Positions 1 to 64,000 of a stretch of DNA of 64,000 bases are shown here, one piece after another. The DNA comes from Tritonibacter scottomollicae (GTDB lineage: Bacteria > Pseudomonadota > Alphaproteobacteria > Rhodobacterales > Rhodobacteraceae). Each line of letters begins with the position of its first letter. Position 1 is the first letter of the stretch. The DNA is taken from contig NZ_PVUF01000017.1 in assembly GCF_003003215.1 (NCBI RefSeq), forward strand, positions 1 through 64,000, written 5' to 3'. The notes beneath the pieces are model-generated. The model saw only the letters and a program-made list of their open reading frames with translations, ran no database searches and was not told the origin of the DNA. Position numbers and translations under genes: made by a program.

Positions 1-132
1 CCGGTAGTAAGTCTGAACCGTCACACCGATTTGCCGAACGGCTTCCTGAACCGAGCTCCCTTGCCCTTGCAGCACCTCAACCTGTCGCAGCTTCAGCACG
101 ATGTCCTCGGGCTTCTCTCGTTTGCCTGACAT
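1..132 (-). CDS. IS3-family transposase OrfA, N-terminal part (runs off the left edge)
   Basis: Forty-four residues are visible, from the ATG at 132 to the window edge. They begin MSGKREKPEDIVLKLRQVEV and continue into QGSSVQEAVRQIGVTVQTYY, the helix-turn-helix start of the small OrfA subunit of IS3-family transposases, which binds the element's ends. A good ribosome binding site (AGGAGGACG on the minus strand) lies just upstream. The rest of orfA and orfB lie outside the window, so whether the element is intact cannot be judged. The family call rests on resemblance of the first 44 residues only. Confidence 0.8.
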   Translation of the reverse strand, partial: MSGKREKPEDIVLKLRQVEVLQGQGSSVQEAVRQIGVTVQTYYR

Positions 133-190
133 CTCGTCGTCCTCCTGAAAACGGGATATTCCTATCCCAAAAGGTGGACCACTTCAGTGG
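1..190. mobile_element. End of an IS3-family insertion sequence inserted in a defence gene
   Basis: The element comprises orfA on the minus strand plus about 60 bp of terminal sequence (GGTGGACCACTTCAGTGG near 173-190). Coding sequence for the C-terminal half of an OLD-type nuclease starts within about 10 bp of this end and in no earlier position. The exact boundary is inferred: nuclease-like residues (HAHLFRSL) begin near 199, so the junction lies between about 185 and 200. The target-site duplication and opposite end are outside the window. Confidence 0.65.
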
Positions 191-864
191 GGGCACTCCA
201 CGCCCACCTGTTCCGATCCCTTGTAGAGTTTATCGGGATAACCACTCTCGTCGTTACCGATCTGGACAGCGTGAACGGACCCGCCGACGGGGAAGGCGAT
301 GATGACGCCGAGCTGGTGGAAGGAGACGATGAAGATTATGAAGTTGTGGCAGGCAGCACTTGTACGCCAGAAACACCGGATGCGGTCACGTCGAACCAGA
401 TGCTTGCCCAATGGTTGCCAGGCAAAAACAGGATTGACGAGCTCTTAGCTGCTGGTGCGGCTGCCAAGACAGTGGCGGCCGATGATTTTGGGCTGGGCGC
501 CATCCGTGTCACCTATCCCTGCACCGTCAGTCTTGAGCTCGGCGGCGAACAGATCGAGCGCGCCGGTCGCACGCTCGAAGTCGCCTTCGCATTTGACAAT
601 CTGGAATGGACACAGGACGTCGCCAATCGGGAGTTGAGGCTCCGGGTGCGCGCACCCCAAGATCTGGAAGACCTAGCACGGCGTCTCCACGATAAAGTCC
701 ATAGTTCCAACTACAAGAAAACGGATTTCGCGCTCGCATTGCTCGCCAAGGACCCTGACGCCTGGATCGTCCCTCACTACGTTGCGGAAGGCTTGAAATG
801 GCTGGAAACCACTCTGGGCGTAGCAGTGGAAGAGGACGATCAGCAAGAAGGTGACGCCGCATGA
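187..864 (+). pseudogene. OLD/GajA-type nuclease, C-terminal TOPRIM part, 5' truncated by the IS
   Basis: The reading frame opens with a GTG at 187 that lies in or at the IS end, and gives 225 residues. Residues 17-27 (GITTLVVTDLD) carry the DxD of a TOPRIM domain, followed by an acidic stretch and TSNQMLAQWLP, the arrangement seen in OLD-family ATP-dependent endonucleases including GajA of Gabija. The N-terminal ABC-type ATPase half, normally some 350 residues, is absent. The gene overlaps the next one by ATGA (861-864), so the two were translationally coupled. A full nuclease cannot be made from this copy; a residual TOPRIM fragment might still be expressed from an IS-borne promoter. Whether the parent was Gabija proper or another class 2 OLD protein cannot be settled here. 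Confidence 0.7.
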
Positions 865-2744
865 CAAGCCGCATAGGCAAGCCCAATACAGACACTGACA
901 CGGCACTTCACGAGCGGCTCGCGGGGGACGGCAATCGGCATTTTGTGATGGTGGCGGGAGCGGGTTCGGGAAAGACAACATCGCTCGTGAAAGCCCTAGC
1001 ACAAATCGAACGCACCCAAGGGCCTGCCCTGCGCCGCAACGGGCAACAAGTCGCCTGCATTACCTACACCGAAGTGGCCGTGGAAGAAATTCGCGGAGAC
1101 GTCGGGAATGATGAACTGTTCCATGTCTCGACCATCCATAGCTTCCTCTGGACTGTCATAAAGCCATTCCAGAACAATCTTCGGGAGTGGGTGAGCAACC
1201 GTTTGCAAGAGAAGATTGCCGTAGAGCAAGAAAAAATCGAGAAACCGCGAACAAGAGAAGCCACGAAAGCTCGCGCCGCGGATAACATCGAGCGGTACAA
1301 TCGACAACTAGCGGAAATTGATGCAGTGAAGGGCTTCCGGTACGGGACCGGCAGCGACTACGCGAACGGCGTTCTGGGCCATAGCGATATCCTCAAGATC
1401 GGCCCCGAATTTATCGCAGGACACGCATTGATGCAGATCCTCCTGACACGTCGTTTTCCGGTCATCTTTGTCGATGAAAGTCAAGACACAGACCCTGCAT
1501 TTGTTGATGCACTCCGCGAAGTGGCACGGGCGGTTCCGCTAGGCTTTTGTCTCGGCTTCTTCGGCGATCCGGTCCAGAAGATTTACATGCAAGGTGCCGG
1601 ACCTATTCCACCTGAAGAGGGATGGAAGACGCTTGAAAAACCGGAAAATTTCCGGTGTCCGCAGGCCGTACTTCGCGTCATCAACCGTATCAGGGCGGAA
1701 GACGACAAGCTTGAACAAACGCGCGGACGCCACGTTGTGGTGAACGGGGAAGGCGCTCCCGTTGAAGGGTCAGCCAGAGTATTGATCCTGCCCGCCGATG
1801 ATCGGCGACAGGAACGTCTGGAAGAGGCACGTCGCTGGCTGACAGAACAGGACGGTGATGAAGGCTGGTTAGAGGAAGAAGACGAGGAAGCGTTGCGGCT
1901 CTTGGTGCTGGTCCACAGGATGGCGGCAACCCGACTTGGTTTTCCAAACCTCTACAGCGCGCTCAATGACAGATCGCCGGAGGACCTTAGTAGCGGCCTG
2001 ATTGACGGGACTGCCTGGGTGGTGCGCCCGTTTTTGTCGTACGTCCTTCCAGCGGTGCTTGCGCGCCATGAAGGGCGAGAGTTTGATATTATGCGCCTAC
2101 TTCGCACACACTGCCCGCGGTTGCAGCCGGATGCGCTTGCTGGCGTCGACACCGCGGGACTTCTGAATGGCCTGCAAGGACAGATCGGCGAACTGGTCAC
2201 GATGTTGGACGCCGGGGGTAACGCGCGCGTCGGCGATATCGTCCGCTTCATGAGAGACAACAATTTGATGAGGTTCGATGATCGCTACGTCGAGCTTATT
2301 GGTCTCTACGTGGGTGCGGCGGAACCTGTTGCCGAGCCCACCACCGACAATGCCGCTCTTCGTTTCATGCAGTGCGATGCATCTGAGCTATGGGGATACC
2401 GAAAATATATAGAGAAGATGTCTCCTTTCGCCACGCAGCAAGGTATCAAGGGCGCGGAGTTCGGCAAGGTGATTGTCGTTGTTGACGATGAGGAAGGGCG
2501 AACAAACACCTTCTCCTACGGAAAGTATTTCGGCGTAACACCACTATCAGATACCGACCGTGAAAATCTTGCTGCCGGAAAAGATTCGGTTATCGATCGA
2601 ACGCGCCGCTTGTTCTACGTATGTTGCTCCCGGGCGCTATCCGACCTGACCGTCGTCATCTTCGCAGAGGATACGGCGAAGATGCGTGAAGCTCTCTTTG
2701 CAAAGGGGTTCTTCGAGACAGATGCGGTGCGCGTTCTCGCATAG
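861..2744 (+). CDS. UvrD/Rep-type superfamily 1 helicase, partner of the OLD nuclease (GajB-like)
   Basis: The 627-residue protein has the SF1 helicase set: Walker A AGAGSGKT (32-39), a TIHSF motif Ia region (91-95), DESQDTD motif II (205-211), GDPVQKIY motif III (235-242), a GIKGAEFGKVIVV motif V and LFYVCCSRA motif VI near the C terminus. Residues about 112-155 are highly charged and probably coiled coil. It starts inside the stop of the truncated nuclease gene (ATGA). An OLD nuclease followed directly by a UvrD-like helicase is the layout of Gabija and other class 2 OLD systems, in which the pair acts against phage DNA. GajB of Bacillus is shorter (about 494 residues), so this belongs to a longer variant. 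The frame is intact, but its partner is broken. Confidence 0.8.
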   Translation: MTSRIGKPNTDTDTALHERLAGDGNRHFVMVAGAGSGKTTSLVKALAQIERTQGPALRRNGQQVACITYTEVAVEEIRGDVGNDELFHVSTIHSFLWTVIKPFQNNLREWVSNRLQEKIAVEQEKIEKPRTREATKARAADNIERYNRQLAEIDAVKGFRYGTGSDYANGVLGHSDILKIGPEFIAGHALMQILLTRRFPVIFVDESQDTDPAFVDALREVARAVPLGFCLGFFGDPVQKIYMQGAGPIPPEEGWKTLEKPENFRCPQAVLRVINRIRAEDDKLEQTRGRHVVVNGEGAPVEGSARVLILPADDRRQERLEEARRWLTEQDGDEGWLEEEDEEALRLLVLVHRMAATRLGFPNLYSALNDRSPEDLSSGLIDGTAWVVRPFLSYVLPAVLARHEGREFDIMRLLRTHCPRLQPDALAGVDTAGLLNGLQGQIGELVTMLDAGGNARVGDIVRFMRDNNLMRFDDRYVELIGLYVGAAEPVAEPTTDNAALRFMQCDASELWGYRKYIEKMSPFATQQGIKGAEFGKVIVVVDDEEGRTNTFSYGKYFGVTPLSDTDRENLAAGKDSVIDRTRRLFYVCCSRALSDLTVVIFAEDTAKMREALFAKGFFETDAVRVLA

Positions 2745-2877
2745 CATGCAAACTCGCTTCTGCAGTGCAAGTCCGGTTTGGCGGGTTGCGCTACGGCACT
2801 GGATGACTACGCTCAAGTTCCGCTTTGGGCCGAGGCTGCGTGAAAAAGCGGTACGGACGTCGGAGCCGTGTTGAATG

Positions 2878-3405
2878 TTAGCCCGCCTTGGTCAGCAAAT
2901 ACACTGTCTCTCCTTCATCGTTCAGGTAGGATCCTCGACACTTGAAGCCGAGATCAGGCAGCGCCGCCGTCCGATACCCTTCTCGTTTTGTGGTGGCAAA
3001 AACGCCATCGCCACCTATGGGTAGGGACATCAGCTCTTTCATCAGAAGTGATGAGAGGCGGCGTCCTCGATTAGCTTTCGATACCGCCACATAGCCAAGC
3101 TCCGTTGGATACTCATTTTCTGGAACATCTACTCCCACATTTTCACGGAGCCTTTTTCTGTACGTGGTTTCCGGAGATTTTAGCGCCGCCACGCCTGCAA
3201 TCTCTTTGGCCCAACGCGCGATGATGAGAAGATGTGCTCTTCTGACACGATTTTCGATTTGCTCCACAGTCCCTTTGACTGCTCCGCATGAGTGAATAAG
3301 CTCAGCGACTTCTGCCGCTTCTTCGTCAGATAGTTCTGCTCCGCTCCGAAGTATGACCGTGTAAGGCACGTCTGCTGCACGCACAGTCTTGGGAAAGGCA
3401 TTCAT
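2878..3405 (-). CDS. GNAT-family N-acetyltransferase
   Basis: This is a 175-residue protein. The acetyl-CoA binding motif A is recognisable as YVAVSKANRGRRLSSLLM (about 107-124), following a beta strand and ahead of an amphipathic helix, and the C terminus ends LGFKCRGSYLNDEGETVYLL, the usual last two strands of the fold. The substrate cannot be deduced. It stands alone between the helicase gene (convergent, 133 bp away) and the Mrr-type nuclease gene, so it may be cargo of the same defence-rich segment rather than housekeeping. Confidence 0.65.
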   Translation of the reverse strand: MNAFPKTVRAADVPYTVILRSGAELSDEEAAEVAELIHSCGAVKGTVEQIENRVRRAHLLIIARWAKEIAGVAALKSPETTYRKRLRENVGVDVPENEYPTELGYVAVSKANRGRRLSSLLMKELMSLPIGGDGVFATTKREGYRTAALPDLGFKCRGSYLNDEGETVYLLTKAG

Positions 3406-3717
3406 GTTATCGTCACCTGCGCCGGGAAATTACCCCCAACAACCTGCCTCCATTGCAGGTAATCAGCAAACGAATTCTCCGCTACTTGGCGACATCCCCC
3501 TATGCCGTGCGATAGTGCCGCAGGTCCGCACGCCTGATGGACTTCGCCGCCAGATCACAGCCTGAACATGCGACGCGAGATGTGGGAAGGTCTGAATAGC
3601 CGCAGGTTCCGATTGGAAAATTCTGCACGATGCACAAGTAGCCGCTTGATCAGGCTGCAATGCAGCATGGGAGCAGTGCGCCGATGTCCGGTAAGGACCG
3701 AACCAATCTTTCCTTGG
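3406..3717. other. Intergenic region, no gene recognised
   Basis: The 312 bp between the Mrr-type gene's stop and the GNAT gene's start (both minus strand) hold no frame with recognisable protein character. The stretch upstream of 3405 should carry the GNAT promoter, but no convincing -35/-10 pair stands out. Confidence 0.4.
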
Positions 3718-4932
3718 CTAATCGTAAAGATCGAAGAGCGCGGGAGCCCCATCCCATGCCAAATACAGGTTCCGGCCGTCCCAGTAGCTTGCCTCGCCGC
3801 TGAGGATGGACCGTTTTGCGCGGAAGACGGTATCCGCCGTCAGGCGATCGAGGCACTCGGGGCCGATCTCGGGTACCTCGCTGCCCCTCTGCCCATAACC
3901 ATCGTCCGCGATGGTTCGCGCAGGGATGGCCATCAACAGCGCTGCGTGCTTCGTCTCCTTAAGGATGATCGCAAACTGGTTCGTGAGGACAGAGTAGCCT
4001 GTGCGCGCGTGGACGATGCGGGGATCTTTAAAAGTGAGGCTCTGAAGCAGCGAAGAGACCGCTTGAGGTGTTACCAGCTTTGACTTATCGCGGATGATCC
4101 CGGCGCTGGCGTCCTGGCACCATTCTCTGACATCGGTAGAGGTCGATAGCGTCATTGGGATGCGGGTCCGACCCGCGAACTTCCGTGCCGAAGGAAGGTA
4201 GTCGGAGGTCGTGACGAACATGCTCTTCTGAGCTGCTTCGACGTCTGCGACGCCATGCAGTGCCGCTACGGCCGCCAGGTCGATCTTGTTTCGAGGAGCG
4301 TAGCGCTTGGCCTGAACCAGCGTCAGTATGTCGCCTAGTGGGTCGCGCTGGAGCACGCGGACGTCTATGCCCCCGTCATTCGAGCCCGGGCCTAGCTCGC
4401 AAGTAAACCCTTGAGCCTGGAAAATTCGGAATAGTAGCGTCTCAAATTCGCGCCAAGTGAGGCGGTGGAGATCCTCCGGGCGTCTCGCGAAGTACGAATA
4501 CAATTCTTCATACACTTCCGCGACGTCCGGCTGAACCAGTCCGCATACCCACTGCCAATTCTCACGGTCGAGAAACGGTTGGAAAAACGGACTGTCGTCC
4601 TCTGGATATATATGGACGCTGGCACTGTCATTGCGCTCATACCAGAAGCCCTGTCGTTCAAGCAGCTCAAAAAACTCGATGTCGAGACCGTGGAAATCGC
4701 CATCGAGCGCGCGTCCGAGGTCGCCGTCGAAGTGCAGGACCGTGACGACGGGGGGCGCCCCAGGCTCTCCGCCGACCCGCTCGGCATAGGACTGGAAGCC
4801 GCAGTCGAACCAAAGCTCGTGACGAGTTGCCCACTCTTGTATCGAACGCTGCAGGTCGCTGACCAGCACGTCGAGTTCAGCATCGGACGGTGTCTGGGCT
4901 GCGGTGCTCGGATCCGGCAACTCGTCAGACAT
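3718..4932 (-). CDS. Mrr-type restriction endonuclease-like protein
   Basis: The 404-residue protein has an N-terminal region of unknown type (1-150) and a central Mrr catalytic domain (about 155-270). The domain shows LTWREFETLLFRIFQAQGF (E162), then GGID (187-190) and QAK (207-209), together the split PD-(D/E)xK nuclease signature, followed by LAAVAALHGV and FVTTSDYLPSARKFA. Mrr-type enzymes are type IV restriction nucleases that cut modified DNA; some relatives act in other defence or repair roles. About 130 C-terminal residues have no assigned domain. No methyltransferase lies next to it, which agrees with a stand-alone modification-dependent nuclease. Specificity is unknown. Confidence 0.75.
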   Translation of the reverse strand: MSDELPDPSTAAQTPSDAELDVLVSDLQRSIQEWATRHELWFDCGFQSYAERVGGEPGAPPVVTVLHFDGDLGRALDGDFHGLDIEFFELLERQGFWYERNDSASVHIYPEDDSPFFQPFLDRENWQWVCGLVQPDVAEVYEELYSYFARRPEDLHRLTWREFETLLFRIFQAQGFTCELGPGSNDGGIDVRVLQRDPLGDILTLVQAKRYAPRNKIDLAAVAALHGVADVEAAQKSMFVTTSDYLPSARKFAGRTRIPMTLSTSTDVREWCQDASAGIIRDKSKLVTPQAVSSLLQSLTFKDPRIVHARTGYSVLTNQFAIILKETKHAALLMAIPARTIADDGYGQRGSEVPEIGPECLDRLTADTVFRAKRSILSGEASYWDGRNLYLAWDGAPALFDLYD

Positions 4933-5354
4933 CGAATGGTTCCGGGGCGGTTATTTGTTGCATGGCTTTTGCTCTGCCGCATTCGGCTAGACTGTTATCT
5001 GCCATTGGTTAGACGTCATTCTCGCCGAATATTAGCCGCTCGTCTACGCAGTTTGCGTGACCTTCAAGGTGATCTGCGATCCGAACCATTCGATCTATCC
5101 GTTTCGAAGTTGGATCGCGGACGAGCTAAAAAAATCGCGGAGCACGATTGGCTGGCTGGTTCAGCCTAAAGCAGCAACCCGCACTAGGATCAATGGCTGA
5201 TTTGGGCCTTATGGTACAAAACCGGTCCTGCCGCCATCCCAGCATAGCATAGGCGCTTTCCGTGCATCGCCGCCCTAAAGATCTAGCGAAGCATCAGTAA
5301 GAGGGGGGGCGAACCGGATACTCGCGGCTTGCCCACAATCATCCGGTTCGCGGT
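4933..5354. other. Intergenic region, no gene recognised
   Basis: The stretch upstream of the Mrr-type gene has scattered short frames with no family resemblance. It should hold the promoter of the Mrr-type gene. No structural RNA was recognised. Confidence 0.4.
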
Positions 5355-5408
5355 GATTGGGTCAGTTTATGACGTAAAAGCCAATTTCGTCTGACGTTCT
5401 ACAGGGGG
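5355..5408 (+). repeat. 54-bp direct repeat, copy 1 (left border of copper cassette)
   Basis: It matches 13695-13748 at 48 of 54 positions, with the differences clustered in a 7-bp middle block (5375-5381) plus one T/A change at 5400. The conserved arms begin GATTGGGTCAGTTTATGACG and CAATTTCGTCTGACGTTC. The two copies are in the same orientation and bracket 8.3 kb of copper genes. Confidence 0.85.
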
Positions 5409-5522
5409 TGTGGAACATCGAACACCTTTGACCCAATAAACGGCCAAAACTTCAGGAAATTGCAAGACTGCGTCTTTCAATTCTGACCCAAACGTCAATC
5501 ATTTCTGACCCAAAACTCGACA
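5355..5522. mobile_element. Gene-less insertion-sequence-like remnant (repeat copy 1 plus tandem TGACCCAA motifs)
   Basis: This 168-bp stretch starts with the 54-bp sequence that recurs at 13695-13748. ATTGGGTCA (5356-5364) faces its exact inverse TGACCCAAT (5429-5437), and TGACCCAA recurs at 5485 and 5506, giving one motif in one orientation and three in the other. The right end reads CTCGACA (5516-5522). Multiple short terminal motifs near an end are typical of IS21-family elements, so this may be a deletion derivative in which both ends survive without istAB. The family name is a guess; the repeat structure is read directly. Confidence 0.45.
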
Positions 5523-5738
5523 GCGGCCATTCATGCGGATCGCAACGAAGAAGGGCGCAGAGCCCACTTAACAAATGCTGCGCCTCGCTCGAATGGCAGC
5601 GAAGCAGATAATGGCGGATGCTGATCTTAGCACGCCACTTCTCACGTAGTCGTGAGATTCCAGCAACTGGAGGGCTTCTTCGGACTTGACGACTAGCCCC
5701 CGGGAAGTGTTTATCGTCGATGGACGAAAGGAAACTAT

Positions 5739-6092
5739 GTGCTTGGTAAGTTCTTCATCATTCTTGTTGCATTGCAGCTCGTTGTTACGAGCGCATTCGC
5801 GCATTTGATGCCGATGGCCGACCATGGTGTAGAGCCTGCTGCTCAGCATGTGCATAGTGACGAATTATCCATTCTTCAGGATCAGATGGTGGACGCAGCC
5901 TTCGAGACCGAGCAACAATCCAAACCATTTGGGCTGCTTAATTGTTCTAGCGTTGCTTGCACTGATCAGTTTGGAAATGTGTCTGCTGTCGCCCTGCACA
6001 AAAACTTTCGGATCGCGGACTTGATCCCCGCCGAACCGAGCATGGCTCTGCAATCTGTCCTTCTCTCCCACCTTCGGCCTCCTCTGGCCTGA
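5739..6092 (+). CDS. Small secreted protein heading the copper cluster, unknown function
   Basis: The 117-residue product has a clear signal peptide (MLGKFFIILVALQLVVTSAF, cleavage near AFA-H) and a short mature part with HLMPMADHG at its start and a pair of cysteines (NCSSVACTD, about 68-76). The start is a GTG at 5739, 6 nt after AGGA; the overlapping ATG at 5737 is in another frame. It lies 180 bp upstream of copA and reads the same way. Histidine and methionine near the mature N terminus and the Cys pair suggest a periplasmic copper-related role, but no family was recognised. Confidence 0.55.
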   Translation: MLGKFFIILVALQLVVTSAFAHLMPMADHGVEPAAQHVHSDELSILQDQMVDAAFETEQQSKPFGLLNCSSVACTDQFGNVSAVALHKNFRIADLIPAEPSMALQSVLLSHLRPPLA

Positions 6093-6273
6093 GCGCGCCT
6101 GTCCGGCGTTGATTCCGGCGTCGCCTGAGTGGCCACGCACGGCGATTCGATCATTTGCGGCCTTCTTCAGGCTCAAACCTCTGGCCCATCTGATCTTTCT
6201 CCCTCCCTTCACTGTTTGGCAGTGATCTCCTCTTTGCAGGGCCATCTTTTTGGTCCGCGTTCACGGAAAACAC

Positions 6274-7983
6274 ATGAAACACACGAATTTCCTGCGGCCT
6301 CTCGCCGTAGTGCTGGGGCTTGCACTCGGCTTGCCAGCGTATGCTGGCACCTATGACATCACCGTAGATAAGGTCCGGATTGACACCGGTACCTTCAAAA
6401 AGAACGGGATCGGCTACAACGGTAGCCAGACCCCGACCATTCTGCACTTCGAGGAAGGTGAAGACGTCGTCATCCGCGTGAAGAACAATCTGCGCGAAAG
6501 CACGTCCATCCATTGGCATGGACTTATCTTACCGTTCCAGCAAGACGGGGTGCCAGGTATTAGCTTCAACGGCATCAAACCGGGCGAAACTTTCACCTAC
6601 CGCTTTCCGATTGAACAGGCAGGCACCTACTGGTTCCACAGCCATTCCGGCTTCCAAGAGCCCGACGGAGCCTATGGCGCCATCGTGATTTCCCCGAAAG
6701 GCGGTGAGGCGGTGCCCACGGATCGCGACTACGTGGTGCAGCTGACGGACAAGCATCCGCACAGCGGATCGCGGATTTTCCGCAACCTGAAAGCCTCGGC
6801 GGACTACTATAACCGCGCGCAGAGAACGGCGCAGGACCTAATCGAGGACGCCGGTGCCGAGGGTTTGAAAGCCGCCCTTCAGGATCGGAAGATGTGGGGT
6901 GCAATGCGTATGATGCCCACGGACATCGAGGATGTTCAGGGCTTCACACCGCTTATCAACGGGGCCAGCACCCAGCAGAATTGGACCGGCATTTTCAAGC
7001 CCGGCGAGAAGGTGCGCCTGCGTCTGATCAACTCCTCGGCGACGACCTATTTCGACGTGCGCGTGCCCGGTCTAAAAATGACGGTGGTGCAGGCCGATGG
7101 CAATGACGTGAAGCCAGTCACGGTGGACGAACTGCGCATCGCCGTGGCGGAAACCTATGACGTGATTGTCCAGCCGCGTGAGGCCAAGGCTTACTCGATC
7201 ATCGGCGAGAGCGCGGGCCGCACCGCGATGGTGCGCGGCACCTTGGCACCTACCGCAGGTATGGTCGGTCCCTACTACAAGATGCGGCCTCAGCCTCTGC
7301 TGACCATGGCCGACATGGGCGGTATGATGTCCGGGATGGACCACTCTGGAATGGACATGAGCGGGTTCGATATGTCCGGGATGGATCACTCCGGCCATGA
7401 CATGAGCGGCTTCGACATGTCGGGCATGGACCATTCCGGGATGGATATGGGCGGCATGGACATGTCCGCTGGCATGCCCGTCGTTCCTTCTGAAGGGGCG
7501 CCGGGCGCTGCCTTCTATGCACCGGGCAGCGGGCTGATCCCGACGGCGGCCAATGGCGGCAAGTTCCTTGGTTACGAAGACCTCACGGCGCGCAAACCGC
7601 TCTACCGTGATCGCCCCGCCACCCGCGAGATCGAGATCCGCCTCACTGGCAACATGGAACGCTACATCTGGTCGATCGACGGCGTGAAATACGAGGACGC
7701 CGATCCGATCCGCCTGAAGTACGGGGAGCGCGTCCGATTCAAGTTCGTCAATGAGACCATGATGGCGCATCCAATGCACCTGCACGGGATGTGGACGATC
7801 ATCGACACTGGCAAAGGGGCCTACGACCCCGTGAAGCATACAGTCAGCGTCGCCCCCGGCACGACGCTCTACACCGAGACCGAAGTCGACGCTCCCGGTC
7901 AGTGGGCGTTCCATTGCCACCTCTCTTATCACGCGGGGGGCGGCATGTTCCGCAAGGTCATCGTCGAAGGCGGCCCGTCCTGA
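6274..7983 (+). CDS. copA: Periplasmic multicopper oxidase CopA
   Basis: From the ATG at 6274 (preferred over an upstream TTG at 6250 because the signal peptide begins there) the product is 569 residues. It has a hydrophobic export signal, the copper-site motifs HWHG (80-83) and HSH (122-124), and C-terminal HPMHLHG and HCHLSYH, covering the type 1 and type 2/3 copper centres. Between the second and third cupredoxin domains (about 343-400) lies a Met/His-rich repeat built of MDHSG, MDMSG and FDMSG units. Such oxidases convert toxic Cu(I) to Cu(II) in the periplasm, and Met-rich segments bind Cu(I). The gene leads copA-copB-copC-copD. The signal is the Sec-like kind rather than the twin-arginine kind typical of plasmid PcoA. 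Confidence 0.9.
   Translation: MKHTNFLRPLAVVLGLALGLPAYAGTYDITVDKVRIDTGTFKKNGIGYNGSQTPTILHFEEGEDVVIRVKNNLRESTSIHWHGLILPFQQDGVPGISFNGIKPGETFTYRFPIEQAGTYWFHSHSGFQEPDGAYGAIVISPKGGEAVPTDRDYVVQLTDKHPHSGSRIFRNLKASADYYNRAQRTAQDLIEDAGAEGLKAALQDRKMWGAMRMMPTDIEDVQGFTPLINGASTQQNWTGIFKPGEKVRLRLINSSATTYFDVRVPGLKMTVVQADGNDVKPVTVDELRIAVAETYDVIVQPREAKAYSIIGESAGRTAMVRGTLAPTAGMVGPYYKMRPQPLLTMADMGGMMSGMDHSGMDMSGFDMSGMDHSGHDMSGFDMSGMDHSGMDMGGMDMSAGMPVVPSEGAPGAAFYAPGSGLIPTAANGGKFLGYEDLTARKPLYRDRPATREIEIRLTGNMERYIWSIDGVKYEDADPIRLKYGERVRFKFVNETMMAHPMHLHGMWTIIDTGKGAYDPVKHTVSVAPGTTLYTETEVDAPGQWAFHCHLSYHAGGGMFRKVIVEGGPS
7305..7475 (+). repeat. In-frame Met/His-rich tandem repeat inside copA
   Basis: The DNA repeats short units encoding MSGMDHSGMDMSGFDMSGMD, then HSGHDMSGFDMSGMDHSG and MDMGGMDMSAGM. 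The unit length is a multiple of three, so copy-number change by slippage keeps the frame. Such segments coordinate Cu(I) by methionine sulfur in CopA/PcoA/CueO relatives. Confidence 0.85.
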
Positions 7984-8012
7984 TGGGCGCGTATTTCAAG
8001 GAAACCAATCAC

Positions 8013-8729
8013 ATGAAAAATCTGCTGCTTGGAACGGCCCTCGGGCTTCCGCTTGCGCTGACTTTCACCTCAGTCGCGATGGCCGAGGTGGGCGTTTCCC
8101 CGACAGTCTGGGGCGTGCGGACCGACAAGCTCGAATACCGGATGGGCGATGAGGAGAACTCCTTTGCCTGGGGGTTCGCGGCCTGGACGGGCAATGACGA
8201 GCTGCGGCTCGTCTGGAAGAGCGAAGGCGCTAAGATCGAAGGCGGCGATTTCGAAGAGATGGACAACCAGATTCGCCTCCAGAAACCGATTACTGATTTC
8301 TTCGATGGTTTCGTCGGGGTCGCAGCGTCGACGCCGGACGGCGCTCCTGAGCGCTATCATGGCGCTTTCGGCGTGACCGGCCTCGCGCCGCAGTGGTTCG
8401 AAGTCGAAGCGGCACTCTACGTTTCGGAATATCCCTACATCGGGGCGGAAGTGGAGTACGAAGCCCTGCTGACCAACCGGTTGACCCTGACACCCTCTTT
8501 CGAGGTCACTCTTCCGCTGGCGGATGACCCCGAGCGCGAAATCGCGGCGGGCGGCGGCTCTTTCGAGCTGGGGCTGCGTCTGAGCTACGACCTGATCGGT
8601 CGCAATGTCTCTCCGTATTTCGGCGTGAATTACGAGCGCGCGTTTGGCGGAACAGCCGACATCCTGCGCGATCACGGTCATGAGGTCGACGAACTGACCG
8701 GCGTGGTCGGCATCAACTTCATGTTCTGA
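8013..8729 (+). CDS. copB: Outer-membrane copper resistance protein CopB
   Basis: The 238-residue product starts at the ATG at 8013, 9 nt after AAGGA; an ATG overlapping the copA stop (7983) would add ten residues ahead of the signal peptide and is less likely. After the signal (ending SVAMA) come alternating amphipathic strands, ending in GVVGINFMF with a C-terminal phenylalanine as in outer-membrane beta barrels. CopB/PcoB proteins work with CopA to sequester or export copper. It lacks the long Met/His-rich N-terminal extension of Pseudomonas CopB, starting the barrel soon after the signal. Confidence 0.85.
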   Translation: MKNLLLGTALGLPLALTFTSVAMAEVGVSPTVWGVRTDKLEYRMGDEENSFAWGFAAWTGNDELRLVWKSEGAKIEGGDFEEMDNQIRLQKPITDFFDGFVGVAASTPDGAPERYHGAFGVTGLAPQWFEVEAALYVSEYPYIGAEVEYEALLTNRLTLTPSFEVTLPLADDPEREIAAGGGSFELGLRLSYDLIGRNVSPYFGVNYERAFGGTADILRDHGHEVDELTGVVGINFMF

Positions 8730-8823
8730 TCTTTCTGCGCCCTCTCGGCATTAGCTTTTCTACACGACGGACAGCCAAGAGGGCGCAACCTTTTCAACCT
8801 GAACCAACCAAGGGAGCATCCCA

Positions 8824-9186
8824 ATGAAACTTCGTACTATCCTAACGTCCGCCGCGCTGTCGGTCGGTCTTACCCTGAGTGCAGGCGCTACATTGGCTCA
8901 CGGCAAGGGCATGATGACCATGCCGGGCAACGGCCAGACGGTCGGCGCAGACACCAAGGTCATGCACCTAATGTTCAAAGATCCCATGCAGATCACCACC
9001 GTCACGATGAAAGCGCCGGACGGTAAGTCCTACAAGATCAACGGTCCGGCTGCGAACGAGGCCGTGAAAACCTGGGAAGGCAAGCTGCCCGAGCTCGCAA
9101 AGGGCAATTACAAAGTCGACTGGCGCGGCATGTCGCCGGACGGTCACCCTATGAGCGGTAGCTTTGCGTTCAAGGTCGCGAACTGA
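8824..9186 (+). CDS. copC: Periplasmic copper-binding protein CopC
   Basis: A 120-residue protein with a signal peptide ending ATLA-H, giving the mature N-terminal histidine used as a Cu(II) ligand in CopC. The Ig-like fold shows MFKDPMQITTVTMKAPDGK and ends YKVDWRGMSPDGHPMSGSF, matching CopC/PcoC. The ribosome binding site AAGGGAG lies 7 nt before the start. It sits 2 bp ahead of copD; CopC usually delivers copper to CopD or buffers it in the periplasm. About 95 bp separate it from copB, so it may have its own promoter. Confidence 0.88.
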   Translation: MKLRTILTSAALSVGLTLSAGATLAHGKGMMTMPGNGQTVGADTKVMHLMFKDPMQITTVTMKAPDGKSYKINGPAANEAVKTWEGKLPELAKGNYKVDWRGMSPDGHPMSGSFAFKVAN

Positions 9187-9188
9187 TC

Positions 9189-10067
9189 ATGGGCGGAGTT
9201 CTTGCCGCACTGGAACCGGTGCAAATCGCCTCGATCCTCGTCAAGGCGGGGATGTATGTCAGTGTCCTGCTTGCGGCGGGCTCCGTCCTCAACCTCTGGC
9301 TCCTGACCGAGCTGGATGCCGCTGCAAGCCGTCGTCTCAGGCGGCTGGCAGCATGGTCGGCCATAGTTGGCATCGTGTTCAGTGCATTGAATATTCCGCT
9401 GCGGGCGGCTTTTTTCTACGGGGGGTTCGCTGGCGTGTTTGATCCGATGATGCTTCAGATTGCGCTGTTCAGCCCATTTGGGTTGTCGATAGAGGCCGAC
9501 ATTCTTGGTCTTCTCGCAATCGCGACCATCGTGCTCAATCGCAGTTGGACACGACCTGTGGCTGTCCTTGGTGTTGTCCTTGTTGCCATCAGTTTCGCGC
9601 TGCGCGGTCACGCGACTGGAGATCCGAGGCTGGCGCTCTCGACACTATTCGTCATCCACATCCTTGCCGCCAGTTTCTGGATCGGAGGTTTTTACCCCCT
9701 CTATGACATGGCTGGGCGCGGTAACGAGGCGGCGGCCCGCACTGTCAAACGTTTCGGGCAGGCGGCGCTGGTTATGGTAGGGCTGCTTGTCACTGCAGGT
9801 GTCGCAATCTTGGTGATCCTTGCGGGTAATCCGGTCGCGGCGCTGACCCAACCCTGGGGGCAATTCCTGATGCTGAAACTTGCGGTGGTAGCTCTGCTTC
9901 TTGGGCTTGCCGGGCTGAACAAGCTGCGGTTGACCCCCGCTCTGGAAAAAACCGGGGATGGCAACCCATTGCAGTCTTCGATCCGGTGGGAAGCGGTTGC
10001 TTTCGTTCTAATCCTGATTGTCACTGCAACCTTCACCTCAACTGTAGCGCCAGAACACGTTGGGTAA
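9189..10067 (+). CDS. copD: Inner-membrane copper resistance protein CopD
   Basis: The 292-residue protein has about eight hydrophobic helices. The conserved region with HILAASFWIGGFYPL (about 156-170) holds the histidine and tryptophan typical of CopD, and the C-terminal segment ends in a last helix. It starts 2 bp after copC and is almost certainly co-translated. CopD is thought to bring copper from CopC across the inner membrane for cuproenzymes or sensing. Confidence 0.85.
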   Translation: MGGVLAALEPVQIASILVKAGMYVSVLLAAGSVLNLWLLTELDAAASRRLRRLAAWSAIVGIVFSALNIPLRAAFFYGGFAGVFDPMMLQIALFSPFGLSIEADILGLLAIATIVLNRSWTRPVAVLGVVLVAISFALRGHATGDPRLALSTLFVIHILAASFWIGGFYPLYDMAGRGNEAAARTVKRFGQAALVMVGLLVTAGVAILVILAGNPVAALTQPWGQFLMLKLAVVALLLGLAGLNKLRLTPALEKTGDGNPLQSSIRWEAVAFVLILIVTATFTSTVAPEHVG

Positions 10068-10125
10068 GCTTGGCCTTTGGTTCAGCTTCGACGCAACGAC
10101 ATGCTTTTGGAAAGGAGTAGCAAAA

Positions 10126-10605
10126 ATGAACAAGGCTCGGTCGAGGACTTTAGTTGCGCTTGTGGGTGGGGCCGGATTTCTTGCTCAAACAGCACTCGCC
10201 GACGGCCTGCCAACTTTTGCAGAAGCGTTTTATGGCGTCACAATCGAAAACGTGAATGTTACTCAAGGCAAACGAGGGGAGAATGCGGCAGTAACTTTCA
10301 TAATTAATAACTTTTCTTACCAAGACGTATTCCTTCAAGGTATCTCCTCTGATGCTTCCTCTAGTGGCGAATTATTCTACAAGGGTGCCTTTGGCCAAGG
10401 CATTGTCGAAAGTGGCTTGCCAATCATGCAGGCAGAGACACTTGATCTGTCAAGTTCGCACATCGGTGCTCGGTTGACAGACCTACATTCGAGACTTTTA
10501 CCTGGGGACCACTTGACCTTGAAGTTGCATTTTAGAAAGGGCCAAATAGCCATTTCAACGCATGTCAGCCCCCAACAATTAGCCGACCCATCCAGAGCCC
10601 CATAA
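10126..10605 (+). CDS. PCuAC/DUF461-like periplasmic protein with lost copper ligands
   Basis: From the ATG at 10126, 6 nt after GGAAAGGAG, the product is 159 residues with a signal peptide ending QTALA. The middle and end (GELFYKGAFGQG, then LLPGDHLTLKLHFRKG) follow the PCuAC pattern (E.HxH ... G..HLML ... L..Gd.v.ltL.F), but the usual His and Met ligands are replaced (FYKG where the first His is expected, and SHIGARLTDLHS in place of the His-x-Met segment). PCuAC proteins hand Cu(I) to cytochrome oxidase. The DNA is visibly AT-richer than copA-D. Its 3' end overlaps the convergent glutaredoxin-MauE gene by 41 bp. The assignment is structural and tentative. Confidence 0.5.
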   Translation: MNKARSRTLVALVGGAGFLAQTALADGLPTFAEAFYGVTIENVNVTQGKRGENAAVTFIINNFSYQDVFLQGISSDASSSGELFYKGAFGQGIVESGLPIMQAETLDLSSSHIGARLTDLHSRLLPGDHLTLKLHFRKGQIAISTHVSPQQLADPSRAP

Positions 10606-11326
10606 GGATCATCATCAAGTTTTCGGTCAGAGAGATGAACCCAAGCGGCACGTTGGAATTCCCCCCCACACAGGCACACTTCAGCTCGCGTTTCTCAATG
10701 TAGACTGCCTTGAACACGCTGACCGCCCCAATGGTCCCGATAAACAGAGCAACGGGTGCAGAGAGCCATGTCAGGACGCCCGCGGTCATCAGGATGCCAG
10801 CCAAAGCCTCACCATAGGGATAGACTTTGCCATAAGGCACCCAGCGTTTCGCCAGCAGGTCATAATTCAAGAACATGGTTGAGAACTGCTCGACGTCCTG
10901 AAGCTTCTGGATTGCAAGCATCGTCATCGAAAGTGAGACGAACCACTGGAAACTCTGCCAAGTCAGGATAGTCCCGTATTGGTGCCATGCCAACCCAAGC
11001 GCCAGCAGAGCACAAACCGAAAAGATCGCGATGACGGGACGGTACGTCGTGTCACTCTGCTCTTCCTTTGGCGGGTCGATCCCAAGGAAGATGCGCAGAT
11101 CGTCATGACCACCTATCCGATCCCCGTTGATGAAGGTCTGGGGCGTTGTCTTGACATCGTGCTCGCGCTTAAATTCTTCTGTTTCTTCCTTGGTCTTCAG
11201 GTGGTGGTCTTCGACAACGTAACCCTTGCGCTCCAGCAAATCCTTGGATTTCAGGCCGAAGGGGCAGGTATGCTCAGGCATGACCATGCGATAGAGAACG
11301 GCGGTTTTCGTGATATCCTGTGCCAT
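10565..11326 (-). CDS. Glutaredoxin-MauE/DoxX fusion membrane protein
   Basis: The 253-residue product has an N-terminal glutaredoxin domain (1-85) with HTCPFG at 19-24, a monothiol form of CPYC, and TTPQTFINGDRIGG (60-73), the cis-Pro and glutathione-binding region. The rest is a four-helix MauE/DoxX-type membrane domain with a conserved CACVGGNSNVPLGF near the end. MauE-type proteins move reducing equivalents across the membrane for disulfide or metal handling. The fusion would take electrons from glutathione to periplasmic thiols, fitting a copper cluster that also holds c-type cytochromes. It starts 11 bp after the upstream gene's stop, with an AAGGAAT site. Confidence 0.8.
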   Translation of the reverse strand: MAQDITKTAVLYRMVMPEHTCPFGLKSKDLLERKGYVVEDHHLKTKEETEEFKREHDVKTTPQTFINGDRIGGHDDLRIFLGIDPPKEEQSDTTYRPVIAIFSVCALLALGLAWHQYGTILTWQSFQWFVSLSMTMLAIQKLQDVEQFSTMFLNYDLLAKRWVPYGKVYPYGEALAGILMTAGVLTWLSAPVALFIGTIGAVSVFKAVYIEKRELKCACVGGNSNVPLGFISLTENLMMILMGLWMGRLIVGG

Positions 11327-11337
11327 AATTATATTCC

Positions 11338-11700
11338 TTAATTAGTGCTGTCGTACAGACCGCGAAAACCGGCCTCGTAGTCAGAGACCGCGCTGATAAC
11401 GAGGTCCTGAACGCTGTCATTTTCCGTGTCGCGCACCTGAATCGTGATCGGGTCAGCCGTGAAGCTTGCTCCCTCGCGGTCGAAGCGGATCAAATCCCCG
11501 CTGATCTTGTCCAGAGCAGTGTCGTTTTCATCAGTAATTTCTGCGCGGGACGAGGCCATGACCGCCCCCATGACGATTGCCATGAATGTTCGTGTTTCCG
11601 ACCAGAAGATATGGCCGAACAGATAAGTGTTCAGGTACACCAACCCGAACACCAGAACCGTAGACACGGCGACCATCAGGAAAAAGCGAGAACACGCCAT
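11338..11700 (-). CDS. DUF305-like membrane protein remnant with an internal deletion
   Basis: The start at 11700 follows GGAGGTGACG at ideal spacing; an ATG 33 nt upstream lacks one. The first 50 residues (MACSRFFLMVAVSTVLVFGL, then a second helix with FWSETRTFMAIVMGAVMA) match the two-helix start of membrane-anchored DUF305 proteins common in copper clusters. The frame then jumps to SSRAEITD, which in those proteins lies some 50 residues later, after the IPHHQxAI motif, and continues into a C-terminal half (about 59-120) that I do not recognise. The metal-binding DUF305 core is therefore missing. It is an open frame of 120 residues, best read as a deletion derivative rather than a functional member. 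Confidence 0.5.
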   Translation of the reverse strand: MACSRFFLMVAVSTVLVFGLVYLNTYLFGHIFWSETRTFMAIVMGAVMASSRAEITDENDTALDKISGDLIRFDREGASFTADPITIQVRDTENDSVQDLVISAVSDYEAGFRGLYDSTN

Positions 11701-11777
11701 CGTCACCTCCAAGTGCGTGTAGAGGAATAACAACCTTCCAGTGGGTGCATGTTCCCTGAAAGTTGACTTTTCTCGGC

Positions 11778-12182
11778 CTATTCCTGCCGAGTTCTTTCAC
11801 GTTGATAGGTGCGTTCGCGCTCGGGCCATGTGGACTTGATGTAGTCGAGGATCGCTCGAATTTCCGCATCACTCAGGCTGTCGCCAAAGCCGGGCATGTC
11901 ACTTTCATAGCCCCCGCCGACCACTGCGGCCGTCCCTTCCCGCGTGATACGGAACAAGATGTCGTCACCATGATGCCAAGTGTGGCCCGTTGCATCATGG
12001 GGTGGCGCAGGCAGACGCCCTTCAGGGCCAGGGCTGCGCCAGTCCGGTTGCCCCTGAAGCTCCGCCCCGTGGCAGGATGCGCAGTTCTGCTGATAAAGCG
12101 CTGCGCCATCCATGCTTTCCTCTGCCACGACGGCGTGCGCCCAGCCTGCAAGAGTTGCTGCGAGTGCAACCAGACCCTTCAT
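11778..12182 (-). CDS. Periplasmic c-type cytochrome (class I)
   Basis: From the ATG at 12182 the product is 134 residues with a signal peptide (MKGLVALAATLAGWAHAVVA), one haem site CASCH (34-38) and a distal methionine in SDMPGFGDSLSDAEI (about 99-113). The arrangement is that of small class I cytochromes accompanying copper oxidases. The start overlaps the stop of the upstream remnant (GTGAAATGA), so translation is probably coupled. Confidence 0.8.
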   Translation of the reverse strand: MKGLVALAATLAGWAHAVVAEESMDGAALYQQNCASCHGAELQGQPDWRSPGPEGRLPAPPHDATGHTWHHGDDILFRITREGTAAVVGGGYESDMPGFGDSLSDAEIRAILDYIKSTWPERERTYQRERTRQE

Positions 12183-12364
12183 TTCACCATGACCCAGTTT
12201 GTCACGCCCGAAGCAGCGTGATCCAGCATGTGACAACAGCCATCCGGCACAAGCTGGACCGTCACCGCCTTGGCTGTCAGTAGCGATACTTCATGAGTGT
12301 GTGCAGGGCATGCCAGTGGAACAGAGGTATGCCCTGCGCAGAAGGCGCGGCGCGTCATCGTCAT
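12179..12364 (-). pseudogene. Remnant of a twin-arginine multicopper oxidase, mostly deleted
   Basis: The open frame of 61 residues starts MTMTRRAFCAG, a twin-arginine export start, and ends CCHMLDHAASGVTNWVMVK. That ending resembles the last copper motif of multicopper oxidases (HCHMLEHAASGM followed by a short strand), with the first His of the motif now Cys. Almost the whole cupredoxin body is missing between the two ends. It lies between two cytochrome genes of the minus-strand operon, starting 1 nt after the upstream stop and overlapping the next start, so the remnant may be kept for translational coupling. Identification rests on two short motifs. Confidence 0.45.
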
Positions 12365-12365
12365 G

Positions 12366-12806
12366 TCAGTTGATCCCATTGGCGCGCTGTACTTCTCGGA
12401 TATAGGCGGTAATCGAGATCACATTCGCACGCGTCACCTCAGGCTGCGGCGGCATGTCTCCGAATTTCCAATGGTGCGCGCGCACGCCATTCGCAGCCGC
12501 CATCTGGAAGGCCATATCACCATGATGCGACGGCTCGTAGATCTTGTGAATCAGCGGAGGGGCGATACCCATTCTCCCAGCGGCATTTTCGCCATGGCAT
12601 GCAGCGCAGACCGCATCGAAAGCCCGCTTACCCATCGTGCCCTCGGTCGACAACATTACGGGTAGCGTGACGGCGACCATGGGCGCGCCTTCCACAGGTG
12701 CGGGGATGTCCTCCACAGAGGCAGATTGAGGAGTAGTGCGGGTGAAAGCATAAGCTCCAAGCGCCACGGCAAGAGCCGCGGCCCCGGCGAGAGTGTATTT
12801 GTTCAT
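12366..12806 (-). CDS. Membrane-anchored or exported c-type cytochrome
   Basis: The 146-residue product has one N-terminal hydrophobic segment (5-21), a proline-rich linker, a CAACH haem site (67-71) and a likely distal Met in FGDMPPQPEVTRANV (about 115-129), followed by the C-terminal helix ISITAYIREVQRANG. It is the first gene of the minus-strand operon that runs to the glutaredoxin-MauE fusion, preceded by AGGATACTCCC. With the second cytochrome it may carry electrons from periplasmic copper oxidation. Confidence 0.8.
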   Translation of the reverse strand: MNKYTLAGAAALAVALGAYAFTRTTPQSASVEDIPAPVEGAPMVAVTLPVMLSTEGTMGKRAFDAVCAACHGENAAGRMGIAPPLIHKIYEPSHHGDMAFQMAAANGVRAHHWKFGDMPPQPEVTRANVISITAYIREVQRANGIN

Positions 12807-12866
12807 GGGAGTATCCTGTCCTGCACGGCATTGCCGGCCGCGCGCCCTGATGATGGGTCGAGCGAA

Positions 12867-12897
12867 ATCGACCTAGGTTCAACTGGAGCTGGGTCAG
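12867..12897 (-). promoter_or_regulatory. Candidate MerR-family (CueR-like) operator-promoter of the cytochrome operon
   Basis: An imperfect dyad spans 12870-12895: its 11-bp arms GACCTAGGTTC and, read on the other strand, GACCCAGCTCC match at 8 of 11 positions around a 4-bp centre. On the minus strand CTGACC (12892-12897) precedes a 19-bp spacer, the long spacing typical of MerR-regulated promoters, with a weak -10 (GTCGAT, 12867-12872). It lies about 60 bp before the first cytochrome gene. No MerR-type regulator is encoded in the window. Confidence 0.4.
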
Positions 12898-13214
12898 ACG
12901 CGAGGAGGAGGGAGGTCTAAAGACAGACTTATCGCCGTGCCATTTCTGGGCTCCGGCCACGCACAACGAAAGCGTAGCAAATCTTCGTCAAGGAGAGGCT
13001 GCCTGTTGTCGAGAAGGGCATAGGATGCGCAGATCGACATTTCAGCGCAAGGCGCGTCGGCTTGGGGCTGGTTCGCCAGGGCGTGCTGATCTGCAGAGAT
13101 CATCATTTCTGGACAAGACGCACAGTCATGCGTCGCAGACCCTGCCGCAGACTTTTGCGGGAAGGCAGCCAGCATCATAAGGCTGGTCAGGACGATAACA
13201 GCGAGTAGGCGCAT
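12894..13214 (-). CDS. Small Cys-rich secreted protein, unknown function
   Basis: The start chosen is the ATG at 13214 because the signal peptide MRLLAVIVLTSLMMLAAFPQ begins there; the frame extends 33 codons further without support. The 106-residue product has HDCASCPEMM after the signal and two further cysteines (PCAEMSICASY), a possible metal-binding or disulfide pattern. It is unlike any family I know. It lies just upstream of the cytochrome operon, and its stop falls inside the dyad proposed as that operon's operator. Confidence 0.45.
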   Translation of the reverse strand: MRLLAVIVLTSLMMLAAFPQKSAAGSATHDCASCPEMMISADQHALANQPQADAPCAEMSICASYALLDNRQPLLDEDLLRFRCAWPEPRNGTAISLSLDLPPPRV

Positions 13215-13694
13215 AAAAACCCTCGATTGCTGCACTAAAATGGGTTCGGACGGCGGCACGGTCAATCCCAAAACGGCACCACTTTCCATGCTACCAGCCT
13301 CAATCGCTTGCACAGCCGCAGTGAATTGGTGCTTTATCTCAAACTAGTGAACTCCGTTTTAAAAATTGAATGACCGCAACACGGAGGCGGGGCTGATGGC
13401 CCCACCGCTTCTGTTTTGTGGGCCAGCGGGATTTGGACAAGCCAAACGCCCCTGGCCGTCAGGGAGAGGGTGCTACCCTCCCCCTCGGGCAATCCGATTA
13501 GACCGGGCCGTGTCCTCGGCTACGCCTGCGGGCCGCACCAACCCGGTCGAATAGCATTGCCTCGCCCCCTCCCGCGTTCGCCACGTGGCAGATCAGCAGG
13601 AACAGGCGGCTTCGCCGACTGAACCTGCAAATCAGCCCTGATTTTCCGAATGGAAGGTCAGATCAACGCAACAAGCCACACGGCAAAAACAGCG
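13215..13694. other. Intergenic stretch between the copper cassette and the right repeat
   Basis: This 480-bp stretch is GC-rich with short frames of no recognisable kind. It contains a small hairpin (GGGGC/GCCCC, 13389-13403). The sequence after about 13360 differs in character from the coding DNA around it and may derive from a plasmid or mobile element, but nothing in it proves an oriT or an integrase site. Confidence 0.35.
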
Positions 13695-13748
13695 GATTGG
13701 GTCAGTTTATGACGCCTAGGTCAATTTCGTCTGACGTTCAACAGGGGG
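13695..13748 (+). repeat. 54-bp direct repeat, copy 2 (right border of copper cassette)
   Basis: It matches 5355-5408 at 48 of 54 positions in the same orientation and ends 4 bp before the CCA-encoding 3' end of tRNA-Arg. The extra TGACCCAA motifs found beside copy 1 are not present here, so this is a single end. Confidence 0.85.
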
Positions 13749-13752
13749 GAAG

Positions 13753-13829
13753 TGGCGGACCGAGGAGGATTCGAACCCCCGACCCCTTGATTCGTAGTCA
13801 AGTACTCTATCCAGCTGAGCTATCGGTCC
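13753..13829 (-). tRNA. tRNA-Arg, anticodon ACG
   Basis: The 77-nt gene on the minus strand folds normally: acceptor GGACCGA/TCGGTCC with G discriminator and encoded CCA, D arm TAGCTCAGCTGGATAGAG, anticodon stem CTTGA/TCAAG around CTACGAA (anticodon ACG, read as ICG), and T arm GGGTTCGAATCC. Its 3' end faces the accessory region on the left, the usual orientation for tRNA genes used as integration sites, but no copy of its 3' end was found at the other side of the island. Confidence 0.97.
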
Positions 13830-13908
13830 ACTAATTGCGGGGTTTACTCTTGGCCCAAGGGAGGTGCAACCCCAAAATGGAAAAAAATCGGCAGGCCTGC
13901 GAACACTC

Positions 13909-15294
13909 TCAGACTGCGCCATCGCCCTTTGGCAGGCAGACCTCAAAGGTGGTCCCCTCGCCCCCCGTTGCAATCAGCGCAAGCTGTCCGCCGTGCCCTT
14001 TGACAAGCTCCGCCGCGATGGCAAGACCAAGACCGGAGCCGCCTTTGCGCGCACCGCCCTGAAACGGCGTGAAGAGATTGTCTTGCGCTTTCTTCGGCAG
14101 CCCCGGACCGGTGTCATCAATCACAATCGACCAGTCGTTTTCGTCTTCGCGCAAGGACACCGTGATGCGCCCGTCACGACCGGTGGCAATGATCGCCTGG
14201 CGCGCATTGCGCACGAGGTTCATGATCACCCGGAAGATCTGCTCCTTGTCACAGCGGATCATAGTTGGCAGCGGCACCGCATTCACGATTTCCACCGTCA
14301 CATCCGAGGCTGCAAGGTTTTCACTCTCGGCCACATCATCCACGACCTCGCTCAGACAGACCCGTCCGAAGGTGGGGGACGGCTCCTCCGCGCGGCCAAA
14401 CGCCAGCGTCCCTTCACATAGGGAGACCGCGCGGGTGATGGAGTTCACCAGCTTTGGCGCCAGACGACGCACCAAAGGGTCATCGCTCATCTCGATCCGG
14501 TCCGTGAACAGCTGGGCAGAGGTCAGGATATTGCGCAAGTCATGGCTGATCTTGGCCACGGCACCACCGAGCTGTGCCAGCCGTTCCCGCTGCTTCAACG
14601 CATGGGTCAGTTCGATCTGCAACTTCTGCAACGCCTCCTCGGCTTCGCGCAGCTCGATCACACCGGCCTTGGGCGTGATGATGCCGCGGGCATCCTCAGG
14701 TGCCGCCGCATAGCGCTGCATATAGCCGATCACCCCCTTGATGGGTTTCACCAGCACCATGCGCACCGCAATGAACAGCAGGACAGCCGTCAGCACCGAG
14801 ATGACCGCCGACAGGAGCAGGATGCGCAAGCCGTAGTCGATCATCTCGGCCCGAAGCGGCGCGGTCTGCATGGTGATCTCGATCAGCAGCCCCGCATCCC
14901 GCACCGGCGCGCCGATCACCCGAATGATATCGTTTTGTGGTGTGTAAAGGCGCGCCAACGCATCCCCGATCAGGGTCAGCGCTCCGGCGTCACGCAGATC
15001 GAATGTCGCGCCGATGGGGCGCGGGATCGGCGAGGACAGCACCAACTGGCGCATCTCGTCGCGCCGCAGCACCACGTTATAGACGCCTGCGTTTTCCAGC
15101 AGTTCCTTTTCCAGATCGCTCTCGATCATATCGTCTGCCAGCAACGCCAGAGAGGCGATCTGAGCGCGTTGCAGGCGGTCCTCCAGATAGTCCTGGCGGA
15201 AACGGGAAATGGAGGGGACAAAAATCAACACTTCGGCCAACATCACGAAGACCGTCGTCAGGATCAAAAATCGGCCCGAAAGCGTGTTTAACAT
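13909..15294 (-). CDS. Membrane sensor histidine kinase
   Basis: The 461-residue product has two membrane helices (about 8-28 and 158-180) enclosing a periplasmic sensor segment, a short HAMP-like linker, an H box AKISHDLRN (phospho-acceptor H251) and a C-terminal ATPase domain with N box NLVRNARQAI, DDTGPGLP and GGSGLGLAIA. No response regulator is adjacent, so its partner lies elsewhere. It is the last gene of an operon with the flavin reductase (17-bp gap) and a TVP38 protein, which suggests that it senses an envelope or redox condition. The signal is unknown. Confidence 0.88.
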   Translation of the reverse strand: MLNTLSGRFLILTTVFVMLAEVLIFVPSISRFRQDYLEDRLQRAQIASLALLADDMIESDLEKELLENAGVYNVVLRRDEMRQLVLSSPIPRPIGATFDLRDAGALTLIGDALARLYTPQNDIIRVIGAPVRDAGLLIEITMQTAPLRAEMIDYGLRILLLSAVISVLTAVLLFIAVRMVLVKPIKGVIGYMQRYAAAPEDARGIITPKAGVIELREAEEALQKLQIELTHALKQRERLAQLGGAVAKISHDLRNILTSAQLFTDRIEMSDDPLVRRLAPKLVNSITRAVSLCEGTLAFGRAEEPSPTFGRVCLSEVVDDVAESENLAASDVTVEIVNAVPLPTMIRCDKEQIFRVIMNLVRNARQAIIATGRDGRITVSLREDENDWSIVIDDTGPGLPKKAQDNLFTPFQGGARKGGSGLGLAIAAELVKGHGGQLALIATGGEGTTFEVCLPKGDGAV

Positions 15295-15311
15295 GCGTCC
15301 CCGTTTTCGCC

Positions 15312-16727
15312 TCAGGGTATCCAGCGCTGCACGAACCGGACAACCCGCTTTATGACGGAATTCTCAAATAGTCTCGGGGAGAAATACGCGCCTGCGACCC
15401 GTTTGTTAAGCTCCGCGATGGTCGGATAAGGTGCAATCATTGCGGCGATTTGGCTCATCTTGAGGCGATTGGCGATGGCCAGCGACCATGTGGCGATCAA
15501 CTCCCCCGCCTGATGACCTGCAATGGTGGCCCCGACCGGGCGGCCCGCAACCACCATCACCTTGATGAGCCCCGTCGCCCGCCGGGTGGCAATGGCGCGA
15601 TCATTGTGACCGTAATCGAACCGCGCCACCTCCAACCTGCCGCCATATTCTGACCGCGCCTCTGCCTCCGTGAGGCCGACCTGCGCGATTTCCGGGTCGG
15701 TATAAGTGGCGCGCGGGACATGCGCCGTCTTGGCCTTTGCAGGCAGCGCAAACAACAGCGACCGGATGATAACGCTGGCATGATACCCCGCCAGATGGGT
15801 GAACTGCCCCTGCCCCGCCACATCGCCGATGGCATAGACCCTTGGGTTGGTCGTCCGCAGGTTTGCGCCCACCTGAATGCCGGTTTTGGTGGTTTCCACC
15901 CCTGCCACGTCGAGGTTCAGCCCCTCCGTGTTGGGTTTGCGCCCGACTGCCACCAGCAGATGCGAGCCGGTGACAGGCCCGGCGCTGGTTTCCACCACGA
16001 TCTGGCCGCCCTGCTGACGGACAGCCTCTGCCGAGGTCTGCTCCCGCACGTCCACCCCCTCGCCGCGCAAGTGGTCGAGCACAAAGGCCGCGGCCTCCGG
16101 ATCATCCCGGCCCAGCGCGTCTTGCGCCTCCAGCACCGTGACCTTGCTGCCGAGGCGATGATGCGCCTGCGCCATTTCCATGCCGATGGGACCGCCGCCG
16201 ATGACAATCAGGTGGTCCGGGCGATCCGTCAGGGACCAGAGCGTCTCGTTGGTGAGGTAGTTCACATCCTCCAGCCCTGGAATCGGCGGGACAAACGGGC
16301 TTGACCCGGTGGCCACGACGATCCGGCGCGCCCGGATACGGGTATCACCGGCCTCGACCTCCGTGCGACTGACAAAGCGCCCTGTCTCGCGGATGACGCG
16401 CACCCCGAAGCCCTCGAACCGGTCTTGGCTGTCCACCGGCGCGATGGTGTCGATGACCTCTTGCACATGCCCCTTTGCGGCGGCGTAATCCACGTCTGAC
16501 GCATGATCCTCTATACCAAAGGCGCCCCCATGCGCCTGCGCATGGGCGACATGGCCACTGGCCAGAAGCGCTTTGGAGGGCACGCAGCCGTAGTTCAGGC
16601 AATCACCGCCCATCTTATGCGCTTCGAGCAGAACCACATCAGCGCCCATCTGGCTGGCCCCTGCAGCCAGAGACAGCCCGCCAGAGCCTGCGCCGATGAC
16701 GAGGAGATCACAGGTAATCGACTTCAT
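15312..16727 (-). CDS. FAD-dependent pyridine nucleotide-disulfide oxidoreductase (MerA/Lpd-like)
   Basis: The 471-residue protein has the FAD-binding GAGSGG (12-17), the redox-active GGDCLNYGCVPSKAL with C43 and C48, an NAD(P) site around VIGGGPIGMEMAQ, a second FAD motif VYAIGDVAG and the C-terminal dimerisation domain. It lacks the N-terminal heavy-metal domain and C-terminal Cys pair of true mercuric reductase, and its C-terminal sequence is not that of dihydrolipoamide dehydrogenase. Proteins of this kind next to TVP38/TMEM64 proteins are common and their substrate is unsettled. It starts 3 bp after the TVP38 gene's stop. Confidence 0.85.
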   Translation of the reverse strand: MKSITCDLLVIGAGSGGLSLAAGASQMGADVVLLEAHKMGGDCLNYGCVPSKALLASGHVAHAQAHGGAFGIEDHASDVDYAAAKGHVQEVIDTIAPVDSQDRFEGFGVRVIRETGRFVSRTEVEAGDTRIRARRIVVATGSSPFVPPIPGLEDVNYLTNETLWSLTDRPDHLIVIGGGPIGMEMAQAHHRLGSKVTVLEAQDALGRDDPEAAAFVLDHLRGEGVDVREQTSAEAVRQQGGQIVVETSAGPVTGSHLLVAVGRKPNTEGLNLDVAGVETTKTGIQVGANLRTTNPRVYAIGDVAGQGQFTHLAGYHASVIIRSLLFALPAKAKTAHVPRATYTDPEIAQVGLTEAEARSEYGGRLEVARFDYGHNDRAIATRRATGLIKVMVVAGRPVGATIAGHQAGELIATWSLAIANRLKMSQIAAMIAPYPTIAELNKRVAGAYFSPRLFENSVIKRVVRFVQRWIP

Positions 16728-16730
16728 TCT

Positions 16731-17465
16731 TCAAAGTTCCTTCTTGCCGCGCAACATTTTGACCAGAATGGGCAGAGCCGCCAATGCACATAGTCCGAGG
16801 ATCGGCCCCATCACATGCGGCTCCCACAACAGGCTCAGATCCGGGCTGCCACCACGGTCAAACACCTCGCCCAGCCCGACCCCGATCCAGGTAAAGACAA
16901 TGGCGCCGGGTATGATCCCCAACGCCGTGGTCCAGAAGAAATTCCAGATCTTCACCCCAACAAGCGCCGGCAGCAGGTTGGCTACAAAGAAGGGAACCGC
17001 CGGCACCAGTCGCAACAGAAGCAGCACTTCGACCTCTGCATCGTGCAGCGCAGTCTTGAGCTTGTGGATACGGCCCTCGCTTGCCTCCATTTTGGCCGAC
17101 AACGTCGCCCCTAGCCCCCAGCGGGCGGCGAGGAAGATTGCCATCGCACCTATGGTGGCGGCAAGCACGTTGATTCCTGTGCCTGCCACCAGACCAAACA
17201 GGAAACCGCCAGTGACTGAGGCCACAGCCGCCCCCGGCAATGAAAAGGCAACAATCACGATATAGGCGGCAAGGAAGCTCAGTGCCATGACCGCATAATT
17301 CTGGTCCCGGAACGCCAGCAGCGCCTCGCGGTTGTCGCGCAATGTGTCAAAGGACAGCACATCCCCCAATGTGACCGCTCCGACGATAGCGACGAGGCCC
17401 ACCAGCGCCAGTGGCACATGCCGAAGCCAGCTTTTGCGGGAAAGGTTGCTTGGTGTCTCGTCCAT
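16731..17465 (-). CDS. TVP38/TMEM64-family (DedA-related) membrane protein
   Basis: The start at 17465 (MDETPSNLSRKSW) follows AAGGA at suitable distance and gives 244 residues; the longer frame adds 22 residues without a signal. There are five to six hydrophobic helices with the SNARE-associated core: SLPGAAVASVTGGFLFG and LLLRLVPAVPFFVANLLPAL. The latter carries the conserved Arg-Pro element of the DedA/VTT fold, implicated in lipid scrambling. It is the first gene of an operon with the flavin reductase and the histidine kinase. Confidence 0.88.
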   Translation of the reverse strand: MDETPSNLSRKSWLRHVPLALVGLVAIVGAVTLGDVLSFDTLRDNREALLAFRDQNYAVMALSFLAAYIVIVAFSLPGAAVASVTGGFLFGLVAGTGINVLAATIGAMAIFLAARWGLGATLSAKMEASEGRIHKLKTALHDAEVEVLLLLRLVPAVPFFVANLLPALVGVKIWNFFWTTALGIIPGAIVFTWIGVGLGEVFDRGGSPDLSLLWEPHVMGPILGLCALAALPILVKMLRGKKEL

Positions 17466-17780
17466 CGTCGTCAGATCCTTGCAGGGATGGGGGCCGTACG
17501 CTGGGCTACCCCGAATGGTCATCATGCCCATTGCTCTAGCGTCGAAGATGTGGTGCTGGCGAGAGCGGCGCAGCCTCTCTCACGCCCGCTTGAAGGCAAT
17601 CCGCTGTTTCGTGATCGTCTGGCCCCGGGAGCAGCAAAACTGAAACATTTCCATGCTGGTGATTCCCTCCGCGCAGGTGATATCAGCCAGCTTCCTGATG
17701 ATTTACCGCGACGCATCCGTGGCAGAACGCGTTTTTTAACGGAAATATGGCAGGCAGGGCGGAAATTGCGCCCATTGGGT
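17466..17780. other. Intergenic region upstream of the rpmH promoter
   Basis: About 315 bp separate the divergent TVP38 operon from the rpmH promoter. It should hold the promoter of the TVP38 operon. No gene or structured RNA was recognised. Confidence 0.4.
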
Positions 17781-17809
17781 TTGACAGAGCGGCGACAGGC
17801 GTCTAGAGA
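17781..17809 (+). promoter_or_regulatory. Candidate sigma-70-type promoter of rpmH
   Basis: TTGACA (17781-17786, perfect -35) is followed after 17 bp by TAGAGA (17804-17809). It reads toward rpmH, with a 5' untranslated region of about 65 nt. The strong -35 fits the high expression expected for a ribosomal protein gene. Confidence 0.6.
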
Positions 17810-17881
17810 CCGGGCTTCGAGATAGACCCCGGGGGGCCATTCCGCGCCGTACCCGATGATATATAATTGGAGACCGGAGCG

Positions 17882-18016
17882 ATGAAACGCACCTTTCAGC
17901 CTTCGAACTTGGTTCGCAAACGTCGTCACGGCTTCCGTGCGCGCATGGCCACCAAAGGCGGCCGCAAGATTCTGAACTCGCGCCGCGCACGTGGCCGCAA
18001 GTCCCTGAGCGCATAA
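17882..18016 (+). CDS. rpmH: 50S ribosomal protein L34
   Basis: The 44-residue product [20 protein letters not shown]..., ending GRKSLSA, is the full L34 sequence with the usual basic composition. GGAG at the right distance precedes the ATG. It heads the conserved rpmH-rnpA-yidD order found near the replication origin in many bacteria; dnaA is not next to it here, which is normal for Rhodobacterales. Confidence 0.97.
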
Positions 18017-18046
18017 TACCGCGCCCAGAGACAGGTTCTGACGGAC

Positions 18047-18520
18047 ATGACACCGCCGGAGGCTCCCATGGATGGCATTGCTGACCAGGGGACACAGCCT
18101 CCGGCGGTGTCCGTTTGCGCATCTGTTGCATCCCCTACCGAGACCACGCGCGCGCCGCGCCCAGCCCGACCGGCCAAGGTGCGGGCGGGAATGGAGATTC
18201 TGACCAAGCGCGGTGATTTCATCGCTGCCGCCCGGGCGCGCAAGCAGGGCACTCAGTCGATGATGGTGCAGGGGCGCAGGCGTGATGACGACGGCCCCTT
18301 TCGCGTGGGTTATACCTGCTCCAAGAAGGTCGGCAACGCGGTCACTCGCAACCGTGCCAAACGCCGCCTGCGCGAAATCGCACGACTTCTTCTGCAGGAT
18401 CACGGCCAGCCCGGCTGGGACTACGTGCTGATCGGTCGCGCGGGAGAAACCACGACGCGTCCCTTCGAGCAGATGCAAAAAGACTTCCTTTACGCCCTGC
18501 GCAAGATCCACAGGTCCTAA
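18047..18520 (+). CDS. rnpA: Ribonuclease P protein component
   Basis: The product is 157 residues from the ATG 30 bp after rpmH. The RNA-binding signature KKVGNAVTRNRAKRRLREI (about 97-115) is typical of RnpA, which binds the catalytic RNA in 5' processing of tRNA precursors. The first 48 residues are a low-complexity Pro/Ala-rich extension; the conserved domain begins near MEILTKRGDF, so a start at a later ATG (18068 or near 18191) is possible. Confidence 0.95.
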   Translation: MTPPEAPMDGIADQGTQPPAVSVCASVASPTETTRAPRPARPAKVRAGMEILTKRGDFIAAARARKQGTQSMMVQGRRRDDDGPFRVGYTCSKKVGNAVTRNRAKRRLREIARLLLQDHGQPGWDYVLIGRAGETTTRPFEQMQKDFLYALRKIHRS

Positions 18521-18652
18521 CGCCTCAACGCATCCGGCGCACGCGCGCGCTTCCGCACGCCTCTGCTGCATTGACATGTCTCCGCCAGCATTGGGCTATG
18601 TAGACCCAGACGCCGCGATCAAGCGCGGTTGCACGCCCGTCGGCAGCCCCCT

Positions 18653-18925
18653 ATGTCAGACCCCATGCGCTTTCTTGCTCATCTCATCGCACTGCCCGTG
18701 CGCGGCTATCGGCTGTTGTTCAGTCCCTGGGTGGGCTTCAACTGTCGCTATCAGCCCACCTGTTCAGCCTACGCGCTGGAAGCACTGGAGCGCCACGGCC
18801 CTATTCGCGGCACATGGCTGATGCTGCGCCGCATCGGGCGCTGTCACCCCTTTGGCAGCTCCGGCTATGATCCGGTTCCGGGGGCCGATCCGGACCATGA
18901 CTGCAGCTGCAAGCACGATTCCTAA
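18653..18925 (+). CDS. yidD: Membrane protein insertion efficiency factor YidD
   Basis: Taking the ATG at 18653 gives 90 residues. The core [20 protein letters not shown] followed by [17 protein letters not shown] is the YidD family signature, with Cys residues conserved for a membrane-associated fold. YidD assists YidC-dependent membrane insertion. It lies 132 bp after rnpA; yidC itself is 3.4 kb downstream, with ttcA and an EAL protein inserted between. Confidence 0.93.
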
Positions 18926-18958
18926 AGATCAACTCTCACCCCGACATCAAGGGGGACC

Positions 18959-19507
18959 TCAAGGGCGCTGCTCAAAGAAGATCGTCACCTCGCCGAGGGT
19001 CACCCCGAACCGCTCCATATAGGCGATGTTCAACAACCGCCCATCCTCCTGCAGCCACATCCAGTCATCAAACGCGACCCGCATAGTCTCGCCGTCCGGC
19101 ATGGGCAGGTCGATGGTGTAGGTCCAGTTGAAGGTATCGCCCACTTCGCGCCCCGTCGCCTGCCCCTGCACGCCCGGCGCTGTTCCGGTCCAGCTGTCGT
19201 CACCGGTCTTGGTGAGGCTCCAGTTGCGGACCTCTGCGGTTCCATCCGCATAAGCGAACTGTTCCTTCAACGTGAGTGTCTTGCCATCCCACGCCCCGTC
19301 GATCTCGACCTTGAAGCGGCGGCGCACGGTGCCGAACCGATCCTTGAACTGCCCATATGCGATTGTTTTTCCGTCGAAATATTCCTCAAGATTGAGCTGG
19401 CGATCGCTGAGCTTGGCATCCTCCAGAGAGGGCCGCCCGCAGCTGCCAAGCCCCAAGAGCGCAGCCACACCAACACTCGCAGCCACGCCGCGCCATAGCA
19501 GTTTCAT
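18959..19507 (-). CDS. DUF3833-family lipoprotein
   Basis: The 182-residue product has a lipoprotein signal ending LLGLGSC (lipobox, Cys23) and the DUF3833 pattern: LNLEEYFDGKTIAYGQFKDR, then RFKVEIDGAWDG and a late FDDWMWLQEDGRLLNIAYM. Function is unknown; relatives sit in envelope-related operons. It is transcribed away from ttcA and convergent with yidD. Confidence 0.85.
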   Translation of the reverse strand: MKLLWRGVAASVGVAALLGLGSCGRPSLEDAKLSDRQLNLEEYFDGKTIAYGQFKDRFGTVRRRFKVEIDGAWDGKTLTLKEQFAYADGTAEVRNWSLTKTGDDSWTGTAPGVQGQATGREVGDTFNWTYTIDLPMPDGETMRVAFDDWMWLQEDGRLLNIAYMERFGVTLGEVTIFFEQRP

Positions 19508-19529
19508 CCTGACCCCTCCTTGCGTTTGA

Positions 19530-19549
19530 TACCAATGATACGCTTGGTA
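19530..19549. promoter_or_regulatory. Short perfect dyad between divergent genes
   Basis: TACCAA and TTGGTA form a perfect 6-bp dyad with an 8-bp centre in the 86-bp region between the DUF3833 gene and ttcA. It may be a repressor site; nothing links it to a particular regulator. Confidence 0.25.
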
Positions 19550-19593
19550 CCCCGCCCCGGATCGAAAACACTTGCATCAGTTTTCAGCGAGCC

Positions 19594-20529
19594 ATGCAGG
19601 TTTTACTTGGCAAGCGCCCAGACAGGCGCTACGCGGCAAATATGCTGGATCAGGATCACGACGACATTCACCCGCTGTTTCACGGCGCGCCACAGACCAC
19701 CGAGTTCAAGAAGCTCCGCAAGCGGATCGTGCGCGCGACGCGCGAGGCGGTGGAGCAATATGGCATGGTCGAACACCGCGAGGACGGCTCCGTTCCCAAG
19801 TGGCTGGTCTGCCTGTCTGGCGGCAAGGACTCCTATACGCTGCTCGCCGTACTTCATGAGTTGAAATGGCGCGGACTGCTGCCTGTTGATCTCCTGGCCT
19901 GCAACCTCGATCAGGGCCAGCCAGGGTTCCCGGCGACAGTGTTGCCGGAGTTCTTGGAGAAAATGCAGGTCCCGCACCGGATCGAGTATCAGGACACCTA
20001 TTCCATCGTTGTCGACAAGGTCCCCGCCGGACGGACCTATTGTGCGCTGTGCTCGCGGCTACGGCGCGGCAACCTCTATCGCATCGCGCGCGAGGAAGGC
20101 TGCTCGGCGGTTGTGCTCGGCCATCACCGGGATGACATCCTGGAGACGTTCTTCATGAACCTCTTCCATGGCGGCCGTCTCGCCACCATGCCGCCCAAGC
20201 TGGTCAATGAAGAAGGCGACCTGTTCCTGTTCCGCCCGCTCGCCCATGTGGCGGAGGCCGATTGCGAAAAATTTGCGCGGTCGATGAACTATCCCATCAT
20301 CCCTTGCGATCTTTGCGGCAGTCAGGACGGGCTGCAGCGCCAGCAGGTGAAACAGATCCTCGATGGTTGGGAATCAAACAGCCCCGGACGTCGTCAGGTG
20401 ATGTTCCGAGCGCTGATGAATGCGCGTCCGTCGCATCTTCTGGATCCAAAACTCTTTGATTTCACAGGGCTGACCCTTAAAAATTTCGACGATATGGACG
20501 ATTCTGAGGAAATCCCGCAACTGCGTTAA
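19594..20529 (+). CDS. ttcA: tRNA 2-thiocytidine biosynthesis protein TtcA
   Basis: The 311-residue product carries the PP-loop SGGKDS (75-80) that adenylates tRNA, and two cysteine pairs, CALC (150-153) and CDLC (about 241-244), which hold the iron-sulfur cluster used to thiolate C32 of certain tRNAs. A start at the ATG at 19642 ([11 protein letters not shown]) is equally plausible, since the first 16 residues are not typical of the family. Confidence 0.93.
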
Positions 20530-20596
20530 CTCCTCGGTCAGACCCGGACCCTAGTCTAAGCCAGAGCCACCGGCGAAGTCGAAAGGTCCCACTGCT

Positions 20597-22141
20597 ATGA
20601 AACTCCCGAATTCACGTCTCCTTCAGCGGGCCAGGGACGGAATCTCGCAGGTGGTGTTCGGCCCGCCTATGCTGGCTTTCTTGCCTGCAATGACACTCGG
20701 GGCTTTCTGGTTCGGTGGCGAACGCGCGCTGATGATGGTTGCCTTGGGATTGCCGGTTGCGCTGGCGCTCTTGGGCAGCTTCACCCGCGCCACGCGGCCT
20801 GCCCCCGGTCGCGACGGTCTGACTGGCCTGCTGATGGCACCGGGGTTTGACAGCCATGTGAAGGACCTGTTTGCCCGCACCGAGGACTGCGGACTGAAAT
20901 CCGCCCTGCTGGTGATCGAGATCGACGATTACGACGAACTGTTGGCTGCCCATGGTCAAGACGCCGGGGATGTTGTTGTACAGCGCGTGGTGGAACGGAT
21001 CGGCGCTGTCGTGCGTCACCGCGATACGGTGGCGCGCCTGGACCGCAACCGGTTTGCCATTTGCCTCACCCCGATCATGCAACTGGATCTGGAACTCTGT
21101 ATACAGCTCGCCGGCCGGCTGCAGTTGCGCATCGAGGAACCTGTTCCGTTCGACGGATCCTCGCTGTTTGTGTCCTGCTCCATCGGCATCTGCCAGCGTC
21201 ACCGCGTCCCAAAGGGGGCAACCAGCAGCTGGCTCGACTGTGCCGTCGCCGCACTGAACGAGGCGCTCAGCGTCGGACCATCGAGCATCCGCGCCTTCTC
21301 CAGCGACACCCACATTCATCTCAATCATGGCGACACGCTGAAGGAAGAAGCCGCACAGGCTCTCGAATCCGGCATGATCCAGGCCTGGTTCCAACCGCAG
21401 CTCAGCACTGACACAGGTCGCGTCTCTGGCTTTGAGGCGCTGGCGCGCTGGTTTCACCCGGTCCAGGGCATGATCGCGCCTTCTGTCTTCCTTCCTGCAT
21501 TGGAAGAGGCCGGGCTGCTGCCGAAACTGAGCCAGCAAATGGTGCAGCAGGCGCTGATCGCGATCAAATCCTGGGATGCGGCAGACTTGGATGTGCCTTC
21601 CGTCGGGGTAAATTTCGCCACTGACGAGTTGCGTGACCCGGCGCTGGTAAACCGCATCCGGTGGGAGCTGGACCGGTTCGGCCTTACCCCGGATCGGCTG
21701 ACGATCGAAGTGCTGGAGACCGTGGTCACCGATCAACCAGACGAGGTGGTCGCCCGCAACATCACCGCGCTGGGAGAGATGGGCTGCCAGATCGACCTCG
21801 ATGACTTTGGCACGGGCCATGCCTCCATCGCATCCGTGCGCCGGTTCCGGGTGTCGCGAATCAAGATCGACCGCAGTTTCGTGACCAAGGCCGATCATGA
21901 CCCCGAACAACAGAAGCTGATTGCCGCGATTCTGACCATGGCTGAACGGCTGGAGCTGAAAACCCTTGGTGAAGGGGTGGAGACCGCAGGCGAGCATGCT
22001 TTGCTGGCGCAACTGGGCTGCGATCATGTGCAGGGCTTTGGCATCGGACGCCCGATGCCCTTCGACCAAACACTGGACTGGGTGGTGGCGCATGAGGCGA
22101 AACTGCAGGACGCTCCAGTGATTGGCCGCCAGAGCCACTAA
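20597..22141 (+). CDS. EAL-domain phosphodiesterase with degenerate GGDEF domain
   Basis: The 514-residue product has two N-terminal hydrophobic segments (about 22-62), a GGDEF-type domain (70-235) and a C-terminal EAL domain (250-500). The GGDEF signature is replaced by RLDRNRF (147-153), so cyclase activity is unlikely. The EAL domain keeps its catalytic set: EAL (280-282), N339, E371, DDFGTG (402-407), K423 and EGVET (459-463). It should therefore hydrolyse c-di-GMP, possibly tuned by the dead GGDEF domain. It is monocistronic between ttcA and yidC. Confidence 0.88.
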   Translation: MKLPNSRLLQRARDGISQVVFGPPMLAFLPAMTLGAFWFGGERALMMVALGLPVALALLGSFTRATRPAPGRDGLTGLLMAPGFDSHVKDLFARTEDCGLKSALLVIEIDDYDELLAAHGQDAGDVVVQRVVERIGAVVRHRDTVARLDRNRFAICLTPIMQLDLELCIQLAGRLQLRIEEPVPFDGSSLFVSCSIGICQRHRVPKGATSSWLDCAVAALNEALSVGPSSIRAFSSDTHIHLNHGDTLKEEAAQALESGMIQAWFQPQLSTDTGRVSGFEALARWFHPVQGMIAPSVFLPALEEAGLLPKLSQQMVQQALIAIKSWDAADLDVPSVGVNFATDELRDPALVNRIRWELDRFGLTPDRLTIEVLETVVTDQPDEVVARNITALGEMGCQIDLDDFGTGHASIASVRRFRVSRIKIDRSFVTKADHDPEQQKLIAAILTMAERLELKTLGEGVETAGEHALLAQLGCDHVQGFGIGRPMPFDQTLDWVVAHEAKLQDAPVIGRQSH

Positions 22142-22293
22142 ACCTGCCTTGATGCGGCTCGACGCGTGATTCCCAATGTTTTTTGGGGATTCGCCCCCTT
22201 GCAACCCTTGCCGTGCCCGGATTTCCCTTGACCTTCATGACCGACCTCTGTTGAACCACACCCTGTCTTTGCATGCATGAGGTGGCTGTCCAG

Positions 22294-24117
22294 ATGGACG
22301 ATCAGAACAAGAATCTACTGCTCGCAACCGCTCTGAGTTTCCTCGTGATTCTCGGCTGGTACTTCTTCTTTCCTCCCCCGGAAGAGGCTCCGCAACCGGA
22401 GGCCCAGGTGGCAGAGACCATCGCGGCCCCGGACGGGACATCGGCCCCTGCGGCCGCGCCCGCAGCAGGTGCGGCAACCGGTGAGGTCGACGCGGCCGCC
22501 ACCGAAACGCAGACCGTTGCGGACACACCGCGCGTGGAGATCAACACCCCCCGTGTCGAAGGCTCCATCTCGCTCACAGGCGGACGCATCGATGACCTCA
22601 AGCTGAAAGACTACCGCGAGACGCTGGACGATGATTCGCCCATCGTGACCCTGCTGTCGCCCGCAGGCGACGCAAATGCCTACTACGCGCTCTATGGCTG
22701 GGCCCCCGGCACCGGTCTTGGCATCGAAGACGTGCCCACAGCAAATACCGAGTGGCAGGCAGAGGACGGCGCGACCCTGACCCCGGAGACCCCGGTGACC
22801 CTCACCTGGGACAACGGCAACGGGCTGACCTTCACCCGCGAAATCGCCATCGACGCGGATTACATGTTCTCGATCACCCAGTCGGTCACCAACCAGACCG
22901 GCGGCTCTGTCGCACTGGCCCCCTACGGCACCCTTGCCCGTCATGGCCTGCCGGCGAACCTCGAAAACTTCTTCATTCTGCATGAAGGTGTGGTCGCCAT
23001 GGCCGATGGTGAACTCGCCGAGATCGACTATGACGACATGGCCGACTTTGACCCGGATCCGCGCGACGGCTCGCGGGCTCAGGTCACGCCCGTCACCGAA
23101 AATGGCTGGATCGGCTTCACCGGTCACTACTGGATGTCTACCTTGATCCCTGGCCCCGGCGACGCCTTCCGCTCCATTGCCAAATATGACGAGCGCCGCG
23201 ACATCTATCAGACCGATGTGGTGCTGCCGACGGTCACGCTCGCCGCCGGCGAGAGCACCGCTGCCAGCACGCAGCTGTTTGCCGGCGCCAAGGAATGGGC
23301 CACCATCCGCGAGTACGAGCGCGGCGGAATCGACGGCTTCCTCGACTCGATCGACTGGGGCTGGTTCTTCTTCTTCACCAAGCCGATCTTTGCGGTGCTG
23401 CACTGGCTCAACGCTGCCATCGGCAACATGGGCGTCGCAATCATCGCGCTCACCTTCCTCCTTAAGATCCTTGTTTTCCCGCTGGCCTATAAATCCTACG
23501 CCTCCATGGCGCGGATGAAAGAACTGCAGCCAGAGATGGAAAAGCTGCGCGAACGCGCGGGTGACGACCGCCAGAAGGTCCAGAAGGAGATGATGGAGCT
23601 TTACAAGCGCGAGAAGGTCAATCCGGCGGCAGGCTGTCTGCCGATCCTGATCCAGATCCCGATCTTCTTCTCCCTCTACAAGGTTATCTTCGTGACGCTG
23701 GAGCTGCGCCACTCGGCCTTCTTTGGTGTTTTCCGCGACCTCTCTGCGCCCGATCCGACGTCGCTCTACAACCTCTTCGGCCTGTTGCCCTGGGGGGCAC
23801 CGCCTGTGGATTCGATCCTTGCGCTGGTGTTCATCGGCGTCCTTCCGATCCTGCTCGGTGTCTCCATGTGGCTGCAGCAAAAGCTGAACCCGGCACCCAC
23901 GGATGAAACGCAGGCGATGATCTTTGCCTGGATGCCTTGGGTCTTCATGTTCATGCTGGGTGGTTTTGCGTCGGGCCTCGTGGTCTACTGGATCACCAAC
24001 AACGTGATTACCTTCACCCAGCAGTATCTGATCATGCGCAAGCACGGGTATTCGCCGGATGTCTTTGGCAACATCAAGTCCAGCTTCAAGAAGAAGCCCA
24101 AGGCAGAGAAAGAATGA
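22294..24117 (+). CDS. yidC: Membrane protein insertase YidC
   Basis: The start at the ATG at 22294 (MDDQNKNLLLATALSFLVIL) puts the first membrane helix at the N terminus; the protein is 607 residues. After an Ala/Pro-rich linker comes the large periplasmic domain of Gram-negative YidC (about 80-340), then five helices with the hydrophilic hairpin EKLRERAGDDRQKVQKEMME and INPAAGCLPILIQIPIF-type core (NPAAGCLPILIQIPIFFSLY). It inserts proteins alone or with SecYEG. Its stop overlaps the next gene's start by 4 bp. Confidence 0.97.
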   Translation: MDDQNKNLLLATALSFLVILGWYFFFPPPEEAPQPEAQVAETIAAPDGTSAPAAAPAAGAATGEVDAAATETQTVADTPRVEINTPRVEGSISLTGGRIDDLKLKDYRETLDDDSPIVTLLSPAGDANAYYALYGWAPGTGLGIEDVPTANTEWQAEDGATLTPETPVTLTWDNGNGLTFTREIAIDADYMFSITQSVTNQTGGSVALAPYGTLARHGLPANLENFFILHEGVVAMADGELAEIDYDDMADFDPDPRDGSRAQVTPVTENGWIGFTGHYWMSTLIPGPGDAFRSIAKYDERRDIYQTDVVLPTVTLAAGESTAASTQLFAGAKEWATIREYERGGIDGFLDSIDWGWFFFFTKPIFAVLHWLNAAIGNMGVAIIALTFLLKILVFPLAYKSYASMARMKELQPEMEKLRERAGDDRQKVQKEMMELYKREKVNPAAGCLPILIQIPIFFSLYKVIFVTLELRHSAFFGVFRDLSAPDPTSLYNLFGLLPWGAPPVDSILALVFIGVLPILLGVSMWLQQKLNPAPTDETQAMIFAWMPWVFMFMLGGFASGLVVYWITNNVITFTQQYLIMRKHGYSPDVFGNIKSSFKKKPKAEKE

Positions 24118-24863
24118 CAGCAACTGTCAAACAAATGTGGCGGCACCCGATCAAGGGGATCGGGGCCGAACCACTCACAGGGGTCCGTTTGGAAACAGGC
24201 GGACCCATGCCTTTGGACAGGGCCTGGGCCGTGTTGACGGGCAATGCAGAAGATACCGGCGCATGGCAGCCCTGTCGCAACTTTGCGCGGGGCTGTTTCG
24301 GTCCGGAACTGATGGCCGTGACCGCCGAGACCCGCACCGATGCCGAGGGCACCAGGATTACCCTGCGCCACCCGAAACAGGGTGAGATCACCCTGAACCC
24401 TGCCAGCGACAGCGACCAGCTTGTGGAATGGCTCCAACCGATCTACCCGGCGGAGCGTCCGCAGCCGCACAGCCTGATTTCCGCCCCGGAGGGCGGCATG
24501 GCCGATGCAAGCTTTCCCGCACTCTCTATTCTGTCTCTCGCCTCCCTGCGCGCCCTTGGCGACGCTCTGGGGCAAGAGCTGGACCCGCGTCGCTTTCGCG
24601 GCAATCTCTGGATTGATGGCACCGAGCCGTTCGCCGAATTCGACTGGATTGGCAAGACGCTGCAAATCGGCGCAGTGCGTCTTCAGGTGGTCGACCGGAT
24701 CACCCGCTGCCGCGCCACGGAAACAAACCCCGACACCGGCGCGCGCGATGCCAATACGCTCAAGGCCCTGCGCGAACATTGGGGTCACACCGATTTTGGC
24801 ATCCGTGCCAAGGTCCTGTGCGATGGCGAAATCGCTCTCGCCGACACCATAGAGGTTCTTTGA
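24114..24863 (+). CDS. MOSC-domain protein
   Basis: The 249-residue product starts WRHPIKGIGAEPLTGVRLET, an N-terminal beta-barrel domain, and ends with the MOSC core: FRGNLWIDG, WIGKTLQIGAVRLQVVDRIT and RC (the conserved Cys of TRCRATETNPDTG). MOSC proteins are molybdenum-cofactor-linked sulfur carriers or reductase partners. It overlaps yidC (ATGA) and yihA (TGATG) at its two ends, so the three are one translationally coupled unit, as in other Rhodobacterales. Confidence 0.9.
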   Translation: MTATVKQMWRHPIKGIGAEPLTGVRLETGGPMPLDRAWAVLTGNAEDTGAWQPCRNFARGCFGPELMAVTAETRTDAEGTRITLRHPKQGEITLNPASDSDQLVEWLQPIYPAERPQPHSLISAPEGGMADASFPALSILSLASLRALGDALGQELDPRRFRGNLWIDGTEPFAEFDWIGKTLQIGAVRLQVVDRITRCRATETNPDTGARDANTLKALREHWGHTDFGIRAKVLCDGEIALADTIEVL

Positions 24864-25513
24864 TGCAATTGCCCTTCCCCCTCGCTGAAGAGCCCGAAGC
24901 CATCGCCCATGAAACAGGGCGCAAGCTCTTTGCCGGGCAATCGGAGTTCGTAAAAGGCGTGGTCGCCATGTCCGGCCTGCCGCCTGCAGACCGGATGGAG
25001 GTCTGCTTTGCCGGGCGTTCCAATGTCGGGAAATCCTCGCTGATCAACGCGCTGACCGGCACCAAGGGCCTGGCCCGTGCCTCGAACACACCGGGACGCA
25101 CGCAGGAAATCAACTACTTCACCCAAGGGCCCGAGCTCTACCTCGTTGACCTGCCCGGCTATGGCTATGCCAATGCGCCGCTGGCGGTGGTGGAGAAATG
25201 GCAGCGCCTTCTGAAACAGTATCTTTCCGGCCGCCAAACCCTGCGCCGCGCCTTTGTGCTGATCGACACCCGCCATGGCGTGAAGAAGGTCGATGAAGAG
25301 ATCATGAAGCTGCTGGACACCTCTGCCGTGACGTTCCAGGTGGTGATGACCAAGGCCGACAAGGTCAAGGACAAGGACCGCGCCAAGATCCTCGATCAGG
25401 TGCGCGAGGCGCTGTCCAAACATCCCGCAGCCTATCCCGAGATCGTGCTGACCTCCTCGGAAAAGGGCGATGGCATCGCCACCCTTCGATCCATCATCGC
25501 GCATCTGGACTAA
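24863..25513 (+). CDS. yihA: Ribosome biogenesis GTP-binding protein YihA/YsxC (EngB)
   Basis: Taking the ATG at 24863, which overlaps the previous stop, gives 216 residues. The G1 P-loop GRSNVGKSSL (51-60), G3 DLPGYGYA, G4 TKAD and G5 SSEKGDG are present, with the AxGRT-like switch NTPGRTQEINYF. It is needed for late 50S subunit assembly in other bacteria. Confidence 0.95.
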   Translation: MQLPFPLAEEPEAIAHETGRKLFAGQSEFVKGVVAMSGLPPADRMEVCFAGRSNVGKSSLINALTGTKGLARASNTPGRTQEINYFTQGPELYLVDLPGYGYANAPLAVVEKWQRLLKQYLSGRQTLRRAFVLIDTRHGVKKVDEEIMKLLDTSAVTFQVVMTKADKVKDKDRAKILDQVREALSKHPAAYPEIVLTSSEKGDGIATLRSIIAHLD

Positions 25514-25880
25514 GCCTCTGCGCCGCCTTGTGCCATACTTGGGCCTGCTGGCCATCCTGATCGCCGGACTGGTTCCGGCGGGCTGGATGCCGATGTCGGC
25601 GCAGGACGGCAAGCTGCTACTTGTGCTCTGTACCGGGGACGGCCCACAGGAGATGTGGGTCGAACTCGATGATGATACGCCAGCGCATGAGGAGGACGAC
25701 CACGGCAATCGACATTGCCCCTTCGCCTCACACCCGCCGCTGGCGGCACATCAGGCGGTCGAGTTGCCGTTGCCCCTGATGGGGCCGGAGCGGGACCTAT
25801 GGTTCCGCGCCCCTTTCACTCATCACACCGCCGGGTTTCACTGGCGCTATGATGCTCGCGGTCCGCCCGCCCTCTCCTGA
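25470..25880 (+). CDS. DUF2946-family protein, start uncertain
   Basis: The protein has a short basic start, a hydrophobic helix (LVPYLGLLAILIAGLVPAGW), then LLVLCTGDGPQ and a His/Asp-rich loop with NRHCPFASHPP, the DUF2946 pattern of small copper-linked exported proteins. The ATG at 25470 overlaps the end of yihA by 44 bp; a GTG at 25530 would avoid overlap but lose the basic residues before the helix. It is followed 73 bp later by a PepSY protein, a pairing common in copper-responsive loci. Confidence 0.65.
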   Translation: MASPPFDPSSRIWTKPLRRLVPYLGLLAILIAGLVPAGWMPMSAQDGKLLLVLCTGDGPQEMWVELDDDTPAHEEDDHGNRHCPFASHPPLAAHQAVELPLPLMGPERDLWFRAPFTHHTAGFHWRYDARGPPALS

Positions 25881-25953
25881 TTCCAAAACATCGTCATCTT
25901 GACTGCACCGAGCCCCAGGGCCCGGCCCCTTTTTGGTATGGAGATCTCTCTCA

Positions 25954-27366
25954 ATGGCACTGAGCCAAACCGCAGGCATGGACAGCCGTCCTGCCGCCCC
26001 GAACCTGTCGCAAAAATTCTATTTCGCCGCATGGCGCTGGCACTTCTACGCTGGCCTCTACGTGATCCCCTTCCTCATCATGCTGGCGCTCACCGGCCTC
26101 GGCATGATGTATATCTCGGTCTTTGACGGGCGTGACGGCGAGTATGTCGCCGTGCCTGTCGGCGAGACCGTGCAGCCCATCGAGCTGCAAACCCAAGCTG
26201 CAGTGGATGCCATTCCCGGCGCCACACTGATTGAGTGGATCGGCCCGAAGGCCGACGACCGCGCCGCCGTCGTGCGGGTCGCCGTGGAAGGCGGCAACCG
26301 CATGGTCGCCGTCGATCCCTACACGACCGAGGTCGTGGAAAGCTGGGATCGCCGCGCCGGGTGGTATGATTTCCTATCCGACATCCATGGCACCCTGCTG
26401 ATCGGCGACACAGGTGACCGGCTGATCGAAATCGCGGCCGGTCTGGCCATCGTGCTGGTGCTGACTGGCCTCTACCTCTGGTGGCCGCGTGGGGACTGGA
26501 CCTCTGCCTTTGTTCCCCGGCTTGCCGCGAAGGGCCGCGCCCTGTGGAAGAGCCTGCATGCGGTGATCGGCGTCTATATCTCGCTGATATTGGTGGTGTT
26601 TCTTGTCTCTGGTCTGTCTTGGGCGGGCATCTGGGGCGAGCGGTTCGTGCAGGCCTGGTCGACCTTTCCCGCGCAGAAATGGGACGCGGTGCCCCTGTCG
26701 GACAACACCCATGCCGGTCACATGAACCATGGCGCCATGAAGGACGTACCTTGGGCGCTGGAGCAAACTCCGATGCCCGAATCCGGATCAGACGCTGGGA
26801 TCACAGGCCTGCCCGAAGGCACCGTGGCCACGGCAGACAGCATCTACGCGCTTGGCCGCGCGCTTGGCTATCAGGGCCGTTTCCGCATCGTGTTCCCGCG
26901 CGATGACGCCGGTGTTTTCACTCTCAACCAGGACAGCATGAGCAACGACAGCGCCTGCCCGACCTGTGACCGTACCGTGCATGTCGACCAGTTCACCGGC
27001 AAGATCCTCGCCGATGTCCAATTCTCCGACTATTCGCTGGCGGGCAAGTCCATGGCCGTGGGCATCGCCTTCCACGAAGGCGACATGGGTCTGTGGAATA
27101 TTGTGCTGAACACCGTGTTCTGCCTGTCAGTGATCTTTGTTTGTGTCTCAGGCGTGGTCATGTGGCTAAAACGCCGCCCCACGCGCGCCGGTCGCCTTGC
27201 AGCGCCGCCGGTACCGCAGGATCTGCCGTTCTGGAAAGGGGCAGTCCTGATCGGGCTCTTTGCCTCACTGGCCTTCCCGCTGGTGGGTCTGACGCTGCTG
27301 GCGGTGCTTGCACTGGATGTGTTGATCCTGTCGAACCTGCCCCGCCTGAAGCGCGTGGTCAGCTGA
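25954..27366 (+). CDS. PepSY-associated transmembrane protein
   Basis: The start at 25954 (MALSQTAG) gives 470 residues; the longer frame adds seven. It has four main membrane helices, beginning WRWHFYAGLYVIPFLIMLAL and including the conserved WHxHxG-like region SDIHGTLLIGDTGDR and KSLHAVIGVYIS, with a large periplasmic part carrying a CPTC pair (ACPTCDRTVHVD). PepSY-TM proteins act in metal or siderophore-iron reduction or uptake. Adjacent DUF2946 and the histidine-rich loop THAGHMNHGAM suggest copper. Confidence 0.85.
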   Translation: MALSQTAGMDSRPAAPNLSQKFYFAAWRWHFYAGLYVIPFLIMLALTGLGMMYISVFDGRDGEYVAVPVGETVQPIELQTQAAVDAIPGATLIEWIGPKADDRAAVVRVAVEGGNRMVAVDPYTTEVVESWDRRAGWYDFLSDIHGTLLIGDTGDRLIEIAAGLAIVLVLTGLYLWWPRGDWTSAFVPRLAAKGRALWKSLHAVIGVYISLILVVFLVSGLSWAGIWGERFVQAWSTFPAQKWDAVPLSDNTHAGHMNHGAMKDVPWALEQTPMPESGSDAGITGLPEGTVATADSIYALGRALGYQGRFRIVFPRDDAGVFTLNQDSMSNDSACPTCDRTVHVDQFTGKILADVQFSDYSLAGKSMAVGIAFHEGDMGLWNIVLNTVFCLSVIFVCVSGVVMWLKRRPTRAGRLAAPPVPQDLPFWKGAVLIGLFASLAFPLVGLTLLAVLALDVLILSNLPRLKRVVS

Positions 27367-27447
27367 CGGTTTGCCCTCCGCAGTCTCACCGCTGCGGAGG
27401 GATCTCCCACACGATGGACCTTCAGCGGCCCGCCAATAAAGGCCGCG

Positions 27448-28179
27448 TCAGACGTGCTGCGCACCGTTCACTTCGATCTCGGTGCCGGAGATATAGCTGC
27501 TGTGTTCCGAACAGAGGAAATAGATCGCATCCGCCACCTCCGACGGCTGCCCCAGACGGCGCATCGGTAACTGCTCGACGATCTTGTCGGTGCCGGGGCT
27601 GAGGATGGAGGTCTCCACCTCGCCCGGCGCGATCGCGTTCACCCGCACCCCAAGCGGACCGAAGTCATGCGCCATCTCCCGCGTCAGCGCCGCCAGCGCC
27701 GCCTTTGAGGTGGCGTAGGCCGCACCCGCAAAGGGATGAACCCGGCTGCCAGCGATCGAGGTTACGTTGACCACCGATCCCTTCGCCGCTGCCAGTTCCT
27801 CCTTCAGGCCGCGCGCCAGCACGACCGAGGCAAAGAAGTTGACGTGAAACACCTTGGCCCAATCCATCAGATCGGTGTTGAGCGTGCTCAGCCGCTCCCC
27901 CTCCGGCCCCTTGGGTGAGACGCCGGCATTGTTCACCAGCGCATCAAGCTTGCCGCCCTCAAGCCGTTCCTGGATCACCCCAACGGCGTTGATGGTATCC
28001 GAAGGGTCCGACAGATCCAGCTGCACATGGTTTTCCTCGCCGCCGCCCCAGGGACATTCCTTTGGAAACGGCTGGCGCGAACAGGTGATGACCCGCCAGC
28101 CCTCGGCGTTGAACCGGCGCACGGTGGCATGGCCGATACCGCGGCTTGCGCCGGTCAAAAGCAGGGTTTTGCGACGCAT
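27448..28179 (-). CDS. Short-chain dehydrogenase/reductase
   Basis: The 243-residue product has the SDR cofactor motif TGASRGIGHA (9-18), NNAGVSP, catalytic Ser in TSIAGSRVH and the YATSK Tyr-Lys pair, ending with the usual GTEIEVNG. The substrate is not predictable. It stands alone, convergent with the PepSY gene and divergent from argB (176 bp). Confidence 0.9.
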   Translation of the reverse strand: MRRKTLLLTGASRGIGHATVRRFNAEGWRVITCSRQPFPKECPWGGGEENHVQLDLSDPSDTINAVGVIQERLEGGKLDALVNNAGVSPKGPEGERLSTLNTDLMDWAKVFHVNFFASVVLARGLKEELAAAKGSVVNVTSIAGSRVHPFAGAAYATSKAALAALTREMAHDFGPLGVRVNAIAPGEVETSILSPGTDKIVEQLPMRRLGQPSEVADAIYFLCSEHSSYISGTEIEVNGAQHV

Positions 28180-28355
28180 GGCGCGGATCCTTTCGCGGGT
28201 GACTCAATGCCCTCGACACTAGCACCCGCACCCGTGACGGCAATGCCGCGTAGACCATCCCGTGCCAGATCATCCTTGGCAGATGCTGCGGAAATGCGTA
28301 ACACCCTTGTAACACCCCACCCCGGCACAGTCCGGGGCATCAGGACCTGACAGCG

Positions 28356-29216
28356 ATGAAGACCCAAGACATGAACCGCGACTGGATTGCCACTGCCGAA
28401 ACCCTCTCGAGCGCCCTGCCCTATCTGCAGCGCTATGACGACGCCATCGTGGTGATCAAACTCGGCGGTCACGCCATGGGCAGCGACGAGGGCATGGAGA
28501 GCTTTGCCCGCGATGTGGTCCTGCTGCGTCAGGTCGGGGTGAACCCGGTTGTCGTGCATGGCGGCGGCCCCATGATCAACGCGATGCTGGACAAGCTGCA
28601 GATCCGCTCCGAATTCGTCAACGGCAAGCGTGTGACCGATGCCGCCACCATGGAAGTGGTCGAAATGGTCCTGTCCGGCATGGTCAACAAGCGCATTGTG
28701 CAGGCGATCAATGCGCAGGGCGGCAAGGGTATCGGCCTGTCGGGCAAGGATGCCAATCTCATCACCTGCGAGCCGACCGACCCCGCGCTTGGCTTCGTCG
28801 GCACCCCGTCGGAGGTGAACGCCGACATGCTGAAGAACCTGTTCGAGAAAGAGTTCATCCCCGTCATCGCCCCGATCGGTTCCGGCGCCGAGGGCGGCAC
28901 GTTCAACATCAACGGCGATACCGCCGCCGGGGCCGTGGCCGCCGCGCTGCGCGCCGACCGGCTGTTGCTGCTGACGGATGTCGCCGGGGTCAAGAACTCG
29001 GATGGCGTTGTTGTGACAGAGCTCACGGCCGCGGATGTGGATGCCATGACCGCCGAGGGCGTGATCGCCGGTGGGATGATCCCCAAGACCGAAACCGCGC
29101 TGGCCGCGGTACGCGGTGGCGTGCGGGCCTGCACCATCGTTGATGGCCGGGTGCCAAACGCGGTTCTGCTGGAACTGTTCACCGACCATGGCGCCGGATC
29201 CATGATCCGCAACTAA
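28356..29216 (+). CDS. argB: Acetylglutamate kinase
   Basis: The 286-residue product is a complete Arg[10 protein letters not shown] near the N terminus, [12 protein letters not shown] for the substrate glycine loop, [13 protein letters not shown], and [14 protein letters not shown]. It phosphorylates N-acetylglutamate in the second step of arginine synthesis. It follows yidC and yihA in the order seen in relatives, after the PepSY and SDR genes. No arginine-specific leader was recognised. Confidence 0.97.
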
Positions 29217-29296
29217 AATTGCCAGTGTTAAAGACGACAGGCCGACTGTCGTTTGCGCGCTTGCCACGGGCGGCCAATTCCGCGTCTGCTGGGGGT

Positions 29297-29998
29297 ATGA
29301 CTGATGTCCCGCCACCAGAACATTCCGCCGCGACAGATCGCTACCACCGCATCCTGGCTGTGCTTCGCCGGCGTGGCCTGATGATCTATGGTGGCATTCA
29401 CCCAGAGCGTGTGCCGGTGCCCGGAGTTGCCAATGGAACGCTGCTTCTGATCGGTACAGCCAGCACCTTTTGGGACAAGTTTTGCGCTGCGCCCGAAGGC
29501 ACCGACACGTCCCCCGACCCCATTGATCGCTATTCCACCCGCGTGCTGACCGCCCTGGCAGAGCAGCTGCAGGCGATCACTGTATATTTTCCCTTCGGTG
29601 AGCCGCCTTACGCGCCGTTCGTCGCCTGGGCGCTGGCCTCCGGTCGTGCTTTCACATCCCCGTCGCAAATGCTGGTGCATGATGAGGTCGGCATGCTGAT
29701 TTCCTATCGAGGAGCGCTTCACTTTGACGAGATATTTGCCCTCCCGACGCCCCGGCACACGCGCTCGCCCTGTGAAACCTGTGTCGCCCGCCCTTGCCTT
29801 GCTACATGCCCGGCACACGCACTGGTTGACGCCGGCCCCTACAAGCTGGCAGCCTGTCACGACCACCTTGATACGCCGCAGGGAGCGGAGTGCATGGCAT
29901 CGGGCTGCATTGCGCGCCGGGCCTGCCCGCTCAGTGCCGGTGCCGGGCGCCCAACAGCGCAAAATACCCACCACATGAGATATTTTCATCGCCCATGA
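29297..29998 (+). CDS. Ferredoxin-like 4Fe-4S protein
   Basis: From the ATG at 29297 (after GGGGGT) the product is 233 residues. The C-terminal third carries CETCVARPCLATCP and CMASGCIARRACPL, two cysteine clusters resembling 4Fe-4S sites but with unusual spacing. The N-terminal part shows no familiar domain. It overlaps the downstream phosphatase gene by ATGA and probably forms an operon with it. A role in electron transfer is likely; the partner is unknown. Confidence 0.65.
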   Translation: MTDVPPPEHSAATDRYHRILAVLRRRGLMIYGGIHPERVPVPGVANGTLLLIGTASTFWDKFCAAPEGTDTSPDPIDRYSTRVLTALAEQLQAITVYFPFGEPPYAPFVAWALASGRAFTSPSQMLVHDEVGMLISYRGALHFDEIFALPTPRHTRSPCETCVARPCLATCPAHALVDAGPYKLAACHDHLDTPQGAECMASGCIARRACPLSAGAGRPTAQNTHHMRYFHRP

Positions 29999-30492
29999 CC
30001 TGCACCTTGTTTCTGACCCGCCATGCCAAATCCGCGTGGAACACCGACGCACCAAGCGACCATGCACGACCTCTCAACAAACGGGGCCGTCGCTCTGCCG
30101 GCGCCCTGGGCAATTGGTTGCACCAACAGAGCGTGCAGCCGCAACAGGTCCTGTCATCCTCTGCACAGCGCACCCGTGAAACCTATGAGCTGATGGAACT
30201 CCCCGCCCCTGCGACCTTCACCGAGCGTCTCTACCACGCCAGCGCCCAGATCATTCTCGACGTCCTGCGCGAGGCCTCGAAACCTAATGTGCTACTGCTC
30301 GGTCACAATCCCGGCCTGATGCAGTTCGCCCATGACATCGTGAAACACCCGCCCGCTCATTCCCGCTTTGAGGACTATCCGACCGGCGCCACACTGATGG
30401 TGCAGTTCGAGATCGCCTCCTGGGATCAGCTGCAAACCGCATCCGGTAGGGTGCTCGATTTCGTGGTGCCCCGCGAACTTCTGGGCGAATAG
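29995..30492 (+). CDS. SixA-like histidine phosphatase
   Basis: The ATG at 29995 overlaps the previous stop and begins TCTLFLTRHAKSAWN, holding the RHxK/R phospho-histidine site (H10 region). The later GHNPGLMQF is the second catalytic histidine motif, as in SixA and other short histidine phosphatases (165 residues). SixA acts on phospho-histidine of phosphotransfer proteins; here the target is unknown. Confidence 0.85.
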   Translation: MTCTLFLTRHAKSAWNTDAPSDHARPLNKRGRRSAGALGNWLHQQSVQPQQVLSSSAQRTRETYELMELPAPATFTERLYHASAQIILDVLREASKPNVLLLGHNPGLMQFAHDIVKHPPAHSRFEDYPTGATLMVQFEIASWDQLQTASGRVLDFVVPRELLGE

Positions 30493-30699
30493 TGATTGCG
30501 CCCCCCCCTGCCCGCGCGTAATCTATCGCACATCGAAACAGGAGATTTGATGTCCCGTTGATGTGGGCGCTGCGGCGCCGCTGACGCACTTTTAAACACA
30601 CACAAGCGGTCGCTGCCTAGGCCGCTCCTGTTAATGTGCGCTTCTCACACTCAATTCATTCGCCGCCTCAGCGCGGTCTACGACGGGATATCCCTGACA

Positions 30700-31125
30700 A
30701 TGATCAGACCCTACACATCGTCGGACAAACCGACAGTCCTCCACATCTGGCGCAGCGCAAGCGCAATCGCTCACCCGTTTCTGAGCACCGAACACACGGA
30801 TCAGGCAGAAGCCATGATCCGCGACCAATTCCTCGACCTTGCAGAAACATGGATGATCGAAGCCAACGGCACTGCGGTCGGCTTCATCGCCCTGCTCGGC
30901 ACGGAGGTCGGTGGGCTCTTTGTGCTTCCAGCGCACCAAGGCAAGGGCCTTGGCCGTGCCCTGCTGAACCACGCCGCACAATCCCGCGCACAGCTAAGCC
31001 TGTGCGTTTTTTCCGCAAATCACGCCGCCCGCGGTTTTTATACGGCGTATGGATTTGAGGCGGAAGAGGAACGGCTCAACGACTTCTTCGGCCACCCAGA
31101 GATTGTAATGCGTCGACGCTGCTAA
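30700..31125 (+). CDS. GNAT-family N-acetyltransferase
   Basis: The start at 30700 (MIRPYTSSDKPTVLHIW) is the natural domain start and gives 141 residues. Motif A LFVLPAHQGKGLGRALLNHA (a clear Q-G-K-G-L-G acetyl-CoA loop) and the C-terminal FYTAYGFEAE match small GNAT enzymes of the YjaB/PhnO type. The substrate is unknown. Confidence 0.85.
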   Translation: MIRPYTSSDKPTVLHIWRSASAIAHPFLSTEHTDQAEAMIRDQFLDLAETWMIEANGTAVGFIALLGTEVGGLFVLPAHQGKGLGRALLNHAAQSRAQLSLCVFSANHAARGFYTAYGFEAEEERLNDFFGHPEIVMRRRC

Positions 31126-31273
31126 CGGGCTCAAGGGCGGCAGGCGGGTGGCATCCATGTGGTGCTGCCCGCTTCCGCGCCATTGCGCATTTCCGTGCCA
31201 CTCTTGGGCGCGCGCTTGGCCTATCTTTCAGCTTTTCAAAAATATCTCGGGGGATCGGACCCGCAGGGGCCGA

Positions 31274-31294
31274 CAAGGGGGCAGCGCCCCCTTG
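31274..31294. repeat. GC-rich perfect inverted repeat, intergenic
   Basis: CAAGGGGGC and GCCCCCTTG form a perfect 9-bp stem with a 3-nt loop, preceded by CTCGGGGGATCGGACC. This resembles GC-rich hairpins scattered between roseobacter genes. It may act as a weak terminator or mRNA stabiliser after the GNAT gene. Confidence 0.5.
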
Positions 31295-31311
31295 CCATCA
31301 CCAGACAAGTG

Positions 31312-31338
31312 AAAAGGCCGGGCAATGCCCGGCCTTTT
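31312..31338. terminator. Bidirectional rho-independent terminator
   Basis: AAAAGGCCGGGC and GCCCGGCCTTTT form a perfect 12-bp stem with a 3-nt loop, with A/T tracts on both sides. It lies 27 bp from the end of the transporter ATPase gene and would also end transcripts from the GNAT gene. Confidence 0.85.
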
Positions 31339-31364
31339 CTCAATTCAGCAGCAAAAGCAGGTCC

Positions 31365-32156
31365 TCAGTGACCGAGGATCTGACTGAGGAACAACTTGGT
31401 ACGTTCGCTCTGCGGGTTGTTGAAGAACTCTTCCGGCTCGTTCTGTTCCACGATCTGCCCGGCATCCATAAAGATCACACGGTTCGCCACCTGACGGGCA
31501 AAGCCCATCTCATGGGTCACGCAGAGCATGGTCATACCTTCTTCGGCCAGCTCGATCATGGTGTCGAGCACCTCTTTGATCATCTCCGGATCCAGCGCCG
31601 AAGTCGGCTCATCGAACAGCATGATGCGCGGCATCATGCACAGGCTGCGCGCGATCGCCACACGCTGCTGCTGTCCGCCCGAAAGCTGGCCGGGGTATTT
31701 GTCGGCCTGCTCTGGAATCTTCACCTTCTCGAGGAAATGCATCGCGCGCTCCTCGGCTTCTTTCTTGGGCGTTTTGCGCACCCAGATCGGCGCCAGCGTG
31801 CAGTTTTCCAGGATCGTCAGATGCGGAAACAGGTTGAAGTGCTGAAACACCATGCCAACCTCGGAGCGGATCTTGTCGATATTCTTGAGGTCATTCGACA
31901 GTTCCGTCCCATCCACCAGAATATTCCCCGCCTGGTGCTCCTCAAGAGCGTTCAGGCAGCGGATCAGGGTGGACTTGCCAGAGCCCGAAGGCCCGGCAAT
32001 TACGATACGTTCACCCTGATTTACCGTCAGGTTGATATCGCGCAGCACATGGAAAGACCCGTACCACTTGTTCATATCGGAGATCTGGATTGCGACCTCA
32101 TCCGAGACTTTCATCTTGGAGCGATCGATTTGACGGTCGAGAGCAAGTTCAGACAT
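31365..32156 (-). CDS. bztD: Polar amino-acid ABC transporter ATPase (BztD-type)
   Basis: The 263-residue ATPase has Walker [10 protein letters not shown] (55-63), signature [15 protein letters not shown], Walker [12 protein letters not shown] and the H loop CVTHEMGFA. It closes the operon bztABCD, which in Rhodobacter imports glutamate, glutamine, aspartate and asparagine. It is preceded by the permease gene with a 12-bp gap. Confidence 0.92.
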
Positions 32157-32168
32157 CTGTTGAACTCC

Positions 32169-33497
32169 TTATCGGTGGCCAGTCTGGAGTTTGCGCTCCA
32201 GATACATGGAATAACGGGACATGCCGAAGCAGAAGACGAAGAACAGGAACGCGATAAAGCCGTAAAGCTCCCACACGAGGCCGTTCCAATCGGCGTCAGC
32301 ACGAATGGCGTTGGTGAGGTTCAGCGGGTCGAAGAGACCGATGACCGACACAAGGGTGGTGTCCTTGAACACGCCGATGAAGGTAGAAACGATGCCCGGG
32401 ATCGAGATCTTCAGTGCCTGCGGCATGATGATCAGACGCTGCGCCTGCCAGTAGTTGAGACCGAGACTGTCGGCGCCCTCATACTGACCCGTCGGCAGAG
32501 CGGCGAGACCACCCCGGATCACCTCGGCCATATAGGCGGAGGCAAACAGCGTCACCATGATGAACACGCGCATGATGATGTCGAAGTTGGTGCCCGGCGG
32601 CATGAAGATGTTCAACAGCGTCGAGGCCACAAACAGAAGCGTGATCAGCGGCACGCCGCGGATGAACTCGATGAAGCACACGCAAAGCGTCTTGACGATC
32701 AGCAGATCCGATTGCCGGCCCAGTGCCAACACGATCCCGATCGGCAGCGACAGGCCAATGGCCACCACCCCGATGGTAATCGACAGCATGAAGCCGCCAA
32801 AGGCACGCGATTGCACCGGTTCCAACGCGAGCGGCATGATCGAGGCAAGCCCCGAAGACAGCAATGACGCGGCAAACATCCACCAAAGCACCGCCGATAC
32901 GACACCGACGATCAGCGCGATCAACTCCGAAGTGCTCTTGAGGAGCCACTTGTAGACCACAAAGCCCACCACGAACCCCAGAGCAACCGCAACTGGCGTC
33001 CAGATCGTGCCGCCCCACAGCAGCCATGGCATGATGAAAGGATAGGCGCCCGAGAAATAGATCAGCTTGCCCGAAACCCGGTCCGAGTAGAGGATCGGGG
33101 CCAGCGCCACGGCCAGCAACACAAAGGCCAGAATCGGACGCCAGCGTTGATCCACTGTCCCCTCTTCCGTTCCGTTTGGATAGAAGCCGAACAGCAACTG
33201 CGGCCAGCGCTCGGCGATCACGCCCCAGCACGCCCCGGCATTGTGCCCGGTCCGTCCCAGCTGCTCAAAGATATCGCGGCATTCGGGCAGCGAGGCCGCC
33301 GACCATGTCGGCACCCAAGCCCAATGAAACAGCCCCATCAAGAGTTGGATCACGAAGTACAACGCAACCAGTGTCAGGATCGAATTGAACCAACCGGAGA
33401 ACAGATTGGCGCGCATCCAGCCCACCACACCGACAGCACTGGCTGGCGGATCCTTCTGCGGCAGCATCTCAGTGCGTACGAAAGAAATGTCACTCAT
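32169..33497 (-). CDS. bztC: Amino-acid ABC transporter permease (BztC-type)
   Basis: The 442-residue product is long for a polar amino-acid permease, as in BztC/AapM: an N-terminal part with several extra helices, then the core with the EAA-type loop GLAALPTGQYEGADSLGLN. The extended N terminus is shared with BztB and marks the Bzt/Aap subfamily. It starts 1 bp after bztB. Confidence 0.92.
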   Translation of the reverse strand: MSDISFVRTEMLPQKDPPASAVGVVGWMRANLFSGWFNSILTLVALYFVIQLLMGLFHWAWVPTWSAASLPECRDIFEQLGRTGHNAGACWGVIAERWPQLLFGFYPNGTEEGTVDQRWRPILAFVLLAVALAPILYSDRVSGKLIYFSGAYPFIMPWLLWGGTIWTPVAVALGFVVGFVVYKWLLKSTSELIALIVGVVSAVLWWMFAASLLSSGLASIMPLALEPVQSRAFGGFMLSITIGVVAIGLSLPIGIVLALGRQSDLLIVKTLCVCFIEFIRGVPLITLLFVASTLLNIFMPPGTNFDIIMRVFIMVTLFASAYMAEVIRGGLAALPTGQYEGADSLGLNYWQAQRLIIMPQALKISIPGIVSTFIGVFKDTTLVSVIGLFDPLNLTNAIRADADWNGLVWELYGFIAFLFFVFCFGMSRYSMYLERKLQTGHR

Positions 33498-33498
33498 A

Positions 33499-34767
33499 TT
33501 ACCGCTCCACCAGTTTAACGCGATTGTTGTACCAGTTCATGAAGCTGGAGATCAGCAGGCTGATCGTCAGATAGACGAGCATACCAAGCATGACGGTTTC
33601 CAACTCCCGTCCGGTCTGGTTCATGGTGATCCCCATCAATGTACCGGTCAAATCCATGTAGCCAACGGCAATCGCCAGCGAGGAGTTCTTGGTCAAGTTC
33701 AGATAGTTGGAGATCAGCGGCGGAATGATGACCCGCAGCGCCTGCGGCAGGATCACGAGGTTCATGATCCGCTTGGGACGTAGGCCAAGGGCCGCAGCCG
33801 CCTCTGTTTGCCCCTGGGAGATCGCAAGGATACCAGAGCGCACGATCTCGGCAATGAAGGCTGCCGTGTAGAGCGACAAGGCCAGCCACAGCGCAATCAG
33901 CGAGTTGCGCATATGGGTGCCGCCTTGGAAGTTGAAGCCCTTCAGCTCCGGATAGCCAAGATGGAAACCCAAGACCAACAGCAGCAGCACAGAGGGCAGC
34001 AGAACAACCGCGGCACGGATGTGCCATATGGTTGGACGCAACCCGGTGGACTCCTGCTTTGCATCGGCCCATTGACGGATCTTCGTGGACACAAAGAGGC
34101 TGCCACCCAACACGATCAGAAACGCTATGAGATCAAGCGAGATATCGAAACGAACGGCGGCATCACCAAACACCGAGACATTGCCCAGCGAGTTGTGGAA
34201 CAGCGGTTCGGGCACATAGACGCCGCGATTGGTCAGCGCCACGCTGTCCATAACATGCATGGCCGCATCAGAGTTGTCTCCCCTGAACGCGCTTGGGGCC
34301 GGCAGGGTCTCGATCATGATCGCCATGATGAAGACAATCCAGAGCAGGACCGGCACGTTGCGGAACATCTCCACATAGACAGTCATCAGCCGTGCGACGA
34401 GCCAGTTCGAGGACAGGCGCAGCACGCCAATGATCACACCAAGAACGGTCGCGGTGATACAGCCGAGAAAGGCAACGAGCAGCGTGTTCAGCAGACCGAT
34501 CAGGGCGGCCCGCATGTGGCTGTCCTGGTTGTCATAGTCCAGAAGACGCTGGTTGATGTCATAGCCGGCGGGCTCTGACAGGAAACTGAAGCTAGGCTCT
34601 TTGCCCAGATCTGTAAGGTTTTGAACGGTATTGCTGATCACCCATCCAACGAGGATGAGAAACCCGATCATCGCAACCACCTGAATGGTCGCCGAACGAT
34701 AGCGGGTATCGTAAATCAGCATCGACAACCGAAAACTCTGTTTCGGCGGGTCAGACAAAGTCGACAT
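33499..34767 (-). CDS. bztB: Amino-acid ABC transporter permease (BztB-type)
   Basis: The 422-residue product has a first helix (IQVVAMIGFLILVGWVISN), a periplasmic loop and a C-terminal transport core with ILAISQGQTEAAAALGLRPK, the cytoplasmic EAA-type loop that docks on the ATPase. Together with BztC it forms the heterodimeric channel. It is separated from bztA by 137 bp that include a strong hairpin. Confidence 0.92.
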   Translation of the reverse strand: MSTLSDPPKQSFRLSMLIYDTRYRSATIQVVAMIGFLILVGWVISNTVQNLTDLGKEPSFSFLSEPAGYDINQRLLDYDNQDSHMRAALIGLLNTLLVAFLGCITATVLGVIIGVLRLSSNWLVARLMTVYVEMFRNVPVLLWIVFIMAIMIETLPAPSAFRGDNSDAAMHVMDSVALTNRGVYVPEPLFHNSLGNVSVFGDAAVRFDISLDLIAFLIVLGGSLFVSTKIRQWADAKQESTGLRPTIWHIRAAVVLLPSVLLLLVLGFHLGYPELKGFNFQGGTHMRNSLIALWLALSLYTAAFIAEIVRSGILAISQGQTEAAAALGLRPKRIMNLVILPQALRVIIPPLISNYLNLTKNSSLAIAVGYMDLTGTLMGITMNQTGRELETVMLGMLVYLTISLLISSFMNWYNNRVKLVER

Positions 34768-34862
34768 ATGTAGGGATCCCCGAGGCCTGCAGTTCCAATC
34801 CTCCCGGCAAGGTTTTCCCTCGCTCTGTGACTGGTCGCAGATTTCGTTATTTTACTGGGAAG

Positions 34863-34890
34863 AAGGGCGCGAGGATCTCCCCGCGCCCTT
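34863..34890. terminator. Hairpin between bztA and bztB, likely partial terminator
   Basis: AAGGGCGCG and CGCGCCCTT form a perfect 9-bp stem, 14 bp after the bztA stop on the minus strand. Such a structure after a binding-protein gene usually lets only part of the transcription continue, so that the periplasmic protein outnumbers the permease. The T run is short, so it could instead stabilise the bztA message. Confidence 0.6.
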
Positions 34891-34904
34891 TCCGGTTGCG
34901 TAAC

Positions 34905-35921
34905 TTAGCGGAACGGCGGTGCGTAGAGCAGGCCGCCATCGGTCCACTGAGCGTTCAGACCACGGGCCAGACCGACCGGCGTGTCCTCACCGATGTTCTT
35001 GGCGAAGATCTCACCGTAGTTGCCACCAGCGGACAGAGCGTTCTGCGCCCAGTCGGCGTCCAGACCGAGCATCTCGCCCAGGTTGCCTTCGGTACCAAGC
35101 AGACGGTTGATTTCCGGGTTTTCGGTGCCAGCAGCTTTTTCAGCCAAGTTGGCGGAGGTGATGCCCAGCTCTTCGGCGCCAACCAGCGCGTTCAGGGTCC
35201 AGCGCACGACGTCGCCCCACTCGTTGTCACCATGACGGACAAGCGGACCAAGCGGCTCTTTGGAGATGATCTCCGGCAGAATCACGTGGTTGCCCGGATC
35301 GTCGAACGTGGCACGTGTTGCGGCCAGGCCGGACGCGTCCGTGGTGTAAACGTCACAGGCGTTCGCGAGGTACTGCTGACGCGCTTCTGCGTTGGTCTCG
35401 ATCGGAACGGGTTCATAGGTGATGTTGTTGGCACGGAAAAAGTCCGCGAGGTTCAGCTCGGTCGTGGTGCCGGTCTGGATGCAGACCGTGGCAAAGTCGA
35501 GCTCCTTGGCGGAGGACACACCCAGTTCCTTCGGAATCATGAAGCCCTGGCCGTCGTAGTAGTTCACGCCGGCAAATTCGAACTTCAGGTCGACGTCACG
35601 AGAGAACGTCCAGGTGGTGTTGCGGGCCAGCATGTCGATCTCGCCGGAGGCCAGCGCGGTAAAGCGGGTTTTACCAGTGGTCGGCACGTACTCGACCTTG
35701 TTCGGATCTCCGAGAACGGCTGCTGCGACGGCGCGGCAGACTGCGATGTCAAAGCCTTCCCACTCGCCGTTGGCGTTCGGAGCGGAGAAGCCGACCAGAC
35801 CGGTTGAAACCCCACAGTTCAGCTGATCGCGTGCTTTGACGTCATCCAGCGTGCCAGCAGCTGCAGCACCAGCTGCAAGACCGGCCACGGTTAGCGCGCC
35901 AAAGAATACGGAATTGTTCAT
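34905..35921 (-). CDS. bztA: Amino-acid ABC transporter substrate-binding protein (BztA-type)
   Basis: The start at 35921, 5 nt after GAGGTAACT, begins the signal peptide MNNSVFFGALTVAGLAAGAA; the frame extends upstream but without a signal. The mature protein (338 residues in all) opens TLDDVKARDQLNCGVSTGLV and contains GEWEGFDIAVCRAVAAAVLG, the family-3 binding protein pattern of BztA/AapJ. It captures acidic amino acids and their amides in the periplasm. Confidence 0.93.
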   Translation of the reverse strand: MNNSVFFGALTVAGLAAGAAAAGTLDDVKARDQLNCGVSTGLVGFSAPNANGEWEGFDIAVCRAVAAAVLGDPNKVEYVPTTGKTRFTALASGEIDMLARNTTWTFSRDVDLKFEFAGVNYYDGQGFMIPKELGVSSAKELDFATVCIQTGTTTELNLADFFRANNITYEPVPIETNAEARQQYLANACDVYTTDASGLAATRATFDDPGNHVILPEIISKEPLGPLVRHGDNEWGDVVRWTLNALVGAEELGITSANLAEKAAGTENPEINRLLGTEGNLGEMLGLDADWAQNALSAGGNYGEIFAKNIGEDTPVGLARGLNAQWTDGGLLYAPPFR

Positions 35922-36310
35922 AGTTACCTCTTCCTGAATATCCACCTGAGTTGGTGGTTCTTTATCACCCACCCCGTCACGGTGCGGGCTGTTTGAAACG
36001 GGCTTCACCCCGTTTTCGAGGTCGAGTTTGGGCGGATTCATCAACGTACGTCAAGTGCAGGATCACCAAATTCAATGGGCAGTTCACCTAGATCGACGTG
36101 GGTTTGGTATTTTTGTGGCATCGGCTTTGCGATTCTGCATGTCGCAAAAATAACATGCGGCGCCCGCCTTGGACGCCGCAGTATTATTGCGCAGGGGTTG
36201 GCCGGTTTCCCGACTCACACTGGCCGATATTCGCATGAGGCACGCGGACTACTCACGCCAGCAGTCGGTCCGCCGATTGGTCCGACAGACGCAAGAGACG
36301 TGGCGCGGAA
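35922..36310. other. Intergenic region upstream of bztA with hairpins and a sigma-54-like motif
   Basis: The 389 bp between bztA and the ATP12 gene (both minus strand) hold the bztA promoter. On the plus strand, pointing away from bztA, lies a sigma-54-like motif (36116-36131), followed by two overlapping hairpins (GCATGT/ACATGC at 36137-36158 and GCGGCG/CGCCGC at 36157-36179). No open frame there looks like a protein. Confidence 0.4.
36116..36131 (+). promoter_or_regulatory. Sigma-54-like promoter motif
   Basis: TGGCATCGGCTTTGCG keeps the GG and GC dinucleotides at the spacing of the -24/-12 promoter (consensus TGGCAC-N5-TTGCW), with T for C in the -24 box and G at the last place. It reads rightwards, where no plus-strand gene follows for several kilobases, so it would have to serve a short RNA or be a chance match. 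Confidence 0.3.
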
Positions 36311-37015
36311 TCAGACCCGCCCGTAGAAGGCCGCCGCATGTTCAAACGCCTGTTTCTTCTGCGCTTCCATCGCCTGGGCTTCTTCGTCTTCGCCCCACAG
36401 CTCTTCCTGCCAGCGCTCGTCGATGCGGGAAATCTCCCAGATCTCATCCAGTGGTCGCCAGGCTTCGGCCGTGGCAAACCCCAGCACCAGCGAGCCGGTC
36501 AGCCCGACCAGATCATGAAACGCCGCCAGCTGGAACGGCGTCATTTGATGCACCCGCCCGCGCAGGACCTCCAACGCAGCCCCGTCTTGTGGCGCATGCA
36601 GGATGCCGGCACGCGGCAACAGACGTGCGCCCAGCGCAGCCTCGGCCCAGTCCAGTGCCGCGTCCCAGGATTCGCTCTGGCGCTGCACCAGCCCCTCGGG
36701 GCTTTCGGCGCGATAGCACAGCAAGTCACTGTCGCCGTATTCCGCCAGCATGTCCGCAACCTCGGCGAACTGTACTGCCACCTTGTCGATCGCCGCATTG
36801 GCCGACCGTGTGTAAGGCATCGACAGCGGGTCGATCTGTTCGTCCTGCGCGTCCCACTCGGCGGCAATCGCCTCAGCCAGCGCCCGCGTCGGCACCAACA
36901 GCGCGGTTTTTGCCGGTGTTTTCACGCGTCGCCCGTCCAGCGCCACGGCAAAGCCTGCGTCGTCGTCCTCGACGCTCACCTCTTTCCAGAATCGCTTCTG
37001 TTTCCATTCACTCAT
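36311..37015 (-). CDS. ATP12-family F1-ATPase assembly chaperone
   Basis: The 234-residue product starts MSEWKQKRFWKEVSVEDDDA and has the ATP12 features LDGRRVKTPAKTALLVPT, EWDAQDEQIDP, and YGDSDLLCYRAESPEGL. In mitochondria ATP12 helps assemble the F1 alpha subunit; alphaproteobacteria keep a homologue. It is the last gene of crcB-rluC-HAD-atp12, 42 bp after the HAD gene. Confidence 0.9.
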   Translation of the reverse strand: MSEWKQKRFWKEVSVEDDDAGFAVALDGRRVKTPAKTALLVPTRALAEAIAAEWDAQDEQIDPLSMPYTRSANAAIDKVAVQFAEVADMLAEYGDSDLLCYRAESPEGLVQRQSESWDAALDWAEAALGARLLPRAGILHAPQDGAALEVLRGRVHQMTPFQLAAFHDLVGLTGSLVLGFATAEAWRPLDEIWEISRIDERWQEELWGEDEEAQAMEAQKKQAFEHAAAFYGRV

Positions 37016-37057
37016 CTAGGTCAGTCCTTCTTCGTCTCGGGCGCTGTCGCAACAGCG

Positions 37058-37738
37058 TCAGTCCGGCCAGATCCGGCGCAACAGATCCGGCAGCGCGCCG
37101 AAATCCGACAGCATGTGATCGGCGCGCAGATGCGCAGCCGCATGGTAGCCCCAGTCGACGCCAATGGTCGTCACCCCGGCGGCGCGGCCCATTTCCATGT
37201 CAAATGTGGTGTCGCCAATCATCACCGTATCCGCCGGTGGAATTCCGGTCTCCGACATGGCGGTCAGGATCATTGAGGGATGCGGCTTTGACGGGTGATG
37301 ATCGGCCACCTGACGGGTCACGAACATCGTCAGATCATGCCCTTCGATCAGCGCATCCAGCCCGCGCTGGGATTTACCGGTGGCCACCCCCAGCAGATAC
37401 TCCGGCACCGCATGCAGCGTATCCAATGCGGCCCGCGCCCCGGGATAAAGCGGCGAATGCGCCGCCCCCTCGCGCAGCCGCGCCGCCTGATAGGCGCGTT
37501 TGTACCCGGCGACCAAGGCCTCCTGAACCGGGACGGTCTGCGCGGCCGCCAGCTGCGCAAGCGCCTGCGGTAGCGACAGGCCCACGATGGACAAGATCGC
37601 CGCGCGCTGCGGTGGCTCCAGCCCCTCGGCCACAAAGGCCTCCGTCATGCAGGCGACGATGGTGCCCTGGCTGTCCACCAGGGTGCCATCCACATCAAAC
37701 AGGATCAGCCGCAAGGGCCCGGTGGTGGCTCCGCTCAA
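37058..37738 (-). CDS. HAD-IA family hydrolase (phosphoglycolate phosphatase-like)
   Basis: The 226-residue product has HAD motif I LILFDVDGTLVDSQ (about 11-24), motif II in LGVATGKSQRG, and motif IV MIGDTTFDMEMGRAAGVT. The frame starts with TTG at 37738, overlapping the rluC stop as TTGA, so it is made by coupled translation. The substrate is probably a small phosphorylated metabolite; phosphoglycolate is the common guess. Confidence 0.85.
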   Translation of the reverse strand: MSGATTGPLRLILFDVDGTLVDSQGTIVACMTEAFVAEGLEPPQRAAILSIVGLSLPQALAQLAAAQTVPVQEALVAGYKRAYQAARLREGAAHSPLYPGARAALDTLHAVPEYLLGVATGKSQRGLDALIEGHDLTMFVTRQVADHHPSKPHPSMILTAMSETGIPPADTVMIGDTTFDMEMGRAAGVTTIGVDWGYHAAAHLRADHMLSDFGALPDLLRRIWPD

Positions 37739-38781
37739 AACAACGCCTCAAAGGGATCGTCGGCGGCCAGATCTTCGGTCCAGCCAAAGGTGTCCCAGCT
37801 CTCTTTCATATGATCCGGCAGCGCGGCGGTCACGGTCACTACTTTGCCCGTCACCGGGTGTGCGAACTGCAAGCGGCGTGCGTGCAGGTGCAGTTTCTTC
37901 GAGATCAGCCCGCCAATCTGCGCGCCCCAGCCGTCGCCGAGGTTTTCCTGACCGGAACCGCCGTATTTGCCATCCCCAATGATCGGATGCCCCATGCCCG
38001 CCATATGCGCACGCAGCTGGTGCGTGCGCCCGGTGACCGGCTCCATCGCGATCCAGCTGGCGCGGCTCGCCACCCGGTAGAGCGTGGCATAGAAGGTATG
38101 CGCCCGCTTGGCGCCCGGCGTCGAATCGATGTCGCGCGTCTCGACCGGGATCATCTTCTCGCCTTCGCCGGATTTGCCATGACCGGGGGCTTTGACCAGC
38201 CCGGTCTTGATCTCACCGAGGTAAGGTGTGGGAACACCTGCGACCAGCGCCCAGTAGATCTTGCGGGTGTTCTTGTGCCGGAAGGCCGCTGTCAGGCCCT
38301 GCGCCGCCTTGCGATTGCGCGCCAGCGCCAGCAGGCCGGAGGTATCCTTGTCCAGCCGGTGCACCAGCCGCGGCTTTTCTTCAGCGTCAAAGCGCAGCGC
38401 CTCGGACAGGCCGTCAACGTGTTTGGTGGTGCCGGAGCCGCCCTGCACCGCCAGCCCCGCTGGCTTGTTGATCACCAGCACATCGTCGTCCTTGTAGACA
38501 ACGCAGCTGCGGATCATCTTGGCATCTGCTTCGGAAACCTGCACCGCGCGCGGTTCCGCCGGTTTCATGTCGCTGTCGGCCAGCGGCGGGATACGCACCA
38601 CTTGCCCGGTCTCCACGCGCGAGGAGGCCTTGACCCGGCCTCCGTCGACGCGGAGCTCGCCCTTGCGGCACATCTTCTCGATGCGGCCCTGGTTTACATG
38701 GGGGAAAAGACGCCGCAGCCAGCGGTCGATCCGCTGGCCGCCGTCGTCTTCGGTGACGGTGATCATCTGCACGCCGCTCAT
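37735..38781 (-). CDS. rluC: RluA/RluC-family rRNA pseudouridine synthase
   Basis: The 348-residue product from the ATG at 38781 has an N-terminal S4 RNA-binding domain (GQRIDRWLRRLFPHVNQGRI) and the synthase domain with the catalytic PRLVHRLDKDTSGLLALARN (Asp in HRLDKDTSG) and later VTGRTHQLRAHMA. RluC modifies U955, U2504 and U2580 of 23S rRNA. It overlaps crcB at its start (ATGA) and the HAD gene at its stop. Confidence 0.92.
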   Translation of the reverse strand: MSGVQMITVTEDDGGQRIDRWLRRLFPHVNQGRIEKMCRKGELRVDGGRVKASSRVETGQVVRIPPLADSDMKPAEPRAVQVSEADAKMIRSCVVYKDDDVLVINKPAGLAVQGGSGTTKHVDGLSEALRFDAEEKPRLVHRLDKDTSGLLALARNRKAAQGLTAAFRHKNTRKIYWALVAGVPTPYLGEIKTGLVKAPGHGKSGEGEKMIPVETRDIDSTPGAKRAHTFYATLYRVASRASWIAMEPVTGRTHQLRAHMAGMGHPIIGDGKYGGSGQENLGDGWGAQIGGLISKKLHLHARRLQFAHPVTGKVVTVTAALPDHMKESWDTFGWTEDLAADDPFEALF

Positions 38782-39158
38782 GTCAGCACTCCTCTGGCCG
38801 CCATCATGCCAAGGGCAAGGGCTGCAATGGACAGGCCTACGGAGAGGCCAATATAAAGCGCGGCATGCCCGATGGCCCCACGCTCGATCAAGGTGACGGC
38901 CTCCAGTGAGAAGGCCGAGAATGTGGTGAACCCGCCCAGCACGCCGGTCATCACGAAGGGCGCCATCGGTGTCAGCCCCTTGTGTGCCGCCAGCACCACG
39001 AAGACGCCCATCAGGCCGGAGCCGAGGATGTTCACCCCCAGCACGCCCAGCGGAAACGGAGTCGGCCCCATCAGGCGCATGACGCCCAATCCTGCCAGAT
39101 AGCGGCAGGTCGCGCCGATCGCGCCTCCAAGCGCCACATTCATTACGTTCAACAACAT
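38778..39158 (-). CDS. crcB: Fluoride channel CrcB (Fluc)
   Basis: The 126-residue product from the ATG at 39158 has four helices and the Fluc signature GGAIGATCRY (11-20), GTLxVN-type LGVNILGSGLMG and GGFTTFSAFSLE, which includes the Phe-box and central sodium site. It forms a dual-topology fluoride export channel. No fluoride riboswitch was found upstream. It leads the operon with rluC. Confidence 0.93.
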   Translation of the reverse strand: MLLNVMNVALGGAIGATCRYLAGLGVMRLMGPTPFPLGVLGVNILGSGLMGVFVVLAAHKGLTPMAPFVMTGVLGGFTTFSAFSLEAVTLIERGAIGHAALYIGLSVGLSIAALALGMMAARGVLT

Positions 39159-39304
39159 GCACGCTCCCTTCGCGCGGAGCGCGCGGGATGTCAAGTTTTG
39201 CTGCCCCATGGCCGCTCTGCACCGGGTGCAGGGCAGAGCGCGGGACGGACCGCGCTAGATCGCGCAGTAGTCGATCACAATCGCGCAAGCTTCCAGTGGG
39301 TGGA

Positions 39305-39324
39305 GGACTTGTGCGACCAAGTCC
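39305..39324. promoter_or_regulatory. Perfect dyad upstream of the second multicopper oxidase
   Basis: GGACTTG and CAAGTCC form a perfect 7-bp dyad with a 6-bp centre, 41 bp before the oxidase start, next to a possible -10 (TAGGGT, near 39331). It could bind a copper-responsive regulator, but nothing further supports this. Confidence 0.35.
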
Positions 39325-39364
39325 CCCGGCTAGGGTCGGGCAACAGCAACGAAAGACAAACGCC

Positions 39365-40747
39365 ATGCCCCTTAGCCGCCGCCAGGTCCTCTCCCAGATT
39401 GCCGCCCTCTCGGCCCTCCCCGCCCTGCCCAGCGTGGCAAGCGCCGCCAGCCCCCGCCGCCTGACGCTTGCGCCCGCCACACAGCAGATCGCCCCCGCCA
39501 CCTATCCGGCCACCGATCTGTGGTGCGTCAACGGCTCCATGCCCGGCGAGACACTGCGGCTAAAACAGGGGGCGCGACTGATCGCCGAGGTGGAGAACCG
39601 CCTGCCGCAAGCCACCAGCCTGCACTGGCACGGCATCCGCATCGAGAACGCCATGGACGGGGTGCCAGGCGTCACCCAAGACCCGATCCAACCGAATGAG
39701 ACCTTCACCTATGACTTCGCCCTGCCTGATGCGGGGAGCTACTGGTATCACTCCCATGCGCAATCGGTGGAACAGGTCGAACGCGGCCTTCAGGGCGTGT
39801 TGATCGTCGAGGAACCGGACACCCCGGATGTGGATCAGGACCTGCCGCTCGTGATCGACGATCTGCGCGTCACGTCCGATGCCGCAGTGGACGCGGGGTT
39901 CAACGCCCCGCACGACCTGTCGCATGCGGGGCGGATGGGCAATGTGCTTTTGTGCAATGGCAAGATGGTGGCGGACCACCCCGTCAAATCCGGCGACCGG
40001 CTGCGTCTGCGTCTGATCAACAGTGCCAATGCGCGTATCTTCACCCTCGGGCTACAGGGGCTTGAGGGCTGGGTGATGGCCTATGACGGCATGCCGCTGG
40101 CCACACCGGAACCGCTGCCGGACCAGCTTGTCCTCGCCCCGGCCCAGCGCATTGATCTGCTTGTCGACGTGACCGCCGCGGCGGGAGAAGAGGCCTTTCT
40201 CGTGCAGTTCGAACGTGATGGTGGCTACGAGCTGGCCCGTTTTCCGGTCTCCGCAGGCACCCGCACGCGCCGTGCCACGCCCGATGCGCTACCGCCGAAC
40301 CCCGACTTCCCCATCGACCTGAAATCTGCCCGCAGCGTCGATCTGATCACCGAGGGCGGCGCGATGGCGTGGCTGCAAAGCGCCAGCTTCAAAGGCGAAG
40401 ACCTCTCGGGCGAAGAACTCGCCAAACTCGGCCAATTCTGGTCCTTCAACGGCTCCGCCGGCCGCCCTATCGAACCGCTGGTGACGGCACGCTTGGGCGA
40501 GACCATCCGCATCCGCATGGTGAACGACACCCAATTCCCGCACGCCATGCATCTGCACGGCATGCATTTCGCCGAAGTCCTGCCGGATGGTACGCTCGGC
40601 CCGTTGCGCGACACGCTCCTGATGCTGCGGCGCGAAACCCGCGAGATCGCTTTTCAAGCCCATAATCCGGGCGACTGGCTGTTTCACTGCCATATGCTGT
40701 CGCATCACGCCGCAGGCATGGGCACATGGGTGCGGGTTACCGCCTGA
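39365..40747 (+). CDS. Twin-arginine multicopper oxidase
   Basis: The start at 39365 (MPLSRRQVLSQIAALSAL) gives a twin-arginine signal and 460 residues. Copper motifs are complete: HWHGIRI, YHSHAQSVEQ, HAMHLHGMHF and FHCHMLSHHAAGM, the last with axial Met. It lacks the Met-rich insert of CopA, so it may be a laccase-like or CueO-like enzyme with a different role. It stands alone, divergent from crcB and convergent with rarA, 25 kb from the copper cassette. Confidence 0.88.
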   Translation: MPLSRRQVLSQIAALSALPALPSVASAASPRRLTLAPATQQIAPATYPATDLWCVNGSMPGETLRLKQGARLIAEVENRLPQATSLHWHGIRIENAMDGVPGVTQDPIQPNETFTYDFALPDAGSYWYHSHAQSVEQVERGLQGVLIVEEPDTPDVDQDLPLVIDDLRVTSDAAVDAGFNAPHDLSHAGRMGNVLLCNGKMVADHPVKSGDRLRLRLINSANARIFTLGLQGLEGWVMAYDGMPLATPEPLPDQLVLAPAQRIDLLVDVTAAAGEEAFLVQFERDGGYELARFPVSAGTRTRRATPDALPPNPDFPIDLKSARSVDLITEGGAMAWLQSASFKGEDLSGEELAKLGQFWSFNGSAGRPIEPLVTARLGETIRIRMVNDTQFPHAMHLHGMHFAEVLPDGTLGPLRDTLLMLRRETREIAFQAHNPGDWLFHCHMLSHHAAGMGTWVRVTA

Positions 40748-40812
40748 GCCTTTCCGCTTCTGAGCGAAATATCCCCGCCGGAGGCCTTCAGGTTTTGCCC
40801 GCAAAGCCTGAA

Positions 40813-42144
40813 TTACTCTCCCTGCCGCTGGATGCGCTTCTTGGCAAAGAACTCCGTGCGCTTGCGCAGCTCGCGCTCAAACCCGCGTTCCACCGGCTGA
40901 TACAGCACAGGCCGCTTCACCCCGTCAGGAAAGTAATTCTGCCCCGAGAACCCATCCTCAGCGTTGTGGTCATAGTCATAGCCTTTGCCATAGCCCTGCT
41001 GTTCCATCAGCTTGGTCGGTGCATTGAGGATATGTTTGGGCGGCGGCTCGGACCCCGTCTCCTTGGCCAGACGTCGCGCCGCCTTGTAGGCCATGTAGCC
41101 CGCGTTGGTCTTGGGCGCGAGCGCGAGGTAGATCACCGCCTGCGCCAGCGCCAACTCGCCCTCGGGCGAGCCAAGCCGCTCATACGTCTCCCAGGCCTGA
41201 AGGCAGATCGCCTGCGCCTGCGGGTCGGCAAGCGCAATATCCTCCACCGCCATCCGGGTCAGACGCCGGGCGAGATACTTGGGGTCTTCGCCACCCTCCA
41301 GCATCCGCGCAAACCAATACAGCGCTGCATCCGGGTCGGAGCCGCGCACGGATTTATGCAGCGCCGAGATGAGGTTGTAATGCTCATCGCCGGATTTGTC
41401 GTATTTCGCCGCCCGCCGCATCAGCCGCGTCGCCAGGGCCTCTCGCCCCAGAGGCTGCTCCACCTTCCAGGCCGCGATCTGCTCGATCAGGTTCAAGAGC
41501 GCCCGCCCGTCGCCATCGGCCATCTGATGCAGCGCGTCGCGCGCCTCAGGCAGAAGCGGCAAGCGGCGCTCCAGCGCCTGCTCCGCGCGCTGGGTGAGCC
41601 GCTCCAGATCCGCAAGGCTCAGACGTTCCAGCACCAGCACCTGCGAACGGGACAGAACCGCGGCATTCAACTCAAAACTCGGGTTTTCCGTGGTGGCCCC
41701 GACCAGAAGGATGGTGCCATCCTCCATATACGGCAGGAACCCGTCCTGCTGCGCCTTGTTGAAACGGTGGATCTCGTCGACGAACAACAGCGTGCCCTGC
41801 CCGTTCTGACGGCGAATCTTGGCGGCCTCGAACACTTTCTTCAGATCCGGCACGCCGGTAAAAATAGCCGAAATCTGCACAAAATGCAGGTCGGTTTCCT
41901 GCGCCAACAGCCGTGCGATGGTGGTCTTGCCCACCCCCGGCGGCCCCCAGAAGATCAGCGACGACAGGCTGCCGGAGGACAGCATCACACCCAGCGGAGC
42001 CTCTTCGCCCAGCACCTGCTCCTGACCGATCACCTCGGCAAGCGTGCGGGGCCGCAACCGGTCCGCGAGCGGGCGCGGAGCGTCATTGGGCCCGCCCTGC
42101 TCGCTCTGAGCGCCCGCATCCCCGCTGTCAAACAGATCCGCCAT
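40813..42144 (-). CDS. rarA: Replication-associated recombination protein A (RarA/MgsA)
   Basis: The 443-residue AAA+ ATPase has Walker [13 protein letters not shown] (67-78), Walker [17 protein letters not shown], sensor [10 protein letters not shown], and the C-terminal tetramerisation region with [20 protein letters not shown]. RarA acts at stalled replication forks. It starts 4 bp after the degP stop and is likely co-transcribed with it. Confidence 0.95.
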
Positions 42145-42148
42145 CGCT

Positions 42149-43546
42149 TTAAAGCCGGAACCGCAGCGACACGCGCTGGCCCTGTCGCATCAGATCCAGT
42201 CGCATCCAGCGGCCACTATTCATCAAGAGGTTCGCCACATCCTCAGGCGCGGCGATCTCCTCGCCATTGATGGCCAGCAACAAGTCCCCCGCGCGCACGC
42301 CGCCGCGCCCCGCATAGGGGCCGGGGTCCATCACCACCACCCCTTCGGTCGACAGCGGCAGCTGCATCTTCGTGATCACCTGCGGGTTCACCTGCCCCAC
42401 CACCAGCCCCGGCATAGGGGTTTGCTCGTTCAGCGTGATCGGATCGGCGGCCGGAGAGTTGGGCGCCTCCATCAAGGCGACCTCAACGGTTTCTGTTTCG
42501 CCCTGATGCACCCGCGTCACAGCGCTGGTGCCTCCCAGCTCTGCGACTGACAGGCGAAAGGCCATCTCCGAGGGGGAGTTCACCGGCTCACCATCGACCT
42601 CCAGCACCACATCGCCGACCTCAAAGCCCGCCTCGACAAAGGGGCTTTGTGGATGCAACTCGGAGATCAGCATGCCATCCACCTGGCCCAGACCCAGCGC
42701 CTCGGCCAGATCGGAATCCACAGGCTGGCCTGTCATCCCCGCCCAGGGGCGCTGAAATTCGCCTTCGCCTTCACGCGCTTGGCGTACGAACTCACGTACC
42801 AGATTGGCGGGAATGGCAAAGCCAATGCCGTTCGACCCGCCAGAGCGGCTGAGGATCCGGGTGTTGATGCCAATGAGGTCACCATTCACGTCAATCAACG
42901 CACCGCCGGAGTTGCCCGGATTGATCGGCGCATCGGTCTGGATGTAGTAGCCAAACCCCTGCCCTCCGCCGGTGCCCGTCCGCGCAAGGCCCGAGATAAT
43001 GCCTGACGACACCGTCTGCCCGACCCCAAAGGGGTTGCCGATGGCCAGTGTCAGCTCGCCCACCTCGACCTCGTCACTGTCGCGCAGACCCAGGGAGGGC
43101 AGCCCTTCCGCGTCCTTAAGTTGCAGGATCGCCAAATCCGACGCCTGATCGGCAAGGATCACCTCCGCCTGATACTCCCGCCGGTCATTGGTCACCACGC
43201 GAATATCGGACGCCTCTCCGACCACGTGATAGTTCGAGACCACGATGCCATCATCGGACAGGATCACGCCGGACCCCAGCGAGTTCTGCACCCTTGGGCG
43301 GGGCTGGGCAAACTGGCGGAAGAAATCATCAAAGAACGGATCATCCGCAAAGGGGCTGCGGGCGCGGTCCTGACGGATGATCTTGGCGTAGATGTTCACC
43401 ACCGCTGGCGCGGCCTCTTTGACCAATGGTGCAAAACCCAGCGAGATTTCGGCCTGGCTCTGCGGCACTTGTGTTTCGGCCTGCGCCGCAAGCGGCAGGC
43501 TGGTCACAAGTGCGAGGGTCAGGGGAAGGGCAAGACTGCGGACCAT
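42149..43546 (-). CDS. Do/DegP-family periplasmic serine protease
   Basis: From the ATG at 43546, which begins the signal peptide MVRSLALPLTLALVTSLPLA, the product is 465 residues. The trypsin-like triad is H107 (SNYHVVGEA), D137 (QASDLAIL) and S213 (NPGNSGGALID), followed by two PDZ domains with GQPVDSDLAEALGL and GGVRAGDLLLAING. Such proteases degrade or refold misfolded envelope proteins. Confidence 0.93.
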   Translation of the reverse strand: MVRSLALPLTLALVTSLPLAAQAETQVPQSQAEISLGFAPLVKEAAPAVVNIYAKIIRQDRARSPFADDPFFDDFFRQFAQPRPRVQNSLGSGVILSDDGIVVSNYHVVGEASDIRVVTNDRREYQAEVILADQASDLAILQLKDAEGLPSLGLRDSDEVEVGELTLAIGNPFGVGQTVSSGIISGLARTGTGGGQGFGYYIQTDAPINPGNSGGALIDVNGDLIGINTRILSRSGGSNGIGFAIPANLVREFVRQAREGEGEFQRPWAGMTGQPVDSDLAEALGLGQVDGMLISELHPQSPFVEAGFEVGDVVLEVDGEPVNSPSEMAFRLSVAELGGTSAVTRVHQGETETVEVALMEAPNSPAADPITLNEQTPMPGLVVGQVNPQVITKMQLPLSTEGVVVMDPGPYAGRGGVRAGDLLLAINGEEIAAPEDVANLLMNSGRWMRLDLMRQGQRVSLRFRL

Positions 43547-43629
43547 GGGGCCTCCGAACAATTTACTCTGGTCCCGATGATATGCGGAGGCGCGCGGGTG
43601 ATTGCAAGCATGTGTGGTTGGCAGAACGA

Positions 43630-43658
43630 GCAGGGGGCGGTGCGTCGCCGCCCCCTGC
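43630..43658. terminator. GC-rich hairpin after the DAHP synthase gene
   Basis: GCAGGGGGCGG and CCGCCCCCTGC form an 11-bp perfect stem with a 7-nt loop, 5 bp after the aroG-type stop on the minus strand. No T run follows, so termination may need Rho, or the hairpin protects the 3' end. Confidence 0.6.
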
Positions 43659-43662
43659 GCGG

Positions 43663-44757
43663 TTATCCTGCGAGGCGCGCGCCGCGGGTGCGACGGGTGT
43701 CCACCGCTTTCGCCAGTTTGCGCAGCTGGATTTCCGTTTCCTCCCAGCCAATGCAACCATCAGTCACCGACTGGCCGTAGGTGAGTTTCGACAGATCCCC
43801 GTCCTTGGGCAGATCCTGACGGCCATGCACAAGGTGGCTTTCGATCATGATACCGGTGATGCGGGTTTCGCCCTGCGCCATCTGATCGGCCACATCCGTG
43901 AGCACCTCGGGCTGTTTGGCCGGGTCCTTGGCGGAGTTGGCATGGCTTGCGTCGATCATCACCTGCGGGCGAATACCGTCTGCGTCGGCCTTCTGGCAGG
44001 CGGCATCGATGCTGGCCGCGTCATAGTTGGTGCCACCGCCCCCGCGCAGGATGATGTGGCAATCGGGGTTGCCCGCAGTGGCCGCAATCGCCGCGAGGCC
44101 TGAGGGCGCCAGCGCCATGAAATGATGCGGTGTTGCGGCAGAGCGCACCGCGTCGATGGCGATCTGCACATTGCCGCGGGTGCCGTTCTTGAACCCCACC
44201 GGGCAGCTTAGGCCCGAGGCCATCTCGCGGTGGATCTGGCTCTCGGTGGTGCGCGCCCCGATTGCGGCCCAGCTCACCAGGTCGCTGATGTATTGCGGTA
44301 CCGAGGCATCGAGGAATTCGGTCCCCACAGGCAGGCCCATCTCGCTCAGGTCGAGGCAGAGTTTGCGCGCGGTCGACAGCCCCTTGTTGATGCGGAAGGA
44401 GCCATCGAGGTTGGGATCGTTGATCAGACCCTTCCAGCCCGCGATGGTGCGGGGTTTCTCGAAGTAGACCCGCATCACGATCTCAAGCTGGTCGCCCAGC
44501 TCGGCGCGCAATGGGGCGAGGCGGCGGGCGTAGTCCAGTGCGGCCTCTGGGTCGTGGATGGAACAGGGGCCGACCACCACGACCAGCCGGTCATCCGCGC
44601 CATGCAGGATCTTTTGAATGCTGGCGCGGGATTTCAAAACGGTGTCGCGCGCAGCATCGGTGAGCGGATGCTTCACCGCGAGGGCTTCGGGGCAGATCAA
44701 TTCCTGCATATCTGTAATCCGGAGGTCATTGGTGGGTGTCTGGGACAGGGTGGTCAT
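43663..44757 (-). CDS. aroG: 3-Deoxy-7-phosphoheptulonate (DAHP) synthase, class I
   Basis: The start at 44757 (MTTLSQTPTNDLRITDMQEL) gives 364 residues. Class I AroG/F/H features are present: VVGPCSIHDPEAALDYA, MRVYFEKPRTIAGWKGLIND, VGFKNGTRGNVQIAIDA and VMIDASHANSAKDP. It makes the first committed compound of the aromatic pathway from PEP and erythrose 4-phosphate. A 26-codon aromatic-rich leader frame and a terminator precede it, implying attenuation by the supply of charged Phe, Tyr or Trp tRNA. Which aromatic amino acid inhibits the enzyme cannot be told from the sequence. Confidence 0.93.
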   Translation of the reverse strand: MTTLSQTPTNDLRITDMQELICPEALAVKHPLTDAARDTVLKSRASIQKILHGADDRLVVVVGPCSIHDPEAALDYARRLAPLRAELGDQLEIVMRVYFEKPRTIAGWKGLINDPNLDGSFRINKGLSTARKLCLDLSEMGLPVGTEFLDASVPQYISDLVSWAAIGARTTESQIHREMASGLSCPVGFKNGTRGNVQIAIDAVRSAATPHHFMALAPSGLAAIAATAGNPDCHIILRGGGGTNYDAASIDAACQKADADGIRPQVMIDASHANSAKDPAKQPEVLTDVADQMAQGETRITGIMIESHLVHGRQDLPKDGDLSKLTYGQSVTDGCIGWEETEIQLRKLAKAVDTRRTRGARLAG

Positions 44758-44806
44758 GGGCGTGGATCCTTTGGCGGGTGCCCCTGTCGGACCTCTGGAC
44801 AACAAA

Positions 44807-44833
44807 AAACCGCCCTTGGTCCCGGGGCGGTTT
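44807..44833 (-). terminator. Attenuator terminator ahead of the DAHP synthase gene
   Basis: Read on the minus strand, AAACCGCCC pairs with GGGCGGTTT across a 9-nt loop and is followed by a T run ending at 44804, a textbook rho-independent terminator. It lies between the leader peptide stop (44867) and the aroG start (44757), so it would stop transcription before the gene unless an alternative fold forms. TTCTGGT-type codons of the leader (44917-44923) are complementary to 44843-44849 just before the terminator, and GGCGG in the leader can pair with the terminator's first arm. Confidence 0.85.
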
Positions 44834-44866
44834 GGTGCGGTATTCTGGTGTTTCTGTCAGTTCAAT

Positions 44867-44944
44867 TCAGAAACGCGAAGACCCTCCGTCCGCCATGTGG
44901 CGCGGATAAAAGTAATACCAGAACTGGGCGAACTGTTGGGTCAT
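44867..44944 (-). CDS. Aromatic-rich leader peptide of the DAHP synthase gene
   Basis: The open frame encodes 25 residues beginning MTQQFAQFWYYFYPRH and ending with a final Phe: eight of the 25 are Phe, Tyr or Trp, with six in a row of seven (F8 to Y13: FWYYFY). Ribosome stalling there when charged aromatic tRNAs are scarce would favour an antiterminator over the terminator at 44807-44833. There is no Shine-Dalgarno sequence, and the best promoter places the transcript start at or next to the ATG, so translation may be leaderless, as described for trpL of Sinorhizobium meliloti. The ORF is too short for ordinary gene finding. Confidence 0.8.
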   Translation of the reverse strand: MTQQFAQFWYYFYPRHMADGGSSRF

Positions 44945-44951
44945 GGGGCGG

Positions 44952-44980
44952 ACGCTAGCGGAGATTCGCACATCTGTCAC
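44952..44980 (-). promoter_or_regulatory. Candidate promoter of the aroG leader
   Basis: On the minus strand GTGACA (44975-44980) and TAGCGT (44952-44957) are separated by exactly 17 bp. A start site six to eight bases on would fall at 44944-44946, that is, on the leader ATG. Both hexamers are moderate matches. Confidence 0.45.
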
Positions 44981-45136
44981 CCGGAAAAACATCTCCCCTC
45001 CCCCGGCAACCCGATCGCCATCCGGCGCGTCATCCCGTTACCGTCAGCCCGCCTGCCAGAAACAGCCAGTAAACCTACCGGCGCTGGACGCGGCGCCCGT
45101 TACCGCTATCCTGCACGACAAACGAGGAGGATTTTC

Positions 45137-46036
45137 ATGCGCATTCTGTTCACCGGAGGGTCCGGCAAGGCCGGGCGCCACGCCATCGCATACCTGCTGG
45201 CCCAGGGGCATCGGGTGGTCAACGTCGATCTCACGCCACTGGACCTGCCCGGCGTCGACAATCGCATCGCCGATATGACCGACGCGGGCCAGATGCATGA
45301 CGTGATGCACGCCTGGGCCGGATATGACGAAATGGACGACCACCGCAGCCCGCCCCCCTTTGACGCGGTGGTGCATTTCGCCGCCGTACCGCGCCTGCTG
45401 ATGAAATCAGACAACGAATGCTATCGGATCAACACCATCGGCACCTACAATGTGATCGATGCGGCGTTGAAGGCGGGCGTGCGCAAGGTGATCTTTGCGT
45501 CCTCCGAGACCACCTATGGCGTCTGCTTCGCGGGCGGCGAGCGCAAGCCGGAATATCTGCCCATCGACGAGGAGCACCCCGTGGTGCCGGAGGATTCCTA
45601 TGCCATGTCCAAGGTCGCAGGTGAGGTCACCGCGCAATGCTTCCAACGGCGCACGGGCGCAGACATCTACGGGCTCAGGATCAACAATGTGATCGAACCG
45701 CACGAGTACAAGGCGAACTTTCCAGCCTATATGGCGGACCCCGATTTGCGGCGACGCAATATCTTTGCCTATATCGACGCCCGTGACCTCGGCCAGATGG
45801 TGCAGTGCTGTCTGGAGACCGACGGTCTGGGCTATCAGATCTTCAACGTCGCCAATCCCGATCACTCGGTCAACTGGCCGACGACAGAGCTGATCGCGCG
45901 CTATTATCAGGGCGTTCCGGCCCGCGACATGGGCCCGCGTGAGACCTTTTATTCAATCAAAAAGGCCCGTGAAATGCTTGGATTTGCGCCGAAGCACAAC
46001 TGGCGCATGTACCTCGACGACCCGCGCGAGGTCTGA
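45137..46036 (+). CDS. NAD-dependent epimerase/dehydratase
   Basis: The ATG at 45137 follows GAGGAGG. The 299-residue product has the Rossmann motif FTGGSGKAGRH (5-15), ASSETTYG with the catalytic Thr/Ser region, and YAMSK (YxxxK, Tyr and Lys of extended SDR enzymes). C-terminal features resemble sugar-nucleotide epimerases, but no substrate can be named. It is 80 bp ahead of the GcvT-like gene, on the same strand. Confidence 0.85.
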   Translation: MRILFTGGSGKAGRHAIAYLLAQGHRVVNVDLTPLDLPGVDNRIADMTDAGQMHDVMHAWAGYDEMDDHRSPPPFDAVVHFAAVPRLLMKSDNECYRINTIGTYNVIDAALKAGVRKVIFASSETTYGVCFAGGERKPEYLPIDEEHPVVPEDSYAMSKVAGEVTAQCFQRRTGADIYGLRINNVIEPHEYKANFPAYMADPDLRRRNIFAYIDARDLGQMVQCCLETDGLGYQIFNVANPDHSVNWPTTELIARYYQGVPARDMGPRETFYSIKKAREMLGFAPKHNWRMYLDDPREV

Positions 46037-46116
46037 GACCGCGTCGAAACCCCTTGCGCTTGGCAGGCCCCGGTGGAATGCAGGAGCAACATTTCCTGTC
46101 GTCACCGGGGGCTTCC

Positions 46117-47232
46117 ATGTCATTTTCGATCAACATTGGACCGAACATCCGCAAATCCGCCTATTTCGACGCCACCGTGCGCGACGGCGTGCGTGGGTTT
46201 TCGGTCTACAACCACATGTATATCCCGGGCAATTTCGGCGATCCGGATGGGGAATATGACAGGTTGATCAACGGCGTGGCCATGTGGGACGTCGCGGCAC
46301 AACGACAAGTGCAGCTGCAGGGGCCGGACGCGGGGCGACTGGCGCAATATCTGACCCCGCGCGACTTGTCCAAAACCAAGGTGGGTCAGGGACGCTATGT
46401 GCCGCTCTGTGACCATGCGGGCTGGCTGATCAATGACCCTGTGCTACTGAAGCTTTCGGACGACTGCTACTGGCTCTCGGTGGCAGACAGCGACATTCAC
46501 CTCTGGGCCGCCGCCATCGGGCGTGAACGCGGCTGGAGCGTCGAGGTCAGCGAACCGGATGTCTCGCCTCTGGCCATTCAGGGCCCCAAAGCGGAGGAGG
46601 TCACCGCCGCGCTCTTTGGCGACTGGGTGCGGGACCTGCGCTATTTCGGCTTCCGGCAAACCGAACTGGACGGCATTCCGCTGGTTCTCGCGCGCTCCGG
46701 CTGGTCGAAACAGGGTGGGTTCGAGCTTTACTTGCAGGACGGATCGCGGGGCGTGGAGCTCTGGGATCGGGTCAAGGCGGCTGGCGCGCCGTTTGATATC
46801 GGCCCCGGCGCCCCAAACGATATCGAGCGTCTGGAAACCGGCCTGATCTCCTATGGCGCCGACATGCGCTGGCAGGATTTTCACGCCAGCCCGTTTGAGA
46901 TGGGCTTTGGACCGCTCATCGACCTGCAGGGCGGCCATGACTTTGTTGGTCGTGCCGCGTTGCAGCGGATGGCGGCGGATCCTCCTGCCCGCCAGAGGGT
47001 CGGCCTGTTGATCGCCGATCGCCCCCCGCTGTCCGGACAGCCCATCCCGCTGTGGCAAGGCGACGAGCAGGTGGGACATGTGGCCGAGTTTGCCTACTCT
47101 CCGCGCGTCGGCACGACCATTGGTCACGCGTTGATTCGCAGTGATCTGGCGGAAGCGGCCACCGGCCTTGGCATTCGTCTGGGCGACAGAACCTACGCCG
47201 CCACCCTGCATCCTATTCCTTTCCTGAAGTGA
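46117..47232 (+). CDS. GcvT-fold aminomethyltransferase family protein, DmdA-like
   Basis: The start at 46117 (MSFSINIGPNIRKSAYFD) gives 371 residues. The sequence GFSVYNHMYIPGNFG, VAMWDVAAQRQVQLQGPDAG, LTPRDLSKTKVGQGRYVP and SDDCYWLSVADSD, then EPDVSPLAIQGPKAEEV and ARSGWSKQGGFELYL, follows the DmdA-type branch of tetrahydrofolate-dependent GcvT proteins closely. DmdA demethylates dimethylsulfoniopropionate, an important marine sulfur compound, but several related clades act on other methylated substrates, so the reaction is open. It runs 5 bp into the PhnA gene. Confidence 0.75.
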   Translation: MSFSINIGPNIRKSAYFDATVRDGVRGFSVYNHMYIPGNFGDPDGEYDRLINGVAMWDVAAQRQVQLQGPDAGRLAQYLTPRDLSKTKVGQGRYVPLCDHAGWLINDPVLLKLSDDCYWLSVADSDIHLWAAAIGRERGWSVEVSEPDVSPLAIQGPKAEEVTAALFGDWVRDLRYFGFRQTELDGIPLVLARSGWSKQGGFELYLQDGSRGVELWDRVKAAGAPFDIGPGAPNDIERLETGLISYGADMRWQDFHASPFEMGFGPLIDLQGGHDFVGRAALQRMAADPPARQRVGLLIADRPPLSGQPIPLWQGDEQVGHVAEFAYSPRVGTTIGHALIRSDLAEAATGLGIRLGDRTYAATLHPIPFLK

Positions 47233-47237
47233 GCCCC

Positions 47238-47582
47238 ATGAGCGATACACTCCCCCCCTGCCCCGAATGTTCCTCCACCTATACCTATCAGGTGGATGCG
47301 CTGCTGAATTGCCCCGAATGCGGCCATGAATGGTCCGCATCAGCCGAGGGAGGCGATGACACCGCAACCGTGCGCGACAGCGTGGGCAATATCCTGTCCG
47401 ATGGGGATACGGTGACGGTGATCAAGGACCTGAAGCTCAAAGGGTCCTCGACCGTCGTGAAGGTCGGCACCAAGGTGCGGGGCATCAGATTGGTCGATGG
47501 CGACCACGACATCGACTGCAAGGTTCCGGGCATCGGACAGATGGGGCTGAAAAGCCAATTCGTGAAGAAGGTCACGGAGTAA
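47238..47582 (+). CDS. yjdM: Zinc-ribbon PhnA/YjdM-family protein
   Basis: The 114-residue product has an N-terminal zinc ribbon (PCPEC, then NCPEC, about 7-32) and a C-terminal PhnA domain with VRDSVGNILSDGDTVTVIKD and DIDCKVPGIGQMGLKSQFVKK. Despite its name in the phosphonate operon, its role is not established. The start is the ATG at 47238; a GTG three codons earlier is less likely. Confidence 0.9.
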   Translation: MSDTLPPCPECSSTYTYQVDALLNCPECGHEWSASAEGGDDTATVRDSVGNILSDGDTVTVIKDLKLKGSSTVVKVGTKVRGIRLVDGDHDIDCKVPGIGQMGLKSQFVKKVTE

Positions 47583-47676
47583 GCTCCCGACCAGAACTAG
47601 GCTCTCATCGGCACAGAGACGCGCGGGCTTGACCCGGCATCGGCCTGGCCGATCAGCGCGGCATCAGTACGCAAGC

Positions 47677-47706
47677 AAAAACCCCGCCCTGTTTCCAGGA
47701 CGGGGT
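47677..47706 (-). terminator. Rho-independent terminator of the alpha operon
   Basis: On the minus strand ACCCCGTCCTG pairs with CAGGGCGGGGT across a 4-nt loop (GAAA), with one G-T pair, followed by TTTTTG. It stands 31 bp after the rplQ stop. Confidence 0.9.
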
Positions 47707-47736
47707 AAAGTCTGACGGTCGCTTGACCGCGAGATA

Positions 47737-48159
47737 TTATTCTTCGTCTGCGGTTTCGAACTCTGCCAGACGCGCCTTGTCGGCAGCACCTTTGGCGGCA
47801 GTGTCGCGGTCGACGAATTCGATGATCGCCATCGGCGCCATGTCACCATAACGGAAACCGGCTTTCAGGATGCGGACGTAACCGCCCTGGCGATCCTTGT
47901 AGCGCGGGCCCAGAACGTCGAACAGTTTCGCGACGTCTTTGTCCTGCTTCAGCTTGGACGCGGCCTGACGGCGGGCGTGGACATCACCACGTTTCGCCAG
48001 CGTGATCATCTTTTCGATGATCGGGCGCAGTTCTTTTGCCTTGGGCAGGGTTGTCTTGATCTGTTCGTGTTCGATCAGCGAGCCGGCCATGTTGGAGAAC
48101 AGGGCCTTACGGTGCTCGTGAGTACGGTTCAGGCGGCGATAACCACGTGCGTGACGCAT
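47737..48159 (-). CDS. rplQ: 50S ribosomal protein L17
   Basis: The 140-residue product starts [20 protein letters not shown], the L17 signature, with the full conserved N-terminal domain to about residue 115 and an acidic tail. It is the last gene of the alpha operon, 145 bp after rpoA. Confidence 0.98.
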
Positions 48160-48268
48160 TTTCTAAATCCTTATCTTGCGTTTTGCTTTGTCAGGCAGCT
48201 GATGCGTGTCGGCTGCTCACCTTGGGGCGGAAGGCCCGAATTTTCCCCGGCAGGTCCGGGAATTCATT

Positions 48269-48290
48269 GGGGAGGACCTAGGCCCTCCCC
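48269..48290. repeat. Hairpin between rpoA and rplQ
   Basis: GGGGAGG and CCTCCCC can pair across an 8-nt loop within the 145-bp rpoA-rplQ gap, 14 bp after the rpoA stop. It may slow or stabilise the transcript at this unusually wide spacing. Confidence 0.4.
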
Positions 48291-48304
48291 TGTCGAAGTC
48301 AGCC

Positions 48305-49321
48305 TCAGAAGCTGTCTTCGAATTTCTTGGCCAGCTCTTCGATGTTGTCCGGCGGCCAGTCCTCGACATCCATACCGAGGTGCAGACCCATGCCAGACAG
48401 CACTTCCTTGATCTCGTTCAAGGACTTACGGCCGAAGTTCGGGGTGCGGAGCATCTCGGCTTCGGTCTTCTGGATCAGATCGCCGATATAGACGATGTTG
48501 TCGTTCTTCAGGCAGTTTGCCGAACGCACGGACAGTTCCAGCTCGTCCACTTTCTTCAGCAGAAGCGGGTTGAACTCGAGACCATCGTCCTCGTCCTGAC
48601 GGCCTGCGGATTCCGGCTCGTCAAAGTTCACGAAGATCGACAGCTGGTCCTGCAGGATGCGGGCTGCGAAAGCCAGCGCATCCTCGGGCGTGATGGAGCC
48701 GTCGGTGTCAACTTTGAGGGTCAGCTTGTCATAGTCCAGCACCTGGCCCTCACGGGTGGGCTGCACGTCGTAGGAGACCTTCTTGACCGGGGAATAGATT
48801 GCATCGATCGGGATCAGACCGATCGGCGCGTCCTCGGGCTTGTTCTTATCGGCAGAGACATAGCCTTTGCCGGTGTTGACGGTCAGTTCCATGAACAGAT
48901 CCGCACCATCGTCAAGGTGGCAGATGACATGCTCGCGGTTCAGAACCTCGATGCCAGCGGTTTCGGCAATGTCGCCTGCGGTGACGACTGCCGGACCTTT
49001 GGCATTGATCGACAGGCGCTTGGGCCCTTCGACTTCCATGCGCAGGGAAACCTGCTTGAGGTTCAGGATGATGTCTGTGACGTCTTCACGCACACCGGCC
49101 ACGGAGGAAAACTCGTGCAGCACGTTGTCGATCTGAACGGAAGTGATGGCCGCACCTTGCAGCGAGCTCATCAAAATACGGCGCAGCGCGTTGCCGAGCG
49201 TCAGGCCAAAGCCACGCTCCAGCGGTTCCGCCACGAGAGTCGCCTGGCGTGCCGGATCATTGCCCGGCTTGACCTCAAGCTGTGTGGGCTTGATCAATTC
49301 GGCCCAATTCTTATGGATCAT
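48305..49321 (-). CDS. rpoA: RNA polymerase alpha subunit
   Basis: The start at 49321 ([20 protein letters not shown]) gives the standard 338 residues. The N-terminal domain has [19 protein letters not shown]; the C-terminal domain has [20 protein letters not shown] and [13 protein letters not shown] for UP-element and regulator contacts. It follows rpsK by 112 bp. Confidence 0.98.
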
Positions 49322-49433
49322 GCGTTCCCTCCATTCCTGTCTGAACCCCATGTCCAAAGGATCAGACGCCCGAGGTTTCTAATGACGTACTGGGGCCCTG
49401 CATGCGGCAAGGCCCCAGTGAGTTTACTGTCGC

Positions 49434-49823
49434 TTAGACGCGGCGGCGCTTCGGTGGGCGGCAGCCGTTGTGGGCAGTCGGGGTCACATCACGAATGTTG
49501 GTGATGTTGAAGCCAACCGCGGCCAGCGCGCGCAGGGCGGATTCACGACCCGAACCGGGGCCTTGAACTTCGACCTCGAGGGTCTTTACGCCGTGATCCT
49601 GTGCCTTGCGGCCTGCGTCTTCTGCAGCCATCTGCGCAGCATAGGGCGTGGACTTACGGGAGCCCTTGAAGCCCATGGTGCCTGCGGAGGACCAGGAGAT
49701 CGCATTGCCCTGAACGTCAGAGATCAGGATCTTGGTGTTGTTGAACGAAGAGTTCACATGTGCAACGCCGGTGGCGATGTTCTTGCGCTCTTTACGCTTC
49801 GTGCGGGTTTTATCACGTGCCAT
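49434..49823 (-). CDS. rpsK: 30S ribosomal protein S11
   Basis: The 129-residue product has the S11 core [20 protein letters not shown] and [16 protein letters not shown], with the usual basic C terminus [11 protein letters not shown]. It is 16 bp after rpsM. Confidence 0.98.
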
Positions 49824-49839
49824 CTGTCAGGACCCTCCC

Positions 49840-50208
49840 TTACTTCTTCTTACCAGCAATGGCCTTTGCGGGGCCTTTGCGAGTACGAGCGTTGGTGTGG
49901 GTGCGCTGACCACGGACCGGCAGGTTGCGACGGTGGCGCAGGCCACGGTAGCAGCCGAGATCCATCAGGCGCTTGATGTTCATCTGCACTTCGCGACGCA
50001 GGTCACCTTCAACGGTGAAGGTTGCGTCGATATGTTCGCGGATGGCCAGAACTTCTGCATCGGAGAGTTCGTTCACACGACGGGTTTCGTCGATGTTCAC
50101 GGCCTCGCAGATCGCTTTGGCAGAGGACGGGCCGATGCCCGTGATGTAGGTGAGGGCGATTGGGACCCGTTTGGAAGTCGGGATGTTAACGCCGGCAATA
50201 CGTGCCAC
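49840..50208 (-). CDS. rpsM: 30S ribosomal protein S13
   Basis: The 122-residue product starts [20 protein letters not shown] and ends [18 protein letters not shown] plus a basic tail, all typical of S13. It is the first gene of the rpsM-rpsK-rpoA-rplQ group, separated from adk by a small membrane-protein gene and its flanks. Confidence 0.98.
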
Positions 50209-50421
50209 GTGTCACTTTCCTTTTGGTTGCGGTTCCGTAACTCCAGAACCTTTTTTCACAACACTCAACCATCGGCACAGGGCGCGAGGGTCCAGCATGT
50301 ATCGAGGTAGTCAGGTGGACAACAAAAATTGCCCGCCTGGAATGATTCCCAGCAGGGATGTCGGTTCGTATTGGCATTTGACCGAAGGGTCAACCCTCAA
50401 TGCGCCAAAGCCGATCTCCTG

Positions 50422-50754
50422 CTAAAGCTCCGTTGTTTTTACTGCGTTCAGGATACGCTTTATCACCGCTGGCCAGTATATCAGATACGCAAGTCCGAAA
50501 GTCACAATCGTCAGAAGCAACCACACGAGCGCGTGCCCCAAGATATCAACAAAGCCGATCTCGACAGAGAGCTTGGCGATCTTTGCGCCCTCCGCGTCCA
50601 GCACATAGGTTCGGTTCACCGGCGCCATGAGGAAATAATACGGCAGCACGAACAGCGCCAGCCCGAGTGTAACAATGGATAGAATGATCCAGATGATGAG
50701 CTGACCGATGGCCTCCGCCACCGAGAATTCGCAGGTAAAGCGCCGTCCCAACAT
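50422..50754 (-). CDS. Small membrane protein inserted between adk and rpsM
   Basis: The start at 50754 (MLGRRFTCEFSVAEAIGQLI) follows GGAG at good spacing; 110 residues. It has two long hydrophobic segments (about 18-44 and 73-98) separated by a polar loop with NRTYVLDAEGAKIAKL. It resembles DUF6693-like or DUF898-like small membrane proteins, but I could not fix a family. It does not belong to the standard ribosomal cluster. A strong terminator lies 18 bp upstream of its start, so it must be read through or have another promoter. Confidence 0.6.
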   Translation of the reverse strand: MLGRRFTCEFSVAEAIGQLIIWIILSIVTLGLALFVLPYYFLMAPVNRTYVLDAEGAKIAKLSVEIGFVDILGHALVWLLLTIVTFGLAYLIYWPAVIKRILNAVKTTEL

Positions 50755-50771
50755 AGCAATCTCCAAGTCAA

Positions 50772-50808
50772 ACAAAAAGTCCCGCCACGATTGTTATCGC
50801 GGCAGGAC
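50772..50808 (-). terminator. Rho-independent terminator after adk
   Basis: On the minus strand a 13-position stem (11 paired) with an AACA loop starting GTCCTGCCGCGAT is followed by TTTTTG, 32 bp after the adk stop. It should end the rplO-secY-adk transcript. Confidence 0.85.
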
Positions 50809-50839
50809 AATTCAACTTTGTTGCGAGCGTGACCTTATG

Positions 50840-51483
50840 TCAATCGCCGAGGATCCAGCCGATGGACTTCTGAACCTCGTCGATGGAGGCCAGACCGTCC
50901 AGGCGCTGCAGATCGCCCTTGGCCCAGTAGTAGCCGATCAGCGGCGAGGTCTTCTTGTAGTATTCCATCAGACGAGTCTTGAGACTGTCCTCATTGTCGT
51001 CGGGACGGCGCTTCTGCGTGGTGCCGCCACAATTGGCGCATTTGCCATCGGCCGGCCACGGCTTGGTCTGGTCGTGGTAGACTTCGCCGCAATCGCCGCA
51101 AGTGGAGCGGCCGGTGATGCGGGCAACCAGCGCCTCGTCATCGACCTGCATCTCGATCACCGCGTCGAGCTTCATGCCCATCTCGCCCAGCAGCTTTTCC
51201 AGCGCATCTGCCTGCGGCAGGGTGCGCGGGAAACCGTCAAAGATGAACCCGCCTTCGGAACCATCCTGGAGCTTCTCACGGATCAGCCCGATCACGATCT
51301 GGTCGGTGACCAGTTTGCCCTCGGCCATGATCGCCGCAACTTTCTTGCCCATCTCGGTGCCGGAGGCCTGCGCGTCGCGCAGCATATCCCCGGTCGAGAG
51401 CTGAACCATGTTGCGGGTTTCAACCAAATGACGCGCCTGCGTCCCTTTCCCCGCGCCGGGCGGGCCCATGAGAATGATGTTGG

Positions 51484-51487
<4 letters not shown>
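50840..51487 (-). CDS. adk: Adenylate kinase
   Basis: The 215-residue product has the P-loop [13 protein letters not shown] (7-19), [14 protein letters not shown] and a long LID domain with a CGDC ... CANCGG zinc-type four-Cys site, the long form of the enzyme. It overlaps the secY stop by ATGA and so is translated with it. Confidence 0.97.
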
Positions 51488-52848
<1,361 letters not shown>

Positions 52849-52871
52849 GAAATAGGTCTCTTCTTGCGAAA

Positions 52872-52907
52872 ACGCCGCCCGGAACCGTTTTCCGGCTCGG
52901 ACGGCGT
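52872..52907 (-). terminator. Hairpin between rplO and secY
   Basis: ACGCCG at 52872 pairs with CGGCGT at 52902, with a second inner stem (CCGGAA/TTCCGG), in the 110-bp rplO-secY gap. On the minus strand only four T residues follow, so this is more likely a partial attenuator or processing site than a full terminator. Confidence 0.45.
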
Positions 52908-52958
52908 ATGGGAAAACTGATGACTTATGTAAGCGGCTTACGTGCCGCTCACAAGCCG

Positions 52959-53429
52959 TTACTCAGCTGCGGCCTCAGATGCCACGGTCAGGGCGCCGCC
53001 TGCCTTGGAAACTGCCTCAACGGCAGATTTGGAGGCACCGGTCACCGCGATGGTCGCTTTTGCGGAGAACTCACCTTTGGCCAGAACCCGGACACCGTCC
53101 AGTTTGCGACGGACGAGACCAGATGCAACCAGGCTGTCTTCGGTGATCGAAGCAGCGTCGAGCTTGCCGGCGTCGATGAATTTCTGGATCAGGCCGAGGT
53201 TTACCACAGCGTATTTCTTGGCGTTCGGCTTGTTGAAGCCACGCTTCGGCAGACGCTGGTAGAGGGGCATCTGGCCGCCTTCGTAGCCTTTGATGGCCAC
53301 GCCGGAACGAGATTTTTGACCCTTGATACCACGGCCACCCATTTTACCCTTGCCGGAGCCGGGGCCACGGCCAACGCGTGTGCGTTTCGGGGTTGCGCCG
53401 GGATTGTCGCGCAGTTCATTGAGTTTCAT
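52959..53429 (-). CDS. rplO: 50S ribosomal protein L15
   Basis: From the ATG at 53429 the product is 156 residues: [20 protein letters not shown] with the Gly-rich [20 protein letters not shown] and [18 protein letters not shown] of L15. It leads the secY group, with a candidate promoter about 100 bp upstream. Confidence 0.98.
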
Positions 53430-53528
53430 ATCGCTTCTCCTACAGCCGGAAGTGACCCATGAAGCGAAGCGGGTCAGACACGGCACTTTTTGACTTTGAT
53501 TCTGTGCCTCTTTTGAGGCCACCGTGGG

Positions 53529-53557
53529 CGTATAGACGGGATGCGGGTCCGGATCAA
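53529..53557 (-). promoter_or_regulatory. Candidate promoter of rplO-secY-adk
   Basis: On the minus strand TTGATC (53552-53557) and TATACG (53529-53534) are separated by exactly 17 bp. The transcript would have a 5' untranslated region of about 90 nt before rplO. It is needed if the terminators on both sides of the DUF1127 gene work. Confidence 0.55.
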
Positions 53558-53980
53558 GTGGCCAGGGGAATTGCCCCGCCCTGCCGTGCGGGAAACTGGC
53601 CGCATATCGCGACAACACGCAGGCCAGCGTTGCGACAAACGAGCGCCACGCCTCGCAAATGGCACAGGATCTAGCCACGCGCTTCGGCCCGGATGAGGCC
53701 CCTGCCCCGCCGGCTCATGACGTCTTCGCAATTTCGATGATCTGCCTTGCCTGCCTCACGGATGGAAAGAATGGCGGCGCCGCCGGATCGGAATGGGTTG
53801 GAGGCGTCACCCTCCGCGAAGACCAGATATCTGTTTCGCACCCCGGGGCGTCACCCCCAAGGCCCTGTTCCATTTGGGTCCGACTTGCCACACCGGCCCG
53901 CGAGTTGCGCAACTCGCCGAACACAATGCCATTCCGGCATGAAAATCCGGTGGCCGGAGCGCCCGCTGCCCATGCAACAA
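53558..53980. other. Intergenic region, no gene recognised
   Basis: About 420 bp lie between the rplO promoter and the DUF1127 terminator without a convincing protein frame or structured RNA. Such a long gap inside the spc region is unusual. Confidence 0.4.
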
Positions 53981-54009
53981 AAAACGCCCCCACGATGTGG
54001 AGGCGTTTT
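53981..54009 (-). terminator. Rho-independent terminator after the DUF1127 gene
   Basis: On the minus strand AAAACGCCTCCAC pairs with GTGGGGGCGTTTT across ATC, followed by TTG, making a strong hairpin 62 bp after the DUF1127 stop. Confidence 0.85.
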
Positions 54010-54070
54010 CGTCAGCCTGCGACAAACCCCGAGGGAGGAGGAAGGGTCGCGCCACTGTCTGCTGTTGGTA

Positions 54071-54289
54071 TCAGGCGCCGTAGACGTGTGTCCGGGCCAG
54101 GTCCACGATGTCGGACCGGCGGACGCCGATATCGGCAAGGTCACGGTCGGTCAGCGAATCGAGCTCGTTGAATGTGCGTTTGTATTCACGATGCAGCGCC
54201 CAGGACGTCCGTGCGCTCTCGGCGACGCCGCGCAGGCGGGCCATGAGGGAGGAAGTCGCGGTGGTGGTGGTGTTCAGTGCATGTGCCAT
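54071..54289 (-). CDS. DUF1127-domain protein
   Basis: The 72-residue product has an N-terminal stretch MAHALNTTTTATSSLMARLR and the DUF1127 core EYKRTFNELDSLTDRDLADI followed by GVRRSDIVDLARTHVYG. Small DUF1127 proteins are abundant in alphaproteobacteria and several are linked to RNA turnover and stress or phosphate responses. The gene sits inside the ribosomal spc region, between rpmD and rplO, with terminators on both sides, so it is an independent unit. Confidence 0.85.
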   Translation of the reverse strand: MAHALNTTTTATSSLMARLRGVAESARTSWALHREYKRTFNELDSLTDRDLADIGVRRSDIVDLARTHVYGA

Positions 54290-54588
54290 CTGTATGATCC
54301 TTAATCTCTAGCCGGGACGGTTTTCCGCGGCTCTTGTTGTCTGTTGTGTTCTTTTGACACTTGGAGAGATAAGGCAGGTCGTTGGCGCTAACAACTGACA
54401 GTTCGGAACAGCCGCTATGCACCTGCAGCATAGACCCGCACCGCGGAAACGCCCTCCCGATACTGCGCAACATCACGGGCTGCAGAATGCCAGGAGGTCT
54501 TTGAACCGCACCGGTGGCATCTGAATTGGCCATCACCGCGACCCACGCGGGCATCCATCCAGGCTGACTGCCGAGGCGTGCAACAAAA

Positions 54589-54616
54589 AACGCCCCCGGA
54601 TCTCTCCGGAGGCGTT
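54589..54616 (-). terminator. Rho-independent terminator after rpmD
   Basis: On the minus strand AACGCCTCCGGA pairs with TCCGGGGGCGTT across GAGA, followed by TTTTTG, 29 bp after the rpmD stop. It should end the transcript from rpmC to rpmD. Confidence 0.88.
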
Positions 54617-54644
54617 CAGTACTTCGGTCAATCGAGAAAGAGGC

Positions 54645-54833
54645 TTAGCCGCGCTCTTCGACGATTTCGACCAGATGCTTGATCTTGTTGATCATGCCGC
54701 GCACGGAGGGGGTATCCTCCAACTCGCGGGTTTTGTGCATCTTGTTCAGGCCCAGGCCGATCAGGGTTGCGCGCTGGTCGGCGGGGCGACGGATCGGGGA
54801 GCCGATCTGTTTCACGACGATAGTTTTAGCCAT
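54645..54833 (-). CDS. rpmD: 50S ribosomal protein L30
   Basis: The 62-residue product [20 protein letters not shown] with [20 protein letters not shown] is complete bacterial L30. It is 12 bp after rpsE and followed by a terminator. Confidence 0.97.
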
Positions 54834-54845
54834 GGATCAGTCTCC

Positions 54846-55424
54846 TTACGCTTCTTCAGCCACTTGGCTGGACTCGGCCGGAGCCTCGTCCCGCTTGGGC
54901 AGGATATCCGCAACTTTCTTGCCACGACGCTGAGCGACAGAGCGCGGGCTCTGTTCTTTCTTCAGACCGTCGATGGTGGCGCGGATCATGTTGTAAGGGT
55001 TCTGAGAGCCGACGGACTTGGAAACCACGTCCTTGATGCCCAGCATTTCGAAGACGGCACGCATCGGGCCACCTGCGATGATCCCGGTACCTTCCGGAGC
55101 GGTGCGCATGACCACTTTACCGGCGCCGTGACGACCATACATGTCGTGGTGGAGGGTCCGACCCTCCTTCAGCGGCACGCGGATCATCTGACGCTTTGCT
55201 TGCTCAGTCGCCTTGCGGATCGCCTCGGGTACTTCTTTCGCCTTACCCTTGCCGAAACCTACGCGGCCCTTCTGGTCGCCTACGACGACGAGAGCTGCGA
55301 AGCCAAAGCGCTTACCACCCTTAACGGTTTTGGACACGCGGTTGATTGCGACCAAACGATCTGCAAATTCCGGTGTCTCATCGCGATCGCGACGGTTGCC
55401 GCGGCGGTTATCACGTTCTGCCAT
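54846..55424 (-). CDS. rpsE: 30S ribosomal protein S5
   Basis: The start at 55424 gives 192 residues: [20 protein letters not shown], then [20 protein letters not shown] and [20 protein letters not shown], the S5 core. An N-terminal Arg/Asp-rich extension and a C-terminal tail are typical of alphaproteobacteria. Confidence 0.97.
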
Positions 55425-55585
55425 TTGGCATTCCTTCATGATGTGACGAGGAGGACATGCCGCCCCGTCCTTTGTTCCAATCCTGGTGGGCGGACAAAAG
55501 CCCAACCCCCGGATCATCGGGACCACCGAAATGGCCCACTCTCGAAATCAGTCGGGCGCCCCGACAGGCAGGGCGCCCGGATGAC

Positions 55586-55945
55586 TTAGATTTTCAGACC
55601 GCCTTCACGCGCAGCGTCGGCCAGGGCCTTCACTTTGCCGTGGTACAGGAAGCCGCCACGGTCGAAGTATGCTTCTTCGACGCCAGCTGCCTTTGCACGC
55701 TCTGCAATCACGGAACCGACTTTTGCCGCCGCTTCGATGTTGTTCTTGCCAACAAAACCAAGATCCTTCTCGAGGGTCGAGGCTGCGGCCAGAGTTACAC
55801 CTTTGACGTCGTCGATCACCTGAACAGAGATGTTCTTGTTCGAGCGGTGCACGGAGAGACGCAGACGACCTGCGTTCACCTTGCGAAGCTTGTTCCGGAC
55901 GCGCAAGCGGCGCTTCAGAAACAGGGTACGTTTGCTGTTTGCCAT
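55586..55945 (-). CDS. rplR: 50S ribosomal protein L18
   Basis: From the ATG at 55945 the product is 119 residues, [20 protein letters not shown] with [18 protein letters not shown] and [20 protein letters not shown], complete L18. It lies 11 bp after rplF and 161 bp before rpsE. Confidence 0.97.
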
Positions 55946-55956
55946 TGTGTTCGTCC

Positions 55957-56490
55957 TTACTTCTTCTTGCCTTCCTTGCGGAAGATGAACTCGCCCTTGT
56001 AGCGGATGCCTTTGCCTTTGTAGGGCTCGGGACGACGCCAGTCGCGGATTTTCGCCGCCACTTCGCCAACCGCTTGCGCGTCTGCACCTTCCACAACGAT
56101 CTCTGTCTGCTTCGGAGCGGTAATGGTGATACCTTCCGGTGCAGTGAAATCGACGTCGTGGCTGTAGCCGAGGTTCAGCTTCAGGGTGTTGCCCTGCATC
56201 TGAGCCCGGTAACCAACACCCTGGATCTCCAGCTCTTTTTTGAAGCCGGTGGTCACGCCTTGCACCATGTTGGCAACGATGGTGCGGGACATGCCCCACT
56301 GCTGACGTGCGCGCTTGGATTTGCCGCGCGGCTCAACAGTTACCACGTTGTCCTCAACAGTGAGGGTTACGTCGTCGGTTGCGGTGAAGCTCTGGGCGCC
56401 TTTCGGGCCCTTCACTTCGATGGTCTGGCCGGACAGGCTCGCGGAAACTCCGCTGGGCAGGTCGACCGGTCTTTTACCAATACGAGACAT
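55957..56490 (-). CDS. rplF: 50S ribosomal protein L6
   Basis: The 177-residue product starts [20 protein letters not shown] and carries the C-terminal signature [20 protein letters not shown] of L6. Confidence 0.98.
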
Positions 56491-56505
56491 TGTACGTAGG
56501 CCTCC

Positions 56506-56898
56506 TTAGAATACGGTGCAAAGCACTTCGCCACCGACGTTGGCCGCGCGTGCGTTTGCATCCGACATCACACCCTTGGGGGTGGAGACAATCGACACGC
56601 CCAGGCCCTGACGGACCTGCGGAATGTCATTGACGCCCATGTAAACGCGACGACCGGGCGTGGAAACACGCTTCAGTTCGCGAATGACAGGTTCGCCTTC
56701 GTAGTACTTCAGGCTGATTTCAAGCGCCGGATGGCCGCGTTCATCAGTCCCTGCTTCATAGCCGCGAATGTAGCCCTCGGATTGCAGCACATCCAGAACC
56801 CAGGCACGCAGTTTGGAGCCCGGAGTCATGACGGTGGATTTGCCACGCTTTTGAGAGTTACGGATACGGGTGAGCATATCGCCGATAGGATCGTTCAT
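56506..56898 (-). CDS. rpsH: 30S ribosomal protein S8
   Basis: The 130-residue product has [20 protein letters not shown] and the C-terminal [20 protein letters not shown] of S8, which in E. coli also represses its own operon by binding spc mRNA. Confidence 0.98.
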
Positions 56899-56910
56899 AT
56901 TGTCTCTCCC

Positions 56911-57216
56911 TTACCAGCTCGATTTCACCATGCCGGGGATCTGGCCATTCGAGCCCAGGTCCCGCAACGCGATCCGGCTAACCTTCAGCTTACGATAGTA
57001 AGCGTGGGGACGGCCGGTCAGCTGGCAGCGGTTATGCAGACGGGTTGCCGACGAGTTGCGCGGCAGTTTCGCCAGTTGAAGGCGCGCTTTGAAACGCTCT
57101 TCCATCGGGCGGGATTCGTCGTTCGCGATCTCTTTGAGCTCGGCACGTTTGGCAGCGTATTTGGCCACCAGGCGCTCGCGCTTCTTTTCGCGTTCGATCA
57201 TTGCTTTTTTAGCCAT
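56911..57216 (-). CDS. rpsN: 30S ribosomal protein S14
   Basis: The 101-residue product is the zinc-independent (Cys-less) form of S14: [20 protein letters not shown] and [20 protein letters not shown]. Confidence 0.98.
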
Positions 57217-57235
57217 GGTCTCTTCCTCTCCGCGA

Positions 57236-57799
57236 TCAGCTGTTGAAGGGCATGTTGAAAGCTTTCAACAGCGCCTTAGCTTCCGCGTCGGTGTTCGCGG
57301 TGGTGGCAATTACGATGTCCATGCCCCAGGATTCGTCGATTTTGTCGAAATCGATTTCCGGGAACACGATGTGCTCTTTCAGGCCCATGGCGTAGTTGCC
57401 ACGACCGTCGAAAGAGGTGCCGGACACACCGCGGAAGTCGCGGATCCGGGGCATCGCGATGGTGATCAGACGGTCGAGGAATTCGTACATCCGTTCGCCG
57501 CGCAGGGTCACCTTTGCACCCATCGGCATGCCTTCACGAACGCGGAAGCCAGCGATGGAGTTCTTTGCAATGGTGGTCAGCGCTTTCTGACCGGCGATCT
57601 TGGTCAGGTCTTCCTGAGCCGATTTCGCCTTCTTGCTGTCCTTAACGGCAGCACGACCGCAGCCGATGTTGAGAACGATTTTCTCCAACTTGGGGATCAT
57701 CATCTCGTTTTTGTAGCTGAATTCCTCTTTCAGGGACGCACGGATGCTGTCCTTGTAAAGGGCCTTCAGACGCGGGGTGTAGGTTGCATCGTCAAGCAT
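57236..57799 (-). CDS. rplE: 50S ribosomal protein L5
   Basis: The 187-residue product has [20 protein letters not shown], RKPAxx-like [20 protein letters not shown] and [19 protein letters not shown], complete L5. It overlaps rplX by one base. Confidence 0.98.
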
Positions 57800-58104
57800 C
57801 AGACAGTCTCCCCGGTGGTTTTTGCAAAGCGCACCTTCTTGCCGTCTTCCTCACGGAAGCCGACGCGGGTTGCCTTGCCGTTTGCGTCCAGCAGAGCCAG
57901 GTTCGACAATTCGATCGGCTGAGCTTTGGGCAGACGGCCGCCTTGGGCGGTCTGGGACTGACGGGTGTGGCGGATGGCCATGTTCACACCATCAACAACA
58001 GCTTTGCCGGCCTTGGGGTCGACGGAAGCAATCGTGCCTTCCTGACCTTTGTCCTTGCCAGCCAGCACGACGACCTTGTCGCCTTTGCGCAGTTTAGCAG
58101 CCAT
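57799..58104 (-). CDS. rplX: 50S ribosomal protein L24
   Basis: The 101-residue product [20 protein letters not shown] has the KOW motif and the [20 protein letters not shown] loop of L24. It follows rplN by 2 bp. Confidence 0.98.
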
Positions 58105-58106
58105 AG

Positions 58107-58475
58107 TTAGAGCACCTCCGGAGCGAGCGAGATGATCTTCATGAAGCTCTTCGCGCGAAGTTCGCGAACAACCGGGCCGAAGATACGGGTGCCGACCGGC
58201 TCGTTGTTGTTATTCAGGATAACAGCAGCGTTGCGGTCAAAACGGATGGCGGTACCGTCTTCACGACGAACCTCTTTGGCGGTGCGTACGACGACGGCCT
58301 TGCGGACGTCCCCTTTTTTAACGCGACCGCGCGGGATGGCTTCTTTAACCGAGACGACAATGATGTCGCCGACGGAAGCGTACTTACGCTTGGAGCCACC
58401 CAGAACCTTGATGCACTGAACTCGGCGTGCGCCGGAGTTGTCAGCTACATCCAGATTTGTTTGCATCTGGATCAT
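58107..58475 (-). CDS. rplN: 50S ribosomal protein L14
   Basis: The 122-residue product [20 protein letters not shown] with [20 protein letters not shown] and the C-terminal [18 protein letters not shown] is L14. It lies 102 bp after rpsQ, wider than usual. Confidence 0.98.
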
Positions 58476-58557
58476 GTGGTTTCTCCCGACCTTTGGGGCG
58501 CCGATGCGTGGCGTGATCCCCCAGGGTTTCGACTGTGCTGATCAGCAAAGTCGCCAG

Positions 58558-58577
58558 GAGCCTGTGGTTACAGGCTC
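58558..58577. repeat. Hairpin directly after rpsQ
   Basis: GAGCCTGT and ACAGGCTC form a perfect 8-bp stem with a 4-nt loop right at the rpsQ stop, in the 102-bp gap before rplN. No T run follows, so it is likely an mRNA-stability or pausing element. Confidence 0.45.
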
Positions 58578-58808
58578 TTAGGCGTCAATGACTTCCCAGC
58601 GTTTCGTTTTCGATTTCGGCGCGCATTCGATGATGCGTACGGAGTCGCCGACCTTGAAAGCGTTCTGTTCATCGTGAGCCCGGTACTTCTTGGACTTACG
58701 GATGGTTTTCTTCAGAACCGGGTGTGTGAAGCGGCGCTCCACGGACACGGTCACGGTCTGAGCGTTTGCGTCGGATGTAACGACGCCAGACAGGATACGT
58801 TTGGGCAT
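58578..58808 (-). CDS. rpsQ: 30S ribosomal protein S17
   Basis: The 76-residue product [20 protein letters not shown] with [20 protein letters not shown] is complete S17, 12 bp after rpmC. Confidence 0.98.
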
Positions 58809-58820
58809 CTGTAGAGCTCC

Positions 58821-59021
58821 TTATTCAGCTGCTGCTGCAGCTTTTTCGTTCAGGATGGTTTTCACGCGAGCAGCATTGCGGCGGGCCGCCTTGATGCCTG
58901 CAGTGTTTTCCAACTGACCGGTCGCTTGTTGAAAGCGCAGATTGAAGCTCTCTTTTTTGAGGTTTGCGAGTTGATCGCGGAGCTCGTCCACGGTCTTGTC
59001 GCGCAGATCCTTGGCGTTCAT
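58821..59021 (-). CDS. rpmC: 50S ribosomal protein L29
   Basis: The 66-residue product [20 protein letters not shown] with [20 protein letters not shown] is L29. In the standard cluster rplP precedes it; here rplP is absent, and a plus-strand gene of another kind lies upstream. Confidence 0.97.
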
Positions 59022-59299
59022 CGCCTTGCGTTCCTTTCCTTGGCACCAGAGGGCCCCTTATGGTGGGTCACCCTTTGCCCTGGTGGGTTATGTAGACTGC
59101 ACGGAAATGTGCAGAAAAAAGAATCGCCCGACACAATCCGACTCGCGAATTGCGGTGAGCGATGCGTCCCTCTACAGGAGCAACGCCGGAAGGGCAAGGG
59201 CAACCTGCCTATTGCTGTCCATGCGCCGCATGCTTGACTTTGCACACTCGACCTCCCAGCACTGGCGTCGTGACTCCTCCATCAAAGGCCGCCTCCCAC
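59022..59299. promoter_or_regulatory. Region upstream of rpmC, promoter expected
   Basis: Because rplP and the S10 genes do not adjoin, rpmC should have its own promoter here. On the minus strand TACATA (near 59088) is a fair -10 with a weak TTTTCT 18 bp upstream, beside a small dyad (TGCAC/GTGCA near 59098-59113). The AAGGAAAGGA before rpmC is a good ribosome binding site. Confidence 0.35.
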
Positions 59300-59911
59300 A
59301 TGGATACATCAGCCTCCGACGTGGCCCCCGTTGAGCGACCGAAGCTGACTTTCGCACCGGAAGTTTGTACATGGCTGGAGGACCATTACGCAAATGCCGA
59401 TGTCATTCTAGAATATGGCAGCGGCGGCTCGACTGTGCTGGGGGCCGAGATGCCCGGCAAGACGCTTTATTCCGTCGAAAGCAGCCGTGACTGGCACGAC
59501 ATGATGCAACGGTACTTCGACCAGAATGATGTGCCGTCCCCGCCTTTGCTGCACTATGTGAATATCGGTCGCACCGGGAAATGGGGTCTACCGGTCGACA
59601 ATGAACACCACCACCGCTTTCACAAGTACCCGCTCTCGGTCTGGGATCTTGAGGGGTTTCGCCACCCCGATCTGATCCTGATCGACGGCAGGTTTCGCGT
59701 CGCCTGCGCCCTGACGGCCATGCTGCGCTGCACTCGGAAAGTGACGCTGCTGTTTGACGACTACCGGGACCGCAAACGCTATCAGGTGCTGGAGGAGTTC
59801 CTCGACCTCAAGGAAATGCGCGGTTTCATGGCCCGTTTCGAGATCGAGCCGACTGCACTACCCCGCGAGCATATGACCCGCATCATCGGCCTGTTCGCGC
59901 GCGCATTCTAA
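59300..59911 (+). CDS. Predicted SAM-dependent methyltransferase-like protein
   Basis: The start at 59300 (MDTSASDVAPVERPKLTFAP) gives 203 residues. VILEYGSGGSTVLGAEM resembles the glycine-rich SAM loop, VESSRDW a motif II-like acidic turn, and DLILIDGRFRVACALTAM plus LLFDDYRDRKRYQVLE a class I Rossmann methyltransferase or related sugar-processing protein. No exact family. It diverges from rpmC and occupies the place where rplP would be expected. Confidence 0.5.
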   Translation: MDTSASDVAPVERPKLTFAPEVCTWLEDHYANADVILEYGSGGSTVLGAEMPGKTLYSVESSRDWHDMMQRYFDQNDVPSPPLLHYVNIGRTGKWGLPVDNEHHHRFHKYPLSVWDLEGFRHPDLILIDGRFRVACALTAMLRCTRKVTLLFDDYRDRKRYQVLEEFLDLKEMRGFMARFEIEPTALPREHMTRIIGLFARAF

Positions 59912-60040
59912 GGAGCGCGTAACCGCAGCTGTGGACCAAGACGCATCCGCTGTCACTGATCGCGAAGCATGCCGCCGCGAGCTGCCAGTCAACATACTAT
60001 GCCCGATTGCGCTGCACGCCCGTTCTGTAAAGATGCAGAC

Positions 60041-61084
60041 CTAGATAATCTCATCCTCATCAAACATCGCAGCTCCTTCCAATTGCGCGTGCAAACTCTC
60101 GATCCGGATTTCGGCCTCGGAACTATTGACCACGCGCGCAATGTGGAACAAGGCATCACCTTCATTGACGATAGGCAGGTTGGCCCGCCCAATGATAAGG
60201 CCCGCCTGGCTGGCCGTAAGTTCCATCTCCTCTTCGCCAAACGGATCGGCGACGATGCCAAGAACATCTCCCTCCTCAACCATCTCGCCGGTCGTCTTGT
60301 AGGCGCGCAGCAAACCACCTGCGGGTGCGCGTTCCCAACTGGAGTCGCTGGCGCGCACCGGCACCACTTCGGCCAGGGGTACACCGTCATCAGGGATCAT
60401 ACCCAGCGCATGCATGACCCGCAGAATACCCGCCACGCCAACGCGGGCAGATTGCTCGTCAAACCGCAGCCCCTCCCCCGCCTCATACAGCAGGATGTCG
60501 ACACCCGCCTTCTGCGCCTCATGCCGCAGGGACCCTTCGCGCAGGCCCGAGCGGATCACCACCGGTGCGCCAAAGGCGTCAGCATAGGCCAGCGTCTCCT
60601 GCGCCTTTGGCGACACCCGGATCTGCGGCATGTTGGTGCGATGAATGGCGGCAGAATGCAGGTCGATGCCAAGATCGGAGCGCGCCACGATTTCGGTCAT
60701 GAACAGATGCGCCAAACGGCTGGCAAGCGAGCCGCCTTCGCTGCCGGGAAAGCAACGGTTCAGATCACGCCTATCCGGTAGATAGCGCGAGTGGTTCAGA
60801 AACCCGAACGTATTGACGATCGGAACCACGATGAGCGTCCCCTTCAACCGCGCGAACTGGCGACTGCGCAGCAACCGGCGAGCGATCTCGACACCGATGA
60901 CCTCATCCCCGTGGATCGCGGCAGACACAAACAGCGTTGGTCCCTCTTCCGCACCATGGATGACGTGAGCGGACATATTTACGGGTGTGTGGTCGGACAA
61001 CACGCTGACCGGCATGTCCACTGTGCGGCGCGTGCCGGGGGGAACGTGAAAACCGCCAATTTCAAAAGGGGAACGCCGAGCCAT
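60041..61084 (-). CDS. Succinylglutamate desuccinylase/aspartoacylase-family protein
   Basis: The 347-residue product has the zinc ligands of M14-like deacylases: HGDE (H58 and E61) in SAAIHGDEVIGVEIARRL and DLHSAAIH (H143), with NTFGFLNHSRYLPDRRDLNR between them. The C-terminal third is a beta-rich domain. Such proteins deacylate N-acyl amino acids or related amides; the substrate is unknown. It stands alone. Confidence 0.85.
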   Translation of the reverse strand: MARRSPFEIGGFHVPPGTRRTVDMPVSVLSDHTPVNMSAHVIHGAEEGPTLFVSAAIHGDEVIGVEIARRLLRSRQFARLKGTLIVVPIVNTFGFLNHSRYLPDRRDLNRCFPGSEGGSLASRLAHLFMTEIVARSDLGIDLHSAAIHRTNMPQIRVSPKAQETLAYADAFGAPVVIRSGLREGSLRHEAQKAGVDILLYEAGEGLRFDEQSARVGVAGILRVMHALGMIPDDGVPLAEVVPVRASDSSWERAPAGGLLRAYKTTGEMVEEGDVLGIVADPFGEEEMELTASQAGLIIGRANLPIVNEGDALFHIARVVNSSEAEIRIESLHAQLEGAAMFDEDEII

Positions 61085-61175
61085 TTTGGTGCCTCTTGGA
61101 AAAATTCTACCGGACGCTAAGCGGCTTTGGTCGTTTTGACAATCATGCCGGTGCCGCGCGCAGCAAGTTGTGCGC

Positions 61176-61907
61176 TCACTGTGCGTAAGCCGCCTCGATC
61201 AGCCCCACCAACGGTGCATCCGATTTCGGCCGCAGTTTGTGGGCAGCCCCGATCCGATTGTAGCCGAAGTTTTCAAAGTCAGCGGCATAATAGTCCTCGA
61301 TAATGGTCCGGCTGCGGGCATTTAGATCCGACACGGTGGACCCACTCACGCGTTCTGTCCGATTGCGCACCGGCAGCGCGACGTCGGATTGAGTTATGTT
61401 CTGTACGATGCTCCAGTCGTCGGCGATTTCTTCCAGGCGACAGACCAGCTTCACCAGTGGCGCACCAGCGGTGCCGACGACCCATGGCAGGCAAGGATGT
61501 AGGGTCATGTGGGTGTCGAGCGCTTCCGGGTCACGACCATCGAGACGCTCAGAGACCCATTCATTGAGCGAAAGCCTTTGCCCCCCGTTTGCGTCCTCTC
61601 CAACCTGGCACTCGTACCTGTAGAGCGAACACACCCGCTCATAAGGACGTCGTACAAGGGCAAAGGTCTTGAGCGCATCCCAATAAGCGCCCCCAGCCAC
61701 GTGCCGCCATTCCCGCGCTTTGCCATGTAGGTAAAATTCCTTCAACGCAGCACCGACGGCGGTTCCGCCACATTTGGGAAAATGAACAAAAAAGTATGGT
61801 CGCTGAAAGGACTTCGTCAGCCAGTTTATTGCAACTTCAGTTGGTACGGCCTGCTTTGCGGCAGCGTGCTCGGGGTATTCGATAATGGGGCACCTGTTGG
61901 TCGCGGG
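61176..61907 (-). pseudogene. Sulfotransferase-like gene without a canonical start codon
   Basis: The frame is open from just after a TGA at 61908-61910 to the stop at 61176. The usual gene-finder start, a TTG at 61745, would cut off the motif FFVHFPKCGGTAVGAAL, which is encoded in the same frame just upstream (61746-61791) and is the PAPS 5'-phosphosulfate loop of sulfotransferases. Downstream FALVRRPYERVCSLYRYE is the 3'-phosphate region. No ATG, GTG or TTG lies in frame between the TGA and that loop; an ATT at 61886 after AGGTG is the only odd candidate. So the N terminus is either non-canonically started or has been damaged by mutation. Product of about 235 residues if read from ATT. Confidence 0.6.
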
Positions 61908-61989
61908 TCACGGCTGCAGGCTCACATGGTGCGCTTAAGAAAACCTAAAGCCCCGCAGTTTCATGCAAAATCGCGCTGACCTCGCCCCC

Positions 61990-62610
61990 TCAGGCCCAGG
62001 CGTAATTAAAGCTGACCGAAATCCGCTCATCTTCGGCCATGTTCATCGGCACCTCATGGCGGATGAAACTCTCCCACAGCAGTACATCACCAACCTTCGG
62101 CGTCTCATAGACAAAGCTCCGCAGCTCGCGGCGGCACTCTTTGGTGCGCGGCGGATGAGCCATCATCATCGCGTGACGCGGATCCTCCAGTTTCAGAGCG
62201 GATGCCCCATCCGGCATCGAAACATAGGTGGTGCCGGAAATCACCGAATGCGGGTGAATATGGCTCGCATGGGTGCCGCCCTCGGGCAGAATATTGATCC
62301 AAAGATCCTCAAGCTTCAGCACGCGCCCGTCGAGGTTCAGCTCCAGGTCCTGGGCAAAGGCCGCAACATGGGCATCAAGCGATTTGACCAGGTCGGCAAA
62401 GATCGGAAAGCGCCATGGCAGATCGGTGAGCGAGGCATAGGAGGTATAACCCGGATAGCCATTCTCCTCGCACCAGTCCTGCCCCGCCTCGTCGTCCTCG
62501 GCGATGGTGATGCAGGAGGTTTGCATTTCCTGCGGATCAATATTGGGGCCGTGCTCGGAGAGCGCAGCCCGGTAAAGGCGGGTCACAAAGAGGGAATCGA
62601 TCTGGGCCAT
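61990..62610 (-). CDS. TIGR02466-type putative 2-oxoglutarate/Fe(II) dioxygenase
   Basis: From the ATG at 62610 (MAQIDSLFVTRLYRAALSEH) the product is 206 residues. HIHPHSVISGTTYVSMP (about 117-133) has the metal-binding His region, SFIRHEVPMNMAEDERISVS the distal His and the Arg for 2-oxoglutarate, as in TIGR02466 proteins. The target is unknown; some relatives hydroxylate small molecules or proteins. A further ATG six codons upstream exists. Confidence 0.8.
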   Translation of the reverse strand: MAQIDSLFVTRLYRAALSEHGPNIDPQEMQTSCITIAEDDEAGQDWCEENGYPGYTSYASLTDLPWRFPIFADLVKSLDAHVAAFAQDLELNLDGRVLKLEDLWINILPEGGTHASHIHPHSVISGTTYVSMPDGASALKLEDPRHAMMMAHPPRTKECRRELRSFVYETPKVGDVLLWESFIRHEVPMNMAEDERISVSFNYAWA

Positions 62611-62669
62611 GGGGCTCTGATAGCGCAAGGAGGCCCGTCTTGGCGAGAGGGATGCCGTACTGAAAGCAC

Positions 62670-62696
62670 AACACGCGCACCGAGGGTGCGCGTGTT
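62670..62696. terminator. Strong inverted repeat after the solute-binding protein gene
   Basis: AACACGCGCACC and GGTGCGCGTGTT form a perfect 12-bp stem with a 3-nt loop, 56 bp after the binding-protein stop on the minus strand. The T run is short, so it is a likely but not ideal terminator. Confidence 0.65.
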
Positions 62697-62751
62697 ACGA
62701 GACATGCAGATCAATGGCGGCGCCTACCGAGCGCCAAGGCTCAGAGAAGCC

Positions 62752-63462
62752 CTATTTGTAGCGGGCCGCGATTTCAGTCTGCGTTCCGTCATCAATCATT
62801 GATTGCAGCGCGGTCTGCATACGATCCACCAGCGCCTGATCGGTTTTCTGGCTACAGGCCAGTGACATCATGGTGGTGGAAAGGACCAGCGCCTCTTCAA
62901 TCTCCACCCCATCCGCGAGCGCCGACTCGAGGAAGGAGCCTGAGGTCGCCATCAAGTCGATCCGCCCTTGCAGCAGCTTTTTCAAGGTGGCCGATTGCGT
63001 CGGTGCCAGATCGATAGCGTCAAATCCCGCGCCTTCCAATACGCCAACGGTGTAATCGCCGGTCTGCGTTCCGGTGCGATAGCTGCGCGCCTCTTCGATT
63101 GTCGCAGGGGCGATATCGCTGCCAGACTTGCGGACCAGGATGGTGCTATCCGAGGCAAGAGGTTCCACCCACTTGAACTTCGGATCACGTTCCGGCGTGT
63201 GCGTGGTGCTGAAAACGCAGGTATTTGGGCGGCGCTCTGCCTGACCGATGGCGCGCGACCACTGCGTCAGTTCCGCCTCGTAGGTGATGCCCGCGCGGTC
63301 CATGATTTCAAACACCTGGTCTGCCCCAAGCCCCACGATCTCGCCATCGCGTTCAAAGTTCAACGGAGCGTAATCTTCGGTGAACAGACGCACATCTGCG
63401 GCCTGAGCAGCACCAGAAACCCCGAGGGCAACAACCGTAATAAAACTAGTAACGAATTTCAT
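62752..63462 (-). CDS. Family 3 extracellular solute-binding protein
   Basis: The start at 63462 (MKFVTSFITVVALGVSGAAQ), 7 nt after GAGGA, is preferred over an ATG six bases upstream. The 236-residue product has a signal ending AAQAA and the family-3 pattern FTEDYAPLNFERDGEIVGLG and ADQVFEIMDRAG, with a Ser/Thr-type ligand pocket. No permease or ATPase gene lies beside it in the window, so its transporter, or a sensing role, is undetermined. Confidence 0.85.
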   Translation of the reverse strand: MKFVTSFITVVALGVSGAAQAADVRLFTEDYAPLNFERDGEIVGLGADQVFEIMDRAGITYEAELTQWSRAIGQAERRPNTCVFSTTHTPERDPKFKWVEPLASDSTILVRKSGSDIAPATIEEARSYRTGTQTGDYTVGVLEGAGFDAIDLAPTQSATLKKLLQGRIDLMATSGSFLESALADGVEIEEALVLSTTMMSLACSQKTDQALVDRMQTALQSMIDDGTQTEIAARYK

Positions 63463-63591
63463 GGACATGTCCTCTTGTCGTGTCGGATTCGACGATGACC
63501 TTAGATCAGAAAGCTGAATGAAACGTTCTTGCCATCGGGCGGCTTATTGTACGCATGGCGCACGCTTTCCACCGCCCCCAAATGAGTACCC

Positions 63592-63903
63592 TCAGCGCGC
63601 GGCATCAAACGTGTAATCGCAACCATCGTGGATCATCGCATGGCCCCGCGACATCGGGTTCCCCACCAAGAACCAACGCCAGCCACCACGTGGGGCCGGC
63701 CCAGGCGAATACGTGCAGCCATTTGCCAGCGTCCAATACGTCGCATCCTGATAGCGGTATGGCGCCTGACTGATCGGGAGCAATGCGGCCGTCGGAGTCA
63801 CACCACTGAGGGCCCGCTCCTCTGGGAGGTACAGATCACAGGCCCCGACCAGCATCAAAACCACCCCAAAGCCAGCTGCAAATGTTGCGTTCCCTGGTCT
63901 CAT
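63592..63903 (-). CDS. Small lipoprotein, unknown function
   Basis: The 103-residue product starts MRPGNATFAAGFGVVLMLVG with a lipobox LVGAC and then a short mature part with two further cysteines (NGCTYSPGPAPRGGW and HDGCDYTF), possibly a disulfide. No family was recognised. Confidence 0.55.
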   Translation of the reverse strand: MRPGNATFAAGFGVVLMLVGACDLYLPEERALSGVTPTAALLPISQAPYRYQDATYWTLANGCTYSPGPAPRGGWRWFLVGNPMSRGHAMIHDGCDYTFDAAR

Positions 63904-63953
63904 TTGGGTCTCCTGTATCCTGAACCATCCCCCAGCCAGAACAGGAACACAAA

Positions 63954-64000
63954 GTGAACATGCGCTCTATGCTTCGCAAAGTCAGCGTCAAAGGCGTCCA
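63954..64000 (+). CDS. Possible start of a gene running off the right edge
   Basis: A GTG at 63954 (or ATG at 63960) opens a frame MNMRSMLRKVSVKGV that continues past the window. AGGAAC lies just upstream. Fifteen residues are too few to name a family. Confidence 0.3.
   Translation, partial: MNMRSMLRKVSVKGV

Follow-up and report, generated by a model that had tools for sequence, protein, structure and literature searches.

The aroG gene of Tritonibacter scottomollicae is very probably controlled by a ribosome-mediated transcription attenuator carried on a leaderless mRNA, as judged from sequence comparison and RNA folding calculations. The gene lies on the minus strand of the 64 kb stretch of contig NZ_PVUF01000017.1 that was analyzed, here called the window; coordinates below refer to the window and to its minus strand unless stated otherwise. 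Upstream of the gene are clustered aromatic codons, a terminator between these codons and aroG, and a computed antiterminator that excludes the terminator.

Layout of the aroG leader region

We identified the product of aroG (43663-44757; 364 aa) as a type I (AroFGH family) DAHP synthase (NCBIfam TIGR00034, 513.6 bits for a cut-off of 173.2). A Shine-Dalgarno-like AAAGGA (44767-44772) precedes the gene. Further upstream is a leader ORF of 25 codons (MTQQFAQFWYYFYPRHMADGGSSRF, followed by a stop codon; 44867-44944). Its codons 8-13 (44906-44923; Phe8, Trp9, Tyr10, Tyr11, Phe12 and Tyr13, or FWYYFY) are the candidate regulatory codons and, with all six frames of the window considered, form the only run of at least six aromatic residues. 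No such run occurred in 30 dinucleotide shuffles of the window, and shuffling the surrounding 223 nt 5000 times yielded no run of at least five in the three forward frames. An intrinsic terminator (44807-44833) was identified between the leader ORF and aroG. It has the 5' arm AAACCGCCC (segment 3; 44825-44833), which includes CCGCC (44826-44830), a 9 nt loop and the 3' arm GGGCGGTTT (segment 4; 44807-44815), with a T tract at 44804-44809. The list produced by a simple scanner, which accepts loops of 3-8 nt only, does not contain it. A first-pass annotation of this DNA had proposed the aromatic frame, the terminator and a DAHP synthase as the downstream gene, and all three are borne out. The divergent gene (45131-46036, plus strand) encodes an NAD-dependent epimerase/dehydratase-like product that falls below every curated NCBIfam cut-off.

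From the leader, the terminator, the promoter position and an exclusive pairing whose conservation and spacing to the codons emerge from sequence comparison and computation, we infer a start site, translation, stalling and a response to each amino acid along the following lines. The A of the leader AUG would be the first nucleotide of the transcript, and a ribosome would load at this 5' end. When aromatic aminoacyl-tRNAs are plentiful, the ribosome would pass the aromatic core, cover segment 2 (which contains GGCGG) and reach the stop codon; the CCGCC arm would then form the terminator with its 3' partner, and RNA polymerase would halt before aroG. A shortage of charged tRNA for Phe or Tyr (or for Trp, with a weaker effect in this strain) would stall the ribosome on codons 8-13 with its front edge just short of GGCGG, which could pair with CCGCC to form the antiterminator, and aroG would be transcribed.

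Occurrence of the leader and terminator

We compared 125 aroG loci, comprising the best 80 of 590 confirmed matches and 45 from family, class-wide and genus genome samples (the same species may be present more than once). Leaders were recognized by a fixed rule (a frame that starts with ATG, has 15-40 codons, lies within 300 nt and has F, W or Y at four or more of seven residues). In this set, which includes the best 80 of 590 matches, a leader was found at 91 of the 125 loci: 58 alphaproteobacterial, 7 from Xanthomonadales and 26 others (23 with Burkholderiales names), grouped by record title and kinship. Conservation of the aromatic codons in relatives had been suggested earlier as a check on the sensor reading, and we identified Phe, Tyr and Trp together in 74 of the 91 leaders; the remaining 17 contain Phe and Tyr only. 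Using one terminator rule for all loci (260 nt upstream, at least five pairs including four GC, loop of 3-12), we identified an upstream terminator at 90/91 leader loci (the exception is L056) versus 3/34 others (L062, L069 and L108). Among these 34, the upstream sequence is truncated at L058 (43 nt) and at L099 (145 nt, including the remnant of a terminator). Neither a leader by the frame rule nor a terminator was found at the aroG loci of enterics, Vibrio and Actinobacillus in the set.

Several loci are unusual. L056, from a record labelled as an Anaerolineae MAG, has an aromatic leader before aroG and lacks a CCGCC-type terminator; transfer or misbinning is possible. At L108, the leader situated about 255 nt 5' of aroG is degenerate (MNAARTLSARFYPRSIAGGIRGA, FYP), and only Phe-Tyr remains in it. 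This locus retains a promoter-like stretch and the terminator, and may be a decaying sensor. The aroG matches of L102 (G671:C116:5820-6869) and L106 (G421:C34:4009-5067) each contain one stop (TGA and TAG, respectively). Their attenuators look intact, and the stops may reflect broken genes or errors of assembly, or may simply be where the genes end.

The type I enzyme is patchily distributed. Counting the window's own genome in each case, it was identified in 17 of 394 sampled genomes of the family and in 14 of 385 genomes of the class-wide sample. Within the genus of the window it is present in 17/18 genomes (the remaining genome is 67% complete), and the leader precedes aroG in all 17 that have the gene. 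The window's genome also encodes one type II DAHP synthase (G000:C5:210490-211800; L098). No aromatic leader was seen within about 600 nt upstream of the type II gene or of trpE in this genome. At gathering scores, Rfam models matched only a tRNA in the window, and none matched six of the 125 aroG loci at E values up to 0.5.

Predicted antiterminator pairing

Segment 2 (GGCGGACGGAGGG; 44882-44894) lies within the leader ORF and contains GGCGG (44890-44894). This motif is identical to the core of the terminator 3' arm and can pair with CCGCC of the 5' arm. GGCGG is usually read in the frame xxG GCG Gxx. Counted from where the last aromatic codon of the core begins, the distance to GGCGG is 14 nt in 49 loci, 20 nt in 18 and 17 nt in 9, a total of 76/91. 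Both GGCGG and CCGCC are invariant in an alignment of 31 Rhodobacteraceae sequences; in the Devosia loci (L003-L005) segment 2 is weaker or displaced.

The pairing was evaluated with permutations that ignore phylogeny. Across 56 non-redundant loci, segment 2 pairs with its own terminator arm at -13.48 kcal/mol, compared with -12.50 +/- 0.19 kcal/mol for swapped arms (0 of 10000 permutations as good), and locus by locus the pairing is better than 95% of shuffles in only 30/56. The pairs that flank GGCGG:CCGCC covary: both form in 26 of 62 unique loci versus 13.4 expected (0 of 5000 shuffles, again ignoring phylogeny), and, taken one at a time, the pairs are present in 48/85 and 43/85 loci. Six of the 91 loci have no motif and were left out of this count (L003, L004, L005, L028, L056 and L111). 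Examples of covariation include CUGGCGG/CCGCCAG in Burkholderia, CCGGCGG/CCGCCGG in L060, L097 and L109, and CAGCGG/CCGCUG in L095.

Segment 1 (GTTCGCC; 44927-44933) can pair with segment 2 if it is free of the ribosome (duplex of -12.2 kcal/mol). Over 55 loci this pairing is stronger than in shuffles (-11.8 versus -9.4 kcal/mol), and the comparison of own with swapped partners is marginal (0.047). The stop codon follows GGCGG at a distance of 25 nt in 52/91 loci; at this distance, a ribosome that pauses on the stop may leave GGCGG uncovered. The predicted antiterminator of the window also contains a small hairpin with arms GTTTCTG (44868-44874) and CAGAAAC (44850-44856). Both arms come from the computed fold; in the alignment, judged by eye, the 5' arm is shared by close relatives only. 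Shine-Dalgarno-like words occur between the core and the stop codon in 47/58 alphaproteobacterial, 5/7 Xanthomonadales and 23/26 other leaders. Such a word inside the leader ORF (44882-44894 in the window, and in relatives) might slow the ribosome.

The first-pass annotation had chosen a different alternative fold, between 44917-44923 in the aromatic core and ACCAGAA (44843-44849). The 7 nt complementarity is present, but as a conserved antiterminator we rejected it, and GGCGG:CCGCC takes this role instead. At the window the best duplex between core and downstream region has -9.6 kcal/mol, a value equalled by 5% of shuffles. In 17 non-redundant Rhodobacteraceae loci, own partners give -7.8, shuffled -5.8 and swapped -8.1 kcal/mol, with 4/17 loci beating 95% of shuffles. 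The values in 41 other loci are -5.7, -5.8 and -5.1 kcal/mol, respectively (4/41 beat 95% of shuffles). This may be an accessory pairing in some roseobacters. By eye, a downstream AUACC is common to many roseobacters.

Predicted response to ribosome position

We used a thermodynamic folding model in which only RNA ahead of the ribosome is allowed to pair. The folded stretch began 13 nt ahead of the A-site codon and extended through the terminator 5' arm; the readout was the probability that CCGCC is paired upstream. Across 55 loci, a ribosome whose A site occupies one of the last seven core positions gives a probability of 0.94-0.99. The value declines to 0.77 one codon past the core, to 0.33 four codons on and to 0.15 once the stop codon is reached. 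Codons 5' of the core give 0.64-0.92, and without a ribosome the RNA is ambivalent (0.53). Because pairing is also high before the core, the model marks a downstream edge rather than a peak: it predicts that the end of the aromatic core is the edge past which stalling would no longer antiterminate. With assumed ribosome edges of 11-15 nt the drop persists, moved by about a codon. Shuffling the spacer lowers the probability from 0.97 to 0.64, and the real spacer gives the higher value in 55/55 loci.

At the window locus itself, the probabilities are 0.43 at Phe8, 0.44 at Trp9, 0.97 at Tyr10, 0.99 at Tyr11 and 1.00 at both Phe12 and Tyr13. Past the core they fall to 0.76 at Pro14, 0.17 at Arg15 and 0.28 at the stop. 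The model thus predicts for this locus a full response at the Tyr/Phe codons 10-13 and about half a response at Phe8 and Trp9. The folds of the window are only mildly better than those of shuffled sequences (z of -1.6 and -1.75): the antiterminator region has -22.3 kcal/mol (10/200 shuffles as good) and the released region with the terminator -16.7 kcal/mol (8/200 as good).

Candidate regulatory codons and the amino acids they may sense

The codons of 30 family leaders of 24-25 codons were aligned (one of 31 was dropped for its length). Codon 9 is Trp (TGG) in 30/30 of these alignable leaders, and Trp occurs somewhere in 34/34 family leaders. Codon 8 is Phe in 26 and another residue in 4. At codons 5 and 10-13 Phe and Tyr interchange: codon 5 is Tyr in 13, Phe in 14 and another residue in 3; codon 10 is Tyr in 28 and Phe in 2; codon 11 is Phe in 18, Tyr in 11 and Ser in 1; codon 12 is Phe in 15 and Tyr in 15; and codon 13 is Tyr in 25, Phe in 2 and another residue in 3. 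The third positions of the Phe/Tyr codons are variable. It seems that selection preserves aromatic character more than the identity of the residue, as would be needed for a shared sensor.

It had been suggested that the single peptide senses all three aromatic amino acids. The mixed codons recur in relatives, consistent with this idea; sensing as such is still inferential, and the model is weak at Trp here. The half response predicted at Phe8 and Trp9 leaves equal sensing of the three amino acids unsupported at this locus. A serious, if somewhat less probable, alternative is that the attenuator effectively senses only Tyr and Phe in this strain, with the Trp codon kept for RNA pairing or for other reasons. 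In the model, Trp9 reaches only 0.43-0.47 at this locus and in six close relatives, compared with 0.97-1.0 for codons 10-13, and 17/91 leaders have no Trp at all. Nor need every codon sense, since the Tyr codon of Corynebacterium glutamicum aroR is described, in the passages cited, as conferring no control by Tyr (PMC11802643). The invariance of the Trp codon in family leaders argues against this alternative, as do the values for Trp elsewhere. Among the genus loci the Trp codon reaches at least 0.58 in 10/17, of which 7 have at least 0.93. Averaged over all loci, the model gives 0.89 for Trp (71 codons), 0.96 for Phe (222) and 0.98 for Tyr (216).

Candidate promoter and predicted leaderless start

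The candidate promoter consists of the -35 element GTGACA (44975-44980), a 17-nt spacer and the -10 element TAGCGT (44952-44957), which ends 7 nt 5' of the leader ATG. This spacing places the predicted start site on the A of the ATG (44944), and no Shine-Dalgarno sequence was found 5' of the ATG in the window. The promoter is as the first-pass annotation described it, and its leaderless reading gains support from comparison. A generic sigma-70 scan lists no promoter at 44952-44980 because TAGCGT is a weak -10 element.

For 45 non-redundant loci of the 58 from Alphaproteobacteria, we searched for the best sigma-70-like pair with a -10 element ending 3-13 nt before the ATG. The mean score is 8.27 of 12; shuffled sequences average 4.72, and none of 200 rounds of shuffling exceeded 5.27. 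Of the 45 loci, 39 match the strict pattern nnGACA-N17/18-TAnnnn-N6..8-ATG (the exceptions are L073, L084, L094, L100, L101 and L111), and 37 of these 39 have a 17-nt spacer and 6 or 7 nt to the ATG. Where a leader has two in-frame ATGs (L089 and L119), the promoter matches the upstream one. Shine-Dalgarno-like words precede the leader in only 1/58 alphaproteobacterial loci (L096), 0/7 Xanthomonadales and 0/26 others. By contrast, a looser motif set identified such words at 37/58 alphaproteobacterial aroG starts. In Xanthomonadales, TATCAN occurs 7-9 nt 5' of the ATG at all seven loci, where the -35 boxes are weak. A leaderless start at the leader ATG is strongly supported by these comparisons, and the start site itself is predicted from promoter spacing.

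By eye, TTATAA- or TTATAG-like boxes were seen about 27-46 nt before the leader ATG in several Burkholderiaceae/Oxalobacteraceae loci (L017, L020, L021, L022, L039 and others). These leaders, though they have no Shine-Dalgarno-like word, may belong to leadered mRNAs. Transcription from upstream of 44944, with the leader translated from an ordinary 5' UTR, seems unlikely for the window locus. The start site is a prediction and leadered versions may exist where such upstream boxes occur, but the strict promoter 6-8 nt from the ATG, the scarcity of Shine-Dalgarno-like words in all three groups and the TATCAN boxes of the Xanthomonadales all favor a start on the leader ATG.

The leaderless attenuator RNA transcribed from the trpL ATG of Sinorhizobium meliloti (rnTrpL), also alphaproteobacterial, is similar in the description given in the passages cited (PMC7298713, PMC10117765). 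The window locus shares with it promoter spacing that puts the start on the ATG and the absence of a Shine-Dalgarno sequence. The trpL leader differs in being a Trp leader of trpE(G), with no DAHP synthase.

Probable action in cis and the RNA element

We built an RNA model (R1) from 31 family leaders and searched 295 family genomes. All 13 matches lie just upstream of a type I aroG gene (one is weak, with an E value of 0.0026), and no copy was found before any other gene with the strict filters used (up to 10 candidates per genome), which divergent copies would escape. Four of the 17 aroG genomes in the family sample (G138, G234, G340 and G374) are not among the matches. A function in trans, either for the peptide or for the leader RNA of about 140 nt that termination would produce, is quite improbable, whether in addition to attenuation in cis or in its place. 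Both the rnTrpL RNA and the peTrpL peptide of S. meliloti are described as acting in trans in the passages cited (PMC7298713, PMC10117765). Here, however, the peptide shares little between clades beyond the aromatic core and the residues encoded by GGCGG (by eye), and R1 located the element before aroG only. An ordinary terminator combined with a fortuitous aromatic frame has a negligible chance of being the explanation: the simple terminator scan is silent at the site and about one hit is expected by chance in the region, but tens of divergent loci share the leader, terminator, spacing and promoter, and the aromatic run is absent from shuffles.

Relation to known attenuators

The aroR-aroF attenuator of C. 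glutamicum is reportedly the subject of work by Neshat et al. in 2014. As described in the passages cited, it likewise places an aromatic-codon leader (Phe-Tyr-Phe) before a DAHP synthase gene, and stalling raises transcription (PMC11802643, PMC4046766). By the same descriptions it differs in being actinobacterial, in having no Trp codon named and in responding to Phe and not to Tyr, although a Tyr codon is present. The window locus has the corresponding features, a DAHP synthase target and Phe/Tyr codons in the leader.

In E. coli, the attenuators of pheL-pheA, trpL-trpE and pheST are leadered. The ilvGMEDA and thrABC leaders of this organism each carry codons for several end products, which are branched-chain amino acids or Thr/Ile and not aromatic amino acids. 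The pheL-pheA, trpL-trpE and pheST systems combine leader codons, an antiterminator and a terminator, as here (PMC11802643, in the part cited), and differ in responding to a single amino acid and in having other targets.

Attenuation before type I DAHP synthase genes of Proteobacteria has been predicted in other lineages. A table from the Merino database has attenuators before Vibrio aroA(I alpha, Tyr)-tyrA (the aroF-tyrA operon; PMC1173090), and regulatory RNAs or attenuators were predicted before Shewanella aroF and aroH (PMC2659441). The passages cited describe neither a mixed Phe/Tyr/Trp leader nor a leaderless start for these, and the Vibrio case concerns the aroF-tyrA operon. The same enzyme family is controlled for the same purpose by repressor proteins elsewhere, with TyrR predicted to act on aroG in Vibrionales and TrpR on aroG in Pasteurellales, according to the passages cited (PMC5343134). 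The parts of the open-access literature consulted describe no leader that mixes Phe, Tyr and Trp codons ahead of aroG in Alphaproteobacteria, Burkholderiales or Xanthomonadales; an earlier prediction elsewhere is possible. DAHP synthase attenuators and the leaderless trpL were known already, and the loci compared here probably form a class that has all three aromatic amino acids in one leader and is leaderless in Alphaproteobacteria.

The chances seem about even that these loci represent a widespread class of proteobacterial attenuators. In such a class, one leader would read three aromatic amino acids as an OR gate before the committed step of the shikimate pathway, and codon order would grade the response. 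The mRNA would usually be leaderless in Alphaproteobacteria and Xanthomonadales, with repressor control instead in enterics and vibrios.

Significance

The attenuator would provide control of the type I enzyme in a roseobacter whose genome also encodes a type II DAHP synthase, upstream of which no such leader was seen. In E. coli, monitoring of the three aromatic amino acids takes three DAHP synthases and two repressors; in the present case a single RNA leader could do this for one gene. Loci of the same architecture from Alphaproteobacteria, Xanthomonadales and Burkholderiales (Rfam matched none of those examined) are a ready set of natural codon-order variants. These may allow tests of how a multivalent attenuator weighs its inputs, and of whether leaderless initiation is a regular attenuator design.
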